A stretch of DNA of 47,997 bases. Origin: Geminocystis sp. M7585_C2015_104. Its GTDB lineage: Bacteria; Cyanobacteriota; Cyanobacteriia; Cyanobacteriales; Cyanobacteriaceae. The position numbers were made by a program, and so were the translations under genes. The notes under the pieces were generated by a model, which had not been told where the DNA came from, searched no databases, and worked only from the letters and a program-made list of their open reading frames with translations. Below, one piece after another: positions 1 through 47,997 of the stretch; the first letter of the stretch is position 1, and every line of letters starts with the position of its first letter. The stretch covers positions 1 through 47,997 of the forward strand of contig DVEF01000020.1 in NCBI GenBank assembly GCA_015295805.1, given 5' to 3'.

Positions 1-473
1 AGGTCAGACAATAGTAGGCCCACCGCCCCCGCCACACTAAAGGTATACTGGTCCAAGTCCTGTTTGGTTTTGATAGCCCAGTTTTTCCCTACCCAGTAGG
101 CCATTCTATCTGCCATAGCCGCGGTAGCATCCCATATTCTCCCTGCAATGGAGGGGGGAGCCAAAAAGGCCCAATCCGCGAAATGATAACTCACTTCTGG
201 TAGAATATCTTTGTATGGTTCTAGTACTGCGGCTATTTCTTCCCTTTTGGTGTTGCTATTAATTGACTGTACGCTACAACTTATCCTAGTAAGAATTTCT
301 ATCTTGGTGGCAGGGTCCATCTGGGGGTGATCTTCCACCTCGTCGATGGCGCGCATACACAGGTAGGCGGAAGTGACTGCTTCTTGCAATCCCTCTGGAA
401 GGCGTACAATGGGGATATAAAAAGTCCGACTGGTTTTTTGTAGGGTTTTCAAGGCATAATCTTTCAAATCCAT
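1..473 (-). CDS. Squalene/phytoene synthase family protein (5' part, cut by window edge)
   Basis: Reading leftward from an ATG at 473-471 gives an open frame to the window edge, about 157 residues, starting MDLKDYALKTLQKTSRTFY. The SRTFY stretch and the Asp-rich motif in AYLCMRAIDEVEDH match the first substrate-binding motif of head-to-head prenyl synthases, which join two C15 or C20 diphosphates to make squalene or phytoene. The DEVED form looks more like squalene-synthase-type members than canonical CrtB, but the second Asp-rich motif lies outside the window, so product specificity is open. The gene is divergent from nadK. The family is clear; the exact product is not. Confidence 0.8.
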   Translation of the reverse strand, partial: MDLKDYALKTLQKTSRTFYIPIVRLPEGLQEAVTSAYLCMRAIDEVEDHPQMDPATKIEILTRISCSVQSINSNTKREEIAAVLEPYKDILPEVSYHFADWAFLAPPSIAGRIWDATAAMADRMAYWVGKNWAIKTKQDLDQYTFSVAGAVGLLLSD

Positions 474-974
474 TGGCAAATACTCCTCACGCCCTTTTTA
501 ATATTTTCTAGGTAATATTAACCCAGAAAACCACTCCCTCTCACAGGAATACGTTAAAAATTTTATCCTGTTTGGTTCAACGGGGGCCTGTTTTTATTCT
601 CCCCCGCCTCTGGATAACTTTTCCATTTCCTGACATTCAATCTCCGCCTTCCCCGGGTCCATATATTCAATCCATCAACTTTCTCAAGGCACAAAGGCAA
701 AATTTCCATGCTTCCCCTTCCCTTTTCTTCCACATTTATTTCTCCTGTTTTATCTTTTTAAACCACAATTCCCTGATGGTAGCACACTTCCTCTTCTCTG
801 AAAATATTTAAAACCATATAATTCTCCTTTACTCTTCGCTATGTAACCCCTGAGCAACTCTCATTTTCATATTCCGCCATTACTTGATTTATCTAAATGG
901 CCCATCAATTATTCCTCATTTTATCTCCGCTATTTTTTATTTTTAAATAAAGAGCCATTTTGGTTCATAAAAAA
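474..974. other. Long non-coding stretch between divergent genes
   Basis: About 500 bases, T/C-rich on the plus strand. The one open frame (572-811) has no plausible domain, an improbable Pro/Phe-rich composition and no ribosome binding site, so I do not call it. The stretch presumably carries the promoter of the leftward prenyl synthase gene. I see no tRNA, repeat array or insertion sequence in it. Confidence 0.5.
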
Positions 975-1056
975 CTCCTGCCGTGCCGGCATGGGGAAAC
1001 GTGTGCCACCGCATTTGCAAGGGTATAAATTTAATTCTCGGCCACGGGGGCAGGAA
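975..1056 (+). ncRNA. Candidate structured RNA or leader upstream of nadK
   Basis: The bases 976-982 (TCCTGCC) pair with 1049-1055 (GGCAGGA), and 983-988 (GTGCCG) pair with 1039-1045 with one bulged C. This gives a 13-bp closing stem with small bulges. Inside it, 988-1008 can fold as GGCAT/GTGCC, and 1011-1018 as a GCA/TGC mini-hairpin, giving a multi-branch shape. I do not recognise a known riboswitch, 6S, SRP or tmRNA signature. It could be a nadK leader, a free small RNA or chance pairing. The pairing is read directly from the sequence; the function is unknown. Confidence 0.35.
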
Positions 1057-1129
1057 CATTTAGAGAAAATTGTCAAAGGAACAAATTTCGCTAGAATTAG
1101 AAAAGAAAACTGGGAAGGGGAGGGAATAC

Positions 1130-2053
1130 GTGCGGCTACAACAGGTGATTATTGCCTATAAAGCAGATGATCCAAATAGTAAAAAATGGGCAGAAAGGTG
1201 CGCCCTTGAGTTAGAGAATCGCAACTGCAATGTAATGTTAGGGCCAAGTGGTATTAAAAATAACCCCTACCCGGTATTTTTGGACTCGGCCAAGCAAAAA
1301 ATCGATTTGGGAATCGTTTTCGGCGGGGATGGAACAGTTTTAGCGGCAGCACGTCACCTGGCACCAGAAAACATCCCCATTCTAGCAGTAAATGTGGGAG
1401 GACATCTAGGCTTCTTGACTGAGCCGTTTGAATTATTTGAAAATACAGAAGAAGTATGGGAACGGTTGGAAAACGACTTGTATGCGGTGGAAAGGCGAAT
1501 GATGTTAGAAGCAAGGGTGTGGGAGAGGAATCAAAACCAAGAGGTGGTGGCGGTTAGCGAACGGTATTACTGTTTAAACGAGATGTGCGTCAAACCAGGC
1601 TATTTGGAAAGAATGCCTACCTGTCTGCTAGAAATGGAAGTAGATGGCGAAGTAGTAGACCAGTACCACGGAGATGGTCTAATCGTAGCTACACCCACCG
1701 GCTCCACCTGTTATACTGCCTCGGCCCACGGCCCTATTATACACCCCGGCATGAGTGCTATTGCCGTTACCCCCATTTGCCCCCTTAGTTTATCCAGTCG
1801 TCCCCTCATTCTACCACCTCGTTCCCTAGTTAGCATTTGGCCTTTGGGAGACTATGAAACTCAAAACAAACTCTGGACAGACGGCGTACTAGCCACTACA
1901 ATTTGGCCAGGACAATGGGTGGAAATAAAAATGGCAGAATGTCTTGCCCAATTTATCATCCTCCGGGAGTCCTATTCATTCTATCAAACCCTTAGGGATA
2001 AGTTACACTGGGCTGGAGCGCGGATTCATCATAAAAACAATCGACGCCATTAG
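1130..2053 (+). CDS. nadK: NAD kinase
   Basis: Phosphorylates NAD to NADP using ATP. The glycine-rich GGDGTVLAAARHL motif (catalytic GGDG) and the NVGGHLGFLTE and GDGLIVATPTGST blocks are diagnostic of the family. I place the start at GTG 1130, giving about 307 residues beginning (M)RLQQVIIAYKADD. A strong AAGGGGAGG ribosome site lies just upstream, and cyanobacterial homologues begin at this point. An upstream TTG at 1070 would add 20 residues unlike the family. Cyanobacteria usually carry two nadK genes; only one is in this window. It heads a rightward run with the CyanoP and maf genes. Confidence 0.95.
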   Translation: MRLQQVIIAYKADDPNSKKWAERCALELENRNCNVMLGPSGIKNNPYPVFLDSAKQKIDLGIVFGGDGTVLAAARHLAPENIPILAVNVGGHLGFLTEPFELFENTEEVWERLENDLYAVERRMMLEARVWERNQNQEVVAVSERYYCLNEMCVKPGYLERMPTCLLEMEVDGEVVDQYHGDGLIVATPTGSTCYTASAHGPIIHPGMSAIAVTPICPLSLSSRPLILPPRSLVSIWPLGDYETQNKLWTDGVLATTIWPGQWVEIKMAECLAQFIILRESYSFYQTLRDKLHWAGARIHHKNNRRH

Positions 2054-2144
2054 AACTGTTCACCATCCTACCACGGCTATTCCCCCCGGACAGCAAAAAT
2101 GGGATAATAAGCCCAATAACACAATCCATCAACAGGAAGACAAT

Positions 2145-2702
2145 ATGTTTAAGTCCTTTATTCTTCGCATTGTTACCCCCATTATTATACTTTTGACTTT
2201 GTTTGGCTGTGTTTCCCCCACTGCCGGTTTAAAGGCATACATCGATGGAGCCGATGGGTATCAATTCCTTTATCCTAATGGTTGGATACAGGTAAATGTA
2301 AAAAACGCCAGTGAAGGGGTAGATGTCGTCTTCCGGGATTTGATAGAAAGAAGTGAGAATCTGAGTGTGGTTATCAGCCAGGTAGACAAGAATACTAAAT
2401 TAGAAGACTTGGGTAGTCCTTCTGACATAGGGTATCGTTTTATGCAACTAGTAAATCAGAATCCCAACAGTCAAATTGAGGCGGAATTGATTGGGGCAGA
2501 GAAAAAAGAGGAAAATCTGCAAAACTATTATCTGTTAGAATATAGGGTCAAGCAGCCCAATGGCAGTTATCGTCACAACATAGCTGCCGTTGCCACCAAA
2601 AACGGCAAACTCTATACCTTTAACATATCTACCACTGAAGAGCGTTGGCCTCAAGTGGAAACCCTTTTTAAAACCATGGCTAAGTCTTTTTCCCTCTCCT
2701 AG
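2145..2702 (+). CDS. CyanoP, PsbP-like photosystem II assembly lipoprotein
   Basis: 185-residue lipoprotein. Residues 1-22 are a hydrophobic signal ending in a lipobox (LTLFGC, lipidated Cys about 22), so it should be anchored on the lumenal side of the thylakoid membrane. The mature part has the PsbP fold signature: [17 protein letters not shown] near the start, [18 protein letters not shown] in the middle and a TMAKSFSL end. The ATG at 2145 has AGGAAGA upstream; the frame is open further upstream but overlaps nadK and lacks a site. CyanoP is associated with early photosystem II assembly. Proximity of nadK and psbP-like genes is known from other cyanobacteria. Confidence 0.9.
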
Positions 2703-2712
2703 GGTATATCTG

Positions 2713-3339
2713 ATGCCGCCAGTTATGATTAAATTTGTACTCGCTTCCGCCTCCCCCGCCAGGAAAAAGCTGCTGGAAACCGTGGGAATTAACCCTATTG
2801 TCACCCCCAGTGGCTATGACGAATCCTCCGTTACCCTTTCTAAACCCTATGATTTAGCCGCCACCCTGGCAGAAAGAAAGGCGACTGTTGTGGCCCAACT
2901 CTATAAAGACGCCCTAGTATTGGGGTGTGACTCCCTGTTGGAAGTGGAAGGACAAATATATGGTAAACCCGCCGACGCTAAAGAGGCTATTTCCCGTTGG
3001 CAACTGATGCGTGGCAAAAAAGGCCTACTCTACACTGGTCATGCTTTGATAGATACTACTAGGCAGAGGAAAATTGTCCGTTGTGCTGTAACTGAGGTGT
3101 ACTTCTCCTTTGTTACAGACTCAGAAATTGAAGCCTATGTGGCTACAGGTGAACCACTCAGGTGTGCCGGCTGTTTCGCCTTGGAGGGAAAAGGGGGATT
3201 GTTTATAGACAGAATTGTGGGGTGTCACAGCAATGTTATTGGCTTGAGTCTACCCCTCCTACGCACTATGTTGGCAGACTTGGGTTACACCGTCTTAGAC
3301 TTTTGGGGTGAAAAATCTGTTAATTCTAAGGTAAACTAA
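2713..3339 (+). CDS. maf: Maf family nucleoside triphosphate pyrophosphatase
   Basis: House-cleaning pyrophosphatase that hydrolyses non-canonical nucleotides. The N-terminal [16 protein letters not shown] motif, the LAERKA block, the [17 protein letters not shown] segment with the catalytic Asp, and the [16 protein letters not shown] block are all characteristic. Length is about 208 residues. I chose the ATG at 2713, ten bases after the CyanoP stop, because TAGGG precedes it; an ATG at 2725 would also fit ([10 protein letters not shown]). Probably co-transcribed with CyanoP and nadK. Confidence 0.93.
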
Positions 3340-3365
3340 TTGGCGTCGTCACCCAGAGATTTTTT

Positions 3366-3671
3366 ATGAACACCCTGGAAGAAGTTAAGGCTAAAATCAG
3401 AGAGGGTAAAATTGATGAAGCCAAGGCTATAGCTTTTGCCTCCCTTCTCAGAATCGAAATCGAAACCTCTTGCGATGCTGATGCTAAATCCTCCTCCTGT
3501 CACAGTGTTATTGACATTTTAGAAAACGAAATTGAACACCATCTGGGAGATGAATCTCTTACTGAACTGCACTTTAAAGAAGTAGAAAAAGCCCAACAAT
3601 ATCTGATTAAAAATAGCAAGACTTTTCGAGATTTACTATTAATAATCGAGGAAAGTAATCAGGATTTTTAG
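3366..3671 (+). CDS. Hypothetical protein, short member of a paralogous pair
   Basis: 101 residues, mostly predicted helix, no signal peptide or membrane segment. I do not recognise the family. It begins 26 bases after maf on the same strand. Its first 30 residues follow the pattern EExxxxxREGKxxEAxxxAxAxxLxxxIxT, shared with the next gene, and a second block ending in KNxxTxxxLLxI also aligns, so the two are homologous along their first 100 residues. The two Cys residues are not in a metal-binding spacing. Function unknown. Confidence 0.7.
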   Translation: MNTLEEVKAKIREGKIDEAKAIAFASLLRIEIETSCDADAKSSSCHSVIDILENEIEHHLGDESLTELHFKEVEKAQQYLIKNSKTFRDLLLIIEESNQDF

Positions 3672-3721
3672 GTGGTTTGAAAAAAGGGTTTTATGTCTGC
3701 TCTGAATGAGGGAGAAAAAAC

Positions 3722-4510
3722 ATGAGCTGTCATGAAGAATTTAGAGAATTACTGAGGGAGGGCAAAAACAGAGAGGCACTCCTTCTGGCATTGGCTAACA
3801 GCCTGGAATTGAAGATTAAAACCATCTCAAAAAAAGCGCAACTGCGTTGGGAAACAAGAATAAATTTACTAAAAGGGATAACCAATATAATAAATAGAAC
3901 AGAAGCCCTTACAAATCTAACAAAACCAGAGGAAATACAGCTTACACAATTTCACGAATGTCAAAGAAAACAAGCATATGAAATATGGCAAAAGAATAGA
4001 GAAACCCTGATAAAAGTATTTCAAATAATGACGGGCAGAGACACAGAAGATATAGAAATTGAAACAGAAAGCCATGAGGGGGAAGAAGAAGAAAAGCAGG
4101 CTTGGATTGACAGTATAACAGATAACATCCTAGGAGAGGAAACAGAAGAAGAAGAAAAGTTGTTGGCTAAAGGGGAGAAAATTACCCATCATAACGGTGT
4201 GTGTAGAGATTCTAGTATCCCCGCCTCACAATTACAAGGAGAATTAGAGGCAGAAGAAGAGGAAATGATGATAGAGGCGGCAGCGGCATTGGAATTGGCA
4301 ATGGCATCGGCAGGAGAAGAAGAGGAAAAGGAAAAAGGAGAAGTAAAAATGGAAATAGGAGAGGAATGGGAAGAGTGGCTAAAAGAAGATGAAGATGAGG
4401 ATTCCTCCTGCCAACAACTAGAGGGAATTAACTGGAGTGAAGAAGACTGGAGTGAGGGAGAGGAGGGAGAGGGAGAAGAAGGAGAAATTGGAAGTAACAG
4501 CAAAAGTTAA
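3722..4510 (+). CDS. Hypothetical protein: paralogue of the upstream gene with a long acidic tail
   Basis: 262 residues. Residues 1-105 are homologous to the preceding protein (both carry REGKxxEA followed by LxxxIxT). From about residue 106 to the end the protein is dominated by Glu and Asp, with runs of three to four Glu, a short Ala-rich helix (about 180-190) and a Ser/Gly/Glu tail. The tail is probably disordered and strongly negative. The coding strand is correspondingly almost pure purine over 4311-4500, which suggests expansion of GAA/GAG repeats. No known domain is recognised. A basic partner such as a nucleic-acid-binding or ribosomal protein is a guess only. Confidence 0.7.
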   Translation: MSCHEEFRELLREGKNREALLLALANSLELKIKTISKKAQLRWETRINLLKGITNIINRTEALTNLTKPEEIQLTQFHECQRKQAYEIWQKNRETLIKVFQIMTGRDTEDIEIETESHEGEEEEKQAWIDSITDNILGEETEEEEKLLAKGEKITHHNGVCRDSSIPASQLQGELEAEEEEMMIEAAAALELAMASAGEEEEKEKGEVKMEIGEEWEEWLKEDEDEDSSCQQLEGINWSEEDWSEGEEGEGEEGEIGSNSKS

Positions 4511-4595
4511 CATCACACTTCCACGGTTTATCTCTTTACTTCTACTTCTCCTTTTGGCTGTTGCCATCTGGTGGTTACAATGGATAGGCCTATAA
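4488..4595 (+). CDS. Candidate 35-residue single-span membrane protein
   Basis: A TTG at 4488 opens a 36-codon frame overlapping the end of the acidic-tail gene by 23 bases. It is preceded by GAAGGAG at good distance. The peptide is short and polar at first (EVTAKVNITLPR), then has one strong hydrophobic helix (FISLLLLLLLAVAIWWLQW) and stops. Its topology resembles small photosynthetic membrane subunits, but it matches none I know (PsbM, PsbT, PetL, PsaM and similar were considered). The TTG start and short length keep this tentative. The polypurine upstream sequence can also mimic a ribosome site by chance. Confidence 0.35.
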   Translation: MEVTAKVNITLPRFISLLLLLLLAVAIWWLQWIGL

Positions 4596-4732
4596 TCCAA
4601 CTGACTCATTTCAACCGACTCATTACTAAAATTCACCGGGTGGCGAAATCAGCGGGGGAGGCTAGCTATTTTTTTTGTAATTTTCTTGCCCATCAGGGAT
4701 ATTTGAGTTATTATCAAATAATAGGAGTCTCT

Positions 4733-4758
4733 CCCCTCCGGGGGGTTATTTTTTTTGA
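4733..4758 (+). terminator. GC hairpin plus T run ahead of speA
   Basis: CCCC and GGGG arms around a TCC loop (4733-4743), followed by TTATTTTTTTT. It is a standard intrinsic terminator shape and would end the nadK-to-hypothetical transcript just 20 bases before speA. It could alternatively act as an attenuator of speA if transcription starts upstream. Confidence 0.6.
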
Positions 4759-4775
4759 GAGGGTAACAGGAAGAA

Positions 4776-6701
4776 ATGGGAGAATTATGGACTATTGAAG
4801 ACAGCAAAAAATTGTATCAGATTGAAGGCTGGGGTCATCCTTATTTTGATATAAATGAGGAAGGAAACGTCACAGTGGCGCCTCGAGGTGACGGCTACAA
4901 AATCGACCTATTCCACCTAGTAGAAAGTCTCAAAAAAAGAGATATTCATCTTCCCTTACTCATTCGCTTTTCTGACATTTTAGCTGATCGTCTCCACCGA
5001 CTCCACCAATGCATGTACAATGCCATTGAGCGTTATGGCTATCAAAATGTTTACAGAGGTGTTTATCCCATAAAATGTAATCAGCACCGCCAACTAGTAG
5101 AAGCATTAGTCAAATATGGCAAACAGTACCATTTTGGCCTAGAAGTTGGCTCTAAGCCGGAGTTAATGATTGCTTTGGCCACTTTAGATGTAGATAAAAC
5201 CGGCGAAACATTGTTGATTTGTAATGGGTACAAGGATGAAGATTATCTAGAAACTGCCCTTTTGGCTCAACAACTTGGCCACAATTTAATAGTAGTAATT
5301 GAGCAGGTAAACGAGTTATTTACTATACTAAAACTAAGCGATAAATATGACCTAAAACCTCAGCTAGGCGTCAGGGCAAAACTGCAAACAAAAGGCACCG
5401 GCCATTGGGGCAATTCCACGGGAGAGAGAGCAAAATTTGGGCTTACTATACCCGAGATTGTAATGGTGGTAGAACACTTACGTGAGCAGAATAAATTAGA
5501 CTGTTTGAAACTACTACATTTTCATATTGGCTCCCAAATATCCTCCATTGCAGTAATTAAAGACGCTATTCGGGAGGCAAGTCAAATTTATGTGCAATTA
5601 TACAATATGGGTGCCGGGATGAAATACCTGGACGTTGGCGGCGGTTTGGCAGTAGATTATGATGGCTCAAAAACCAACTTTTATGCCTCTAAAAACTACA
5701 ATATGCAAAATTATGCCAACGACATTGTAGCGGCAGTTAGAGATGCCTGTGATGCCAAAAATGTGCCCCATCCCATCCTAATTAGTGAAAGCGGAAGGGC
5801 AATCGCCGCCCACCATTCTGTCTTGATTTTTAATGTGGTAAACAGCAATAACCCTCTGTTAAATATCCCTATTTCCAAACCAGAAAAAGCCCATCCAGTT
5901 CTGCGTAATCTATGGGAAACCTATCACACTATTGACGATACCAACTATCAGGAAATGTACCACGATGCCATCCAGTTTAAGGAAGAGGCAATCAGTCTAT
6001 TTAATTTTGGCTATCTCACATTAGCTGAAAGGGCACAGGCTGAACAATTATACTGGGCTTGCTGTCAAAAAATATATCTAATTACTCAGAATGAGAGCTA
6101 TGTTAGTGATGATTTAAACGAACTGCAAGAATTGATGACTTCCACCTACTACATCAATTTGTCCGTATTCCAGTCCGCCCCCGATACCTGGGCGATAGAT
6201 CAACTTTTCCCAATTCTCCCCATTCACCGCCTCAACGAAAAACCGACTGTTAAGGCAATTTTAGCTGATTTAACCTGTGATAGCGATGGCAAAATTGACA
6301 AATTCATTGACTTGTTAGACGTAAAACACGCCCTAGAATTGCACCCCCTAGAATTAAATGGCCGAAACCCCGAGGAAAGACAGTTTAAACCCTATTATTT
6401 GGGAATGTTTTTAGTAGGAGCCTATCAAGAAATCCTGGGCAATTTGCACAACCTTTTCGGGGATATAAATGTAGTCCACATTGAGATTAATGGGGACAAT
6501 TATAACATTAAACACGTCGTAAAAGGCGACACAGTAACAGATGTTCTCAGATATGTAGAATACTCCCCTGAAGATTTGATGGAAAAAATGCGTTGTCTTG
6601 CAGAAATGGCCATAAATGAAAGACAAATTGAAATCGAACATTCTCAACGCCTGTTGAAAAATTATGAGCGAAACTTGCGTAGTTATACTTATCTGAGATA
6701 A
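4776..6701 (+). CDS. speA: Biosynthetic arginine decarboxylase
   Basis: PLP enzyme that converts arginine to agmatine, the first step of polyamine synthesis. 641 residues, the usual length of bacterial SpeA. The PLP lysine lies in VYPIKCNQHRQLVEAL (about residue 100); HFHIGSQIS, LDVGGGLAVDYDGS and LISESGRAI are the substrate/PLP-binding blocks of the alanine-racemase-fold family. The start ATG at 4776 has AGGAAGAA immediately upstream. It is separated from upstream genes by an intrinsic terminator, so it probably has its own control. Confidence 0.96.
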   Translation: MGELWTIEDSKKLYQIEGWGHPYFDINEEGNVTVAPRGDGYKIDLFHLVESLKKRDIHLPLLIRFSDILADRLHRLHQCMYNAIERYGYQNVYRGVYPIKCNQHRQLVEALVKYGKQYHFGLEVGSKPELMIALATLDVDKTGETLLICNGYKDEDYLETALLAQQLGHNLIVVIEQVNELFTILKLSDKYDLKPQLGVRAKLQTKGTGHWGNSTGERAKFGLTIPEIVMVVEHLREQNKLDCLKLLHFHIGSQISSIAVIKDAIREASQIYVQLYNMGAGMKYLDVGGGLAVDYDGSKTNFYASKNYNMQNYANDIVAAVRDACDAKNVPHPILISESGRAIAAHHSVLIFNVVNSNNPLLNIPISKPEKAHPVLRNLWETYHTIDDTNYQEMYHDAIQFKEEAISLFNFGYLTLAERAQAEQLYWACCQKIYLITQNESYVSDDLNELQELMTSTYYINLSVFQSAPDTWAIDQLFPILPIHRLNEKPTVKAILADLTCDSDGKIDKFIDLLDVKHALELHPLELNGRNPEERQFKPYYLGMFLVGAYQEILGNLHNLFGDINVVHIEINGDNYNIKHVVKGDTVTDVLRYVEYSPEDLMEKMRCLAEMAINERQIEIEHSQRLLKNYERNLRSYTYLR

Positions 6702-6709
6702 ACTAACCC

Positions 6710-6763
6710 GGGGAGGAGAAAATGGACTACCATATACGGGATAACGGCATCACTCTCCTCCCC
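6710..6763 (+). promoter_or_regulatory. Hairpin sequestering a Shine-Dalgarno site between speA and the M16 gene
   Basis: GGGGAGGAG at 6710-6718 is an excellent ribosome binding site, and its perfect 9-base complement CTCCTCCCC lies at 6755-6763. The loop of 36 bases contains the start codon of a short upstream ORF. Formation of the stem would hide the site. The complementarity is read directly; the regulatory role is an inference. Confidence 0.4.
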
Positions 6764-6793
6764 CTAGGCAAGTATTATGAAAGTGGCAAATAA
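6722..6793 (+). CDS. Candidate 23-residue upstream ORF overlapping the M16 gene start
   Basis: ATG at 6722, three bases after GGGGAGGAG (6710-6718), opens a frame of 23 codons (MDYHIRDNGITLLPLGKYYE then SGK) stopping at 6791-6793. It overlaps the first 17 bases of the M16 gene in another frame. Its ribosome site is better than that of the M16 gene itself, so translational coupling or a leader peptide is possible. It could also be fortuitous. Confidence 0.3.
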   Translation: MDYHIRDNGITLLPLGKYYESGK

Positions 6794-8237
6794 AGACAAG
6801 AAAAAACAGTGGTGTTGGTTAACTATAATCGCCCTCTTGGTTATAGTTGTATTTCTGGGTAATCAGGCAAAGGCAGATGTAACACCAGGATATAAGAAAT
6901 TAAAATACCCGCCGCTGGCACCCATTACCATACCTAGTTATGAACGTTATCAGTTGGACAACGGCATGGTAGTATATCTGATGGAGGATCATAGTTTGCC
7001 CTTGATAAGTGGTACTGTGTTGCTAAAAATGGGTTCAATATTTGATCCTCCTTCTCAGGTGGGGTTAGCAGAATTAACTGGAGAATTGTTGCGTTTGGGA
7101 GGTACAGTCCACTACTCTCCTGAACAGTTAAATGCTATTCTGGAACAGAAGGCGGCATCTATAGAAACCAGTGTCACCCGCACATCGGCCAGTATTAGTT
7201 TTTCCAGCCTCAGTTATGATATAGATACCGTATTGCCCATCTTTGCAGAAATTCTCCAATCCCCCCGCTTTGACAGTCAACAGTTGGAATTGTTAAAAAC
7301 CCAAGTCCGTGGTACAATCTCCCGTCGCAACGATTATCCCGGGGATATTGCCAGAAGAGAGTTTGCCAAGTTAATATACGGCCAAGATAGCCCCTATGCC
7401 AGGGTGATAGAATATGTACATCTAGACAACATCCAAAGGGAAGACATACAAAGATTTTATCGCCAATATGTACGTCCGGAGGCAATGATTTTGGGGATGG
7501 TGGGGGATTTCGACTCAGCCAAGATGAAGCAACTAATCCAACGGCTTTTTGCCTCCTGGCATACGGACTCCACCATGACGCCGGATTATACCATCAGTGA
7601 GCCCCAACAAGCAACCACAGAAGGCGTGTTTATTGTCAATAGGCCACAGTTAACTCAGAGTCATATTATACTAGGGCATATAGGAGTAAAACTAGGGGAT
7701 GCCAACTATCCCGTTTTGAGTGTCATCAATGGGGTGTTAAACGGCTTTGGGGGGAGACTGTTTAAAGAAATTCGTAGCAGACAGGGTTTAGCCTATTCTG
7801 TCTTTGGCAGCTGGCAGGCTAACTATGACTATCCCGGAGTGTTTATAGCCGGAGGACAAACAAAAAGCGAGACCACCACTCAGTTTATAAGGAGCATTAT
7901 AGAAGAAATCCAACGACTTTGCAACTCCCCTATTACAGACACAGAATTGGACTATGCTAAGGATTCTATCCTCAACTCCTTTGTCTTCCAATTCCAACAT
8001 CCCTCTCAAACCCTTTCCCGCCTGATGACATACGAATACTATGGCTATCCCCAGGATTTTATTTTCCAATACCAACAGGGTGTGAAGAATACCAGCCGAG
8101 AGGATGTTTTGAGAGTAGCGCAAAAATATTTCCAGCCAGATAAGATTGTAACCCTCATAGTAGGCAATGAAAATGCCATCAAAGCCGACTTAATAACCCT
8201 CGGCAAAAATATTCAGGAGATAAACATTACCAACTAG
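6777..8237 (+). CDS. M16-family peptidase-like protein lacking the zinc motif, secreted or membrane-anchored
   Basis: 486 residues. Residues 1-33 form a basic start, a hydrophobic stretch and an AKA cleavage-like site, so it is exported or anchored. The rest has the two-lobed pitrilysin/M16 layout: an N-terminal lobe beginning RYQLDNGMVVYLMEDHSLPL, and a C-terminal lobe containing RLFKEIRSRQGLAYSVFGSW, the typical substrate-binding RxxxGLAY region. The place of the HxxEH zinc motif is taken by LAELTGELLRLGGT, so the protein should be catalytically dead. Cyanobacteria often encode an active and an inactive M16 subunit side by side; here no active partner follows. Confidence 0.88.
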   Translation: MKVANKDKKKQWCWLTIIALLVIVVFLGNQAKADVTPGYKKLKYPPLAPITIPSYERYQLDNGMVVYLMEDHSLPLISGTVLLKMGSIFDPPSQVGLAELTGELLRLGGTVHYSPEQLNAILEQKAASIETSVTRTSASISFSSLSYDIDTVLPIFAEILQSPRFDSQQLELLKTQVRGTISRRNDYPGDIARREFAKLIYGQDSPYARVIEYVHLDNIQREDIQRFYRQYVRPEAMILGMVGDFDSAKMKQLIQRLFASWHTDSTMTPDYTISEPQQATTEGVFIVNRPQLTQSHIILGHIGVKLGDANYPVLSVINGVLNGFGGRLFKEIRSRQGLAYSVFGSWQANYDYPGVFIAGGQTKSETTTQFIRSIIEEIQRLCNSPITDTELDYAKDSILNSFVFQFQHPSQTLSRLMTYEYYGYPQDFIFQYQQGVKNTSREDVLRVAQKYFQPDKIVTLIVGNENAIKADLITLGKNIQEINITN

Positions 8238-8279
8238 TATTAATTGGCTAGCAATAGTCTTCTAGTGGCAAACTCCTCT

Positions 8280-8291
8280 CCCCCCGGGGGG
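8280..8291. terminator. Perfect CCCCCC/GGGGGG palindrome after the M16 gene
   Basis: Six C followed directly by six G, then TATTAG. It lies 42 bases after the M16 stop and probably contributes to termination, although no T run follows. Similar C-run/G-run palindromes recur at 4733 and 39941. Confidence 0.35.
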
Positions 8292-8361
8292 TATTAGTGA
8301 CAGGATTAGGGTAGCAACCTGATAGTAGAAAACCAATGCCCCCGCCAGTAATATTTAGACA

Positions 8362-9612
8362 GTGGGCAACCTAATGGCTAACATTATGTCTAATACTAAG
8401 AGTAACACGGACAAATTGGCTATTTTGGACGTTTCTTGGCATCACCATAAATGTTTCAGGGAAATACAGGAGACTATTCTCCACGCCGCCAGGGAGTTGG
8501 GATACGATTGCCTCTTCACCTCCGATACTAGTCTTGACGACCGTATCTACATTGTATTTTCAATTAGTATATGTCGTATACCCCTGAAAAATTTACCACG
8601 GCGGATTATCCTCTATAATCTGGAACAAATATATGCAAACTCCCCCTTCTTTGAGAAGGGGTGGAATTATCAAGATTATTTGTTTCAGTATCCACTTTGG
8701 GATTACAGTTTGGCTAATATTAGTCAACTCAAACAGTGGGGGATTGACAGAATTGAATACTTGCCCATAGGTTACATGCCACAACTAACCCGGATTTCTC
8801 ATGCTGCCAACAAGGATATAGATGTGCTGTTTTATGGTTCAATAAATGAACGTCGTCAGAAAATCATTGATGGTTTATTAGCAAAAGGGGTAAGAGTAGA
8901 ATCTCTCTTCGGTGTATACGGGGAGGAAAGAGACAGTTATATAGCTAGGTCTAAAATTGTACTAAACATACACTTTTATGATGCCAAGATATTTGAGATA
9001 GTCAGAATATCTTATTTGTTAGCTAATAGGGTGTTTGTAATCTCGGAAAAAGGCAACAATAGTGAGGAAGAAGATTATTTTTCCAAAGGGCTAGTCTTTT
9101 GTGATTATGAAAGTTTGGTGGATGCCTGTATAGAGTATTTAGATAAAGACGAAGAGAGAGAAAAAATAGCAGAAAGAGGCTTTCAACTTATGTCTCAGCG
9201 TCCAGCCACTGAGTACTTACAAAAGGCGCTTACCTCCACCTTAGAAACAGGTATTGACGAAACTAAATTTGTTGTAGATTTCTGCCGTAAAATTGCAGCT
9301 AAAACTCTTTTTGAAAACGGGGAATATGAGGAAGCAATCCAGTTATATGAACAAAGTATAGAAGTTGACTACACCTGTTGGGATAGCTATATCTATTTAG
9401 GACTAAGTTATCTCTATAATGGGGATGAGTTGGCGGCATACCTGACTTGGAGTAATGGCATTGCTGCCCTAGAAAAAACCGGGATTACTGAAGAAAAATT
9501 AGAGTCTCAATTTAGACAAATATTGTCATCAGAAATGGCTAAACACTGTGGCGGATACAACGAACATTTTGCATTAAAATTAGAACGGGCTTTGCAGGAG
9601 GGGCTACTCTGA
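8362..9612 (+). CDS. Glycosyltransferase-like protein with C-terminal TPR region
   Basis: 416 residues, cytoplasmic. The middle part (DVLFYGSINERRQKIIDGL, then SKIVLNIHFYDAKIFEIVRIS) resembles the C-terminal domain of GT-B family 1 transferases (Glyco_trans_1_2 type), which add sugars to polysaccharide or protein. Residues about 297-375 (KTLFENGEYEEAIQLYEQS and following) look like two TPR units. The start is uncertain: GTG 8362, ATG 8374 and ATG 8386 are all in frame and none has a good ribosome site. It is followed immediately by a methyltransferase pseudogene and another glycosyltransferase-like gene, so this looks like the remains of a glycan cluster. Confidence 0.65.
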   Translation: MGNLMANIMSNTKSNTDKLAILDVSWHHHKCFREIQETILHAARELGYDCLFTSDTSLDDRIYIVFSISICRIPLKNLPRRIILYNLEQIYANSPFFEKGWNYQDYLFQYPLWDYSLANISQLKQWGIDRIEYLPIGYMPQLTRISHAANKDIDVLFYGSINERRQKIIDGLLAKGVRVESLFGVYGEERDSYIARSKIVLNIHFYDAKIFEIVRISYLLANRVFVISEKGNNSEEEDYFSKGLVFCDYESLVDACIEYLDKDEEREKIAERGFQLMSQRPATEYLQKALTSTLETGIDETKFVVDFCRKIAAKTLFENGEYEEAIQLYEQSIEVDYTCWDSYIYLGLSYLYNGDELAAYLTWSNGIAALEKTGITEEKLESQFRQILSSEMAKHCGGYNEHFALKLERALQEGLL

Positions 9613-9900
9613 AGTGGAAAAAGTACAACTTAAATTAGGAGGCTATATTGATTTTATTACAAAAGAAATAAATGGTAAAATTTATAGGCCGGTGGAGGAA
9701 AATGATTATCTGGGAGTGTTATTGGCAATTCGCGAATGTGTCAAACCTATAGGAGTTGCTGGTGGAAGAAGTTTATGTTTAGCAAAAGCAGAAAGAATAA
9801 TAGGGGTTAAACCCACCCCCAGTGTAGCGGAAAATGAAAGGTATAAAATGTGCCCAAAAACCAGCGATTGATTTCTTGAGGGAGATGCCCCTCATTTATC

Positions 9901-9980
9901 TAGCCGGGCTAAAATAGATTTAGCCTTTATAGACGATGCACTTATTTGAGTTCACCTTGAGATGTTTTATAAACATAGAA
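9901..9980 (+). repeat. Direct repeat unit 1 inside the methyltransferase pseudogene
   Basis: Matches 9990-10071 with nine mismatches, all transitions, plus a 2-base deletion after TTTATAGAC. The deletion shifts the frame and creates an early stop. If the two bases are restored it would encode KIDLAFIDGMHLFEFTLRCF, the same methyltransferase segment as unit 2. Confidence 0.85.
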
Positions 9981-9989
9981 TCAGTTCCT

Positions 9990-10071
9990 TAGTCGGGTTA
10001 AAATAGATTTAGCCTTTATAGACGGGATGCATTTATTTGAGTTTGCCCTGAGATATTCTATAAACATGGAA
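9990..10071 (+). repeat. Direct repeat unit 2 inside the methyltransferase pseudogene
   Basis: Second copy of the segment at 9901-9980, offset 89 bases. It retains the reading frame KIDLAFIDGMHLFEFALRYS. The shared core AAAATAGATTTAGCC plus TTTATAGAC is identical in both copies. Confidence 0.85.
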
Positions 10072-10390
10072 AAATACAGTGACAGGGAAGGACGTGTGGC
10101 GATTCATAGCATGTTGCCACCCAATTTTCCCGAGGCGAGTAGGGGGAGGATGACACTAAATTGGATTGGGGATTTTTGGCGTTTAATTATTGCCCTCCGA
10201 AAGTTCCGTCCTGACTTTAATATAATTGTGCTAGATTATGGCCACAAACTTAAATCCCGACTCCGACTGGGGGAATTTCGAAGAGACATCCAAGGGAATT
10301 ATGGAAGTTAAAACTGTATCATCCCCGGAGGCAAGGGATTTGGTTGTGCACGCCCTTCGCACACAATTATGAAGGATATTTAAACTCGCT

Positions 10391-11272
10391 ATGAAAATTC
10401 TGTTTATTTCCCCCGGAAACTATCCAGACTATCAGTGCGACTCCCTATTTCATGGGTTAAGATGCTTGTTGGGAGATTCTGTGGTTGATGTCAACAAAAT
10501 ACCCTATATTTATAAAACTTTTCCCCAGGATGAGAGGATAAAATTATATGGAAAAGGCTTTAGTTTATATGGCTTATTAGATGACGTGGAGGTAGACAGG
10601 GAAGATGTAGAAAACAAGATAAGGACTCGTTATTTTGACTTGGTTGTTTATGGCAGTGTTTGGCGTTGTCAGGATTTTTTGCCACTAGTTTTTGAGAGTT
10701 ATTCACCTGGGGAAATAATTTTTGTCGACGGGGAAGACTACCCCAAAATTCTACTGCCGTTTCTGACAAGAGGGATATACTTTAAGAGAGAGTTATACTC
10801 TGAAAATAGGTGGGTGTATCCCATTCATTTGGCTATGCCAGAAGAGAAGTTTGTCAAAGATATAGCTAGTCTGGAGAAAACTAATTTTTTCGCCCCCTGT
10901 AACCCCACAGATAGGACTACTTATGTGTACGAAACAGAAGAGTCCTACTATAAACAATATCAGGAAAGTTTCTACGGGGTTACCATGAAAAAAGCCGGTT
11001 GGGATTGTCTGCGCCACTATGAAATAATATCCCAAGGATGCGCCCCCTATTTCTATGAAATTTATGACTGCCCCCATCTAACAATGCATCGATTTCCCCG
11101 CTATGAAGTATTAAAACTAATGGCAATAGCAGATGACTATTTTCGGGAAGGGAATTTTGATTTACAAGGGTATATTACCAACCTGGAATGCCTATATGCC
11201 TATGCCAAAAAACATCTGACAACCATTGCCTTGGCTAAATATCTAATTGATACCTGGAAACAATCCCAGTAA
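10391..11272 (+). CDS. Glycosyltransferase-like protein
   Basis: 293 residues starting MKILFISPGNYPDYQCDSL, a Rossmann-like first strand typical of GT-B enzymes. The C-terminal part (GWDCLRHYEIISQGCAPYF, then DCPHLTMHRFPRYEVLKLM) resembles the nucleotide-sugar end of family 1-like transferases, where an E-x-x-x-x-G-x-x-P-type loop is typical. No membrane segment. It follows the methyltransferase remnant by 18 bases and may have been in one operon with it and with the TPR glycosyltransferase. Substrate unknown. A nucleotide-binding protein without transferase activity is an alternative. Confidence 0.55.
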   Translation: MKILFISPGNYPDYQCDSLFHGLRCLLGDSVVDVNKIPYIYKTFPQDERIKLYGKGFSLYGLLDDVEVDREDVENKIRTRYFDLVVYGSVWRCQDFLPLVFESYSPGEIIFVDGEDYPKILLPFLTRGIYFKRELYSENRWVYPIHLAMPEEKFVKDIASLEKTNFFAPCNPTDRTTYVYETEESYYKQYQESFYGVTMKKAGWDCLRHYEIISQGCAPYFYEIYDCPHLTMHRFPRYEVLKLMAIADDYFREGNFDLQGYITNLECLYAYAKKHLTTIALAKYLIDTWKQSQ

Positions 11273-11369
11273 CAGACAAGAAAAGTGTTTTCCCGCCCGG
11301 CTTTTATTCTAGAATATTGTTAAGTTTTATTAAGCCTTTTCAGCAAAAAAGGAAAAACTTGGGGAGATA

Positions 11370-12095
11370 ATGAGTTTTTTTAAGCCGCAACAGCCGATAT
11401 TACAAAAAAAACAACTGTATTGTAATCTGGAAACCTATAGGCAGATGAGATGTGTGAGGGTAGAGGTGGTAGAGAAATTATACCTTTCGGGGATATATAC
11501 ATGTGTGGACCAGGCGATGTTGGTATGGGGATTGGTAACGGGGATAATATTCATGGGGGGACAATTTTTGACGATAAGTTGGCAAATTCAGGCTATTTTC
11601 TGGTCAATTCTCACTCTGGTAGGCATAATAGCCATGATAACACTCACCCACAGTTGGACAGTATGGGAGAAAATAACAGAATTGCTGTATGCTTGGGTAA
11701 TCCTGATGTTGTTGGGGATGGCATTGACGGATAGTGCCATTTTTCTGGGTTGGGGCTATATTCTATCCCATTTATGTCATCTGTGGTTAATTCTAAGCGC
11801 CATAGGCTATGGTATAACGGGTTGGATGCTCCACTCCCGCGCCTTTTTCCTATCTGCCTTGATTCACGCCATCATGGTTTTCCTGTTGCCTCTGTTTGGG
11901 GGTTGGCAATTTGCGGCTACCGGTTTTGCCATGACAAGTAATCTATGGCTCTTCTCAGAAGCACAATGGGATATGCTATTGCCAAGGGAGTTAAAACAGC
12001 TAAAAGGCAACGACGCCCTTGAATTGACTCCTGCCGGCATTAGCCGTTTCCCCACAAGTGCGAGGGGTGGGAAAGATTTTGCCGGGATTGGCTAA
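11370..12095 (+). CDS. Hypothetical polytopic membrane protein
   Basis: 241 residues with about six hydrophobic segments (for example LVWGLVTGIIFMGGQFL, ILTLVGIIAMITL, WVILMLLGMAL, LSALIHAIMVFLLPLF). No family recognised. The ATG at 11370 has GGGGAG seven bases upstream. The last 32 residues are polar and are encoded in DNA that is antisense to the 3' end of glcD, an overlap of 96 bases. The membrane core is the safe part; the tail may be an extension acquired by loss of an earlier stop. Confidence 0.6.
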   Translation: MSFFKPQQPILQKKQLYCNLETYRQMRCVRVEVVEKLYLSGIYTCVDQAMLVWGLVTGIIFMGGQFLTISWQIQAIFWSILTLVGIIAMITLTHSWTVWEKITELLYAWVILMLLGMALTDSAIFLGWGYILSHLCHLWLILSAIGYGITGWMLHSRAFFLSALIHAIMVFLLPLFGGWQFAATGFAMTSNLWLFSEAQWDMLLPRELKQLKGNDALELTPAGISRFPTSARGGKDFAGIG

Positions 12096-13454
12096 TCCAT
12101 AGGGATTAAAACAGCGACGCACATACTGCTGTGTTTCTAAATCGGTTTCCGTAAACATCTCCGTCATGTAGCACTTCTTGTCACTCCCAATACCATGTTC
12201 GCCGGAAATACTACCACCCATCCGCACACAAAGTTTAAGGATTTCCCCTCCCAATTCCTCTACCCTGGCAAAGGCCCCTTCTACGGACTGGTCGTATAAA
12301 ATAAGGGGATGTAAGTTACCATCACCGGCATGGAAAACATTGGCAATGGGGAAACCATACTTCTCACTGAGACGGTTAATTTCTGCTAAAACTTGAGGTA
12401 GTTTAGAGCGAGGCACTACCCCATCCTGTACAAAATAATTAGGGCTAATTTTCCCCATGGCAGCAAAAGCCGCCTTTCTCCCTTTCCACAACTTCATCCT
12501 GGTAGCTTCATCACTGGCAGAGGTAATACTTCTAGCACCACAACGACGACAAATCTCTGCTACCTTCTCCTTGTAGGCTTTTACCTCCACCTCTAAACCG
12601 TCCAATTCCACCAATAAGATAGCCTGGGCATCCCGAGGATAACAGTCAGTGGCCACCACATCCTCCACCGCATTTATGCTAAAATTGTCCATCATCTCCA
12701 TCCCCGCTGGGATTATACCCGCCTGGATGATACCTGCCACCGCACTCCCCGCTTCCTCAATACTGTTGAAATCTGCTAGTACCACACACACCGACTCGGG
12801 CCTTTTTAATATTCTTAACACAATCTCCGTAGCTATGCCCAAAGTCCCTTCTGAGCCAACAAACAAGCCTGTTAGGTCAAATAGTGGCATTTCTGACACC
12901 ATCCCCCCAGTTTTAACAATCTCCCCTTCTCCCGTCACAATGGTCAACCCCAACACATGATTAGTAGTTACTCCATATTTTAGACAGTGTACACCCCCGG
13001 AATTTTCCGCTACGTTACCACCAATAGAACAGATTATCTGGCTGGACGGATCTGGGGCATAATAGAAACCAGCACCACTGACAGCCTGAGTCACCCAGTT
13101 GTTGATTACCCCTGGCTGCACTACCACCCTCTGATTCTCCAAATCAATGGCCAGTATCTGTCTCATCCTGGCTGTTACAATGAGAATACAGTCCTCCACT
13201 GGTAGTGCACCACCCGACAAACCCGTGCCCGCACCCCTTGCCACCCAGGGGATTTTATGTTTGTTACAAATCTTAACAATCTCTGCCACCTGTTCAGTGG
13301 TGCGGGGGAGAGTAACTAAAGCAGGGCGTTGGCGGTATTGGGGCAAGCCGTCACACTCATAGGTTAACAGTTCCTCTTTCCGCTTAACAACCCCGTCAGT
13401 ACCCAGAACCTTTTCTAATTGTAAAATAATGGGTTGCCATTGTCTAGTGGTCAT
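12000..13454 (-). CDS. glcD: FAD-linked oxidase, glycolate dehydrogenase subunit GlcD-type
   Basis: 484 residues. Oxidises glycolate (or D-lactate) to glyoxylate (pyruvate) in photorespiration. VARGAGTGLSGGALP is the FAD-binding PCMH motif, followed by SSQIICSIGGNVAENSGGVH. The C-terminal domain has NVFHAGDGNLHP with the conserved active-site region and GSISGEHGIGSDK, and the family-typical end NPGKIFPTPRTCGE. Divergent from leuS across 128 bases; its 3' end overlaps the preceding convergent membrane-protein gene. Whether glycolate or D-lactate is the main substrate cannot be told from sequence. Confidence 0.92.
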   Translation of the reverse strand: MTTRQWQPIILQLEKVLGTDGVVKRKEELLTYECDGLPQYRQRPALVTLPRTTEQVAEIVKICNKHKIPWVARGAGTGLSGGALPVEDCILIVTARMRQILAIDLENQRVVVQPGVINNWVTQAVSGAGFYYAPDPSSQIICSIGGNVAENSGGVHCLKYGVTTNHVLGLTIVTGEGEIVKTGGMVSEMPLFDLTGLFVGSEGTLGIATEIVLRILKRPESVCVVLADFNSIEEAGSAVAGIIQAGIIPAGMEMMDNFSINAVEDVVATDCYPRDAQAILLVELDGLEVEVKAYKEKVAEICRRCGARSITSASDEATRMKLWKGRKAAFAAMGKISPNYFVQDGVVPRSKLPQVLAEINRLSEKYGFPIANVFHAGDGNLHPLILYDQSVEGAFARVEELGGEILKLCVRMGGSISGEHGIGSDKKCYMTEMFTETDLETQQYVRRCFNPYGLANPGKIFPTPRTCGETANAGRSQFKGVVAF

Positions 13455-13582
13455 AGGCAGGTGGCTTTTGAGTAGGGCTAACTGGTTCTATCATATCAAA
13501 ACGTTGTATAGTACTGCCCCTCCTACCACCGCGGATAAGGATAAACTAGTTTAAGAAAAAGTAGTAGACAGCCGACTCTCTT

Positions 13583-16159
13583 ATGCAAACTCCCTATAAA
13601 CCCAGTGAAATTGAGGCTAAGTGGCAAAAAAAATGGTCTGAGGCTCAACTATACCTGACAGAGGAAAACAGCGACAAGCCCAAATTTTATGCCCTCTCCA
13701 TGTTTCCCTATCCTTCAGGGAAGTTACACATGGGGCACGTGCGTAATTATGTTATCACAGATGTCATTGCCCGTTACAAGAGGATGAGGGGATATCGAGT
13801 ATTACACCCTATGGGATGGGATGCCTTCGGTTTGCCTGCAGAAAATGCCGCCATAGACAGGGGAATCCATCCTGCCAAATGGACCTATGAAAATATAGCC
13901 CAAATGCGTGCCCAATTGAAAGATCTAGGGTTGTCCATCGATTGGACAAGAGAAGTTACCACCTGCTCCCCAGAATATTATAAATGGACCCAGTGGCTGT
14001 TTTTACAATTTTTTGAGGCAGGACTGGCCTATCAGAAGGAAGCTGCGGTAAACTGGGATCCAGTAGACCAGACAGTACTGGCAAATGAACAAGTCTCTGC
14101 CGATGGCTACTCCTGGCGCAGCGGTGCCAAGGTAGAAAAGAGGATGCTAAAACAGTGGTTTCTAAGAATTACCGCCTATGCCGAGGAATTACTAGAAGAC
14201 TTGAAGAAATTGCCAGGGTGGCCAGAAAAGGTTAAAATAATGCAGGAGAACTGGATAGGCAAGTCCATAGGCGCCTATCTGGAATTCCCTATCGTGGGAA
14301 GGGAGGAAAAAATCCCCGTATTTACCACTCGCCCTGATACGGTTTTTGGTGTAACCTATGTGGTGTTAGCCCCTGAACATCCTCTAACTCTGCAAGTTAC
14401 CACCCCAGACAGAAAAGAAGCAGTAGAGGCGTTTATAAAAGAGGTTACCCAAGAAAGTGAAATAGAGCGCACTGCTGAGGATAAGCCTAAAAGAGGCATT
14501 CTAACCGGTGGCAAGGCTATTAACCCCTTCACCGGCGAGGAAATCCCCATCCTGGTAGCCGATTATGTGCTCTATGAATATGGTACTGGTGCGGTAATGG
14601 GAGTGCCAGCCCATGATACCAGAGATTTCCAATTTGCTAAGCAGAATCAGTTACCCATCAAGTTAGTTATTATCCCCAAAGACGCCCAACAAGAAGAATT
14701 CACCCTCAATCAAGCCTACACAGAAGCCGGTATACTGGTTAACAGTGGCCAATTTACTGGAATGGAGAGTGAGGCTGCCAAAGAGGCTATTATTCAATAC
14801 GCCACTGAGAAGGGTTTTGGCAGACAACAAGTACAATACCGTCTCAGAGACTGGTTAATCTCCCGACAACGTTACTGGGGATGTCCTATTCCTATAATCC
14901 ACTGTCCTGACTGTGGTATAGTACCAGTACCGGTAGAGGATTTGCCCGTTACTCTTCCAGAGAATGTGGAATTCACCGGCAGGGGCCCCTCCCCCTTAGC
15001 TAAACTGGAAGAATGGGTGAATGTACCTTGTCCTAAGTGTGGGAAACCCGCTAAACGGGAAACCGACACCATGGACACCTTCATCGACTCTTCCTGGTAC
15101 TTCTTGCGCTATACTGATCCCCACAACCATAAACAGCCCTTTAGTCTTGATAAAGTCAATGATTGGCTTCCCGTAGATCAGTATGTAGGCGGTATAGAAC
15201 ACGCCATTCTCCATTTGTTGTACTCTAGATTTTTTACAAAGGTACTGCGGGATAGAGGGCTAGTGAAAATATCTGAGCCCTTTAGTAGACTATTAACCCA
15301 GGGGATGGTACAAGGGTTGACCTATAAGAATGTAAACACGGGTAAATATTTACGGCCAGACCAGGTGGTGTACGAAAATGGACAGTGGTGGGATAAGGAA
15401 ACCCATGAGCCAGTGGCCACCTTTTATGAGAAAATGTCTAAGTCCAAGTATAATGGGGTTGACCCTCAGGAAGTGTTGTCCAAGTATGGGGCTGATACTG
15501 CCCGTATGTTTATTCTCTTTAAAGCACCCCCCGAAAAAGATCTAGAATGGGATAGTGCTGATGTAGAAGGCCAATATCGTTTCCTCAACCGGGTTTGGAC
15601 ACTGGTAAACGAATTTATAGATAATCCCAATGCCGCTAAGGATGCCCATTTTCACAAGACTCAGCTTACCAGGGAGGAGAAGGACTTAAGACGCGTAATC
15701 CATACTGCAATCAAAGAGATTACTCAAGACTTAGAGGGAGACTATCAATTTAACACCGCCATCTCCGAGTTGATGAAATTAAGTAACGCTCTCAAGGATA
15801 ATCCCCTTAAACATTCCCCTGTCTATCGGGAAGGCATTGAAACCCTAGTAAGATTATTAGCACCTTTTGCCCCCCATATCAGTGAAGAATTATGGCATAG
15901 ACTTGGCAATACCGAATCTGTACACCTCCAACCCTGGTTAGTTGCTGACGAAAAGGCCCTCGTAGCAGAAACTATTACTATTGTCATCCAGGTAAAAGGG
16001 AAAACCAGGGGTACAATAGAAGTGCCAGCCAATGCCACCAAGGAGGAAATAGAAAAATACGCCCTCGCCTCTGAAATTGCTAAGAAATACATTGGTAATC
16101 AAGAAGTGAAAAAGACTATTGTTGTGCCTGGCAAACTGGTTAATTTTGTAACAGCCTAA
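13583..16159 (+). CDS. leuS: Leucyl-tRNA synthetase
   Basis: 858 residues, bacterial length. HMGH (residues 49-52, in [13 protein letters not shown]) is the class I HIGH signature, and KMSKS (about 617, in [15 protein letters not shown]) binds ATP. The CP1 editing domain is present ([19 protein letters not shown], then [16 protein letters not shown] with the conserved Asp). A zinc-type CPDCG and CPKCG pair lies between. It charges tRNA-Leu. It ends at a clear intrinsic terminator. Confidence 0.98.
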
Positions 16160-16190
16160 CCCCTGGCATTGTATCACATCTTTTCCTGGC

Positions 16191-16214
16191 CTCACCCCCA
16201 GGGGTGAGTTTTTT
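16191..16214 (+). terminator. Intrinsic terminator after leuS
   Basis: CTCACCCC at 16191-16198 pairs with GGGGTGAG at 16201-16208, followed directly by six T. It lies 31 bases after the leuS stop and 40 bases before hisH. Confidence 0.85.
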
Positions 16215-16253
16215 GACAATAATACTATCCAACAGCAAGAAGGGAAGGTTACC

Positions 16254-16877
16254 ATGACTGTTGTGGCTATCGTCGACTACGACATGGGAAATTTACACTC
16301 AGTGGCTAAGGGGATAGAAAAAGCTGGTGCAACTCCCCTCATCACCCATTCCCCAAAAGATATTACCGCCGCTGATGCTGTTATTCTCCCGGGTGTGGGT
16401 TCTTTCGACCCCGCTATGCTACACTTACAAGAGAGGGATTTAATTCCACCCATCCTGGACTTTGTCAAAAGTGGCAAACCCTTTCTGGGTATTTGTCTGG
16501 GAATGCAAATACTCTTTGACTCCTCCGAAGAGGGGAAGGAAAGGGGTTTGGGCATCATTCCAGGCACTGTCAAACGTTTTCAATCTGAGCCGGGTTTAAC
16601 TATTCCCCACATGGGGTGGAATACAATAGAACTGACACAGTCTCACCATCCTCTTTGGCATAATCTCCCCTCTTCTTTCTATGTCTATTTTGTCCATTCC
16701 TACTTTGTCTTTCCACTAAACCCCCAGGTTGTGGCCGCTCGTGTTACCCATGGCACACAGACTGTAACCGCCGCCATTGCCCATGAAAACATAATGGCAG
16801 TGCAATTTCACCCGGAAAAATCTGCCGATTTAGGCTTACAAATTCTCGGAAATTTTGTAAAATTGGCAGGTAAATAG
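16254..16877 (+). CDS. hisH: Imidazole glycerol phosphate synthase, glutaminase subunit HisH
   Basis: 207 residues. Supplies ammonia from glutamine to HisF in histidine synthesis. The class I glutaminase triad is visible: Cys81 in FLGICLGMQILFDSS, His186 and Glu188 in VQFHPEKS. The N-terminus VAIVDYDMGNLHSVAKGIEK and the oxyanion segment PGVGSF are typical. The partner hisF is not in the window, as is common in cyanobacteria. Confidence 0.96.
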   Translation: MTVVAIVDYDMGNLHSVAKGIEKAGATPLITHSPKDITAADAVILPGVGSFDPAMLHLQERDLIPPILDFVKSGKPFLGICLGMQILFDSSEEGKERGLGIIPGTVKRFQSEPGLTIPHMGWNTIELTQSHHPLWHNLPSSFYVYFVHSYFVFPLNPQVVAARVTHGTQTVTAAIAHENIMAVQFHPEKSADLGLQILGNFVKLAGK

Positions 16878-16881
16878 TGCT

Positions 16882-17328
16882 ATGAAGTCACTTCACATCC
16901 TTCCCCTTGTTTTCCTCCTACTATCTTGGGGAAGTTTTAAAGCCTCTTCTCAGACTACAAGGGATATCTTGTACTATAAGAGGCTGCTACAACAAGTAGA
17001 TAATATATGCCAATCCCTCACTGTTTCTTCTCTTAGGGAAAACTGCAACAATTTACTAAAAAGTAGCATTTTCTTTGATCCAGATGCCATATATCTTTGT
17101 GGGAAAAAATTTCGCCCCCACTCCACCAATATCCTGGAGTGTTTAAGTGCTATCAGAGATAGAGTATATGTACAATCAGAAATCAGAAAATGCGACAGGA
17201 TGATAACCTCCCCTCAGACTATAGAATGTCTGCAAAAGGGGGGAAGAGAGGTGGTATATGGTGGTTGTCCGCTGCTGGAGGAGAGTAAGAATTTGCCGGG
17301 GAAAAAACAGGCAACTACTAAATACTAA
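16882..17328 (+). CDS. Hypothetical secreted Cys-rich protein
   Basis: 148 residues with a clear signal peptide (about 1-23, hydrophobic LHILPLVFLLLSW, then a small-residue site near KASSQ). The mature part has seven or more Cys (for example NICQS, RENCNNL, YLCGKK, LECLS, RKCDR, IECLQ, GGCPL), suggesting disulfides in the periplasm or lumen. No domain recognised. It begins four bases after hisH, so it is probably translated from the same mRNA. Its last 11 bases overlap the convergent next gene. Confidence 0.6.
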   Translation: MKSLHILPLVFLLLSWGSFKASSQTTRDILYYKRLLQQVDNICQSLTVSSLRENCNNLLKSSIFFDPDAIYLCGKKFRPHSTNILECLSAIRDRVYVQSEIRKCDRMITSPQTIECLQKGGREVVYGGCPLLEESKNLPGKKQATTKY

Positions 17329-19237
17329 AAAAACCAGAGGGATTTACAGAAAACAAATTACGTCTTTTTAGGCCTTCCTTGTGTAAAATAGCATTAGCCG
17401 CTAGCAAACCACTACTTACTGCCCTCTCCATTAAACCACAAGGGAAAGGCATTTTAACCCAATCGCCGGCAAACACCAAATTGGCAATTTGAGTTTCAGT
17501 TTCTGGCCTATTTTTGTAACTATTAGGGGGATAACCAGAAAAATTTTTTTGATTTACCAACTGTTGATGGAGAATTTTAGCACCTGCCAACTCCGGTACA
17601 ATTTCTATCAACTCCTGTTTAAAAGTATTTAGCAAATCCGTTTGCGTGGGGAAATCCTTCTCTTTGTAACAATAGGCATGTAATTCCACCACACTGCCAC
17701 CAGTTTTTTCCGCCCACTCCTTATACTCTCTTTGAATACGATGATAAAGAGTGATACTGTCCGTTAAACGATAACCAGAAAGAGAGGTAAAATTACTATG
17801 GGGCCAGTAGAAATCCCTGTCTAACCAAAAACGGGCAACGGCAAAGGGGTCAGCTAATGCTAAACTCTCTACTTGGGAAAGAGTATCCGGATAACTCTCC
17901 CTATCCCCCTCTATTAAACGGAAGAGATGTTTAACCCCCCTCACATCAGTGGCAATTACATAATAGTCGGCAGTGAGGGTTTCTGGCATGGCAGGGGTGG
18001 CGTCAGTGGCCACTAATTTCACTCTCCCCTCTTCCCTCTCCACTACCCTATATTTGGCAAGATTTCTCTTGGCAGGAGGTAGTTTTACTTCCCCCTTCTG
18101 ATTATACACCGCCCCATGACAGGGACATATAAAACTTCCATCCTCCTGTCTACTAACTACACATCCTTGGTGGGTGCAACTGAGAGACAATGCTAAATCA
18201 TTGTCCTTAGCTACAGCAAAAAGCTGGTCGCCAGCGCCATAATAGTCATAATAGTCATCCCTAAGGTAAGGGTTTGAGTCTACCCAGAAGGGCACATTGC
18301 CAATTCCCTGACCCCCTCTATAAAATTGTAGAGAGGTGATTCTGCCATTCTCACAAACAATCCTACTGATATGAGCCTCCGTGATAATCTTACCCCCATT
18401 GTGGAGGATAGATTGGGCAATGGGAGTCACTAAACTTCTACCCATATCGTCTACAGTACCATTAAAGGCCAAACCTTCGGGATTGCCGAAGAAATAGAAA
18501 TGGAAAAATTGCATTAATTCCCCCGCACTCAACAAATCTGGCGCGTTTAGGGTGGACTTACCAAAAGGCAAAAAATATAAGTCAAACAACCCCTGAGGGA
18601 TATTAGTGGCCCACTGGGTGACGGAAATATGATCTAAACTGTTATAGGTGTCTGGGATCTTAAAACTAGTAATAGCACGAAAAACGCCCCAATGCCCTGG
18701 ATTGGTCAAGTCTATGCCCCAACTAAGGAAATTGGGGGAGGAAATGGCTAAATCCACAACATTCCAGGGAAAACTAGAATGGGAGGGGCGGAACACTTCT
18801 GGTTTGTATTTGTTATCCTTGAACAAAAGGGAGTAAAAGTTGAGAGATTGGAAATTCTTTTCAATGGCAATTTCCCTCACAATACTCCAAAGATTATAAT
18901 ACTGGGGGAAAAAACCATGAAAACCATGTTCCATAGTAAATTTCTCCTCCCCCACCTGGATTTGCCAACTAGCAATTTTCCCCCCCAACTGAGGTGACTT
19001 TTCTAACAGTATAACCTCAAACCCCCTGTTGCCTAATTCATAGGCACAGGCTAAACCCGCTAAACCGCCGCCTATCACCACCACTCTTTTCGGCTGGCTT
19101 ACACGAGTGGGTAACTGGAGATTATCCCATACATGAATTGTCGGTTTTGGCTTTGCCACCCGAGAATAACCTACTGCCCCTAGAATGCTTGCAATAGCTG
19201 ATAATTTTAGTAAACTCCTACGGGATATCTTTTCCAT
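17318..19237 (-). CDS. cruE: CruE/CrtU-like carotenoid desaturase/methyltransferase with inserted Rieske domain
   Basis: 639 residues. Residues 5-24 form a Tat-like signal (SRRSLLKL then a hydrophobic stretch). Residues 51-61 carry the FAD Rossmann motif VVVIGGGLAGL, followed by the phytoene-desaturase-type LGGKIASWQ and MEHGFHGFFPQYYN blocks. A Rieske domain is inserted at about 350-395: Cys354/His356 (CTHQGC) and Cys371/His374 (CPCHG) would bind 2Fe-2S, and Cys359/Cys373 would form the disulfide typical of high-potential Rieske proteins. The C-terminal VFAGDWVKMPFPCGLMERAV is the FAD-binding closing motif. CruE/CrtU enzymes turn beta-carotene rings into aromatic ones. I infer CruE from this architecture; another flavoprotein desaturase is possible. 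Confidence 0.65.
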   Translation of the reverse strand: MEKISRRSLLKLSAIASILGAVGYSRVAKPKPTIHVWDNLQLPTRVSQPKRVVVIGGGLAGLACAYELGNRGFEVILLEKSPQLGGKIASWQIQVGEEKFTMEHGFHGFFPQYYNLWSIVREIAIEKNFQSLNFYSLLFKDNKYKPEVFRPSHSSFPWNVVDLAISSPNFLSWGIDLTNPGHWGVFRAITSFKIPDTYNSLDHISVTQWATNIPQGLFDLYFLPFGKSTLNAPDLLSAGELMQFFHFYFFGNPEGLAFNGTVDDMGRSLVTPIAQSILHNGGKIITEAHISRIVCENGRITSLQFYRGGQGIGNVPFWVDSNPYLRDDYYDYYGAGDQLFAVAKDNDLALSLSCTHQGCVVSRQEDGSFICPCHGAVYNQKGEVKLPPAKRNLAKYRVVEREEGRVKLVATDATPAMPETLTADYYVIATDVRGVKHLFRLIEGDRESYPDTLSQVESLALADPFAVARFWLDRDFYWPHSNFTSLSGYRLTDSITLYHRIQREYKEWAEKTGGSVVELHAYCYKEKDFPTQTDLLNTFKQELIEIVPELAGAKILHQQLVNQKNFSGYPPNSYKNRPETETQIANLVFAGDWVKMPFPCGLMERAVSSGLLAANAILHKEGLKRRNLFSVNPSGFFSI

Positions 19238-19264
19238 GAGACTATATGCCTACAATGATTGCTA

Positions 19265-19483
19265 TTATCCTTCAATCGACTTAATATTATTTAACAAAAC
19301 ATCCCCTCTGTCACCCGGCTTCTCCTTTCCTACTTCTATTTTCCTCTTTACATTATTCTTTCCCGCTGCACCTCTCCCTTTGATAATTTTTCTCAATAAA
19401 AAAATTACCAGCACAAGCACCTTGACAGTACCTCCGCCTGTCGCCAACACCCCCTCATAGCACGGAGAAGAGGCGACTGTCAA
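19265..19483 (-). CDS. Candidate small membrane protein coupled to larE
   Basis: A TTG at 19483-19481 overlaps the larE stop as TTGA and opens a 72-codon frame. It has one hydrophobic helix (VKVLVLVIFLLRKIIKGR) followed by a basic tail rich in Lys. A shorter GTG start further in would also work. The overlap geometry suits translational coupling, but there is no known homologue in mind and no independent support, so it may be chance. Confidence 0.25.
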   Translation of the reverse strand: MTVASSPCYEGVLATGGGTVKVLVLVIFLLRKIIKGRGAAGKNNVKRKIEVGKEKPGDRGDVLLNNIKSIEG

Positions 19484-20295
19484 GGGTGGGAAGGTAACTG
19501 TCGGTTAAGTTTACCGCTGCGATAACCCTCTAAATCCAAGGTGACATACTTAAAACCAAGGCTTTGATAGTAGCTGACTAATTCTTGGAGGTTGCAGTTG
19601 CAGATAAACCTTTGAATGTCTTGTGGCATTAATTCAATTCTGGCAGTGTCGCCATCATGTCTTACCCGTAGGTTTTTATATCCCAACTTGCGGAGATAGA
19701 TTTCCGCCCTGCCAACACGATATAATTTCTCTGGGGTGATTTCCTCGCCATAGGGAAAACGGGAAGACAAACAGGGTTGTGAAGGCTTATCCCACCACGG
19801 CAATCCTAAAAGTTTGGAGATTTCCCTTACTTCTATTTTACTAATCCCCACTTCTGCTAGAGGCGAACGCACCCCCCTCTCCCTGGCAGCCTGAATACCT
19901 GGACGATAATCCTGTAAATCGTCCACATTAACACCATCAATTATATAGGGATAACCCCTCTGTTGGGCAATAATTTTTAGTTTGTCATGCAATTCGCTTT
20001 TACAAAAATAACAACGGTTGACAGGATTGGCAGTATAATTGGGATTGTTCATCTCCTCTGTTTCAATCAATTCATGTTTGATTCCTATCCAATCAGCCTG
20101 TTGTTGTGCCTCATCTAACTCTTCTGGTAGTAGGGAGGGGGATACCCCAGTGATGGCCAATGCCTTGTCACCCAACACATCATAGGCTACCTTAGCCACT
20201 AGACTACTGTCTACCCCCCCCGAATAGGCTATCAACGCCTTTTCCATCTGTTGAAAGATGGCAGTCAAGGCAGTCAGTTTCTCTTGGATACTCAT
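19480..20295 (-). CDS. larE: ATP-dependent sacrificial sulfur transferase LarE
   Basis: 271 residues. PP-loop ATP pyrophosphatase: AYSGGVDSSLVAKVAYDVLG near the N-terminus. NRCYFCKSELHDKL and the PSQPCLSSRFPYGEE loop are LarE signatures; the Cys in QPCLSSR corresponds to the sacrificial sulfur donor of the Lactobacillus enzyme. LarE helps build the nickel-pincer cofactor of lactate racemase-type enzymes. LarB/LarC and LarA are not in this window, so the partner enzyme is unknown. It starts 17 bases after the RND pump gene with a GGTGGAG ribosome site, so the two share a transcript. Confidence 0.88.
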   Translation of the reverse strand: MSIQEKLTALTAIFQQMEKALIAYSGGVDSSLVAKVAYDVLGDKALAITGVSPSLLPEELDEAQQQADWIGIKHELIETEEMNNPNYTANPVNRCYFCKSELHDKLKIIAQQRGYPYIIDGVNVDDLQDYRPGIQAARERGVRSPLAEVGISKIEVREISKLLGLPWWDKPSQPCLSSRFPYGEEITPEKLYRVGRAEIYLRKLGYKNLRVRHDGDTARIELMPQDIQRFICNCNLQELVSYYQSLGFKYVTLDLEGYRSGKLNRQLPSHP

Positions 20296-20312
20296 TTTCC
20301 CATCTTCTCCAC

Positions 20313-23300
20313 CTACTTAGTGATTGATTGTACCTGATTGTCGGGGTTGGCCCGGGAATGGGGAATTTGCGACTGACTTGAATCCTCTGACTCAAAAGAG
20401 TGGTAAGTGGTGGGGAAGGTGGCAAAGGAAAAAGGTTGATGGAAAAGCAAATAGAGACAGGGGATTAAAAATAGGGTTAAAACAGTAGCTAAGGATAAGC
20501 CAGAAAATACAACTATACCCAGGGGTTGAAGAAACTTACTCCCATCCCCCATCCCCATGGCCAAGGGTAACATACCTAAAACTGTAGTTATGGTTGTCAT
20601 CAAAATTGGACGTAGACGTTGAGAGGCAGCCTGTAAAATAGCAGTATAGCGACTGGCTTGTTTTACCTTTGGGTTTTGTTGTTGTTGTGCGAAAATCTGA
20701 TTGGCCAATTCTACCATAACAATGGCATTATTTACCACAATGCCCACCAGTAAAACCGCACCAACAATCACAGTGGCCCCCACCGCCGTTTTGGTAACAT
20801 ATAAACCAATAATCCCCCCAGACAACGCCAAGGGAAGGGTAAACATAATAACTAACGGATCTATCAGTGAGTTATATTGTACTGCCATAACGGTAAACAC
20901 CAGAAAAGCCGCCAAGCCAGCCAACAGGGGAAGAGTAGACTGCAGTTGTTTGTTACTCTCTGCCGCCAAGGAGGGGAGAATGCGTATTCCCTCTGGTAAG
21001 TCTACACTGTCTAGAATTTCTCTAACCTCCGCAATAGCCGCCCCAAGACTGGCATTTTCTGCTAAACTACCCGCAATAATATACACCTGTTTCTGATTTA
21101 TTCTCTGAATTAGGGAAGGAGATTCCCCCTTGCCAATAGTAGCCACCTCCCCCAGGCGAATAATTTGATTGTCTCTGGTTAACAGGGGAATGTCTAGAAG
21201 GGTATTGACATCTTTGATAGAATCTGGCTCAAATTGTACCCGAATGTCTACCAGTCTGTCTCCCCTTTGCAGTTGGGAAACTACCACTCCAGAAACACTG
21301 GTTTGTAAGGCAGTGGTAAAATCGCTCAGTCGGAGATTAAAATTAGCTAAACGGGTCAAATCCGGCGTAATAACAAGCTCATCTTGACGAGGGTCAGTTT
21401 CTGGGCGAAAATTAGCCAGTTTCGCTTTCTCATCTAAAATTCTGGCTATCCTCTTCCCAGTAGCCTCCAGTGACTTCTGATCCCTCCCCTGTATGATAAC
21501 ATCTATATCACCCCTGACAGGAGAATTGTTTAAAATCAAACCCCTCACACTCCCCGGCAACAGCCTAATACGAATGTTTACCAGATTTAACGAATTTATC
21601 TCCTTGGATACCCTCGCAATATACGAGTAAACATTACTGCCGGGTTTAAGAGTAATAGTAGCAGAAGCCCTTAAGACATTCTCGTTGGTGGTATTGGCAA
21701 ACAAGAAACCGCCAGCAGTGGTAAACACATATTCAGTTTCCGGTTGTTGTAAAAGAATTTCATCTAATAAGGCCATTACCCGCCTATTAGTTGCAAGAGT
21801 TGTGCCGGGAGGAAATTGTGCGATCAAATTCACCTGCCCAGTGTTGATGGATGGTAAAATTTCCTGGGGCAACTGTGGTGCCAGCTTTAGAGAAACACCC
21901 CCCAACAGCAGGAATATAAATAATACCACCAACCAACGAATACGAAGACAAAAACTCAGAATCGAAGTATAAAGGCGATTGAAGCGGCGAAAAAGACAAT
22001 TAAACCAATAGATGGGGAAAAAATATCTAATATTGCTGGAAAAGCCCAATGTCATAAGACGTGCCGTCAACATAGGCACTACAGTTAAGGCCACCAGGAG
22101 GGAAACAGCTACCGCAAAACTGATAGTCAAAACCAACTGGTTAAACAACAGGGAGACAAAACCACCTATCAGCAAAAAAGGCAAAACCGCCACTAGGTTA
22201 GTGGTAGTGGAGGCGAGTAAGGCCGATTCCACAGCTCCGGCACTATTGATAGAATATTGTAATATTTGCCGGCGATGGACCCCCTTTTCTGGATGAGGAT
22301 TATGGTTTAGTTTCTCCGTGGCTTCCACAATGGTTTCCAACATGACGATGGAATTATCCACCACAATGCCTACCCCTAAAGCTAACCCCCCCAAACTAAA
22401 GATATTCAAACTGAAACCAAATAGCTTCATTAGAATTATCGCCCCTAGGGTGGCAAGGGGGATAGATATTACAATAATAAGGGTTTGTCTTAGAGAACCC
22501 AAAAAAAGTAATACAGAAATTGATGCAAGTATAGTACCGATAACTCCGGCAGTGATGACGTTATTAATAGCCTGACGGATAAAAACAGACTCGTCTAGAG
22601 TAGGCAATAGGGTTATGTCTCTGGGAATAACACCAGCAGCAGTCAACTCCTCAATTTTAGCCTTGACGGCATTGATTACCTCTACCGTGTTAGCCTCCGC
22701 TTGTTTTTGGATACTCACCTTGACAGCAGGATTGCCATTGAGAGAAACAAAAACTCGTTGCTGTTGTCTTCCATCCACAATGGTGGAAAAGTCTGACAAA
22801 TAAACTCTTCCAGCAGAGTTGGGGATGGCAAAAGACAATGAAGCCAAGTCTTCCACCTTAGTAAATTTGCCTTTTACCCTAGTCAAGGATTCAGTTTCCT
22901 CTCCTAGAAAACGCCCGCCTGCTATATCCTGATTAGCATCTCGGATTTCTGCCAAAACCGTGTTAAGGGGTATCCCCAACCCCTGTAGTCGACGCCAATC
23001 CAATAAAACCCTAATCTCCTCGTTGACACCACCAGATACATCCACTGCCGCCACCCCCGGTATCACCGTCAATTCCCTGGCTAACTCCTCCTCGGCAAAA
23101 ATCCGCAAAGCTAATATATCCTTTGTATCACTGGTGACAGCAAACTCGTAAACGGGTAACTGGGAAGGCTCAAATTTAAACACCCTAGGGGTTTCTATAC
23201 TTGCCGGCAGACGGTTGCGAGCTCGGTTCAATGCTGCTATAGTGTCATTTAGGGCTTGGTCCACATTGCCCCCAACCCTAAAAAACAAATCTACACTGAT

Positions 23301-23606
23301 ACTATTCTCCCTAGTCTGGGAATAAATCAATTCTACCCCCTCTACCGCAGATAGGGTTTCTTCTATTGGGCGAGTGATTTCCTCCACTGCCACCTCTGGG
23401 GAGATTCCCTCTGTGTTTAGTCTAACCCCAATACGGGGATAGGTGATAGAAGGCAACAAGTCTACCTGCATCTGGGTGACAAAGAAAACACCCACCACCA
23501 CTATTGCCAGGGTAAGGATTGCTGTGGCAATGTGACGCCGAATTGCTAAACCACTAATACTGAGATGATACTGGTGGTGACTATTAAAATCCTGAGGGAA
23601 AGACAT
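20313..23606 (-). CDS. RND efflux transporter permease (AcrB/MdtB-type)
   Basis: 1097 residues with the RND layout: a first TM (HIATAILTLAIVVVGVF), a large periplasmic loop, TM2-6, a second large loop and TM8-12. In TM4 the proton-relay Asp is in LALGVGIVVDNSIVMLE, the hydrophobe/amphiphile pump pattern rather than the heavy-metal CzcA one. The inner membrane pump would work with a membrane-fusion protein and an outer-membrane channel, but neither gene is adjacent. larE follows on the same strand. Substrate unknown. Confidence 0.92.
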   Translation of the reverse strand: MSFPQDFNSHHQYHLSISGLAIRRHIATAILTLAIVVVGVFFVTQMQVDLLPSITYPRIGVRLNTEGISPEVAVEEITRPIEETLSAVEGVELIYSQTRENSISVDLFFRVGGNVDQALNDTIAALNRARNRLPASIETPRVFKFEPSQLPVYEFAVTSDTKDILALRIFAEEELARELTVIPGVAAVDVSGGVNEEIRVLLDWRRLQGLGIPLNTVLAEIRDANQDIAGGRFLGEETESLTRVKGKFTKVEDLASLSFAIPNSAGRVYLSDFSTIVDGRQQQRVFVSLNGNPAVKVSIQKQAEANTVEVINAVKAKIEELTAAGVIPRDITLLPTLDESVFIRQAINNVITAGVIGTILASISVLLFLGSLRQTLIIVISIPLATLGAIILMKLFGFSLNIFSLGGLALGVGIVVDNSIVMLETIVEATEKLNHNPHPEKGVHRRQILQYSINSAGAVESALLASTTTNLVAVLPFLLIGGFVSLLFNQLVLTISFAVAVSLLVALTVVPMLTARLMTLGFSSNIRYFFPIYWFNCLFRRFNRLYTSILSFCLRIRWLVVLFIFLLLGGVSLKLAPQLPQEILPSINTGQVNLIAQFPPGTTLATNRRVMALLDEILLQQPETEYVFTTAGGFLFANTTNENVLRASATITLKPGSNVYSYIARVSKEINSLNLVNIRIRLLPGSVRGLILNNSPVRGDIDVIIQGRDQKSLEATGKRIARILDEKAKLANFRPETDPRQDELVITPDLTRLANFNLRLSDFTTALQTSVSGVVVSQLQRGDRLVDIRVQFEPDSIKDVNTLLDIPLLTRDNQIIRLGEVATIGKGESPSLIQRINQKQVYIIAGSLAENASLGAAIAEVREILDSVDLPEGIRILPSLAAESNKQLQSTLPLLAGLAAFLVFTVMAVQYNSLIDPLVIMFTLPLALSGGIIGLYVTKTAVGATVIVGAVLLVGIVVNNAIVMVELANQIFAQQQQNPKVKQASRYTAILQAASQRLRPILMTTITTVLGMLPLAMGMGDGSKFLQPLGIVVFSGLSLATVLTLFLIPCLYLLFHQPFSFATFPTTYHSFESEDSSQSQIPHSRANPDNQVQSITK

Positions 23607-23878
23607 GCATGATTTCCGGCAGTCTACACTGGTCTATTGTAGCTTCCTAAAATCCTTTTGCCCACCCACTCTTCTACCCCTTTACAGCCCAACTGTAAAC
23701 TTAATTAAATTAAACTTTTCAGAACTTCCCCAATGTGTAAGAATAGAAGACTCGTAATCTTAAACCCAGCCGCGAATATCACGAGTGCCACTTCTTTTTG
23801 TCCATCTTTGTAATATTCGTGTAATTCGGGGCTTTGAACTACATTCTGAATTATTCCATTGACTCCAAAATCTCAACC

Positions 23879-24112
23879 ATGAAAGTAGGCGATCGTGTTA
23901 GAGTGATAAAATCAGTAATCGTGTATCACCATCCCCAGCATAAAAATCAACCCTTTGACGTTTTGGGAATGGAAGGAGAAATTATTAGGATTGTCAACCA
24001 GTGGCAAGGAAGGCCAATTAGTGCTAATTTACCCTATTTAGTTCAATTTGACAAAAAATTTAAAGCTCATTTTCGAGCAGATGAAATAGCTATTATTGAT
24101 TCGGAAAAATAA
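23879..24112 (+). CDS. ftrV: Ferredoxin-thioredoxin reductase, variable chain
   Basis: 77 residues from ATG 23879 (MKVGDRVRVIKS), the usual FtrV size. The SH3-like barrel blocks VYHHPQHKNQPFDVLGMEGE, WQGRPISANLPYLVQF and KFKAHFRADE match the cyanobacterial family closely. It stabilises the catalytic chain FtrC, which passes electrons from ferredoxin to thioredoxin in the light. An upstream ATG-type extension to 23834 is open but unlike the family. ftrC is not in the window. Confidence 0.94.
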   Translation: MKVGDRVRVIKSVIVYHHPQHKNQPFDVLGMEGEIIRIVNQWQGRPISANLPYLVQFDKKFKAHFRADEIAIIDSEK

Positions 24113-24250
24113 AATCTCCCCAATTTATTTAAGGGTTTTTCCCGTCTATCCCCGCCATTGTCTCTCATTAGTCCGTGATAGAGAAATTAAGCCATAAACA
24201 CCCCAGACGGGGACAACTGTTTTATTCCCTCCCCCCCTCTCGGGAGGAAA

Positions 24251-24304
24251 ATGATTGAAACAACGGGATTTCTGTTATATATGTTATTAGGGAAACAACC
24301 ATAA
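24251..24304 (+). CDS. Candidate 17-residue leader ORF before sphR
   Basis: ATG 24251, preceded at once by CGGGAGGAAA, opens MIETTGFLLYMLLGKQP and stops 9 bases before the sphR start. The ribosome site is much stronger than that of sphR. It could be a coupling leader peptide or chance. Confidence 0.22.
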   Translation: MIETTGFLLYMLLGKQP

Positions 24305-24313
24305 AAGAGTTTT

Positions 24314-25072
24314 ATGTTGTCATTAGAATCTCCCTATTGCAATGCCACGGAAAGAATCCCCACCAATTCCCGTATACTAGTAGTAGAAGATGAGGAGTTA
24401 ATCCGAAGTATGATTGTCCTCAATCTCACCGAAGAAGGGTATGAGGTGATTGAGGCAGAGTCTGGAAAAGAAGCCTTGAATGTTTTGGAAAATCGCAACC
24501 AAAACAACCCCGACGAGAAAATAGACTTGATTATCCTGGATTTAATGCTACCAGAAGTCAATGGCCTAGACGTCTGTCGTTTCCTCCGCTACCAGGGTAA
24601 TCATGTACCTATTCTCATTTTGAGTGCTAAAGCCGGTGAGACTGACAGAGTGTTAGGATTAGAAATAGGTGCCGACGACTATATGACAAAACCCTTCAGT
24701 ATGAAGGAATTAATCGCCCGTTGTCGTGCACTTTTGCGTCGTTATGCCCTCAATTTTAATTGTCCCACCTACCCCACCGTGCGTCAGTATAAGGACATTA
24801 CCCTTTTTCCCGACGAGTGTCGGGTTATAGTAAGAGGCAAGGAAGTTAATCTTTCCCCCAAAGAATTTCGTCTTTTAGAGCTGTTTATGACCTATCCTAA
24901 AAGGGTATGGGAGAGAGAGCAATTAATTCAACAGGTTTGGGGGCCAGATTTTGTAGGCGAACCGAAAACAGTTGATGTACATATCCGCTGGCTACGGGAA
25001 AAACTAGAAATTGATCCAAGTAACCCGGAGTATATAGTAACAGTAAGGGGCTTTGGCTATCGTTTCGGTTAA
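24314..25072 (+). CDS. sphR: Phosphate-responsive response regulator, SphR/PhoB-type
   Basis: 252 residues. Receiver domain: acidic pair in VVEDEEL, phospho-acceptor Asp76 in LIILDLMLPEV, and Lys126 in MTKPFSMKEL. The C-terminal winged-helix domain of the OmpR/PhoB family carries VNLSPKEFRLLELFM and VDVHIRWLREKLE, ending GFGYRFG. I assign SphR because a SphS-like kinase follows by 20 bases and phoU is nearby. It would switch on the phosphate-starvation genes. Another OmpR-family regulator remains possible. Confidence 0.85.
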   Translation: MLSLESPYCNATERIPTNSRILVVEDEELIRSMIVLNLTEEGYEVIEAESGKEALNVLENRNQNNPDEKIDLIILDLMLPEVNGLDVCRFLRYQGNHVPILILSAKAGETDRVLGLEIGADDYMTKPFSMKELIARCRALLRRYALNFNCPTYPTVRQYKDITLFPDECRVIVRGKEVNLSPKEFRLLELFMTYPKRVWEREQLIQQVWGPDFVGEPKTVDVHIRWLREKLEIDPSNPEYIVTVRGFGYRFG

Positions 25073-25092
25073 CTCATAACGGTTGAGAGAGG

Positions 25093-26400
25093 ATGATTTA
25101 CTTTCTACTGGGGTTGGCGATGGGTTTAATTTTCCACCTCCACCGGTGGCATCGCCTCGACCAACAGTTGAATGACATCCTCTATAATACTCTTGGTATT
25201 TCCCCCCTTCATTCTGTCGCCAAAATCCCACAGATTAAAAGGGGTATTAACTCTCTTCAAAATGAACTGAAACATACTAAACTTCAGATTTCAACATATA
25301 ATGAACTGATAGATAATCTCCCCCTCGGTTATCTTAGGATAGATGCCAATAATCGTTTAGTAGACTGCAATAAACAAGCCCGAATTCTCCTTAACATTAA
25401 CCGTTGGAATCCTGATTTTTTCCGACTATTCCTTGAGTTGGTACGTTCATATGAATTGGATCAACTAATCCAGCAAACCCGTTTATTACAGGAAAAACTA
25501 ACTCTAGAATGGCAATTTTTTCCAGAGTTAAACTCCGTTTTAGATGGACAGGATATTGAAGAAAACTCAGAGGTAAATCCACTTTCTCTCAAAGCCTACA
25601 GTTTTCCTCTTGAAGGTGGTGAAGTAGCCTTATTCATTGAAGATAAAACATCCTTACAAAAGTTGCTGAAGAGGAAAGAAGAATTTTACTCCGATTTGAG
25701 TCACGAATTAAGAACTCCCCTAACCTCTATGTTATTATTATCAGAAACCCTCCTCAACCACACTGATGAAAGAGGGAAACTATGGGTAAAGCAATTAAAC
25801 AGGGAGATAAATAGGCTCGCAGAGTTGGTGAAAAACTGGCTGGAAATTTATCAACTGGAGAATAACCCCCATTCCGTTTTGAGCTTTGAAATCATAGACT
25901 TGGAGGAAGTGGTGAAATCCTCCTGGCATTCCCTGGAAATTTTAGCTCAAGAAAAGCAAATATGTTTTGATTATTTTGCCTCAGAAAAAATTTACCTGGA
26001 GGCAGACTCTAATCGTTTAAGCCAGGTATTTATCAATCTGTTTGACAACAGCATAAAACACTGTAAAACGGGAGGCAGAATCAAGGTGGAGGCAAAAGTT
26101 AAAGAGAGTGAAAAGGGGGAAAAACAGGTGGAAATAGACACCATAGACACAGGCAGTGGATTTAACCCGGAAGACTTACCCCATGTTTTTGAAAGACTAT
26201 ATAGGGGAGAAAAATCAAGAGTTAGAAGGGAGAGAAGTGGTACTGGTTTAGGCTTAAGTATAGTAAAACAAATAATTTCTGCCCATGGAGGAAAAATAAT
26301 AGCAAAAAACCACCCGGAGACCAAGGGGGCCTGGATACAAATCATTATACCCATGAGACAAGCTAAAACAAAAAATAAGTCTAACAATTGCCAGGATTAA
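25093..26400 (+). CDS. sphS: Phosphate-sensing histidine kinase, SphS-type
   Basis: 435 residues. A short hydrophobic N-terminus (MIYFLLGLAMGLIF) anchors it; residues about 65-185 look like a PAS domain (ELIDNLPLGYLRIDANNRL). The phospho-accepting His204 is in SDLSHELRTPLTS. ATPase boxes: FINLFDNSIKH (N), DTGSGFNPEDL (G1), FERLYRGEKSR (F) and GTGLGLSIVKQI (G2). No large periplasmic sensor is present, as in known SphS proteins, where PhoU and the Pst transporter convey the signal. The last 20 bases overlap the creatininase-family gene on the other strand. Confidence 0.86.
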   Translation: MIYFLLGLAMGLIFHLHRWHRLDQQLNDILYNTLGISPLHSVAKIPQIKRGINSLQNELKHTKLQISTYNELIDNLPLGYLRIDANNRLVDCNKQARILLNINRWNPDFFRLFLELVRSYELDQLIQQTRLLQEKLTLEWQFFPELNSVLDGQDIEENSEVNPLSLKAYSFPLEGGEVALFIEDKTSLQKLLKRKEEFYSDLSHELRTPLTSMLLLSETLLNHTDERGKLWVKQLNREINRLAELVKNWLEIYQLENNPHSVLSFEIIDLEEVVKSSWHSLEILAQEKQICFDYFASEKIYLEADSNRLSQVFINLFDNSIKHCKTGGRIKVEAKVKESEKGEKQVEIDTIDTGSGFNPEDLPHVFERLYRGEKSRVRRERSGTGLGLSIVKQIISAHGGKIIAKNHPETKGAWIQIIIPMRQAKTKNKSNNCQD

Positions 26401-27178
26401 AATGATAAACCTCAGTAATAACCCTAACCCAACCAGTGGCTAAATCCGATAAAATCTTTTCCCCCTTCTCCCTACTAGCAGCAGTGGCGTCTCCTATCAC
26501 CCCACTCTTACTAATCTCCCTAGTTAGCCATGCAAAAGGAAACTTCCCCTCCAAAGACAGCAAATCAGAAAAGACGGGTGGATACTCTCTCACCGCTAAC
26601 TCCATTTTCACCCATTCTGGTAACAAGGCCAACATCAAACTGGTTTCTGCATCCCCCGCATGAATCCCCCACTCCCTTTCTTTAGGCGTCAGTAACTCAT
26701 TAGTCACAGTGGCAACCCTCCAGCTAAAAAAAGGAAAAATGGCAAAGTCAGGATACAGCTGATGTAGCTCCCGGGCTACAATTTCTAATATCTGAGGTTG
26801 TCCACCATGAGAATTAAACATTATCCATTTACGAAAACCCGCTTTATATATACTCTCGCCAACCTCCATCAACAGACTAGAAAGAGTTTGGCTAGAAATA
26901 GAAATAGTACCAGGGAAGCCATCATGCTCGTTAGACTTGCCATAATATAAGGTAGGCAGGGCAAAAGCGGGAATCTCTGACGGCAGTAGACTCAAAGCCT
27001 TCCCCAATACTCCCTGACTAATGGCAGCATCCACCACCAATGGTAAATGATAGCCGTGTTGTTCAATGGCGCCAAGGGGTTGAATTATTACTGTATTTTT
27101 TTTGTCCGGCAAGGAGTCAACTTCCTGCCAGCTTAGGTAGGCAAAAAAACGTTGAGGTGGAATCCAGCCGTGAATCAT
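26381..27178 (-). CDS. Creatininase family amidohydrolase
   Basis: 265 residues. The metal-binding blocks of the family are in order: PLGAIEQHGYHLPLVVD, KSNEHDGFPGTIS, MFNSHGGQPQIL and HAGDAETSLML. Members include creatininase, MftE-type and formamide hydrolases acting on cyclic amides. The substrate is unknown here. It sits between sphS and phoU on the opposite strand and overlaps sphS by 20 bases tail to tail, so a shared role with phosphate control is not implied. Confidence 0.88.
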   Translation of the reverse strand: MIHGWIPPQRFFAYLSWQEVDSLPDKKNTVIIQPLGAIEQHGYHLPLVVDAAISQGVLGKALSLLPSEIPAFALPTLYYGKSNEHDGFPGTISISSQTLSSLLMEVGESIYKAGFRKWIMFNSHGGQPQILEIVARELHQLYPDFAIFPFFSWRVATVTNELLTPKEREWGIHAGDAETSLMLALLPEWVKMELAVREYPPVFSDLLSLEGKFPFAWLTREISKSGVIGDATAASREKGEKILSDLATGWVRVITEVYHFNPGNC

Positions 27179-27349
27179 AGGGTTTAGGGGTTAGGAGAAA
27201 GGGGTTAGAGAGGCACTTAGCAGTATGCCTGCACCTATGGTTATTGTATCTTCAATAACACTTCAAGTGTCTGCCTTCAGATCTAAAATAGTATCTTAAA
27301 AAGGGCAACACTTCAACACTGATGATCCTAGCAAGAGGAAGTAACCAAA

Positions 27350-28015
27350 GTGACACTATCACATCAACTCATCGGTGACGGCAATCGGATACAGAAAAAC
27401 ACCTGTGAGGTAGCCCAAGATGTATTACGCATGGGCGCCCTGGTAGAGGAATTATTCCGTTACAGTCACCAAGCCTTATTCCGAGGGGAATTAGATAAGG
27501 TTTCCCTAATTATAAAACAGGATAAGGAGGTAGACCGTTACTACCGACAAGTAGAAATGAGGTGTGCCACTATTCTATCCCTACATGCCCCGGTGGCACA
27601 GGAGTTGAGAATCATAAGTGCCTTCATGCAACTGGTGAGGGATCTAGAGAGAATTGGCGACTATGCCAAGGATTTGGGGAATATCGCCCTCCGGCTCACC
27701 CTTTATCCCCCCCACCCCTGCATGCCAAAACTAGCAATGATGTCTCAAAAAGCACAGATAATGTTGGCTAAGGCTATGGTAGCACTGAGTGAATTAGATG
27801 GCGAGGCGGGCAGAAAAATTAAACTATTGGATGACAGTGTCGATAGCGCCTATGATGAGCTCTATCATACTTTAGCACACCAACGAGACATTAAGGGGGT
27901 GGTCGAGCCCATTATCCTCCTCGCCTTGGCTACTCGTCATCTGGAGAGAATGGCGGATCATGCTACCAATATAGCTCAGCGCGTGTCTTATATCGTCACC
28001 GGACACAGAGACTAG
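27350..28015 (+). CDS. phoU: Phosphate signalling complex protein PhoU
   Basis: 221 residues built of two three-helix repeats. The family motifs appear twice: LRIISAFMQLVRDLERIGDYAKDL and TRHLERMADHATNIAQRV, the second with the conserved acidic/His metal-binding E-x-x-x-D. The start is GTG 27350 with AGAGGAAG about a dozen bases upstream. PhoU keeps SphS silent when phosphate is plentiful. Its neighbours sphR and sphS support this. Confidence 0.92.
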   Translation: MTLSHQLIGDGNRIQKNTCEVAQDVLRMGALVEELFRYSHQALFRGELDKVSLIIKQDKEVDRYYRQVEMRCATILSLHAPVAQELRIISAFMQLVRDLERIGDYAKDLGNIALRLTLYPPHPCMPKLAMMSQKAQIMLAKAMVALSELDGEAGRKIKLLDDSVDSAYDELYHTLAHQRDIKGVVEPIILLALATRHLERMADHATNIAQRVSYIVTGHRD

Positions 28016-28093
28016 TTACTTAACATACTTAACAATACTTAATAAAAACTAAAATCAGTTTTACAATCCCCTTATAACAAAAACCAATAAGTA

Positions 28094-28121
28094 GAAAAAG
28101 GTGGGGATGACTATCCCACCT
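28094..28121 (-). terminator. Intrinsic terminator for the leftward flavoprotein gene
   Basis: On the minus strand AGGTGGGAT, loop AGTC, then ATCCCCACCT, followed by TTTTTC. One bulged base in the stem. It lies 28 bases past the flavoprotein stop and also faces the phoU 3' end. Confidence 0.7.
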
Positions 28122-28148
28122 AAAATTGTTACATAACCCACCACACCC

Positions 28149-29156
28149 TTAGACGGCAGAAAGAGAAGGAGGGATATTCTCTACCCACTTTCTAGGGGGA
28201 GACTGACGCCGGATATTACGCCATATTTGAGTTGCAGCCAACGCGCCATCCGCCACCGCCACCGCTACCTGATTTAACCCCTTTTTCAAGTCTCCCACTG
28301 CAAAAATACGCTCATGACTGGTTTGACACATTTCGTTAGTCACCAGATTTTCCCCATCCCACTGTAACCCCTTGATTCCCTTCAAATACTGATTGTGATA
28401 AATTGAGCCCATATTGATTAAACCAGTAGTAGCCTCTACAAACGTGCCATCCACTAACTCTACCCCCCGCAATTTATGATTTTCCCCCACAAAACGAGCA
28501 ATTCGTGCCTCATAAAGGGGAAAACCGTATTCTGCCAATTTTCGTTTCATCTCGTCACTAACTGTGCACAATCCATGGGTTAATACAGAAATGTAGGGGG
28601 TGAACCAGTTTAACACAAAGGCAGCGTTGATTTGTGACTCATTAGCTACAATTAAAACAGATTTTTGGTCCCACATGTCAAATCCATCACAAATCATACA
28701 GACGTGAAGGGTATAACCGGCATAGTCATAAACATTCTGCATGTCATCCAGTTGGGGGAGAATATCAATAATACCAGAAGCGGCAATGAGATACTTACTC
28801 CTAAAAACGGGATAAATGCTATTTTGCTTCCCCACCTTCACCTTAACCGCAAAGGTTTCCCCTTCATCCACCACCTCTTCTACATATCCCCGGAGAAAAT
28901 CTGCCCCCCATTCAATAGCCTGTTTGGTAGCATGGTTTAAGATCTCTCTTCCCGGCGTGGTAGGATCAATCCCAACATAATTTCTCAATTCTTGCATCCA
29001 AAAAGATCGACCCTTCCCTTTTTCTACCACTAGACATTTTAAACCATAACGAGCTAAGTAGATAGCCGCCGACAACCCCCCCATTCCACCACCAACTACA
29101 ATGGCATCATAGATCGTATTCAGACGAGACTCTAAGTTTTTACTGGATAACTTCAT
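28149..29156 (-). CDS. Thioredoxin-reductase-like flavoprotein, DDOR-type candidate
   Basis: 335 residues. N-terminal FAD motif VVGGGMGGLSAAIYLARYG (about 20-38), a CxxC at Cys153-Cys156 (HVCMICDGFD), and a closing FAD motif IFAVGDLKKGLNQVAVAVADG. The overall layout is that of thioredoxin reductase. However, the second nucleotide-binding site reads SVLIVANESQINAAFVLNW, with no GxGxxA and no HRRxxxR for NADPH. This matches the cyanobacterial Slr0600-like DDOR group, described as carrying a second flavin instead of NADPH. The electron donor and disulfide partner cannot be told from sequence. Confidence 0.75.
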   Translation of the reverse strand: MKLSSKNLESRLNTIYDAIVVGGGMGGLSAAIYLARYGLKCLVVEKGKGRSFWMQELRNYVGIDPTTPGREILNHATKQAIEWGADFLRGYVEEVVDEGETFAVKVKVGKQNSIYPVFRSKYLIAASGIIDILPQLDDMQNVYDYAGYTLHVCMICDGFDMWDQKSVLIVANESQINAAFVLNWFTPYISVLTHGLCTVSDEMKRKLAEYGFPLYEARIARFVGENHKLRGVELVDGTFVEATTGLINMGSIYHNQYLKGIKGLQWDGENLVTNEMCQTSHERIFAVGDLKKGLNQVAVAVADGALAATQIWRNIRRQSPPRKWVENIPPSLSAV

Positions 29157-29356
29157 CAGTCACCTCTTCCCAATCCAATCACAATATGACTATCCAATTC
29201 ACCTTTTATCTTAACTAAAATCAGCAAGAAGTCTCCCCCCTATAACACCCTTGATAGCCAACTAAAATATGCTACACTCGGTCTGTGGTAATAACCAAAA
29301 GAAAAGAAGGGAAAACAAGAGACTTGCCACAAGGAGGGTAGTAACCCCAATTTCCC

Positions 29357-30322
29357 ATGTCACGGATTGTCACCTTTTCTCCAGCATATACCATTGTCCC
29401 TACCTACGAGTGTTTCAACCGTTGCCTTTACTGTAATTTTCGAGTAGATGTTGGCAAGGCTTCCTGGTTGGAGATAGAAACTGCCAAGAAAATCCTTGCC
29501 TCCCTCAGGGGTGTCACAGAGATTCTCATCCTTAGCGGCGAGATTCATCCCCTTTCCCCCCGACGCCACTTGTGGTTTCAAAGGATTTATCATTTAGGCA
29601 AACTCGCCTTGTCTTGTGGTTTTTTCCCCCATACCAATGCGGGAGTTTTAAGCTATGAGGAGATGAGTCGACTAAAACGGGTTAATTTCTCCCTTGGTTT
29701 AATGTTAGAACAAGTTGTCTCCTTAGATGTCCATAAACATGCCCCCACCAAGAGGCCAGAATTGAGAATACAACAACTACAATGGGCTGGAGAGCTTAAA
29801 ATTCCCTTTACCACAGGCATTTTGTTGGGCATTGGCGAGACAAATCAAGACCGTTATGAAAGTTTAAAGGTAATTGCCTCAATTCACGAGAAATGGGGGC
29901 ATATCCAAGAAGTTATAATACAACCTTATAGACCAGGCAGGCAAGATAAATACCAAGGCAAGCCTATAAGTAAAGAGGAAACCCTAGAAGTGGTAGCCAT
30001 GGCAAGAAGGATTCTTCCCCCCGACATTACCATACAAATCCCCCCCAACCTAATTTCCGATAAACAACTTCTCCTAGAAGCCTTACAACTGGGAGTAAGA
30101 GATTTGGGGGGTATTGTCGTCAAGGATGAAGTTAACCCCGACTACCCCCATGAAGATATAACTACTCTCAGAGATTTTCTGCGAGAAAATGGATGGCAAT
30201 TAAAACCCCGTCTCCCCGTCTACCCTCAATACTATTCCTGGTTACCCCCTCACCTACAGACACTCATCCAAAACTTCCTATCTCAAAACAAAAATTATCT
30301 CTGTCACCCCCCCACCTTATAA
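29357..30322 (+). CDS. cofG: 7,8-didemethyl-8-hydroxy-5-deazariboflavin synthase subunit CofG
   Basis: 321 residues. Radical SAM enzyme: Cys19, Cys23 and Cys26 in ECFNRCLYCNFRVD form the CxxxCxxC cluster site. Together with CofH it makes the F0 deazaflavin from tyrosine and an aminouracil; in cyanobacteria F0 serves as the antenna of photolyases. Later blocks include TTGILLGIGETNQDRYESL, IIQPYRPG and LGGIVVKDEVNPDYP. cofH is not in the window. AAGGAGG lies 20 bases before the ATG, which is too far to be an ordinary ribosome site. Confidence 0.92.
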   Translation: MSRIVTFSPAYTIVPTYECFNRCLYCNFRVDVGKASWLEIETAKKILASLRGVTEILILSGEIHPLSPRRHLWFQRIYHLGKLALSCGFFPHTNAGVLSYEEMSRLKRVNFSLGLMLEQVVSLDVHKHAPTKRPELRIQQLQWAGELKIPFTTGILLGIGETNQDRYESLKVIASIHEKWGHIQEVIIQPYRPGRQDKYQGKPISKEETLEVVAMARRILPPDITIQIPPNLISDKQLLLEALQLGVRDLGGIVVKDEVNPDYPHEDITTLRDFLRENGWQLKPRLPVYPQYYSWLPPHLQTLIQNFLSQNKNYLCHPPTL

Positions 30323-30442
30323 ATCTCCACTGGTTTTCTCTTCCCCCTGTTTACCCATCCCCATATTGTTTCCCCTGACAGGATAATCTAATCATCCCCC
30401 CTCCACCACCTTACTAATCCGAGTCGTTAATTATCCCCCGTG

Positions 30443-31003
30443 TTAGCTAAGATGTTCAAACAGGATTTTAAACCCTATTCCAATCAACACTAAACCCCCT
30501 ATTGCCTCTGCCTGTCTCTCAAAAAGATGCCCAAATTTTCCCCCCAAAAACACGCCAGTGAAACAAATAAGAAAAGTAATTATGCCAATTATTATAGATA
30601 CATAAACCACAGATACCTGAATAACGGATAACCCCAAGCCTACAGCCAAAGCGTCAATACTGGTGGCTATTGCCAAGGTGAGTAAAACATAAAGATTGCG
30701 AAAGTCTACGCCTTCGTCTTCCTCCCCCTCCTCGGTGAGGGATTCATAAACCATTTTACCCCCAATAAAACCCAACAAGACAAAGGCCACCCAGTGGTCA
30801 AAACTAATGATAAAATCACGAATGGTTAAACCCAAAGTCCAACCTACAATCGGCATCAAAAACTGAAAGCCGCCAAAAAAAGTGCCTATAGTGGCCGCAT
30901 CCCTAAAAGTGACTTTCTTCAGGGAAATCCCGCCACCGACGGAGACGGCAAAGGCATCCATCGCCAAGCCAACAGCAGTGAGAAAAATGGTGATTGAATC
31001 CAT
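30443..31003 (-). CDS. mntP: MntP-type manganese efflux pump
   Basis: 186 residues, six TM helices in two inverted repeats. The paired metal-site motifs are GLAMDAFAVSVGGGI and ATSIDALAVGLGLSV with conserved Asp. The acidic loop EEGEEDEGVD between the halves is typical. MntP exports Mn(II), which matters in organisms accumulating manganese for photosystem II. It starts nine bases after the S4-domain gene, so the two form an operon. Confidence 0.92.
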   Translation of the reverse strand: MDSITIFLTAVGLAMDAFAVSVGGGISLKKVTFRDAATIGTFFGGFQFLMPIVGWTLGLTIRDFIISFDHWVAFVLLGFIGGKMVYESLTEEGEEDEGVDFRNLYVLLTLAIATSIDALAVGLGLSVIQVSVVYVSIIIGIITFLICFTGVFLGGKFGHLFERQAEAIGGLVLIGIGFKILFEHLS

Positions 31004-31012
31004 GGGAAAAAT

Positions 31013-31792
31013 CTAAACGAAACGAGTTAGACTTATACGATAACGTTCTCTTTTAGTTACTTCTATATTGTCTATCTGTAGTCTACCTTTGCCACGAAAG
31101 GAGACTAAATCACCCACCCTCAGATTATAACTGGGTTGGGTAACTTCTTTCCAATTTACCCTTACATCCCCATTAACTATTGCAGAGGCCATTTTACTAC
31201 GAGATATGCCAAAACCAAAAGAAGCAACGGCATCCAAACGACAGGATGCCTCCACCGTCGTCATGGTTTTTGTCTTTGGTGGCGAAACCTTCAATTGAGA
31301 CAACTCTATCCTACTTACCGTTACAGGTACACTACGGACTCTGGTTAGGGAAGTCTCTAAAAATTCGGCAATCTCTGGGGTGACAATTACTTGTGCACCT
31401 CTTTCCCCTAAAACAATAATATCACCCACCTTGTCCCTTACTATACCAGTGGCTAGAATAGCACCAAGAAAGTCCCGATGGGTGGCGGTGTCAAAAAGAA
31501 AATTACCAGCAATATCTAAAGCCACTAGAGGAATCTGATTTATGTCTGCCTCCATTTCCTGTCGAAAGATTCCTATTCTCTGTCTTTCAGCAGTGGCGTA
31601 ACCCCCCCAACTAATAAGTTTTACCTCTGTGAGGTTAGAAAACAGTCTCTCAATTTCAGCCAATACAGCAGGAGAGACAAAATCCGTGATAACTAACTCC
31701 CAAGTCTTAAGTGCCTTTTCAGCCTTATCCAGAATTTTTGCAACCTCCTCCCTGTTTTCTACTCTTTTTAACAATTCTTCTTTTGGCAACAT
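31013..31792 (-). CDS. Photosystem II S4-domain protein (YlmH-like RNA-binding protein)
   Basis: 259 residues. The C-terminal S4 RNA-binding domain is seen in RLDAVASFGFGISRSKMASA and NGDVRVNWKEVTQPSYNLRVGD. The N-terminal half follows the YlmH family (AVLAEIERLFSNLTEVKLIS, then RQRIGIF). Cyanobacterial members are annotated as photosystem II S4 domain proteins on phylogenetic profile; direct evidence is limited, and YlmH relatives act on stalled ribosomes. It is the first gene of an operon with mntP. Confidence 0.88.
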   Translation of the reverse strand: MLPKEELLKRVENREEVAKILDKAEKALKTWELVITDFVSPAVLAEIERLFSNLTEVKLISWGGYATAERQRIGIFRQEMEADINQIPLVALDIAGNFLFDTATHRDFLGAILATGIVRDKVGDIIVLGERGAQVIVTPEIAEFLETSLTRVRSVPVTVSRIELSQLKVSPPKTKTMTTVEASCRLDAVASFGFGISRSKMASAIVNGDVRVNWKEVTQPSYNLRVGDLVSFRGKGRLQIDNIEVTKRERYRISLTRFV

Positions 31793-31982
31793 CTAGTCTC
31801 TCTTGTTTTCACCCTACTCACTCTACCTATATACGATTATGACACTTCCTGACAGTCCACACCCACTGGGTAAGGCTACTGGTTAGCAGGAGTTAGCGGG
31901 AGTGGACATGTAACATTTTCTGTTAAGATGTGAAAAACAAGTTCTTCAATTATAGCCTTTCAAGGAATAACTAAAATACTAG

Positions 31983-33011
31983 ATGTTTGGACTGATAGGT
32001 CATTTAACCAATCTGGAGCATGCCATTAGGGTAGCAGAAAAATTGGGCTATTCTCAATATGCCAGCGAAGGATTTGAGTTTTGGTGTTCCGCACCACCGG
32101 TTTTGTTAGAACAATTTGAGGTAAAAAGTGTCACCGGCGAGGTAATTCAGGGTTGTTATATAGAATCCTGCTTCCTGCCAGAAATGCTAGACAACCGTCG
32201 TATTAAGACAGCCATTAGAAAAATCCTTAACGCCATGGCATTGGCACAAAAGCACAATATCCATATTACTGCCCTAGGTGGCTTTTCTTCCATTATCTTT
32301 GAGGAATTCAACCTAAAGGAGAATAAACGAGTAAGAAACGTAGAATTAGACTTCCAAAAATTTACAACCGGTAATACCCACACTGCTTATATTATCTGCC
32401 GCCAAATAGAATTGGCCTCTGCCAAACTAGGAATAGACTTAGATAAGGCCACCGTGGCTATTTGTGGTGCTACGGGTGATATTGGCAGTGCAGTATGTCG
32501 TTGGTTGAATCAGAAAACGCAGGTGGGGGATTTATTACTGATTGCCAGGAATCGCGAGCGTCTGGAAAACCTACAATCAGACTTAGGTAGGGGAAAAATT
32601 ATCTCATTGGAGGAGGCTTTACCCCTAGCGGATATAGTCGTCTGGGTAGCAAGTATGCCTAAGGGGTTACAACTGTCGGCAGAAATTTTTAAAAAACCCT
32701 GTTTGTTGATTGATGGGGGTTATCCCAAGAATCTCGCTTCCAAAATAGAGCATCCGGACATTAAAGTGTTAAATGGGGGTATAGTGGAACATTCCCTTGA
32801 TATTAATTGGACTATCATGGAGATTGTGGAGATGGAAATCCCTAGTCGCCAAATGTTTGCCTGTTTTGCGGAAGCCATGTTATTAGACTTTGAAAAATGG
32901 CATACCAACTTTTCTTGGGGGCGAAATCAAATTACAGTAGAAAAGATGGAGAAAATCGGCGAGGCTTCCATCAAACATGGTTTTCAACCTCTCTTGACTT
33001 TTGCCACCTAA
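31983..33011 (+). CDS. aar: Long-chain acyl-ACP reductase
   Basis: 342 residues, the usual length. Reduces fatty acyl-ACP with NADPH to a fatty aldehyde, the precursor of alkanes. [20 protein letters not shown] at the start, [14 protein letters not shown] in the first domain, and the NADPH motif [17 protein letters not shown] are characteristic; [13 protein letters not shown] near the end is the conserved tail containing a Cys. In most cyanobacteria the aldehyde-deformylating oxygenase gene lies directly upstream; here the upstream neighbour is the S4-domain gene on the other strand. Confidence 0.95.
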
Positions 33012-33086
33012 ACTGATTTGGTTTAATTGGGGGATATTCTCTATCTTCCGAGAATCTTTCCCCTCAAAAATTTTCCCAACACGGCA

Positions 33087-33890
33087 ATGGACAGATTTGC
33101 TAGTTTTTCCTTGCGATTGTTTGCTTTTCTTGTTTCCCTTTTGGGTTTATTTATTGTTTTATTGCCCTTTGTTTTTGTGGTGTATACCTCCCTGTTTGGG
33201 ACTGAAATAAATCCCCATTTTACCTGGCGTTATTACTACCAGGCCTGGAAAATTGGCAATTTTCCTCTCGCCTTTAGCAATTCTGCTCTAGTGGCATTTG
33301 CCTGTGTTTTTACCCAAGTGTTAACATCTTCTTTGGCCGGTTATGCTTTAGCCAGGATTAGTTTTAAAGGGAAAAACTTTCTACTTATTTTGATAATATC
33401 AACTCTAATTATACCTTTTCAGGTATTAGTAATTCCCATATTCCTCCTTCTAAAAATCGGCAACATGCTCAACACATACTGGGCACTAATTTTACCGTCA
33501 GCAGCCAGTGGCTTTGGCATATTTTTTATGCGTCAATACTTCCTATCACTGCCAATAGAATTAGAAGAAGCGGCCATATTAGATGGCGCCAATGCTTGGC
33601 AAATAATTTGGGAAATTCTCCTACCCTTGGCTAAACCGGCAGTGATTACCCTCTCCCTTTTTACCTTTATTGGGGAGTGGAATGACTTATTTAAACCCCT
33701 GGTATTCACTAATAACCCAAAACTAATGACAGTGCAACTAGCCTTGGCCAGTTTTCAAGAACAGTTTACCAGTAATTGGTCCCTGCTGATGGCGGCGGTA
33801 GTAATAGCCACCCTACCGGTAATTATTCTTTTCATTGTCGGGCAAAAAGAATTCATTCAAGGCATCAGCAATACGGGGATAAAAAACTAG
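33087..33890 (+). CDS. Carbohydrate ABC transporter permease (MalG-type)
   Basis: 267 residues from ATG 33087 (MDRFASFSLRLFAFLVSLLG). Six TM helices. The cytoplasmic EAA loop that docks on the ATPase is EEAAILDGANAWQIIWEILL followed by PLAKPA. The family second-permease (CUT1, MalG-like) signature is clear. No partner permease, binding protein or ATPase gene adjoins, so the transporter is split across the genome. An upstream start at 33027 is open but overlaps poorly with the family. Sugar unknown; glucosylglycerol, trehalose or a maltose-type sugar are all possible. Confidence 0.88.
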   Translation: MDRFASFSLRLFAFLVSLLGLFIVLLPFVFVVYTSLFGTEINPHFTWRYYYQAWKIGNFPLAFSNSALVAFACVFTQVLTSSLAGYALARISFKGKNFLLILIISTLIIPFQVLVIPIFLLLKIGNMLNTYWALILPSAASGFGIFFMRQYFLSLPIELEEAAILDGANAWQIIWEILLPLAKPAVITLSLFTFIGEWNDLFKPLVFTNNPKLMTVQLALASFQEQFTSNWSLLMAAVVIATLPVIILFIVGQKEFIQGISNTGIKN

Positions 33891-33970
33891 ATTTTATTTC
33901 TCACAGCCCCACCAATGAGTTACAATGACTAATAATTGTTGTTTTCAGTGAGAGGAACATTCTACTATCT

Positions 33971-34291
33971 ATGTTACCCCAGGTAAAAGTTTTACGTCCA
34001 GAAGGAATGCTTGATGCCAGCAAATCCACACAATTTCGTCAACAAATCAAAGATATAATCAATGAGGGCGCCCGCTATATCCTGATAGACTTGAAAAAGG
34101 TTAATTTTATAGACAGTTCTGGCCTTGGGGCTCTAGTTTTAGCCCTAAAAATGGTAAAGGAAAAAGGGGGAAAATTGTTTTTAATGTCCTTAAATGAGCA
34201 GGTAAAAATGTTATTTGAACTGACAAATACAGGACACCTATTTGAAGTAATAAACGATGAAGCGGAGTTGGCGGAAAAAATAAAAGCCTAG
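33971..34291 (+). CDS. STAS-domain anti-sigma factor antagonist
   Basis: 106 residues, a single STAS domain. The phospho-acceptor Ser49 lies in NFIDSSGLGALVLAL, the SpoIIAA-type motif. Such proteins release a sigma factor or other target from an anti-sigma kinase when unphosphorylated. No kinase, phosphatase or sigma factor gene is adjacent, so the partner is unknown. Confidence 0.9.
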   Translation: MLPQVKVLRPEGMLDASKSTQFRQQIKDIINEGARYILIDLKKVNFIDSSGLGALVLALKMVKEKGGKLFLMSLNEQVKMLFELTNTGHLFEVINDEAELAEKIKA

Positions 34292-34408
34292 TGCCAATAT
34301 CTAACAGGCATCCTAAGGGGCATTCCGACAGGGAGTCTTCCCAGTCTGATGTTTATACCCTTAAAATAGGGTAGGATTGTATCGAAGTTTAAAGGAATAT
34401 TAAGAAAT

Positions 34409-35884
34409 ATGATGTTGGGGGTAGACAAGAAGGGAGAAGAGTTTTACAGTCTAGAAGACTGGAGAAAGGGATACCAGTCACAAACAAAAGAGGAAGAGTA
34501 TTGGATAGAAGAAGTAGAAGGGGAGATACCTCGGGAGCTGTGTGGTACATTATATCGCAATGGACCTGGCCTGTTAGAGGTATTTGGCACCCCCCTGAAA
34601 CATCCTTTTGATGGGGATGGCATGGTTTGTGCCTTTAGCTTCAAGGATGGCAGGTGTTTTTTCCGCAATAGATTTGTCAAAACCGAGGGCTTTTTAGAGG
34701 AACAAAAGGCGGGTAGAATGCTTTACCGTGGGGTGTTTGGCAGTCAGAAACCCGGGGGGTGGCTGGCTAATATTTTTGATATTCGCCTTAAAAACATAGC
34801 CAATACAAACGTAATTTACTGGGGAGGTAAACTGTTAGCCCTATGGGAGGCAGACCATCCCTACAGTCTCCATCCGGAAACTTTGGACACCATCGGCCCT
34901 ACTGACTTAGATGGCATTTTAGCACCAGGGGAGGTATTTTCGGCACATCCTCGTATAGACTCTCATTCTCCCTTTAATGGGGGTAAGCCGTCACTGGTGA
35001 ATTTTGGCGTCAAGACGGGATTATCTAGTACTATAACCGTCTATGAGTTAGATGAAAAAGGAGGGTTAATCCAAAAGTATAGTCATATTATCCCTGGTTT
35101 CTCCTTCATTCACGATTTTGTCATCACCCCCGACTATTGCATCTTCTTCCAAAACCCCACCAGTTATAATCCCCTTCCCTTCTTGTTAGGATTAAAGGGT
35201 GCGGGGGAATGTGTTAAATTCCTCAAGGGTAAACCCACTAATATTATCCTTATTCCCCGACGTCCACCCCACAAAGATGTTATCAAAATAGAGACAGAGG
35301 CGGGGTTTATTTTCCATCATGCCAATGCCTTCCAGATGAGCGAAAAGGAGATTATAGTAGACTCCATCTGTTATGAACAGTTAGCACAAATTGACCCCAA
35401 TAGCAGCTTTAGGGATGTAGACTTTGATAAACTGGCACCAGGACAGTTATGGCGGTTTAGACTAGATTTAGTAGCCAGGAAAGCCACCAGGGAGTTAATA
35501 AACGCCCGCTGTGTGGAATTTCCATCCCTTCATCCGGGTAGGGTAGGACACAAATACCGTTACCTGTTCATCGGTGCTAGTCATCATCCTACCAGAAATG
35601 CACCCCTACAGGCCCTTCTAAAACTGGACTTAGAAACGGGCAGTCAACAACTCTATTCCTTTGCTCCAAAAGGCTTTGCTGGCGAGCCCATCTTCGTTCC
35701 TAGGGCTCATAATATCACCGATGGGGAGGATGACGGTTGGGTTCTCCAGTTAGTTTACAATTCTTTACATCATCGCTCCCAGTTAGTGATTTTTGATGGC
35801 AAAAACATCTCCTCCCCGGTGGCCATTTTGCACCTTAAAAGACACATACCCTATGGACTTCATGGCCATTGGAAACAGGATTAG
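34409..35884 (+). CDS. Apocarotenoid/carotenoid cleavage oxygenase (RPE65 family)
   Basis: 491 residues. Seven-bladed propeller dioxygenase with four iron-binding His: in SAHPRID, FIHDFVI, FHHANAF and LHGHWKQD. NGPGLLEVFGTPLKHPFDGDGM is the conserved N-terminal block. Length and His spacing match Synechocystis apocarotenoid 15,15'-oxygenase, which cleaves C27-C30 apocarotenals to retinal. The residues do not settle whether the true substrate is a full carotenoid or an apocarotenoid. Confidence 0.9.
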   Translation: MMLGVDKKGEEFYSLEDWRKGYQSQTKEEEYWIEEVEGEIPRELCGTLYRNGPGLLEVFGTPLKHPFDGDGMVCAFSFKDGRCFFRNRFVKTEGFLEEQKAGRMLYRGVFGSQKPGGWLANIFDIRLKNIANTNVIYWGGKLLALWEADHPYSLHPETLDTIGPTDLDGILAPGEVFSAHPRIDSHSPFNGGKPSLVNFGVKTGLSSTITVYELDEKGGLIQKYSHIIPGFSFIHDFVITPDYCIFFQNPTSYNPLPFLLGLKGAGECVKFLKGKPTNIILIPRRPPHKDVIKIETEAGFIFHHANAFQMSEKEIIVDSICYEQLAQIDPNSSFRDVDFDKLAPGQLWRFRLDLVARKATRELINARCVEFPSLHPGRVGHKYRYLFIGASHHPTRNAPLQALLKLDLETGSQQLYSFAPKGFAGEPIFVPRAHNITDGEDDGWVLQLVYNSLHHRSQLVIFDGKNISSPVAILHLKRHIPYGLHGHWKQD

Positions 35885-36395
35885 GGGCATTGTCACTTAG
35901 TTAACTCCCCCACTTGTCAGTTTCCAGTCCACGGTAGTGCGTCATTCTGCCATCAGATTTGCTTCCCCATTACATTTAAGGCGTCTGACATTTCACGGAC
36001 ATACAATTTTTTATGGCCCATCAATTCTAGTCTTCTAGTCCTACTGTAGAGTCTTTTTGGCTGTTTTAAATTGTCTCAATGTATCCTCTTGTTAGTGCCG
36101 GTGGGGATTGGGAATAAGCAAAGAGTCTGGGATAGGAAAATTTTCTCGTTACATTTCTTAATTTTTTCCTCCCCGCCGCCGCCTTTGTGTTAGGATGGGG
36201 GAGAGGGTAGGAAGGCAGGATAGGTGACTGCCAGGGGTGGGTCTGCCTTTTATTTAAATGATACTTAATATCAATTAATAAAATAAACTGAACAAGGGGA
36301 AGAGGGGTTTTTGAAGGTTGTAAAAAAGATAAAATAGCAATAATGAGGGGCAGAGGTATAGTAGCAAAGGTATAAAAAGTAAACCAACTAGGCGG

Positions 36396-36511
36396 CCATC
36401 CAACCCCAAGGGAGGCGGGATGGTAAAGGCTACCCTTGAATAACCTCACCTATGGCGGCAGGCAGGAGGATAGTCCGTGCCCAGGCAAGAGAGAATGTCG
36501 AGCGCCGCCAT
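36396..36511. ncRNA. Candidate structured RNA in the long intergenic stretch
   Basis: CCATCC (36396-36401) pairs with GGATGG (36418-36423) around an inner CCC/GGG. Thirty bases on, ATGGCGGC (36452-36459) pairs perfectly with GCCGCCAT (36504-36511). Between them GGCAGGA and TCCGTGCC form a 7-bp hairpin with one bulge. The segment GAGGATAGTCCGTGCC faintly recalls RNase P RNA, but the rest of that molecule is missing, so I reject RnpB. Strand and function are unknown. Confidence 0.3.
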
Positions 36512-36579
36512 TTCTGGCCTTTTACCATCTATTATCGCTCTGTAGCTTACTCTTCTCGTTTTATCTGTTCTTATGGCTG

Positions 36580-36711
36580 CTAGGCCTTCACTTCCGCCCT
36601 TTCTTTCTCTAATTGTGCCAGTTTGGCATTATTTTCTCTCAATGCCACGGGCAGAAGAGGATTAGGCAAAATCACAGTGTATAATATTTCCCTACCTCCG
36701 TCATGGAAGCC
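36580..36711 (-). pseudogene. C-terminal coding remnant
   Basis: One minus-strand frame reads HDGGREILYTVILPNPLLPV then ALRENNAKLAQLEKERAEVK and stops at 36580. A helical, Glu/Lys-rich tail of this style ends many Uma2-type and coiled-coil proteins, but I cannot assign it. The frame is closed upstream by a TAG within 130 bases, and no start or ribosome site is present. Chance is not excluded. Confidence 0.3.
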
Positions 36712-37019
36712 CTACACAAAACCCTGAAGCCGAGATATTACCCCCTCAGGGCGTAAATTTGAGCCATTATAGTTAAAGCTAGGGCATATTTGTATTACGT
36801 CTAGCTATCTGTAACCCAGCGCCTTCAAGAGGGAGGAAAAAATCTCACGACACAGGGTTGGTATACCAGATAACAGCGACCATCCCGGGATAGGCATAAA
36901 GAGCCAGAATTCCCCCCTCTCCCTTCCGGCTTAAATCAGAAAAATTATCGCTTTTATTGAAATTATCTAGCATTAAAGTTAAAATGTTTATCGGGAAATT
37001 AGATGAATAAGTGGGAGAA

Positions 37020-38075
37020 ATGAGCAAAATAACTAGAAGAGTATTTCTAGGGGCGTCGGCAGCGATAGGGGCAGTGGCTTTGGCCGAGCTAACGGGGGCT
37101 AAGCACAGTTTTGCCCAGAGGAAAAAAGGGGGGGTAGTAAATTTATACTCTTCTCGTCACTACAACACAGATAGAAGACTGTATACAGACTTTGAGAGAC
37201 AAACGGGCATCCGGGTGAATTTGATAGAAGGCAAAGGCGACGAGTTAATAGAAAGAATCAAGAGTGAGGGGAAAAATAGCCCTGCCGACGTCCTCATGAC
37301 GGTGAATGCGGCAACTCTCTGGCAGGCGCAACAGGATGGCCTGCTTATCCCCGTCAACTCCAGAATCCTAAGAGAGAGAATACCCGCTTATTTGAGGGAT
37401 CCGGGCAACCACTGGTTCGGCTTCAGTAAACGGGCAAGGGTAATCATGTACAACAAGTCTAAGGTCTCCCCCAGTGAGTTGTCTACCTATGAAGACTTAG
37501 CCAACCCCAAGTGGAAGGGGAGAATAGTAATGCGTAGTTCTACAAACATCTATAACCAATCCCTAGTGGCTAACATGATAGCCAGGATAGGGAGAGAAAG
37601 AACAGAAAGATGGGTAAGAGGGTTAGTGGCCAATTTTGCTAGACCCCCCGAAGGCAACGACAGTGCGCAAATAGAAGCAGTAGCAGCAGGTGAGGCTGAT
37701 GTTACTATTGCAAATACCTACTATCTAGTACGTTATGCAAATGACCCGAACAAACGTGAAGTATATGAGAGGGTGGGGGTATTCTTCCCAGATCAACAAG
37801 GTGCAGGGGTACATATCAACATCAGTGGTGGCGGCGTTTTGAAGAATGCCCCCAACAAGGAAAATGCCATCAGATTCCTAGAGTATCTGGTGTCCCCTTC
37901 CGCCCAAGACTATTTTGCCAGGGGAAACAATGAATACCCGGTGGTAAAAGGGGTAAAACTGGAACCTGTCCTAGCCCAATGGGGTACATTTAAAGAAGAC
38001 CCTACCGGTGTGTCTAAACACGGGCCCTACCTGGCTGAGGCCATCAGGATTATGGATCGTGCCGGCTGGAAGTAG
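37020..38075 (+). CDS. futA: Fe(III) ABC transporter substrate-binding protein
   Basis: 351 residues from ATG 37020 (GTGGGAGA just upstream). Residues 4-30 are a Tat signal (TRRVFLGAS then ending SFAQ), so it is exported folded. The mature protein is a class C iron-binding fold: VVNLYSSRHYNTDRRLYTDF carries the first Tyr ligands and ANTYYLVRYANDP the Tyr pair that closes on iron. In cyanobacteria FutA binds iron in the periplasm for FutBC; those genes are not here. Fur control is likely for the family, but I could not pick out a convincing Fur box. Confidence 0.93.
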   Translation: MSKITRRVFLGASAAIGAVALAELTGAKHSFAQRKKGGVVNLYSSRHYNTDRRLYTDFERQTGIRVNLIEGKGDELIERIKSEGKNSPADVLMTVNAATLWQAQQDGLLIPVNSRILRERIPAYLRDPGNHWFGFSKRARVIMYNKSKVSPSELSTYEDLANPKWKGRIVMRSSTNIYNQSLVANMIARIGRERTERWVRGLVANFARPPEGNDSAQIEAVAAGEADVTIANTYYLVRYANDPNKREVYERVGVFFPDQQGAGVHINISGGGVLKNAPNKENAIRFLEYLVSPSAQDYFARGNNEYPVVKGVKLEPVLAQWGTFKEDPTGVSKHGPYLAEAIRIMDRAGWK

Positions 38076-38152
38076 TGGCCAGGAATGAGACCCTACCCAG
38101 TGTTTAAATTGTGCTTTAATAGTAGTACAAAATTGGTGCCCCCCAAAAAGGG

Positions 38153-38181
38153 TGATTGGTTTGCCATGGTGCCCCTATAAT
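38153..38181 (+). promoter_or_regulatory. Possible sigma-70-type promoter for the dienelactone hydrolase gene
   Basis: TATAAT at 38176-38181 is a consensus -10 box, 17 bases after a weak -35 (TGATTG at 38153-38158). The -10 lies on the left arm of an imperfect inverted repeat (GCCCCT...AGGGGC, 38171-38212), so a hairpin could form in the leader. Confidence 0.3.
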
Positions 38182-38222
38182 GCTGGATAAAAACACTAGC
38201 ATAGAGGGGCCAATATTCTGGA

Positions 38223-38954
38223 ATGAATATCAAAACAGAGACTGTCCAAATCCCCAGTGAGGGTGTTGTTATCTCCGCCTATTTGGCGCAACCCTCCCCT
38301 ACCGAAACCCTCCCCGCAGTGATTGTAGTACAAGAAATTTTTGGGGTAAACGACCACATTAAAGATATTACCCGTCGTTTTGCCCGGGAGGGGTTTGTGG
38401 CAATTGCACCTGCCATCTTTCAACGGATTGCCCCAGATTTCGCCACTGGTTATACCCCCCAGGATATTGAAATCGGAAGAAAATACAAAAACCAAACAAA
38501 AGCCAAGGAATTACTGGCAGACATTCAGGCTACCGTCAACTATCTGTATCAACTACCCCATGTCAAAAAAACAGGGGTTGGTGCTATTGGCTTCTGTTTT
38601 GGTGGCCATGTGGTCTATCTTACTGCTACCCTTCCTGATATAAAGGCTACAGCCTCCTTCTACGGCGCAGGTATAGTCAATTGGTGTCCAGGTGAAGATA
38701 CTCCCACTATCGCCCGCACTAAAGACATAAAGGGCACTATTTATTGTTTCTTCGGCGAGAAGGATGCTTCCATCCCCTTAGAGGAGGTGGCACAGATAGA
38801 GGCTGAGTTGAAGAAATATAATATCCCTCATAAAATTTTCCGCTATCCAGAGGCTGATCACGGCTTCATGTGTGACCAACGCGACAGTTATCATCCTGCT
38901 TCTGCCCAAGACGCTTGGCAAAAAGTCTTAGAATTGTTCAGAAGCACCCTATAA
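38223..38954 (+). CDS. Dienelactone hydrolase family protein
   Basis: 243 residues, alpha/beta hydrolase. The nucleophile is Cys125 in GAIGFCFGGHVVYL, with Asp in FFGEKDASIPLEE and His in PEADHGFMCDQRDSYH forming the triad. The N-terminal VVQEIFGVNDHIKDITRRFA block with Glu is typical. Such enzymes open lactone rings, but cyanobacterial members have no settled substrate. A hairpin and C/G-run terminator follow. Confidence 0.92.
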   Translation: MNIKTETVQIPSEGVVISAYLAQPSPTETLPAVIVVQEIFGVNDHIKDITRRFAREGFVAIAPAIFQRIAPDFATGYTPQDIEIGRKYKNQTKAKELLADIQATVNYLYQLPHVKKTGVGAIGFCFGGHVVYLTATLPDIKATASFYGAGIVNWCPGEDTPTIARTKDIKGTIYCFFGEKDASIPLEEVAQIEAELKKYNIPHKIFRYPEADHGFMCDQRDSYHPASAQDAWQKVLELFRSTL

Positions 38955-38963
38955 CAGTTCATT

Positions 38964-38990
38964 TCCCCCTTTTTGTGGGGGGTTTATATT
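38964..38990 (+). terminator. Probable terminator between the hydrolase and the epimerase
   Basis: CCCCC (38965-38969) and GGGGG (38977-38981) flank a T-rich loop, followed by GTTTATATTCTT and further on TTTTTTCT. The stem is short, so strength is uncertain. Confidence 0.5.
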
Positions 38991-39014
38991 CTTCTCTTTT
39001 TTCTAGGGGGATTT

Positions 39015-39893
39015 ATGTTTAATATTGCCGTCAAGCCGGAAGACAATTATCTTACCTATATCCTCAAAGACTTAGCTACTGATTCCCGTTTAGAAATGGT
39101 ACCCTCCAGGGGTGGAATAGTTACCAATTGGACAATCCAAGGACAACAAATTCTATATTTGGACAAAGAAAGATTTAAAAACCCCACCCTAACCGTCAGG
39201 GGTGGTATCCCCATTTTATTTCCTATTTGCGGCAATTTACCTAACAATATCTTTTCCTACAACGGCAGAGAATATATCATCAAACAACATGGTTTCGCTA
39301 GAGATTTGCCGTGGGAATTTGTAAATCAGTCTCAAGACAATTCCGCCAGAATCACCCTGCGTCTTACCAGTAACCCCGACACCCTAGCCATTTACCCCTT
39401 TGCCTTTGAGCTTAATTTTACTTACGAGTTGATAGGCAGGAAACTGATTATCCATCAGGAGTATACCAATAAATCTTCAGAGGAGATGCCCTTTTCTGCC
39501 GGCTTTCATCCCTATTTCTATACCCCAGACAAAAGCCAAATTACTCTGGAAATACCAGCCAGACACTATTATGACAAAACAGGAGAAACTCGCTTCCCCT
39601 TTGACGGCCACTTAGACTTTCAACTGCCAGAAATAGACGTATTTTTCACCGACTTGACGGAGAATAGGGTGTCTTTTCGAGACTTAAAAAGAAAGCTACG
39701 AGTAACTATTTTCCTCGAGGAATTTTTCTCAACTATAGTATTCTGGACCCTTAAAGACAAAGAATTCATATGTATTGAACCATGGAGTTCCCCTCGTAAT
39801 AGTATTAACACAAAAGAGAAATTAAAACACCTAAAACCCGGAGAAAGCTGTCGGACAAAATTAGAAATAGAAGTGGGGGGGTTACAATCATAG
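39015..39893 (+). CDS. Aldose 1-epimerase family protein
   Basis: 292 residues from ATG 39015, with AGGGGG seven bases upstream. The galactose-mutarotase-like beta-sandwich is indicated by RGGIPILFPICGNLP, KQHGFARDLPW (active-site His), FSAGFHPYFYTPD (second His) and the Glu in FICIEPWSSPRNS. Members interconvert anomers of sugars or of hexose-6-phosphates (YeaD-like). The upstream extension to 38973 would add a hydrophobic stretch without support. Confidence 0.9.
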   Translation: MFNIAVKPEDNYLTYILKDLATDSRLEMVPSRGGIVTNWTIQGQQILYLDKERFKNPTLTVRGGIPILFPICGNLPNNIFSYNGREYIIKQHGFARDLPWEFVNQSQDNSARITLRLTSNPDTLAIYPFAFELNFTYELIGRKLIIHQEYTNKSSEEMPFSAGFHPYFYTPDKSQITLEIPARHYYDKTGETRFPFDGHLDFQLPEIDVFFTDLTENRVSFRDLKRKLRVTIFLEEFFSTIVFWTLKDKEFICIEPWSSPRNSINTKEKLKHLKPGESCRTKLEIEVGGLQS

Positions 39894-39938
39894 GCCCTAA
39901 TCCCGGGGAAATCCAAAAAAATCTAAAAACCTAACACC

Positions 39939-39953
39939 CACCCCCGGGGGTTA
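39939..39953. terminator. CCCCC/GGGGG palindrome between convergent genes
   Basis: CCCCC at 39941-39945 is followed directly by GGGGG at 39946-39950. TAAC and GTTA flank it (39932-39935 and 39950-39953), so the stem can be longer with an internal loop. It sits between the epimerase and cydB ends. Confidence 0.4.
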
Positions 39954-39977
39954 GAGGGTAGGGCATAAGGGGAGTTG

Positions 39978-40982
39978 TTAGTTGGCTGATGTGATTTTAC
40001 CCCGAAAAACAAAGTAGTTGTAGATGTTATAAAACAACATTATTGGTATTAAAAACCCAATAAATATTAACATGAAAACAAGAGAACTGGGGGAGGCTGC
40101 AGCCTCATAAATGGTGATGCTGGGAGGAATTATGTAAGGGAATACTACCAGTGCCAACCCAATGAAAGTCAACAGGAAGAGCAATATTGTCAAAACGAAG
40201 GGAGTTACCTCCCTCTTCTCGTTTAAACTCTTCAGTAGTAAAACAATCAAGGTGACACCAAGAAGAGGAATAAGGGCAAAAATGTAAACAAAAGGAGGGT
40301 CAAATAACCGATTTCTGGCAAAATCGGAAAATATTGGTATAACCGCAGTGATAATAATCGCACCCATCAAGGTGGTAACCGCCGCAATCTTTGCCGTCTT
40401 GTAATGGGTCTCTTGTAGTTTGCCTGTAGTTTTCATTATTAGATAACAGGACCCAATTAAAACATAGCCCTGAATCAAGGTTAATGCCACAATAAAACTG
40501 CGCCAATTGAGCCAATCCCAGCTGCTGCCGATAAAATGACCATTGGCATCTACGCGGATACCCTCAATAACCCCAGCCAAGGCAAAACCTTGTCCCAATG
40601 CGGCGACAAAGCTGCCTATCCCAAATGCCCAATTCCAGAATAACTTACGACGAGAATTCTGTCTAAACTCGAAAGAAACTGTGCGTAAGATTAACCCCAC
40701 CACCATTATCATGATGGGGATATATAGGGCATTGAGAATGGTACTATAAGCCAGGGGAAATGCACCAAACAAACTACCACCCATCAGAATCAACCATGTG
40801 GCATTGGCATCCCATACATTGCTCAAACTCGTCATTAGTATAGTGCGTCTCTCCTCCGAAGAGGCAGTAAGGGAAAGAATCCCTACCCCCAAATCAAACC
40901 CATCCAGCATTACATACAAGAACAGGAATAATGCTAGAATAAAAAACCATACAATCGGTAGCAAGTAATTCAGGGTTTCCAT
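39978..40982 (-). CDS. cydB: Cytochrome bd quinol oxidase subunit II
   Basis: 334 residues, about eight to nine TM helices. FLYVMLDGFDLGVGIL is the conserved first-helix motif, and WDANATWLILMGGSLFGAFP the second-helix one. It pairs with CydA in the membrane and begins 16 bases after the cydA stop. The enzyme reduces oxygen with plastoquinol. Confidence 0.95.
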   Translation of the reverse strand: METLNYLLPIVWFFILALFLFLYVMLDGFDLGVGILSLTASSEERRTILMTSLSNVWDANATWLILMGGSLFGAFPLAYSTILNALYIPIMIMVVGLILRTVSFEFRQNSRRKLFWNWAFGIGSFVAALGQGFALAGVIEGIRVDANGHFIGSSWDWLNWRSFIVALTLIQGYVLIGSCYLIMKTTGKLQETHYKTAKIAAVTTLMGAIIITAVIPIFSDFARNRLFDPPFVYIFALIPLLGVTLIVLLLKSLNEKREVTPFVLTILLFLLTFIGLALVVFPYIIPPSITIYEAAASPSSLVFMLIFIGFLIPIMLFYNIYNYFVFRGKITSAN

Positions 40983-40998
40983 AGACTTCCACCATCTC

Positions 40999-42429
40999 TT
41001 ACACCAAGGGGCGACTATCAGGAATGTGTTGAGCGGGCGTTACTTCCACGGGGGTTATTTTTTCTCCAGGTAAGGGCAAGTTAAAATCTGGTCCTTTGGC
41101 TATAATACGACTACCGAAAAACAAGGCTGAGAAGAATAAAACCGTATAGAGTAACAAGAATACCGTAAGAGAGGCCAACACATTTTCCGGTGGCAAATGG
41201 GAAACCGCGTCAGCTGTTCGTAACTCGCCGTATACTGTCCACGGCTGTCTCCCCACACAACGCACAATCCAACCGGCTTCCACTGCCACATACCCCAAGG
41301 GCGCCGCCCAAATCCAAGACCACAACAACCATTTTTGTTTGCTAATATACTCAGGAGACAGTTTCCCCCTTAGCCATTGAATTACACTCACCAGCATTAT
41401 CCCCACAAAGATAAAGCCAATGAGACTCATAACCCTAAAGGAGTAGTAAATCAAACCAATCATGTGAGGGCGATTTTTCTCATCCCATTCCTTCAACCCC
41501 AACACAGGCCTATCTAAACGAGGTTTCATTTCTAACAAATATGCCAATCCGTTAGGAATTTTTATCTCCCAGTCGTTTCTTTCTGCCTTCTCATTGGGAA
41601 TAGCCAACAAACTCCAGTCTGCCTTTTCCCCCGCCGGTATTGTTTCCCATAGGGCCTCCATGGCCGCCAATTTTGTAGGCTGATGGTAGTACACCTGTTC
41701 AGCACTCAAGTGCCCTACATATATCTGTAAGGGGGTAATGGCTATAGCTACAGCCAGGACAATTTTAAAAGACTTGGCAAAAAACTCAGTATGACATTGT
41801 TTAAGAATGTACCAGGCACTAATGCCACCAATCACAAACAGGGAGGTTTCTAGGGTAGCCAGAAACATGTGGGATACGCTTTTTACCATGAAAGGATTAA
41901 AAATGGCGGCAAAATAATCCCTAACCACAAATTTCCCTTCCACAAAATCCCCCCCTGCCGGTGTTTGCAACCAAGAATTGGCCGTCAGAATCCAGAAGGT
42001 AGACAGATTGGCTCCTATAGCTACACATATAGTTGATATGTAGTGTATAACAGGATGAACCCGTTGCCAGCCGAATATCATTATTCCCAAAAAGCCGGCT
42101 TCCAACATGAATGCCATGGTAGCCTCAAATCCCATGATGCTACCAAAGAAATCCCCCACTGCCTCAGAAAAGGGAGCCCAATTTGTGCCGAATTGGAATG
42201 CCATTGGCGCACCAGATGCTACTCCAATCCCGAAATTGAGCACATACAGCTTCGACCAAAAACGGGCATGATAGTAATAATCGGGGTTTTTTGTTTTTAG
42301 CCATAACCCCTCTACGATTACTAGATAAATAGCCATGCCCGTGGTTAAGACAGGCCACAACATGTGAAATATGGCAGTTACGGCAAACTGTATTCGGGAA
42401 AGGGGGAGGGTATCTGATAAAAGCTCCAT
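40999..42429 (-). CDS. cydA: Cytochrome bd quinol oxidase subunit I
   Basis: 476 residues. SRIQFAVTAIFHMLWPVLTT contains the first heme His; EATMAFMLEAGFLGIMIFGW has the proton-path Glu pair; GWIVRCVGRQPWTVYG is the signature GRQPW motif. The Q-loop between helices 6 and 7 (from about QVYYHQPTKLAAMEALWETI) is short, as in cyanide-insensitive types, rather than the long E. coli form. Plastoquinol is oxidised and oxygen reduced to water without proton pumping, in the plasma or thylakoid membrane. Confidence 0.96.
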   Translation of the reverse strand: MELLSDTLPLSRIQFAVTAIFHMLWPVLTTGMAIYLVIVEGLWLKTKNPDYYYHARFWSKLYVLNFGIGVASGAPMAFQFGTNWAPFSEAVGDFFGSIMGFEATMAFMLEAGFLGIMIFGWQRVHPVIHYISTICVAIGANLSTFWILTANSWLQTPAGGDFVEGKFVVRDYFAAIFNPFMVKSVSHMFLATLETSLFVIGGISAWYILKQCHTEFFAKSFKIVLAVAIAITPLQIYVGHLSAEQVYYHQPTKLAAMEALWETIPAGEKADWSLLAIPNEKAERNDWEIKIPNGLAYLLEMKPRLDRPVLGLKEWDEKNRPHMIGLIYYSFRVMSLIGFIFVGIMLVSVIQWLRGKLSPEYISKQKWLLWSWIWAAPLGYVAVEAGWIVRCVGRQPWTVYGELRTADAVSHLPPENVLASLTVFLLLYTVLFFSALFFGSRIIAKGPDFNLPLPGEKITPVEVTPAQHIPDSRPLV

Positions 42430-42509
42430 GTCTTATTACCCTACGGCAATATGAGTACAATTTTCATTCTATTTGCTTTCCCTGGACTCCCTTGATTTTT
42501 AATATTTTT

Positions 42510-42806
42510 CTAAGATTCTTCCTCTTGCCAAATCAACACAAAGGGTTGTACTATGATGGCCTTAAACTTCTTCGTAGGATTGTTATTCCACTGACTTAGT
42601 TGGCTAGCAGAGGGTTTGGCCAATAAGTTTTCATTAATCCAACTTTGTACCAGATTCACATTATCTTCGGCAATGGCACAACCCACTTCCACTAAATCTA
42701 GACGGGAAGAAACCAAAATCAATCCATCTCGCAAGGCATGGGGAAGTAAGTCTCGCCAATTTACCTCTGCTAACTGTTGTTGCAACTGTGTTTTAAAATC
42801 AGACAT
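42510..42806 (-). CDS. DUF2288 domain protein
   Basis: 98 residues, soluble. The stretch WRDLLPHALRDGLILVSSRL and DLVEVGCAIAEDNVNLVQSW, then KFKAIIVQPFVLIWQ, are the defining blocks of DUF2288. Family function is unknown. It lies between cobN and cydA on the same strand with 80 bases on each side. Confidence 0.85.
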   Translation of the reverse strand: MSDFKTQLQQQLAEVNWRDLLPHALRDGLILVSSRLDLVEVGCAIAEDNVNLVQSWINENLLAKPSASQLSQWNNNPTKKFKAIIVQPFVLIWQEEES

Positions 42807-42886
42807 AGTGTTTCATCAGATAGATTTTCGTCATTCTAGCACCCTTTATAGATTTTGTTCCAAATATTAAAAAAAAATACAAAATT

Positions 42887-45800
42887 TCACGGGCTGAAAT
42901 TTTCCAATACTCCCTCAGATTCATGGACAATTTCCCTCAGTTTATCTAAAAGAAACCCATCCGCTTTCCACAAATTCCTCTGGGAGGCCTCCATTAGTCT
43001 TTCGGCCATATCTCGTAAAGCCCAGGGGTTTTTTTCTAGTAGAAAATTTCTAACACTATCATCTAACAAATATGCCTCAGCCACACCAGTAAATAGGAAG
43101 TCAGGAACAACTTTTGTGGTGGCCGCATAGGCGAATAAAAAATCCACGGTGGCACTCATTTCAAAAGCACCCCTATAGCCATGATGCATCATCGCCCTTA
43201 TCCATTTAGGATTCACTACCCTACTACGATACACCCTGGCAATTTCTTCTCGTAGATGACGCACTTTAGGTTTATCTGGTTGAGAATTATCGCCAAAATA
43301 AATAATAGGATTTTCCCCCTTCAGATGTCTGACTGCCGCCACTAGCCCTCCCTGAAATTGGTAGTAATTGTCCGAGTCCAGAATATCATGTTCTCGGTTA
43401 TCTTGATTATGTAAAACTATCTGTAATTCCGTTAATCTTCGGGCAAAAACTTCTGGCTGAAAAACCCCTTTACTTCCCTCATAAGCATAACTACTCCAAT
43501 TAAGATAAGCCTTGGCCAAATCCTCATCCGTTTGCCAATTTTGAGAGTCAATTAATCCTTGTAGTCCCGCGCCATAAGCGCCGGGTTTTGAGCCAAAAAT
43601 TCGATAACTTGCCAGCCTCCTGGCTTCTTCCTCATTCAGCCCTTGGCTCAACCAATATTTAGTATCCTCTTCCACCCGCATGGCCAAGGGATTATATTCT
43701 CCCTCCTCTTTCAGACTTGCCACATGAAGATTAATTTCGTACAATAGTTCTAGTATGTTGGGGAAACTGTCCCTAAAAAAGCCTGATACCCTTACAGTGA
43801 CATCCACACGGGGCCTTTTTAAAAGGGAGAGGGGGATTATCTCGTAGTTCACCACTCGACGGTTGTTGCCATCCCAGACAGGTTTTACCCCCATTAGAGC
43901 CATGATTTGGGCTATGTCATCTCCCCCAGTCCTCATGGTGGACGTACCCCAAACGGAGATAGCAAGACTGCGGGGGTATTCTCCATACTCTTGGGTATAG
44001 GTTTCTATCAGGGTTTCTGCGGCCTTTCTGCCTACCTCCCAGGCTGTTTCTGTAGGTATTGTGCGAATATCTACAGCATAGAAATTGCGTCCAGTGGGCA
44101 AAACATCACTTCTTCCCCTGGTAGGCGCGCCACTACCACCACTGGGGATATATTTGCCTTCTAATCCCCTGATAAGATTATCTATTTCCTCCCTAGTTTT
44201 CCTCAGTTTTGGGAGGAGATTATCAGCTATCCAATTCAGACATTTTTCTGTGTTTTTGCCCAGACAAATATTACCGGGTTTTTCTCCTTTTATAACCGAT
44301 TCTACTAGCTGTTGGGCCATTGTTTCTAGTCTTTCTGTATTTCCCCTTTCTATGTCAGATAAATCCCCGCCCTTGGCTAACAAATCCTCTTTTATCGCCT
44401 CTATTATCCCCATTTTTTGATAACTGTTAAAACGGGCAATCGCCAGGGTCAAGTCCCTCAATTGCCTCCCCTCAGGGGCAACACCTAAGACGTGTAAGCC
44501 GTTTCGGATTTGAGCTTCCTTCAACTCACACAAATAACCATCGGCTAAAGTGAGGAATTCTGCCAAAGAATCTTTTTTGACTTCCTCAACTCCTAAATCT
44601 TCATTCAATTTAGTTTTAGCCACTAAACTGTAGATTTTTTCACTGATAACGGGAATACGACTGGGATTTAAACTTTGAGCTTGGTAATATTCATCAATTA
44701 AAAACTCCAATTCTAGTAAATCTCCATACAATTCCGCTTGGGTAAGAGGGGGAGTAAGATGGTCTATAATAACGGCATTAGAGCGTCTTTTTGCTTGTGT
44801 TCCCTCCCCAGGATCGTTTACAATAAAGGGGTAAAAATGGGGAATACTGCCTATGGCGATTTCTGGATAACAGTTCTCTGACAATGCTATACTTTTTCCT
44901 GGCAGCCACTCTAAATTTCCATGTTTTCCCACATGAATAATGGCATCGGCACAAAAAACATTTTTTATCCAGTAATAAAAGGCCAAATAGTGGTGAGTAG
45001 GTGGCAAGTCGGGGGAGTGATAACTTAGACTAGGATCTACGTCATAGCCTCTAGAGGGTTGAATGCCTATAAAGATATTTCCCAATTGTATTCCCGGTAT
45101 GGGAATTTTGTCCGACATTTCTCCGTGGCGGGGGATTTGATTTATGCCTCCCCATTGGGATATAATTTCCCTTTGCACTTTATCGGGGAGACTGGTAAAA
45201 TATTGCTGATACTCTTCGAGGGAAATAGACTGATTAATTTGTTTCCGGTACAGGATTTCTCTCTCATTAGTAACCCCTTTAATAATACGAAAAACCAACT
45301 CATCCCCGTTTTCAGGTATATTCTCAACCAGATAATCATTTTCTTGTAATGCCTTAAGAATTTGGATGCAACTGGCGGGTGTATCTAATCCCACTCCATT
45401 AGCAATTCTTCCATCCTTGTTAGGGTAATTGGCTAGTATTAAAGCGATTCTTTTTTCTGAGTTTTTCTTGCGCCTAATTTTGAGCCAATTTTTTGTGAGC
45501 TCAACCAAATAGTTTATCCTATTTTCCAGTGGCTGATATACAACAACATCTGTTTCCAAGCGGGGGTGAAAACTAACAGCAGATTTAAAGGAAATGGCAC
45601 GAGTAATGATTCTCCCATCCACTTCGGGTAGGGCAACATTCATGGCGACATCTTTTGGAGACAATCCCTGAAAACTCTTCTCCCAGTATTCCTGAGTACT
45701 CCCACTAAAAATCACTTGTAGTACTGGCACATCTAGTTTTTGCCATAGTTCAATACTGGTTTCATCCCCTATTCTGGCCAAAGAAAAACTAGTAGTGTTG

Positions 45801-46555
45801 AGAATCAAATCTACTTTTTTATTCGAGATTATCTCCCCAATTTCTAACTGTATGTCTGGCTCTTTTAAGGAAAGTAAATATATAGCAATCACTGATATGT
45901 TCTGATTATTTAAAGCTTGGATGAGGGAGTCAATGGGGCGGGTATTTCCAGCGAGGAAATGGGAGCGATAGAAGAGAATAGCCACATCAATTTTGGCAGT
46001 TTTGGAGGAAAAATATAGTCCAAAACGAGGAATAACTTTAGGGGGTTGACAAGTAAATTGTGTGCCCAAACAGGTATTAGCGACAAACTTGAAGGCATTG
46101 GCAAAATTTTCCACTCCTCCCTCGGTAAAATAACGCCATAATTGCGTTACCAGGGGAAGGGAAACATTGGAGGAAGCAAACAATTCCGGTTGTGGGCGAT
46201 TATCTCCTGGTAGAATGAATAAAGAGGCATTGGTATCATTAGCTACCCGTCTGCATGTCTCCAAACCATAACTCCAATAACTCCTGCCTCCCAGCAGACG
46301 TACAATTATAACGCGTGCATTATACAAAACTTCTTCGGCATAGGTGTCGATGGATAACTCCTGTTGCAACTGTAGCAAATTAACCACACGAATAGAGGGG
46401 AAATCAGGGGGGAGTTTTTCCAGACAGGCGGCAGTGGTTTGAATATCAGTATCGGCACTGGTTATGAAAATGATGTCAGCCGGCGTTTGAGAGACAAAAA
46501 TAACACCTTCTATGTCCGGATTCCAACCTCCAGGAATGGCTGCTAATTTATGCAT
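42887..46555 (-). CDS. cobN: Cobaltochelatase subunit CobN
   Basis: 1222 residues from ATG 46555 (MHKLAAIPGGWNPDIEGVIF). A TTG 11 codons upstream is open but unlike homologues. Large chelatase subunit related to magnesium chelatase ChlH: ADAIIHVGKHGNLEWLPGKS and GSGAPTRGRSDVLPTGRNFY are hallmark blocks. It inserts cobalt into the corrin (pseudocobalamin) ring with ATPase partners, often shared with Mg-chelatase in cyanobacteria. CobN-like and ChlH proteins are similar; CobN is preferred from the start and the GNFYAVD-type active region. No cobalamin riboswitch is seen upstream. Confidence 0.9.
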   Translation of the reverse strand: MHKLAAIPGGWNPDIEGVIFVSQTPADIIFITSADTDIQTTAACLEKLPPDFPSIRVVNLLQLQQELSIDTYAEEVLYNARVIIVRLLGGRSYWSYGLETCRRVANDTNASLFILPGDNRPQPELFASSNVSLPLVTQLWRYFTEGGVENFANAFKFVANTCLGTQFTCQPPKVIPRFGLYFSSKTAKIDVAILFYRSHFLAGNTRPIDSLIQALNNQNISVIAIYLLSLKEPDIQLEIGEIISNKKVDLILNTTSFSLARIGDETSIELWQKLDVPVLQVIFSGSTQEYWEKSFQGLSPKDVAMNVALPEVDGRIITRAISFKSAVSFHPRLETDVVVYQPLENRINYLVELTKNWLKIRRKKNSEKRIALILANYPNKDGRIANGVGLDTPASCIQILKALQENDYLVENIPENGDELVFRIIKGVTNEREILYRKQINQSISLEEYQQYFTSLPDKVQREIISQWGGINQIPRHGEMSDKIPIPGIQLGNIFIGIQPSRGYDVDPSLSYHSPDLPPTHHYLAFYYWIKNVFCADAIIHVGKHGNLEWLPGKSIALSENCYPEIAIGSIPHFYPFIVNDPGEGTQAKRRSNAVIIDHLTPPLTQAELYGDLLELEFLIDEYYQAQSLNPSRIPVISEKIYSLVAKTKLNEDLGVEEVKKDSLAEFLTLADGYLCELKEAQIRNGLHVLGVAPEGRQLRDLTLAIARFNSYQKMGIIEAIKEDLLAKGGDLSDIERGNTERLETMAQQLVESVIKGEKPGNICLGKNTEKCLNWIADNLLPKLRKTREEIDNLIRGLEGKYIPSGGSGAPTRGRSDVLPTGRNFYAVDIRTIPTETAWEVGRKAAETLIETYTQEYGEYPRSLAISVWGTSTMRTGGDDIAQIMALMGVKPVWDGNNRRVVNYEIIPLSLLKRPRVDVTVRVSGFFRDSFPNILELLYEINLHVASLKEEGEYNPLAMRVEEDTKYWLSQGLNEEEARRLASYRIFGSKPGAYGAGLQGLIDSQNWQTDEDLAKAYLNWSSYAYEGSKGVFQPEVFARRLTELQIVLHNQDNREHDILDSDNYYQFQGGLVAAVRHLKGENPIIYFGDNSQPDKPKVRHLREEIARVYRSRVVNPKWIRAMMHHGYRGAFEMSATVDFLFAYAATTKVVPDFLFTGVAEAYLLDDSVRNFLLEKNPWALRDMAERLMEASQRNLWKADGFLLDKLREIVHESEGVLENFSP

Positions 46556-46787
46556 ATAACTTGCATTTATTGACGAAAGACAACACAAGGAAAATAGCGA
46601 TTTTTATCTGAAAAACGGTATATTATCTCCTATAGTCTGGCTGCCCTTCATTAGAACTTATGGGGATATTGTAGCACATTTCAATGCAAAATTTCTCTGT
46701 TTTCCTCTTGTTTTTATTGGCAAAAATCCCCTAAAATGTTACTGCAACAGTAATTAAAAAAAAGAAGATAAAATAGACGGTCAAAAG

Positions 46788-47834
46788 ATGAGACAGTGGG
46801 AGACAAAAACAAATATTCGTACTTGTGGTATAAATCCCAATCACTGGTATGTGGTAGCTTTAGCGGAGGAAGTAAAAGATAAACCAGTAGCAGTAACACT
46901 CTGGCATGAGGACATAGTACTATTTCGTGACTCCAAGGGGAAGATAAGGGCGTTAGAGAATAGGTGTCCCCATCGTCGGGTAAAATTGAGTGAGGGGGCA
47001 GTAGTGGGAGACGAAATAGAATGCGCCTATCACGGTTGGCGTTTTAACCCAGAGGGAAAATGCAGTCTTGTGCCTTACCTGGCAGAAAATCAGAAGATGC
47101 CCAGCTGTACCCTCAAATCTTATCCCGTGGAGGAGTTAGACGGCTTTGTTTGGCTATTTCCTGGCAGTGGCGACGCCCAAAAAAACATCAAACCTATGGG
47201 GATACCGGAATGGGAGCATCTAAACTATATAGCCAGTTTAGCAGTAATAGACTGTCCTGGCCATTTTTCCTTTTTGATTGAAAACCTAATGGACATGTAT
47301 CACGGCCATTTACACAAAGATTATCAGGCTTGGGCTAACCCGCGGCTAAAGGAGATAAAAACCAGTGTGGGAAGGGTAGATGCCATATACGAAGCCGACA
47401 GTTATTACCGCATCGACAAGATTTGGTCGATTTCCCAACTGTTTCTTCCCTCTCTTCGCCGTCTCCATCCAGAAACACTACGCGTCAGTTACATCTACCC
47501 CCATTGGAGTGCTAGCCTAGGGGAGGACTTTAAAATCTACTGCCTATTTTGTCCCATTAATGAAACCCGCACCAAGGCCTACCTAGTTCATTTCACCTCA
47601 TTACAGGCCTTTAAACGGCTACACAGACTCCCCGTCTGGTTCCGTCGCCTTGTCAAAAATAGCCTCTTCAACAGTGCTAAGGGGTTGCTGGAGGGCTTAG
47701 TAAGACAGGACCTGAGGATGATAAGACAAGAACAGGAGGCGTTTGACCAAAACCCGTCCGAGAGAAACTATGAACTGAATCCCGCCATTGGCAAGGTACA
47801 GGAGTTGCTTCTGGCACAGGCCAAGGGGCAATAA
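46788..47834 (+). CDS. cruH: Rieske non-heme iron oxygenase, CruH-like candidate
   Basis: 348 residues. The N-terminal Rieske domain has CPHRR then CAYHGWRF, the oxygenase-type ligand set (Cys-His, Cys-His). The catalytic iron site is in DCPGHFSFLIENLMDMYHGHLH, with the N/D-x2-H-x4-H pattern. In cyanobacteria CruH oxidises the C18 methyl groups of aromatic carotenoid rings (renierapurpurin) to give synechoxanthin. I assign it because a CruE-like gene is also in the window and the length fits. Other cyanobacterial Rieske oxygenases (for example chlorophyll-metabolism enzymes) are alternatives. Divergent from cobN. Confidence 0.55.
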   Translation: MRQWETKTNIRTCGINPNHWYVVALAEEVKDKPVAVTLWHEDIVLFRDSKGKIRALENRCPHRRVKLSEGAVVGDEIECAYHGWRFNPEGKCSLVPYLAENQKMPSCTLKSYPVEELDGFVWLFPGSGDAQKNIKPMGIPEWEHLNYIASLAVIDCPGHFSFLIENLMDMYHGHLHKDYQAWANPRLKEIKTSVGRVDAIYEADSYYRIDKIWSISQLFLPSLRRLHPETLRVSYIYPHWSASLGEDFKIYCLFCPINETRTKAYLVHFTSLQAFKRLHRLPVWFRRLVKNSLFNSAKGLLEGLVRQDLRMIRQEQEAFDQNPSERNYELNPAIGKVQELLLAQAKGQ

Positions 47835-47862
47835 AAAAAGGGCCAACAGGAAAAGGGAGGAA

Positions 47863-47978
47863 GCGGGCATGGAGCTATTGTCCCATGGGGTTGCCCCCAT
47901 AGTATCGTCACCGCTGCCCCGTTTCACTGCCGAGTTCGGGATGGGTCGGAGTGGGGCCGGGGCGCTTCACACACCCGC
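47863..47978 (-). rRNA. rrf: 5S ribosomal RNA
   Basis: The minus strand contains CCATCCCGAACTCGGCAGTG and AAACGGGGCAGCGGTGACGA, the conserved core of bacterial 5S rRNA, then GATACTATGGGGGCAACCCC and AATAGCTCCATGCC. Terminal helix I forms between 47971-47978 and 47863-47870 (GCGGGTGT with ATGCCCGC). About 116 bases. The 23S and 16S genes should lie beyond the right edge. Its 3' end is only 28 bases from the cruH-like stop. Confidence 0.95.
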
Positions 47979-47997
47979 ACCTTCAAGACTGCATAGA

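Follow-up and report, generated by a model that had tools for sequence, protein, structure and literature searches.

A gene in the 47,997-nucleotide window analysed here (the whole stretch of DNA taken from contig DVEF01000020.1 of the cyanobacterium Geminocystis sp. M7585_C2015_104) encodes a flavoprotein that is interrupted by a Rieske domain and begins with a twin-arginine motif, which raises the question of whether this architecture is peculiar, on which side of the membrane the protein works and where its electrons go. The enzyme concerned, CruE, makes precursors of renierapurpurane and okenane, aromatic carotenoid biomarkers from which the presence of ancient phototrophs is deduced. Its membrane side and electron carrier would tell if light and redox state govern the reaction, and the same knowledge might explain why the actinobacterial enzymes lack a built-in Rieske domain.

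An earlier interpretation made from the letters alone (the sequence-only reading) had described the product as a CruE-like flavoprotein. This was confirmed by Pfam (Amino_oxidase plus Rieske), and the strand, which that reading did not give, is the minus strand: open-frame translation yields an ORF of 639 aa with an ATG start, and the plus strand of the same interval has many stops in the translated frame (Table 1). The Amino_oxidase domain was recovered in two stretches (1.8e-32), and Rieske PF00355 lies between them at residues 337-396 (2.9e-09, 37.1 bits versus a cut-off of 20.3); the wider limits of the insert were set by alignment with two actinobacterial CrtU proteins. The full AlphaFold2 model, based on an alignment of 42 sequences, reached a pLDDT of 82.4 and a pTM of 0.85, and its core matched rice phytoene desaturase, a protein that shares the fold and has no Rieske domain (5mog_E, Z 33.9, 446 residues, rmsd 2.9). 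This comparison probed mainly the flavoprotein core; a separate model of the Rieske insert (pLDDT 90.5) had b6f-type Rieske proteins as its best fold matches, with PetC3 at rank 16. CruE stayed below the curated cut-offs of HpnE (TIGR03467, 136.7 vs 283.05) and phytoene desaturase (TIGR02731, 97.5 vs 569.4). A free-standing Rieske protein was discarded as an explanation given the flavoprotein core, an oxygenase-type Rieske domain given its wrong motif, and a fusion artefact given the same architecture in 133 homologous rows. The gene overlaps a small plus-strand ORF (16882-17328) tail-to-tail by 11 bases, and a promoter scan of 16800-19600 returned 10 promoter-like sites versus 5.2 expected in shuffles.

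Table 1. Features of the cruE locus and of its proposed partner gene in the window.
Feature	Position	Strand	Basis
cruE, 639-aa FAD flavoprotein, phytoene-desaturase fold with inserted Rieske domain	17318..19237	-	ORF, Pfam; 5mog_E fold match
Residues 1-26, predicted Tat-type signal or anchor: SRRSLLK, 14 uncharged residues, then a basic residue; without AxA	19160..19237	-	Sequence; helix 6-24 in model
Twin arginine R6-R7 codons	19217..19222	-	Invariant, 131/131 distinct rows with N-terminus
Residues 51-94, FAD-binding Rossmann segment VVVIGGGLAGL	18956..19087	-	PF13450, PF01266, PF00890
Residues ~311-410, inserted Rieske domain, absent from examined actinobacterial CrtU	18008..18307	-	PF00355, alignment, domain model
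Residues 354-378, [2Fe-2S] motif CTHQGC...CPCHGAVY, disulfide-type pair C359/C373, Ala376 for Ser	18104..18178	-	Row conservation
Partner, 348-aa oxygenase-type Rieske protein (CPHR...CAYHGW), proposed cruH	46788..47834	+	Pfam Rieske 2.8e-26; co-occurrence with cruE

By its sequence, the gene is most probably cruE/sll0254, whose product is the χ-ring carotene desaturase/methyltransferase in the synechoxanthin pathway. The name rests on the architecture (a bc-type Rieske domain set into a CrtP-like FAD core, which places the protein in the family of CruE of PCC 7002 and Sll0254 of PCC 6803), on a relative from a named Synechocystis, and on a cyanobacterial homologue from a plasmid search, 62% identical and annotated 'putative phytoene dehydrogenase Rieske iron-sulfur component'. 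A homologue in Synechocystis salina is 65% identical, its N-terminus being cut by a contig end. A1248 is the cruE gene of PCC 7002. Graham and Bryant 2008 and Mohamed and Vermaas 2006 are said to be the founding papers on CruE/Sll0254, and the naming as a lycopene cyclase/dioxygenase reportedly goes back to the latter. In print, sll0254 is paired with A1248, there called crtU, beta-carotene desaturase (PMC7880944), 'carotenoid phi-ring synthase' is another name (PMC7885315), and CruE is included in the synechoxanthin pathway (PMC6878006); direct β-carotene formation by the protein named lycopene cyclase/dioxygenase is described as being without evidence in PMC4470828. CruE and CruH went undetected in the quantitative proteome of PMC9958174.

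The distribution of the family was assessed in several samples. A scan of genome contigs gave 273 relatives, and the 80 of these that were kept are all cyanobacterial (60-91% identity). The gene was found in 114 of 289 genomes of a class-wide sample and in 55 of 291 of a phylum-wide one, the latter containing many genomes from outside the class (make-up seen on 39). Plasmid searches returned cyanobacteria, Thiodictyon and actinobacteria, one of them also free-standing Rieske proteins; viral contigs yielded no relative, and with Thiodictyon CrtU as the query all listed matches came from genomes that share the genus, family or order of the window. Conservation was evaluated on 133 distinct rows from 148 loci, one row being Thiodictyon, with 4 actinobacterial loci set aside by score. 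The sequence-only reading had called the architecture unusual, but it occurs in all CruE rows examined, the purple-sulfur-bacterial CrtU included; as judged from these sequences, a flavoprotein with a Tat motif and a Rieske insert is the norm of the CruE family. The gene adds one more member to a family known before, and public records already carry an annotation of this domain fusion.

That reading had also left open whether the insert belongs to all CrtU proteins, and the answer is divided: it is present throughout the CruE branch and missing from the four actinobacterial loci examined (4/4, out of 14 plasmid records; in L118, crtU does not run through a single frame). Streptomyces and Kitasatospora CrtU share the flavoprotein core of CruE (28 and 30% identity in the two that were aligned), but they are uninterrupted flavoproteins of ~520 aa, a pattern that CruE does not fit, and by inspection they have no Tat-like N-terminus. 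A DUF5914 protein with an oxygenase-type Rieske motif (CPHLGA...C.WH) is encoded beside crtU in 4/4 of these loci. S. griseus CrtU is a φ-ring enzyme (PMC10604819). The CrtU of Candidatus Thiodictyon syntrophicum, identified here by its position adjoining crtY in the photosynthesis cluster, resembles CruE in the insertion site, the bc-type Cys pair, the CPCHGA.Y motif and a twin-arginine N-terminus (MKRRIFLRNVGLATLAGTAVGAAGLAAI, i.e., MKRRIFLRN and then a hydrophobic stretch). It differs in that it is 36% identical, lacks R26/K29 and has AxA. This CrtU is described as the key χ-ring enzyme of okenone synthesis, in a strain from oxic/sulfidic interfaces that also grows under 5% O2 (PMC5944118).

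The N-terminus of the window protein (MEKISRRSLLKLSAIASILGAVGYSR) contains SRRSLLKL, in which a Tat signal had been recognized. A twin arginine missing from homologues, which would have spoken against that claim, was looked for and did not occur: R6-R7 are kept in 131/131 distinct rows, a count that leaves out 2 rows without an N-terminus (L140, with a broken frame, and L144/L053, cut by a contig end), and Lys never replaces Arg. In the same rows, S5 is kept in 128/131 and K11 in 122/131, and the arginines are followed by an uncharged Gly/Ala-rich helix and a near-invariant G-Y-S-R-F-x-K-P-x-P. The basic residues R26 and K29 after the helix are each present in 131/132 rows, Thiodictyon being the exception. 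This pattern agrees with what PMC7317946 describes for Tat signals: the consensus SRRxFLK, an h-region rich in glycine and a basic residue for Sec avoidance. With an own TATFIND-like rule, 129/131 CruE rows passed versus 39/512 neighbouring ORFs; the contrast is a rough one, as each homologue was started at the ATG closest upstream of RR but each background ORF at its longest ATG, and the background includes 2 CruE rows that got past the filter among its 39 passes and an RRRR membrane protein behind many of the passes listed.

An AxA signal-peptidase site is absent from the window CruE. Among the homologues it occurs after residue 22 in 4/131 rows (Thiodictyon included), in which cleavage may be possible, and anywhere in residues 15-45 in 36/131, mostly inside the h-region. 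Because of this scarcity, and since most Rieske proteins retain their Tat signal as an uncleaved anchor (PMC7317946), the CruE signal is expected to be an uncleaved anchor as well. The uncharged stretch is short (14 residues), and residues 20-27, at the end of the modelled helix (6-24) and beyond, have a pLDDT under 50, so that stable anchoring is uncertain.

With regard to the membrane side, TatA and TatC are both encoded in the genome. In PCC 7002, lumenal PsbU-APEX2 enriched A1248, the homologue of sll0254, with a value of 5.88, and for the cytoplasmic control the column 'Identified in GFP-APEX2 samples?' gives 'None' for A1248; the entries for PetC are 5.96 and 'One' in the same table, which also includes false positives, i.e., proteins assigned by earlier work to other membranes or compartments (PMC7880944). 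The thylakoid membrane is given as the place of Synechocystis CruE and CruH (PMC6878006). Because the Tat motif, the presence of TatA/TatC and the published lumen labelling agree, the lumen or periplasm that the sequence-only reading had hinted at gains support, and these data suggest that CruE works at the lumenal face of the photosynthetic membrane. It is rather unlikely that CruE instead sits on the cytoplasmic face, with the RR stretch as an amphipathic membrane helix, plastoquinone re-oxidising FADH2 and the cluster serving as a side branch or a structural element. Such a placement would agree with the likeness of the core to plant phytoene desaturase, which uses plastoquinone, and with the poor conservation of the AxA cleavage motif (4/131 rows after residue 22), but it sits poorly with the arginines, never replaced by Lys in 131 rows, and with CrtP and CrtQ, membrane-acting desaturases of the same genome that begin at the Rossmann segment without an RR N-terminus. 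It is further opposed by the lumen-side labelling of A1248 (PMC7880944) and by a disulfide pair (132/133) and ligands (133/133) that are conserved unlike those of a vestigial cluster.

The cluster reads C354-T-H356-Q-G-C359 ... C371-P-C373-H374, and the pair C359/C373 had been assigned, with exact numbering, to the disulfide of bc-type rather than oxygenase-type Rieske proteins. The residues C354, H356, C359, C371 and H374 are invariant in 133/133 distinct rows, and C373 is present in 132/133 (Ser in L003); because they are conserved over 133 distinct homologous rows, the cluster and the twin arginine are not ascribed to chance. The label 'high-potential', on the other hand, could not be upheld. 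High-potential bc1/b6f Rieske proteins have Ser and Tyr (CPCHGSxY) in addition to the disulfide pair, but the CruE of the window has Ala376/Tyr378 at these positions, and over the 133 rows the combinations are Ala+Phe (76), Ala+Tyr (48), Ser+Phe (5) and Thr+Tyr (4), with Ser+Tyr in 0/133 and Ala in place of the potential-raising Ser in 124/133. PetC of the same genome keeps Ser+Tyr (CPCHGSQY). Among solved structures, the insert is nearest in sequence to Synechocystis PetC3 (5cxm, 2.6e-18), which reads CPCHGAEF, i.e., Ala+Phe for Ser+Tyr, and has a potential near +135 mV; PetC3 and the other b6f Rieske proteins that resemble the insert in fold are, however, free-standing and not built into a flavoenzyme.

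The high potential of bc-type Rieske proteins stems largely from Ser and Tyr hydrogen-bonded to the cluster region, and their loss lowers the yeast Rieske potential by ~130 and 65 mV, respectively, as quoted in PMC12954380. The Rieske clusters of arsenite oxidases, of which the NT-26 subunit bears a Tat leader, have potentials of +130/160 mV where the pair is Thr/Phe and of +225 mV where it is Ser/Phe (PMC3758308). Since Ser+Tyr is found in none of the rows, and in view of the PetC3 and arsenite oxidase values, the CruE cluster is expected to be of mid-potential, at roughly +100 to +200 mV. Potentials read from sequence are uncertain, because Kustd1480 is without the Tyr yet reaches +335 mV (PMC12954380) and the introduction of Tyr in AioB (F128Y) left the potential unaffected (PMC3758308). 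In the portions of the literature that were searched, no mention was met of the cluster potential or of a Tat signal of CruE/CrtU, and neither name was directly paired with 'twin-arginine'.

Taken as a whole, it is considered somewhat probable that this is an ordinary CruE which works at the lumenal face and whose mid-potential Rieske cluster relays electrons from FADH2 to a carrier in the lumen. The domains, conservation, Tat motif and gene partnership are sequence-based here; the mechanistic steps, as well as what the partner does and on which side, are what we infer. The FAD and the [2Fe-2S] cluster would be loaded in the cytoplasm, and the folded protein would be carried by Tat, its uncleaved N-terminal helix tethering it to the thylakoid (or plasma) membrane so that it faces the lumen or periplasm. 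There, the phytoene-desaturase-like core would draw a β-carotene ring from the membrane and perform the desaturations and a methyl migration; two desaturations take place per ring (PMC10604819), hence four electrons per ring would have to be removed. FADH2 would transfer these one at a time to the built-in cluster, of middling and not high potential, and the cluster would reduce cytochrome c6 or plastocyanin as a soluble carrier in the lumen, by which ring aromatization would drain into photosystem I or an oxidase. This route from FADH2 via the Rieske cluster to a lumenal one-electron carrier would be the simplest working of the CruE anatomy. The partner gene product (proposed CruH) would then oxidise the ring methyl groups from the cytoplasmic side.

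A different destination for the electrons, namely the quinone pool or cytochrome b6f in exchange with a lumenal cluster, would be in line with the similarity of the insert to b6f-type Rieske proteins and with an expected potential of roughly +100 to +200 mV, fairly near the potential of the plastoquinone pool. The window also encodes a cytochrome bd oxidase, which nothing ties to cruE, and this alternative is judged unlikely. Electron flow in the opposite direction, with the cluster feeding an O2-dependent, dioxygenase-like ring chemistry, has the old naming (CrtL-diox) in its favour (PMC4470828, PMC10253290) and is regarded as very improbable: no oxygenase domain, including the mononuclear-iron type, was found in CruE among 14 Pfam families at E ≤ 0.001, and the insert is of the bc/b6f and not of the oxygenase type. 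The production of the χ-ring by the same architecture in a purple sulfur bacterium points the same way, a weak argument as that strain comes from oxic/sulfidic interfaces and can grow under 5% O2 (PMC5944118). Returning to the soluble lumenal carrier, it is tentatively put forward that cyanobacteria and purple sulfur bacteria alike aromatize rings on the lumenal or periplasmic side, by a Tat-exported, self-sufficient flavo-Rieske enzyme that drains to soluble photosynthetic carriers, whereas methyl oxidation (proposed CruH) would proceed on the cytoplasmic side; a symmetric end product would then require that the carotenoids turn over in the membrane, a scheme that is possible rather than probable.

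The partner was found through the neighbourhood of cruE. When the neighbours of 79 cruE loci were clustered, an oxygenase-type Rieske protein appeared on the same strand in 16 and as the next downstream ORF in 13; the copy in the window lies 27,551 bases from cruE on the opposite strand. In the class sample (289 genomes, partner at E ≤ 1e-90), 112 genomes have both genes, 2 have cruE only (G609 and G670), none has the partner only and 175 have neither. The partner is within 5 kb of cruE in 60 of the 112, always downstream and on the same strand; 15-3,080 bases separate the two genes, at most 1,027 in 58 of the 60. In G609 and G670, the partner matches at E ≤ 1e-5 are only 37 and 36% and 31 and 40% identical, respectively, and these genomes are partner absences or assembly gaps. 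In the phylum sample, the genomes with a close partner orthologue (at least 52% identity along almost the full length) are precisely the 55 that carry cruE. At E ≤ 1e-50, 63/291 genomes have a partner homologue, i.e., these 55 and 8 without cruE that hold weaker or partial ones, of which 7 are 32-37% identical and the eighth (G272) is a fragment in a frame of 174 codons that matches residues 26-169 at 57% identity. G272 has no cruE at E ≤ 1e-5, only distant relatives of CruE parts, and a fragment of this kind would be missed by the class count at E ≤ 1e-90. The two samples overlap, and the p-values ignore relatedness.

This near-perfect co-occurrence singles out a gene that may carry out the following pathway step. 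Synechoxanthin is a dicarboxylic acid derived from oxidised ring methyls, a step assigned to CruH, and the best curated relative of the partner is 4β-methylsterol monooxygenase, an enzyme that oxidises a methyl group, although the tie is weak and falls far short of the threshold (189.8 bits versus a cut-off of 600). The partner is therefore proposed to be cruH, encoding a putative ring-methyl oxidase, and it may simply be the already known CruH. By inspection, its sequence has no N-terminal signal, and because of this it is placed on the cytoplasmic side in the model above. The clustered neighbourhoods also contain a putative ABC-type permease near cruE in 37/79 loci, on the opposite strand in 37/37 copies, and a putative ABC-type ATPase in 31/79 loci, on the opposite strand in 28/32 copies.

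Among the sampled cyanobacteria, cruE, encoding the flavoprotein with an inserted bc-type Rieske domain, co-occurs near-perfectly with the gene of a second, oxygenase-type Rieske protein present in the same window, whose product is proposed to be CruH (see the table). Genome G272 lacks cruE, yet contains a fragment of this partner gene (57% identity, 144 residues), which may be the remnant of a pathway that has since disappeared. In G615, which harbors two cruE copies with 58% (first) and 52% (second) identity to the query, the partner gene adjoins the first copy.

A separate Rieske protein was also found next to crtU, the actinobacterial relative of the CruE flavoprotein core. In contrast to CruE, CrtU has no Rieske domain of its own in the four actinobacterial plasmid loci examined (L115, L116, L118, and L119), and in all four the gene alongside it encodes a DUF5914 protein that carries a Rieske motif of the oxygenase type. 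In L118 (Kitasatospora fiedleri), the crtU-like stretch consists of two matching pieces in different frames, and the gene listing shows no gene over it.

Locations of the features discussed
Feature	Location
Oxygenase-type Rieske protein, proposed CruH	window 46788-47834
Partner-gene fragment	G272:C14 17575-18000
cruE, first copy	G615:C1 24289-26175
cruE, second copy	G615:C1 3356320-3358215
DUF5914 protein	L115 7432-8448
DUF5914 protein	L116 about 6480-7436
DUF5914 protein	L118 4506-5471
DUF5914 protein	L119 4419-5432
crtU-like stretch	L118 2962-4427
cruE, Calothrix NIES-4105 plasmid	L117 3917-5869
RPE65-type carotenoid oxygenase	window 34409-35884
CydAB	window 39978-42429

The cruE matches in G033, G042, G632, and G652 break immediately ahead of the Rieske core (residues about 326-331), which suggests that CruE of some lineages has an additional loop at this position, at least about 30 residues long.

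cruE is also plasmid-borne in Calothrix NIES-4105, adjoining a carotenoid oxygenase gene. In the window, an RPE65-type carotenoid oxygenase gene (491 aa) is positioned between cruE and the proposed partner gene. The window also encodes CydAB, subunits I and II of a cytochrome bd oxidase.
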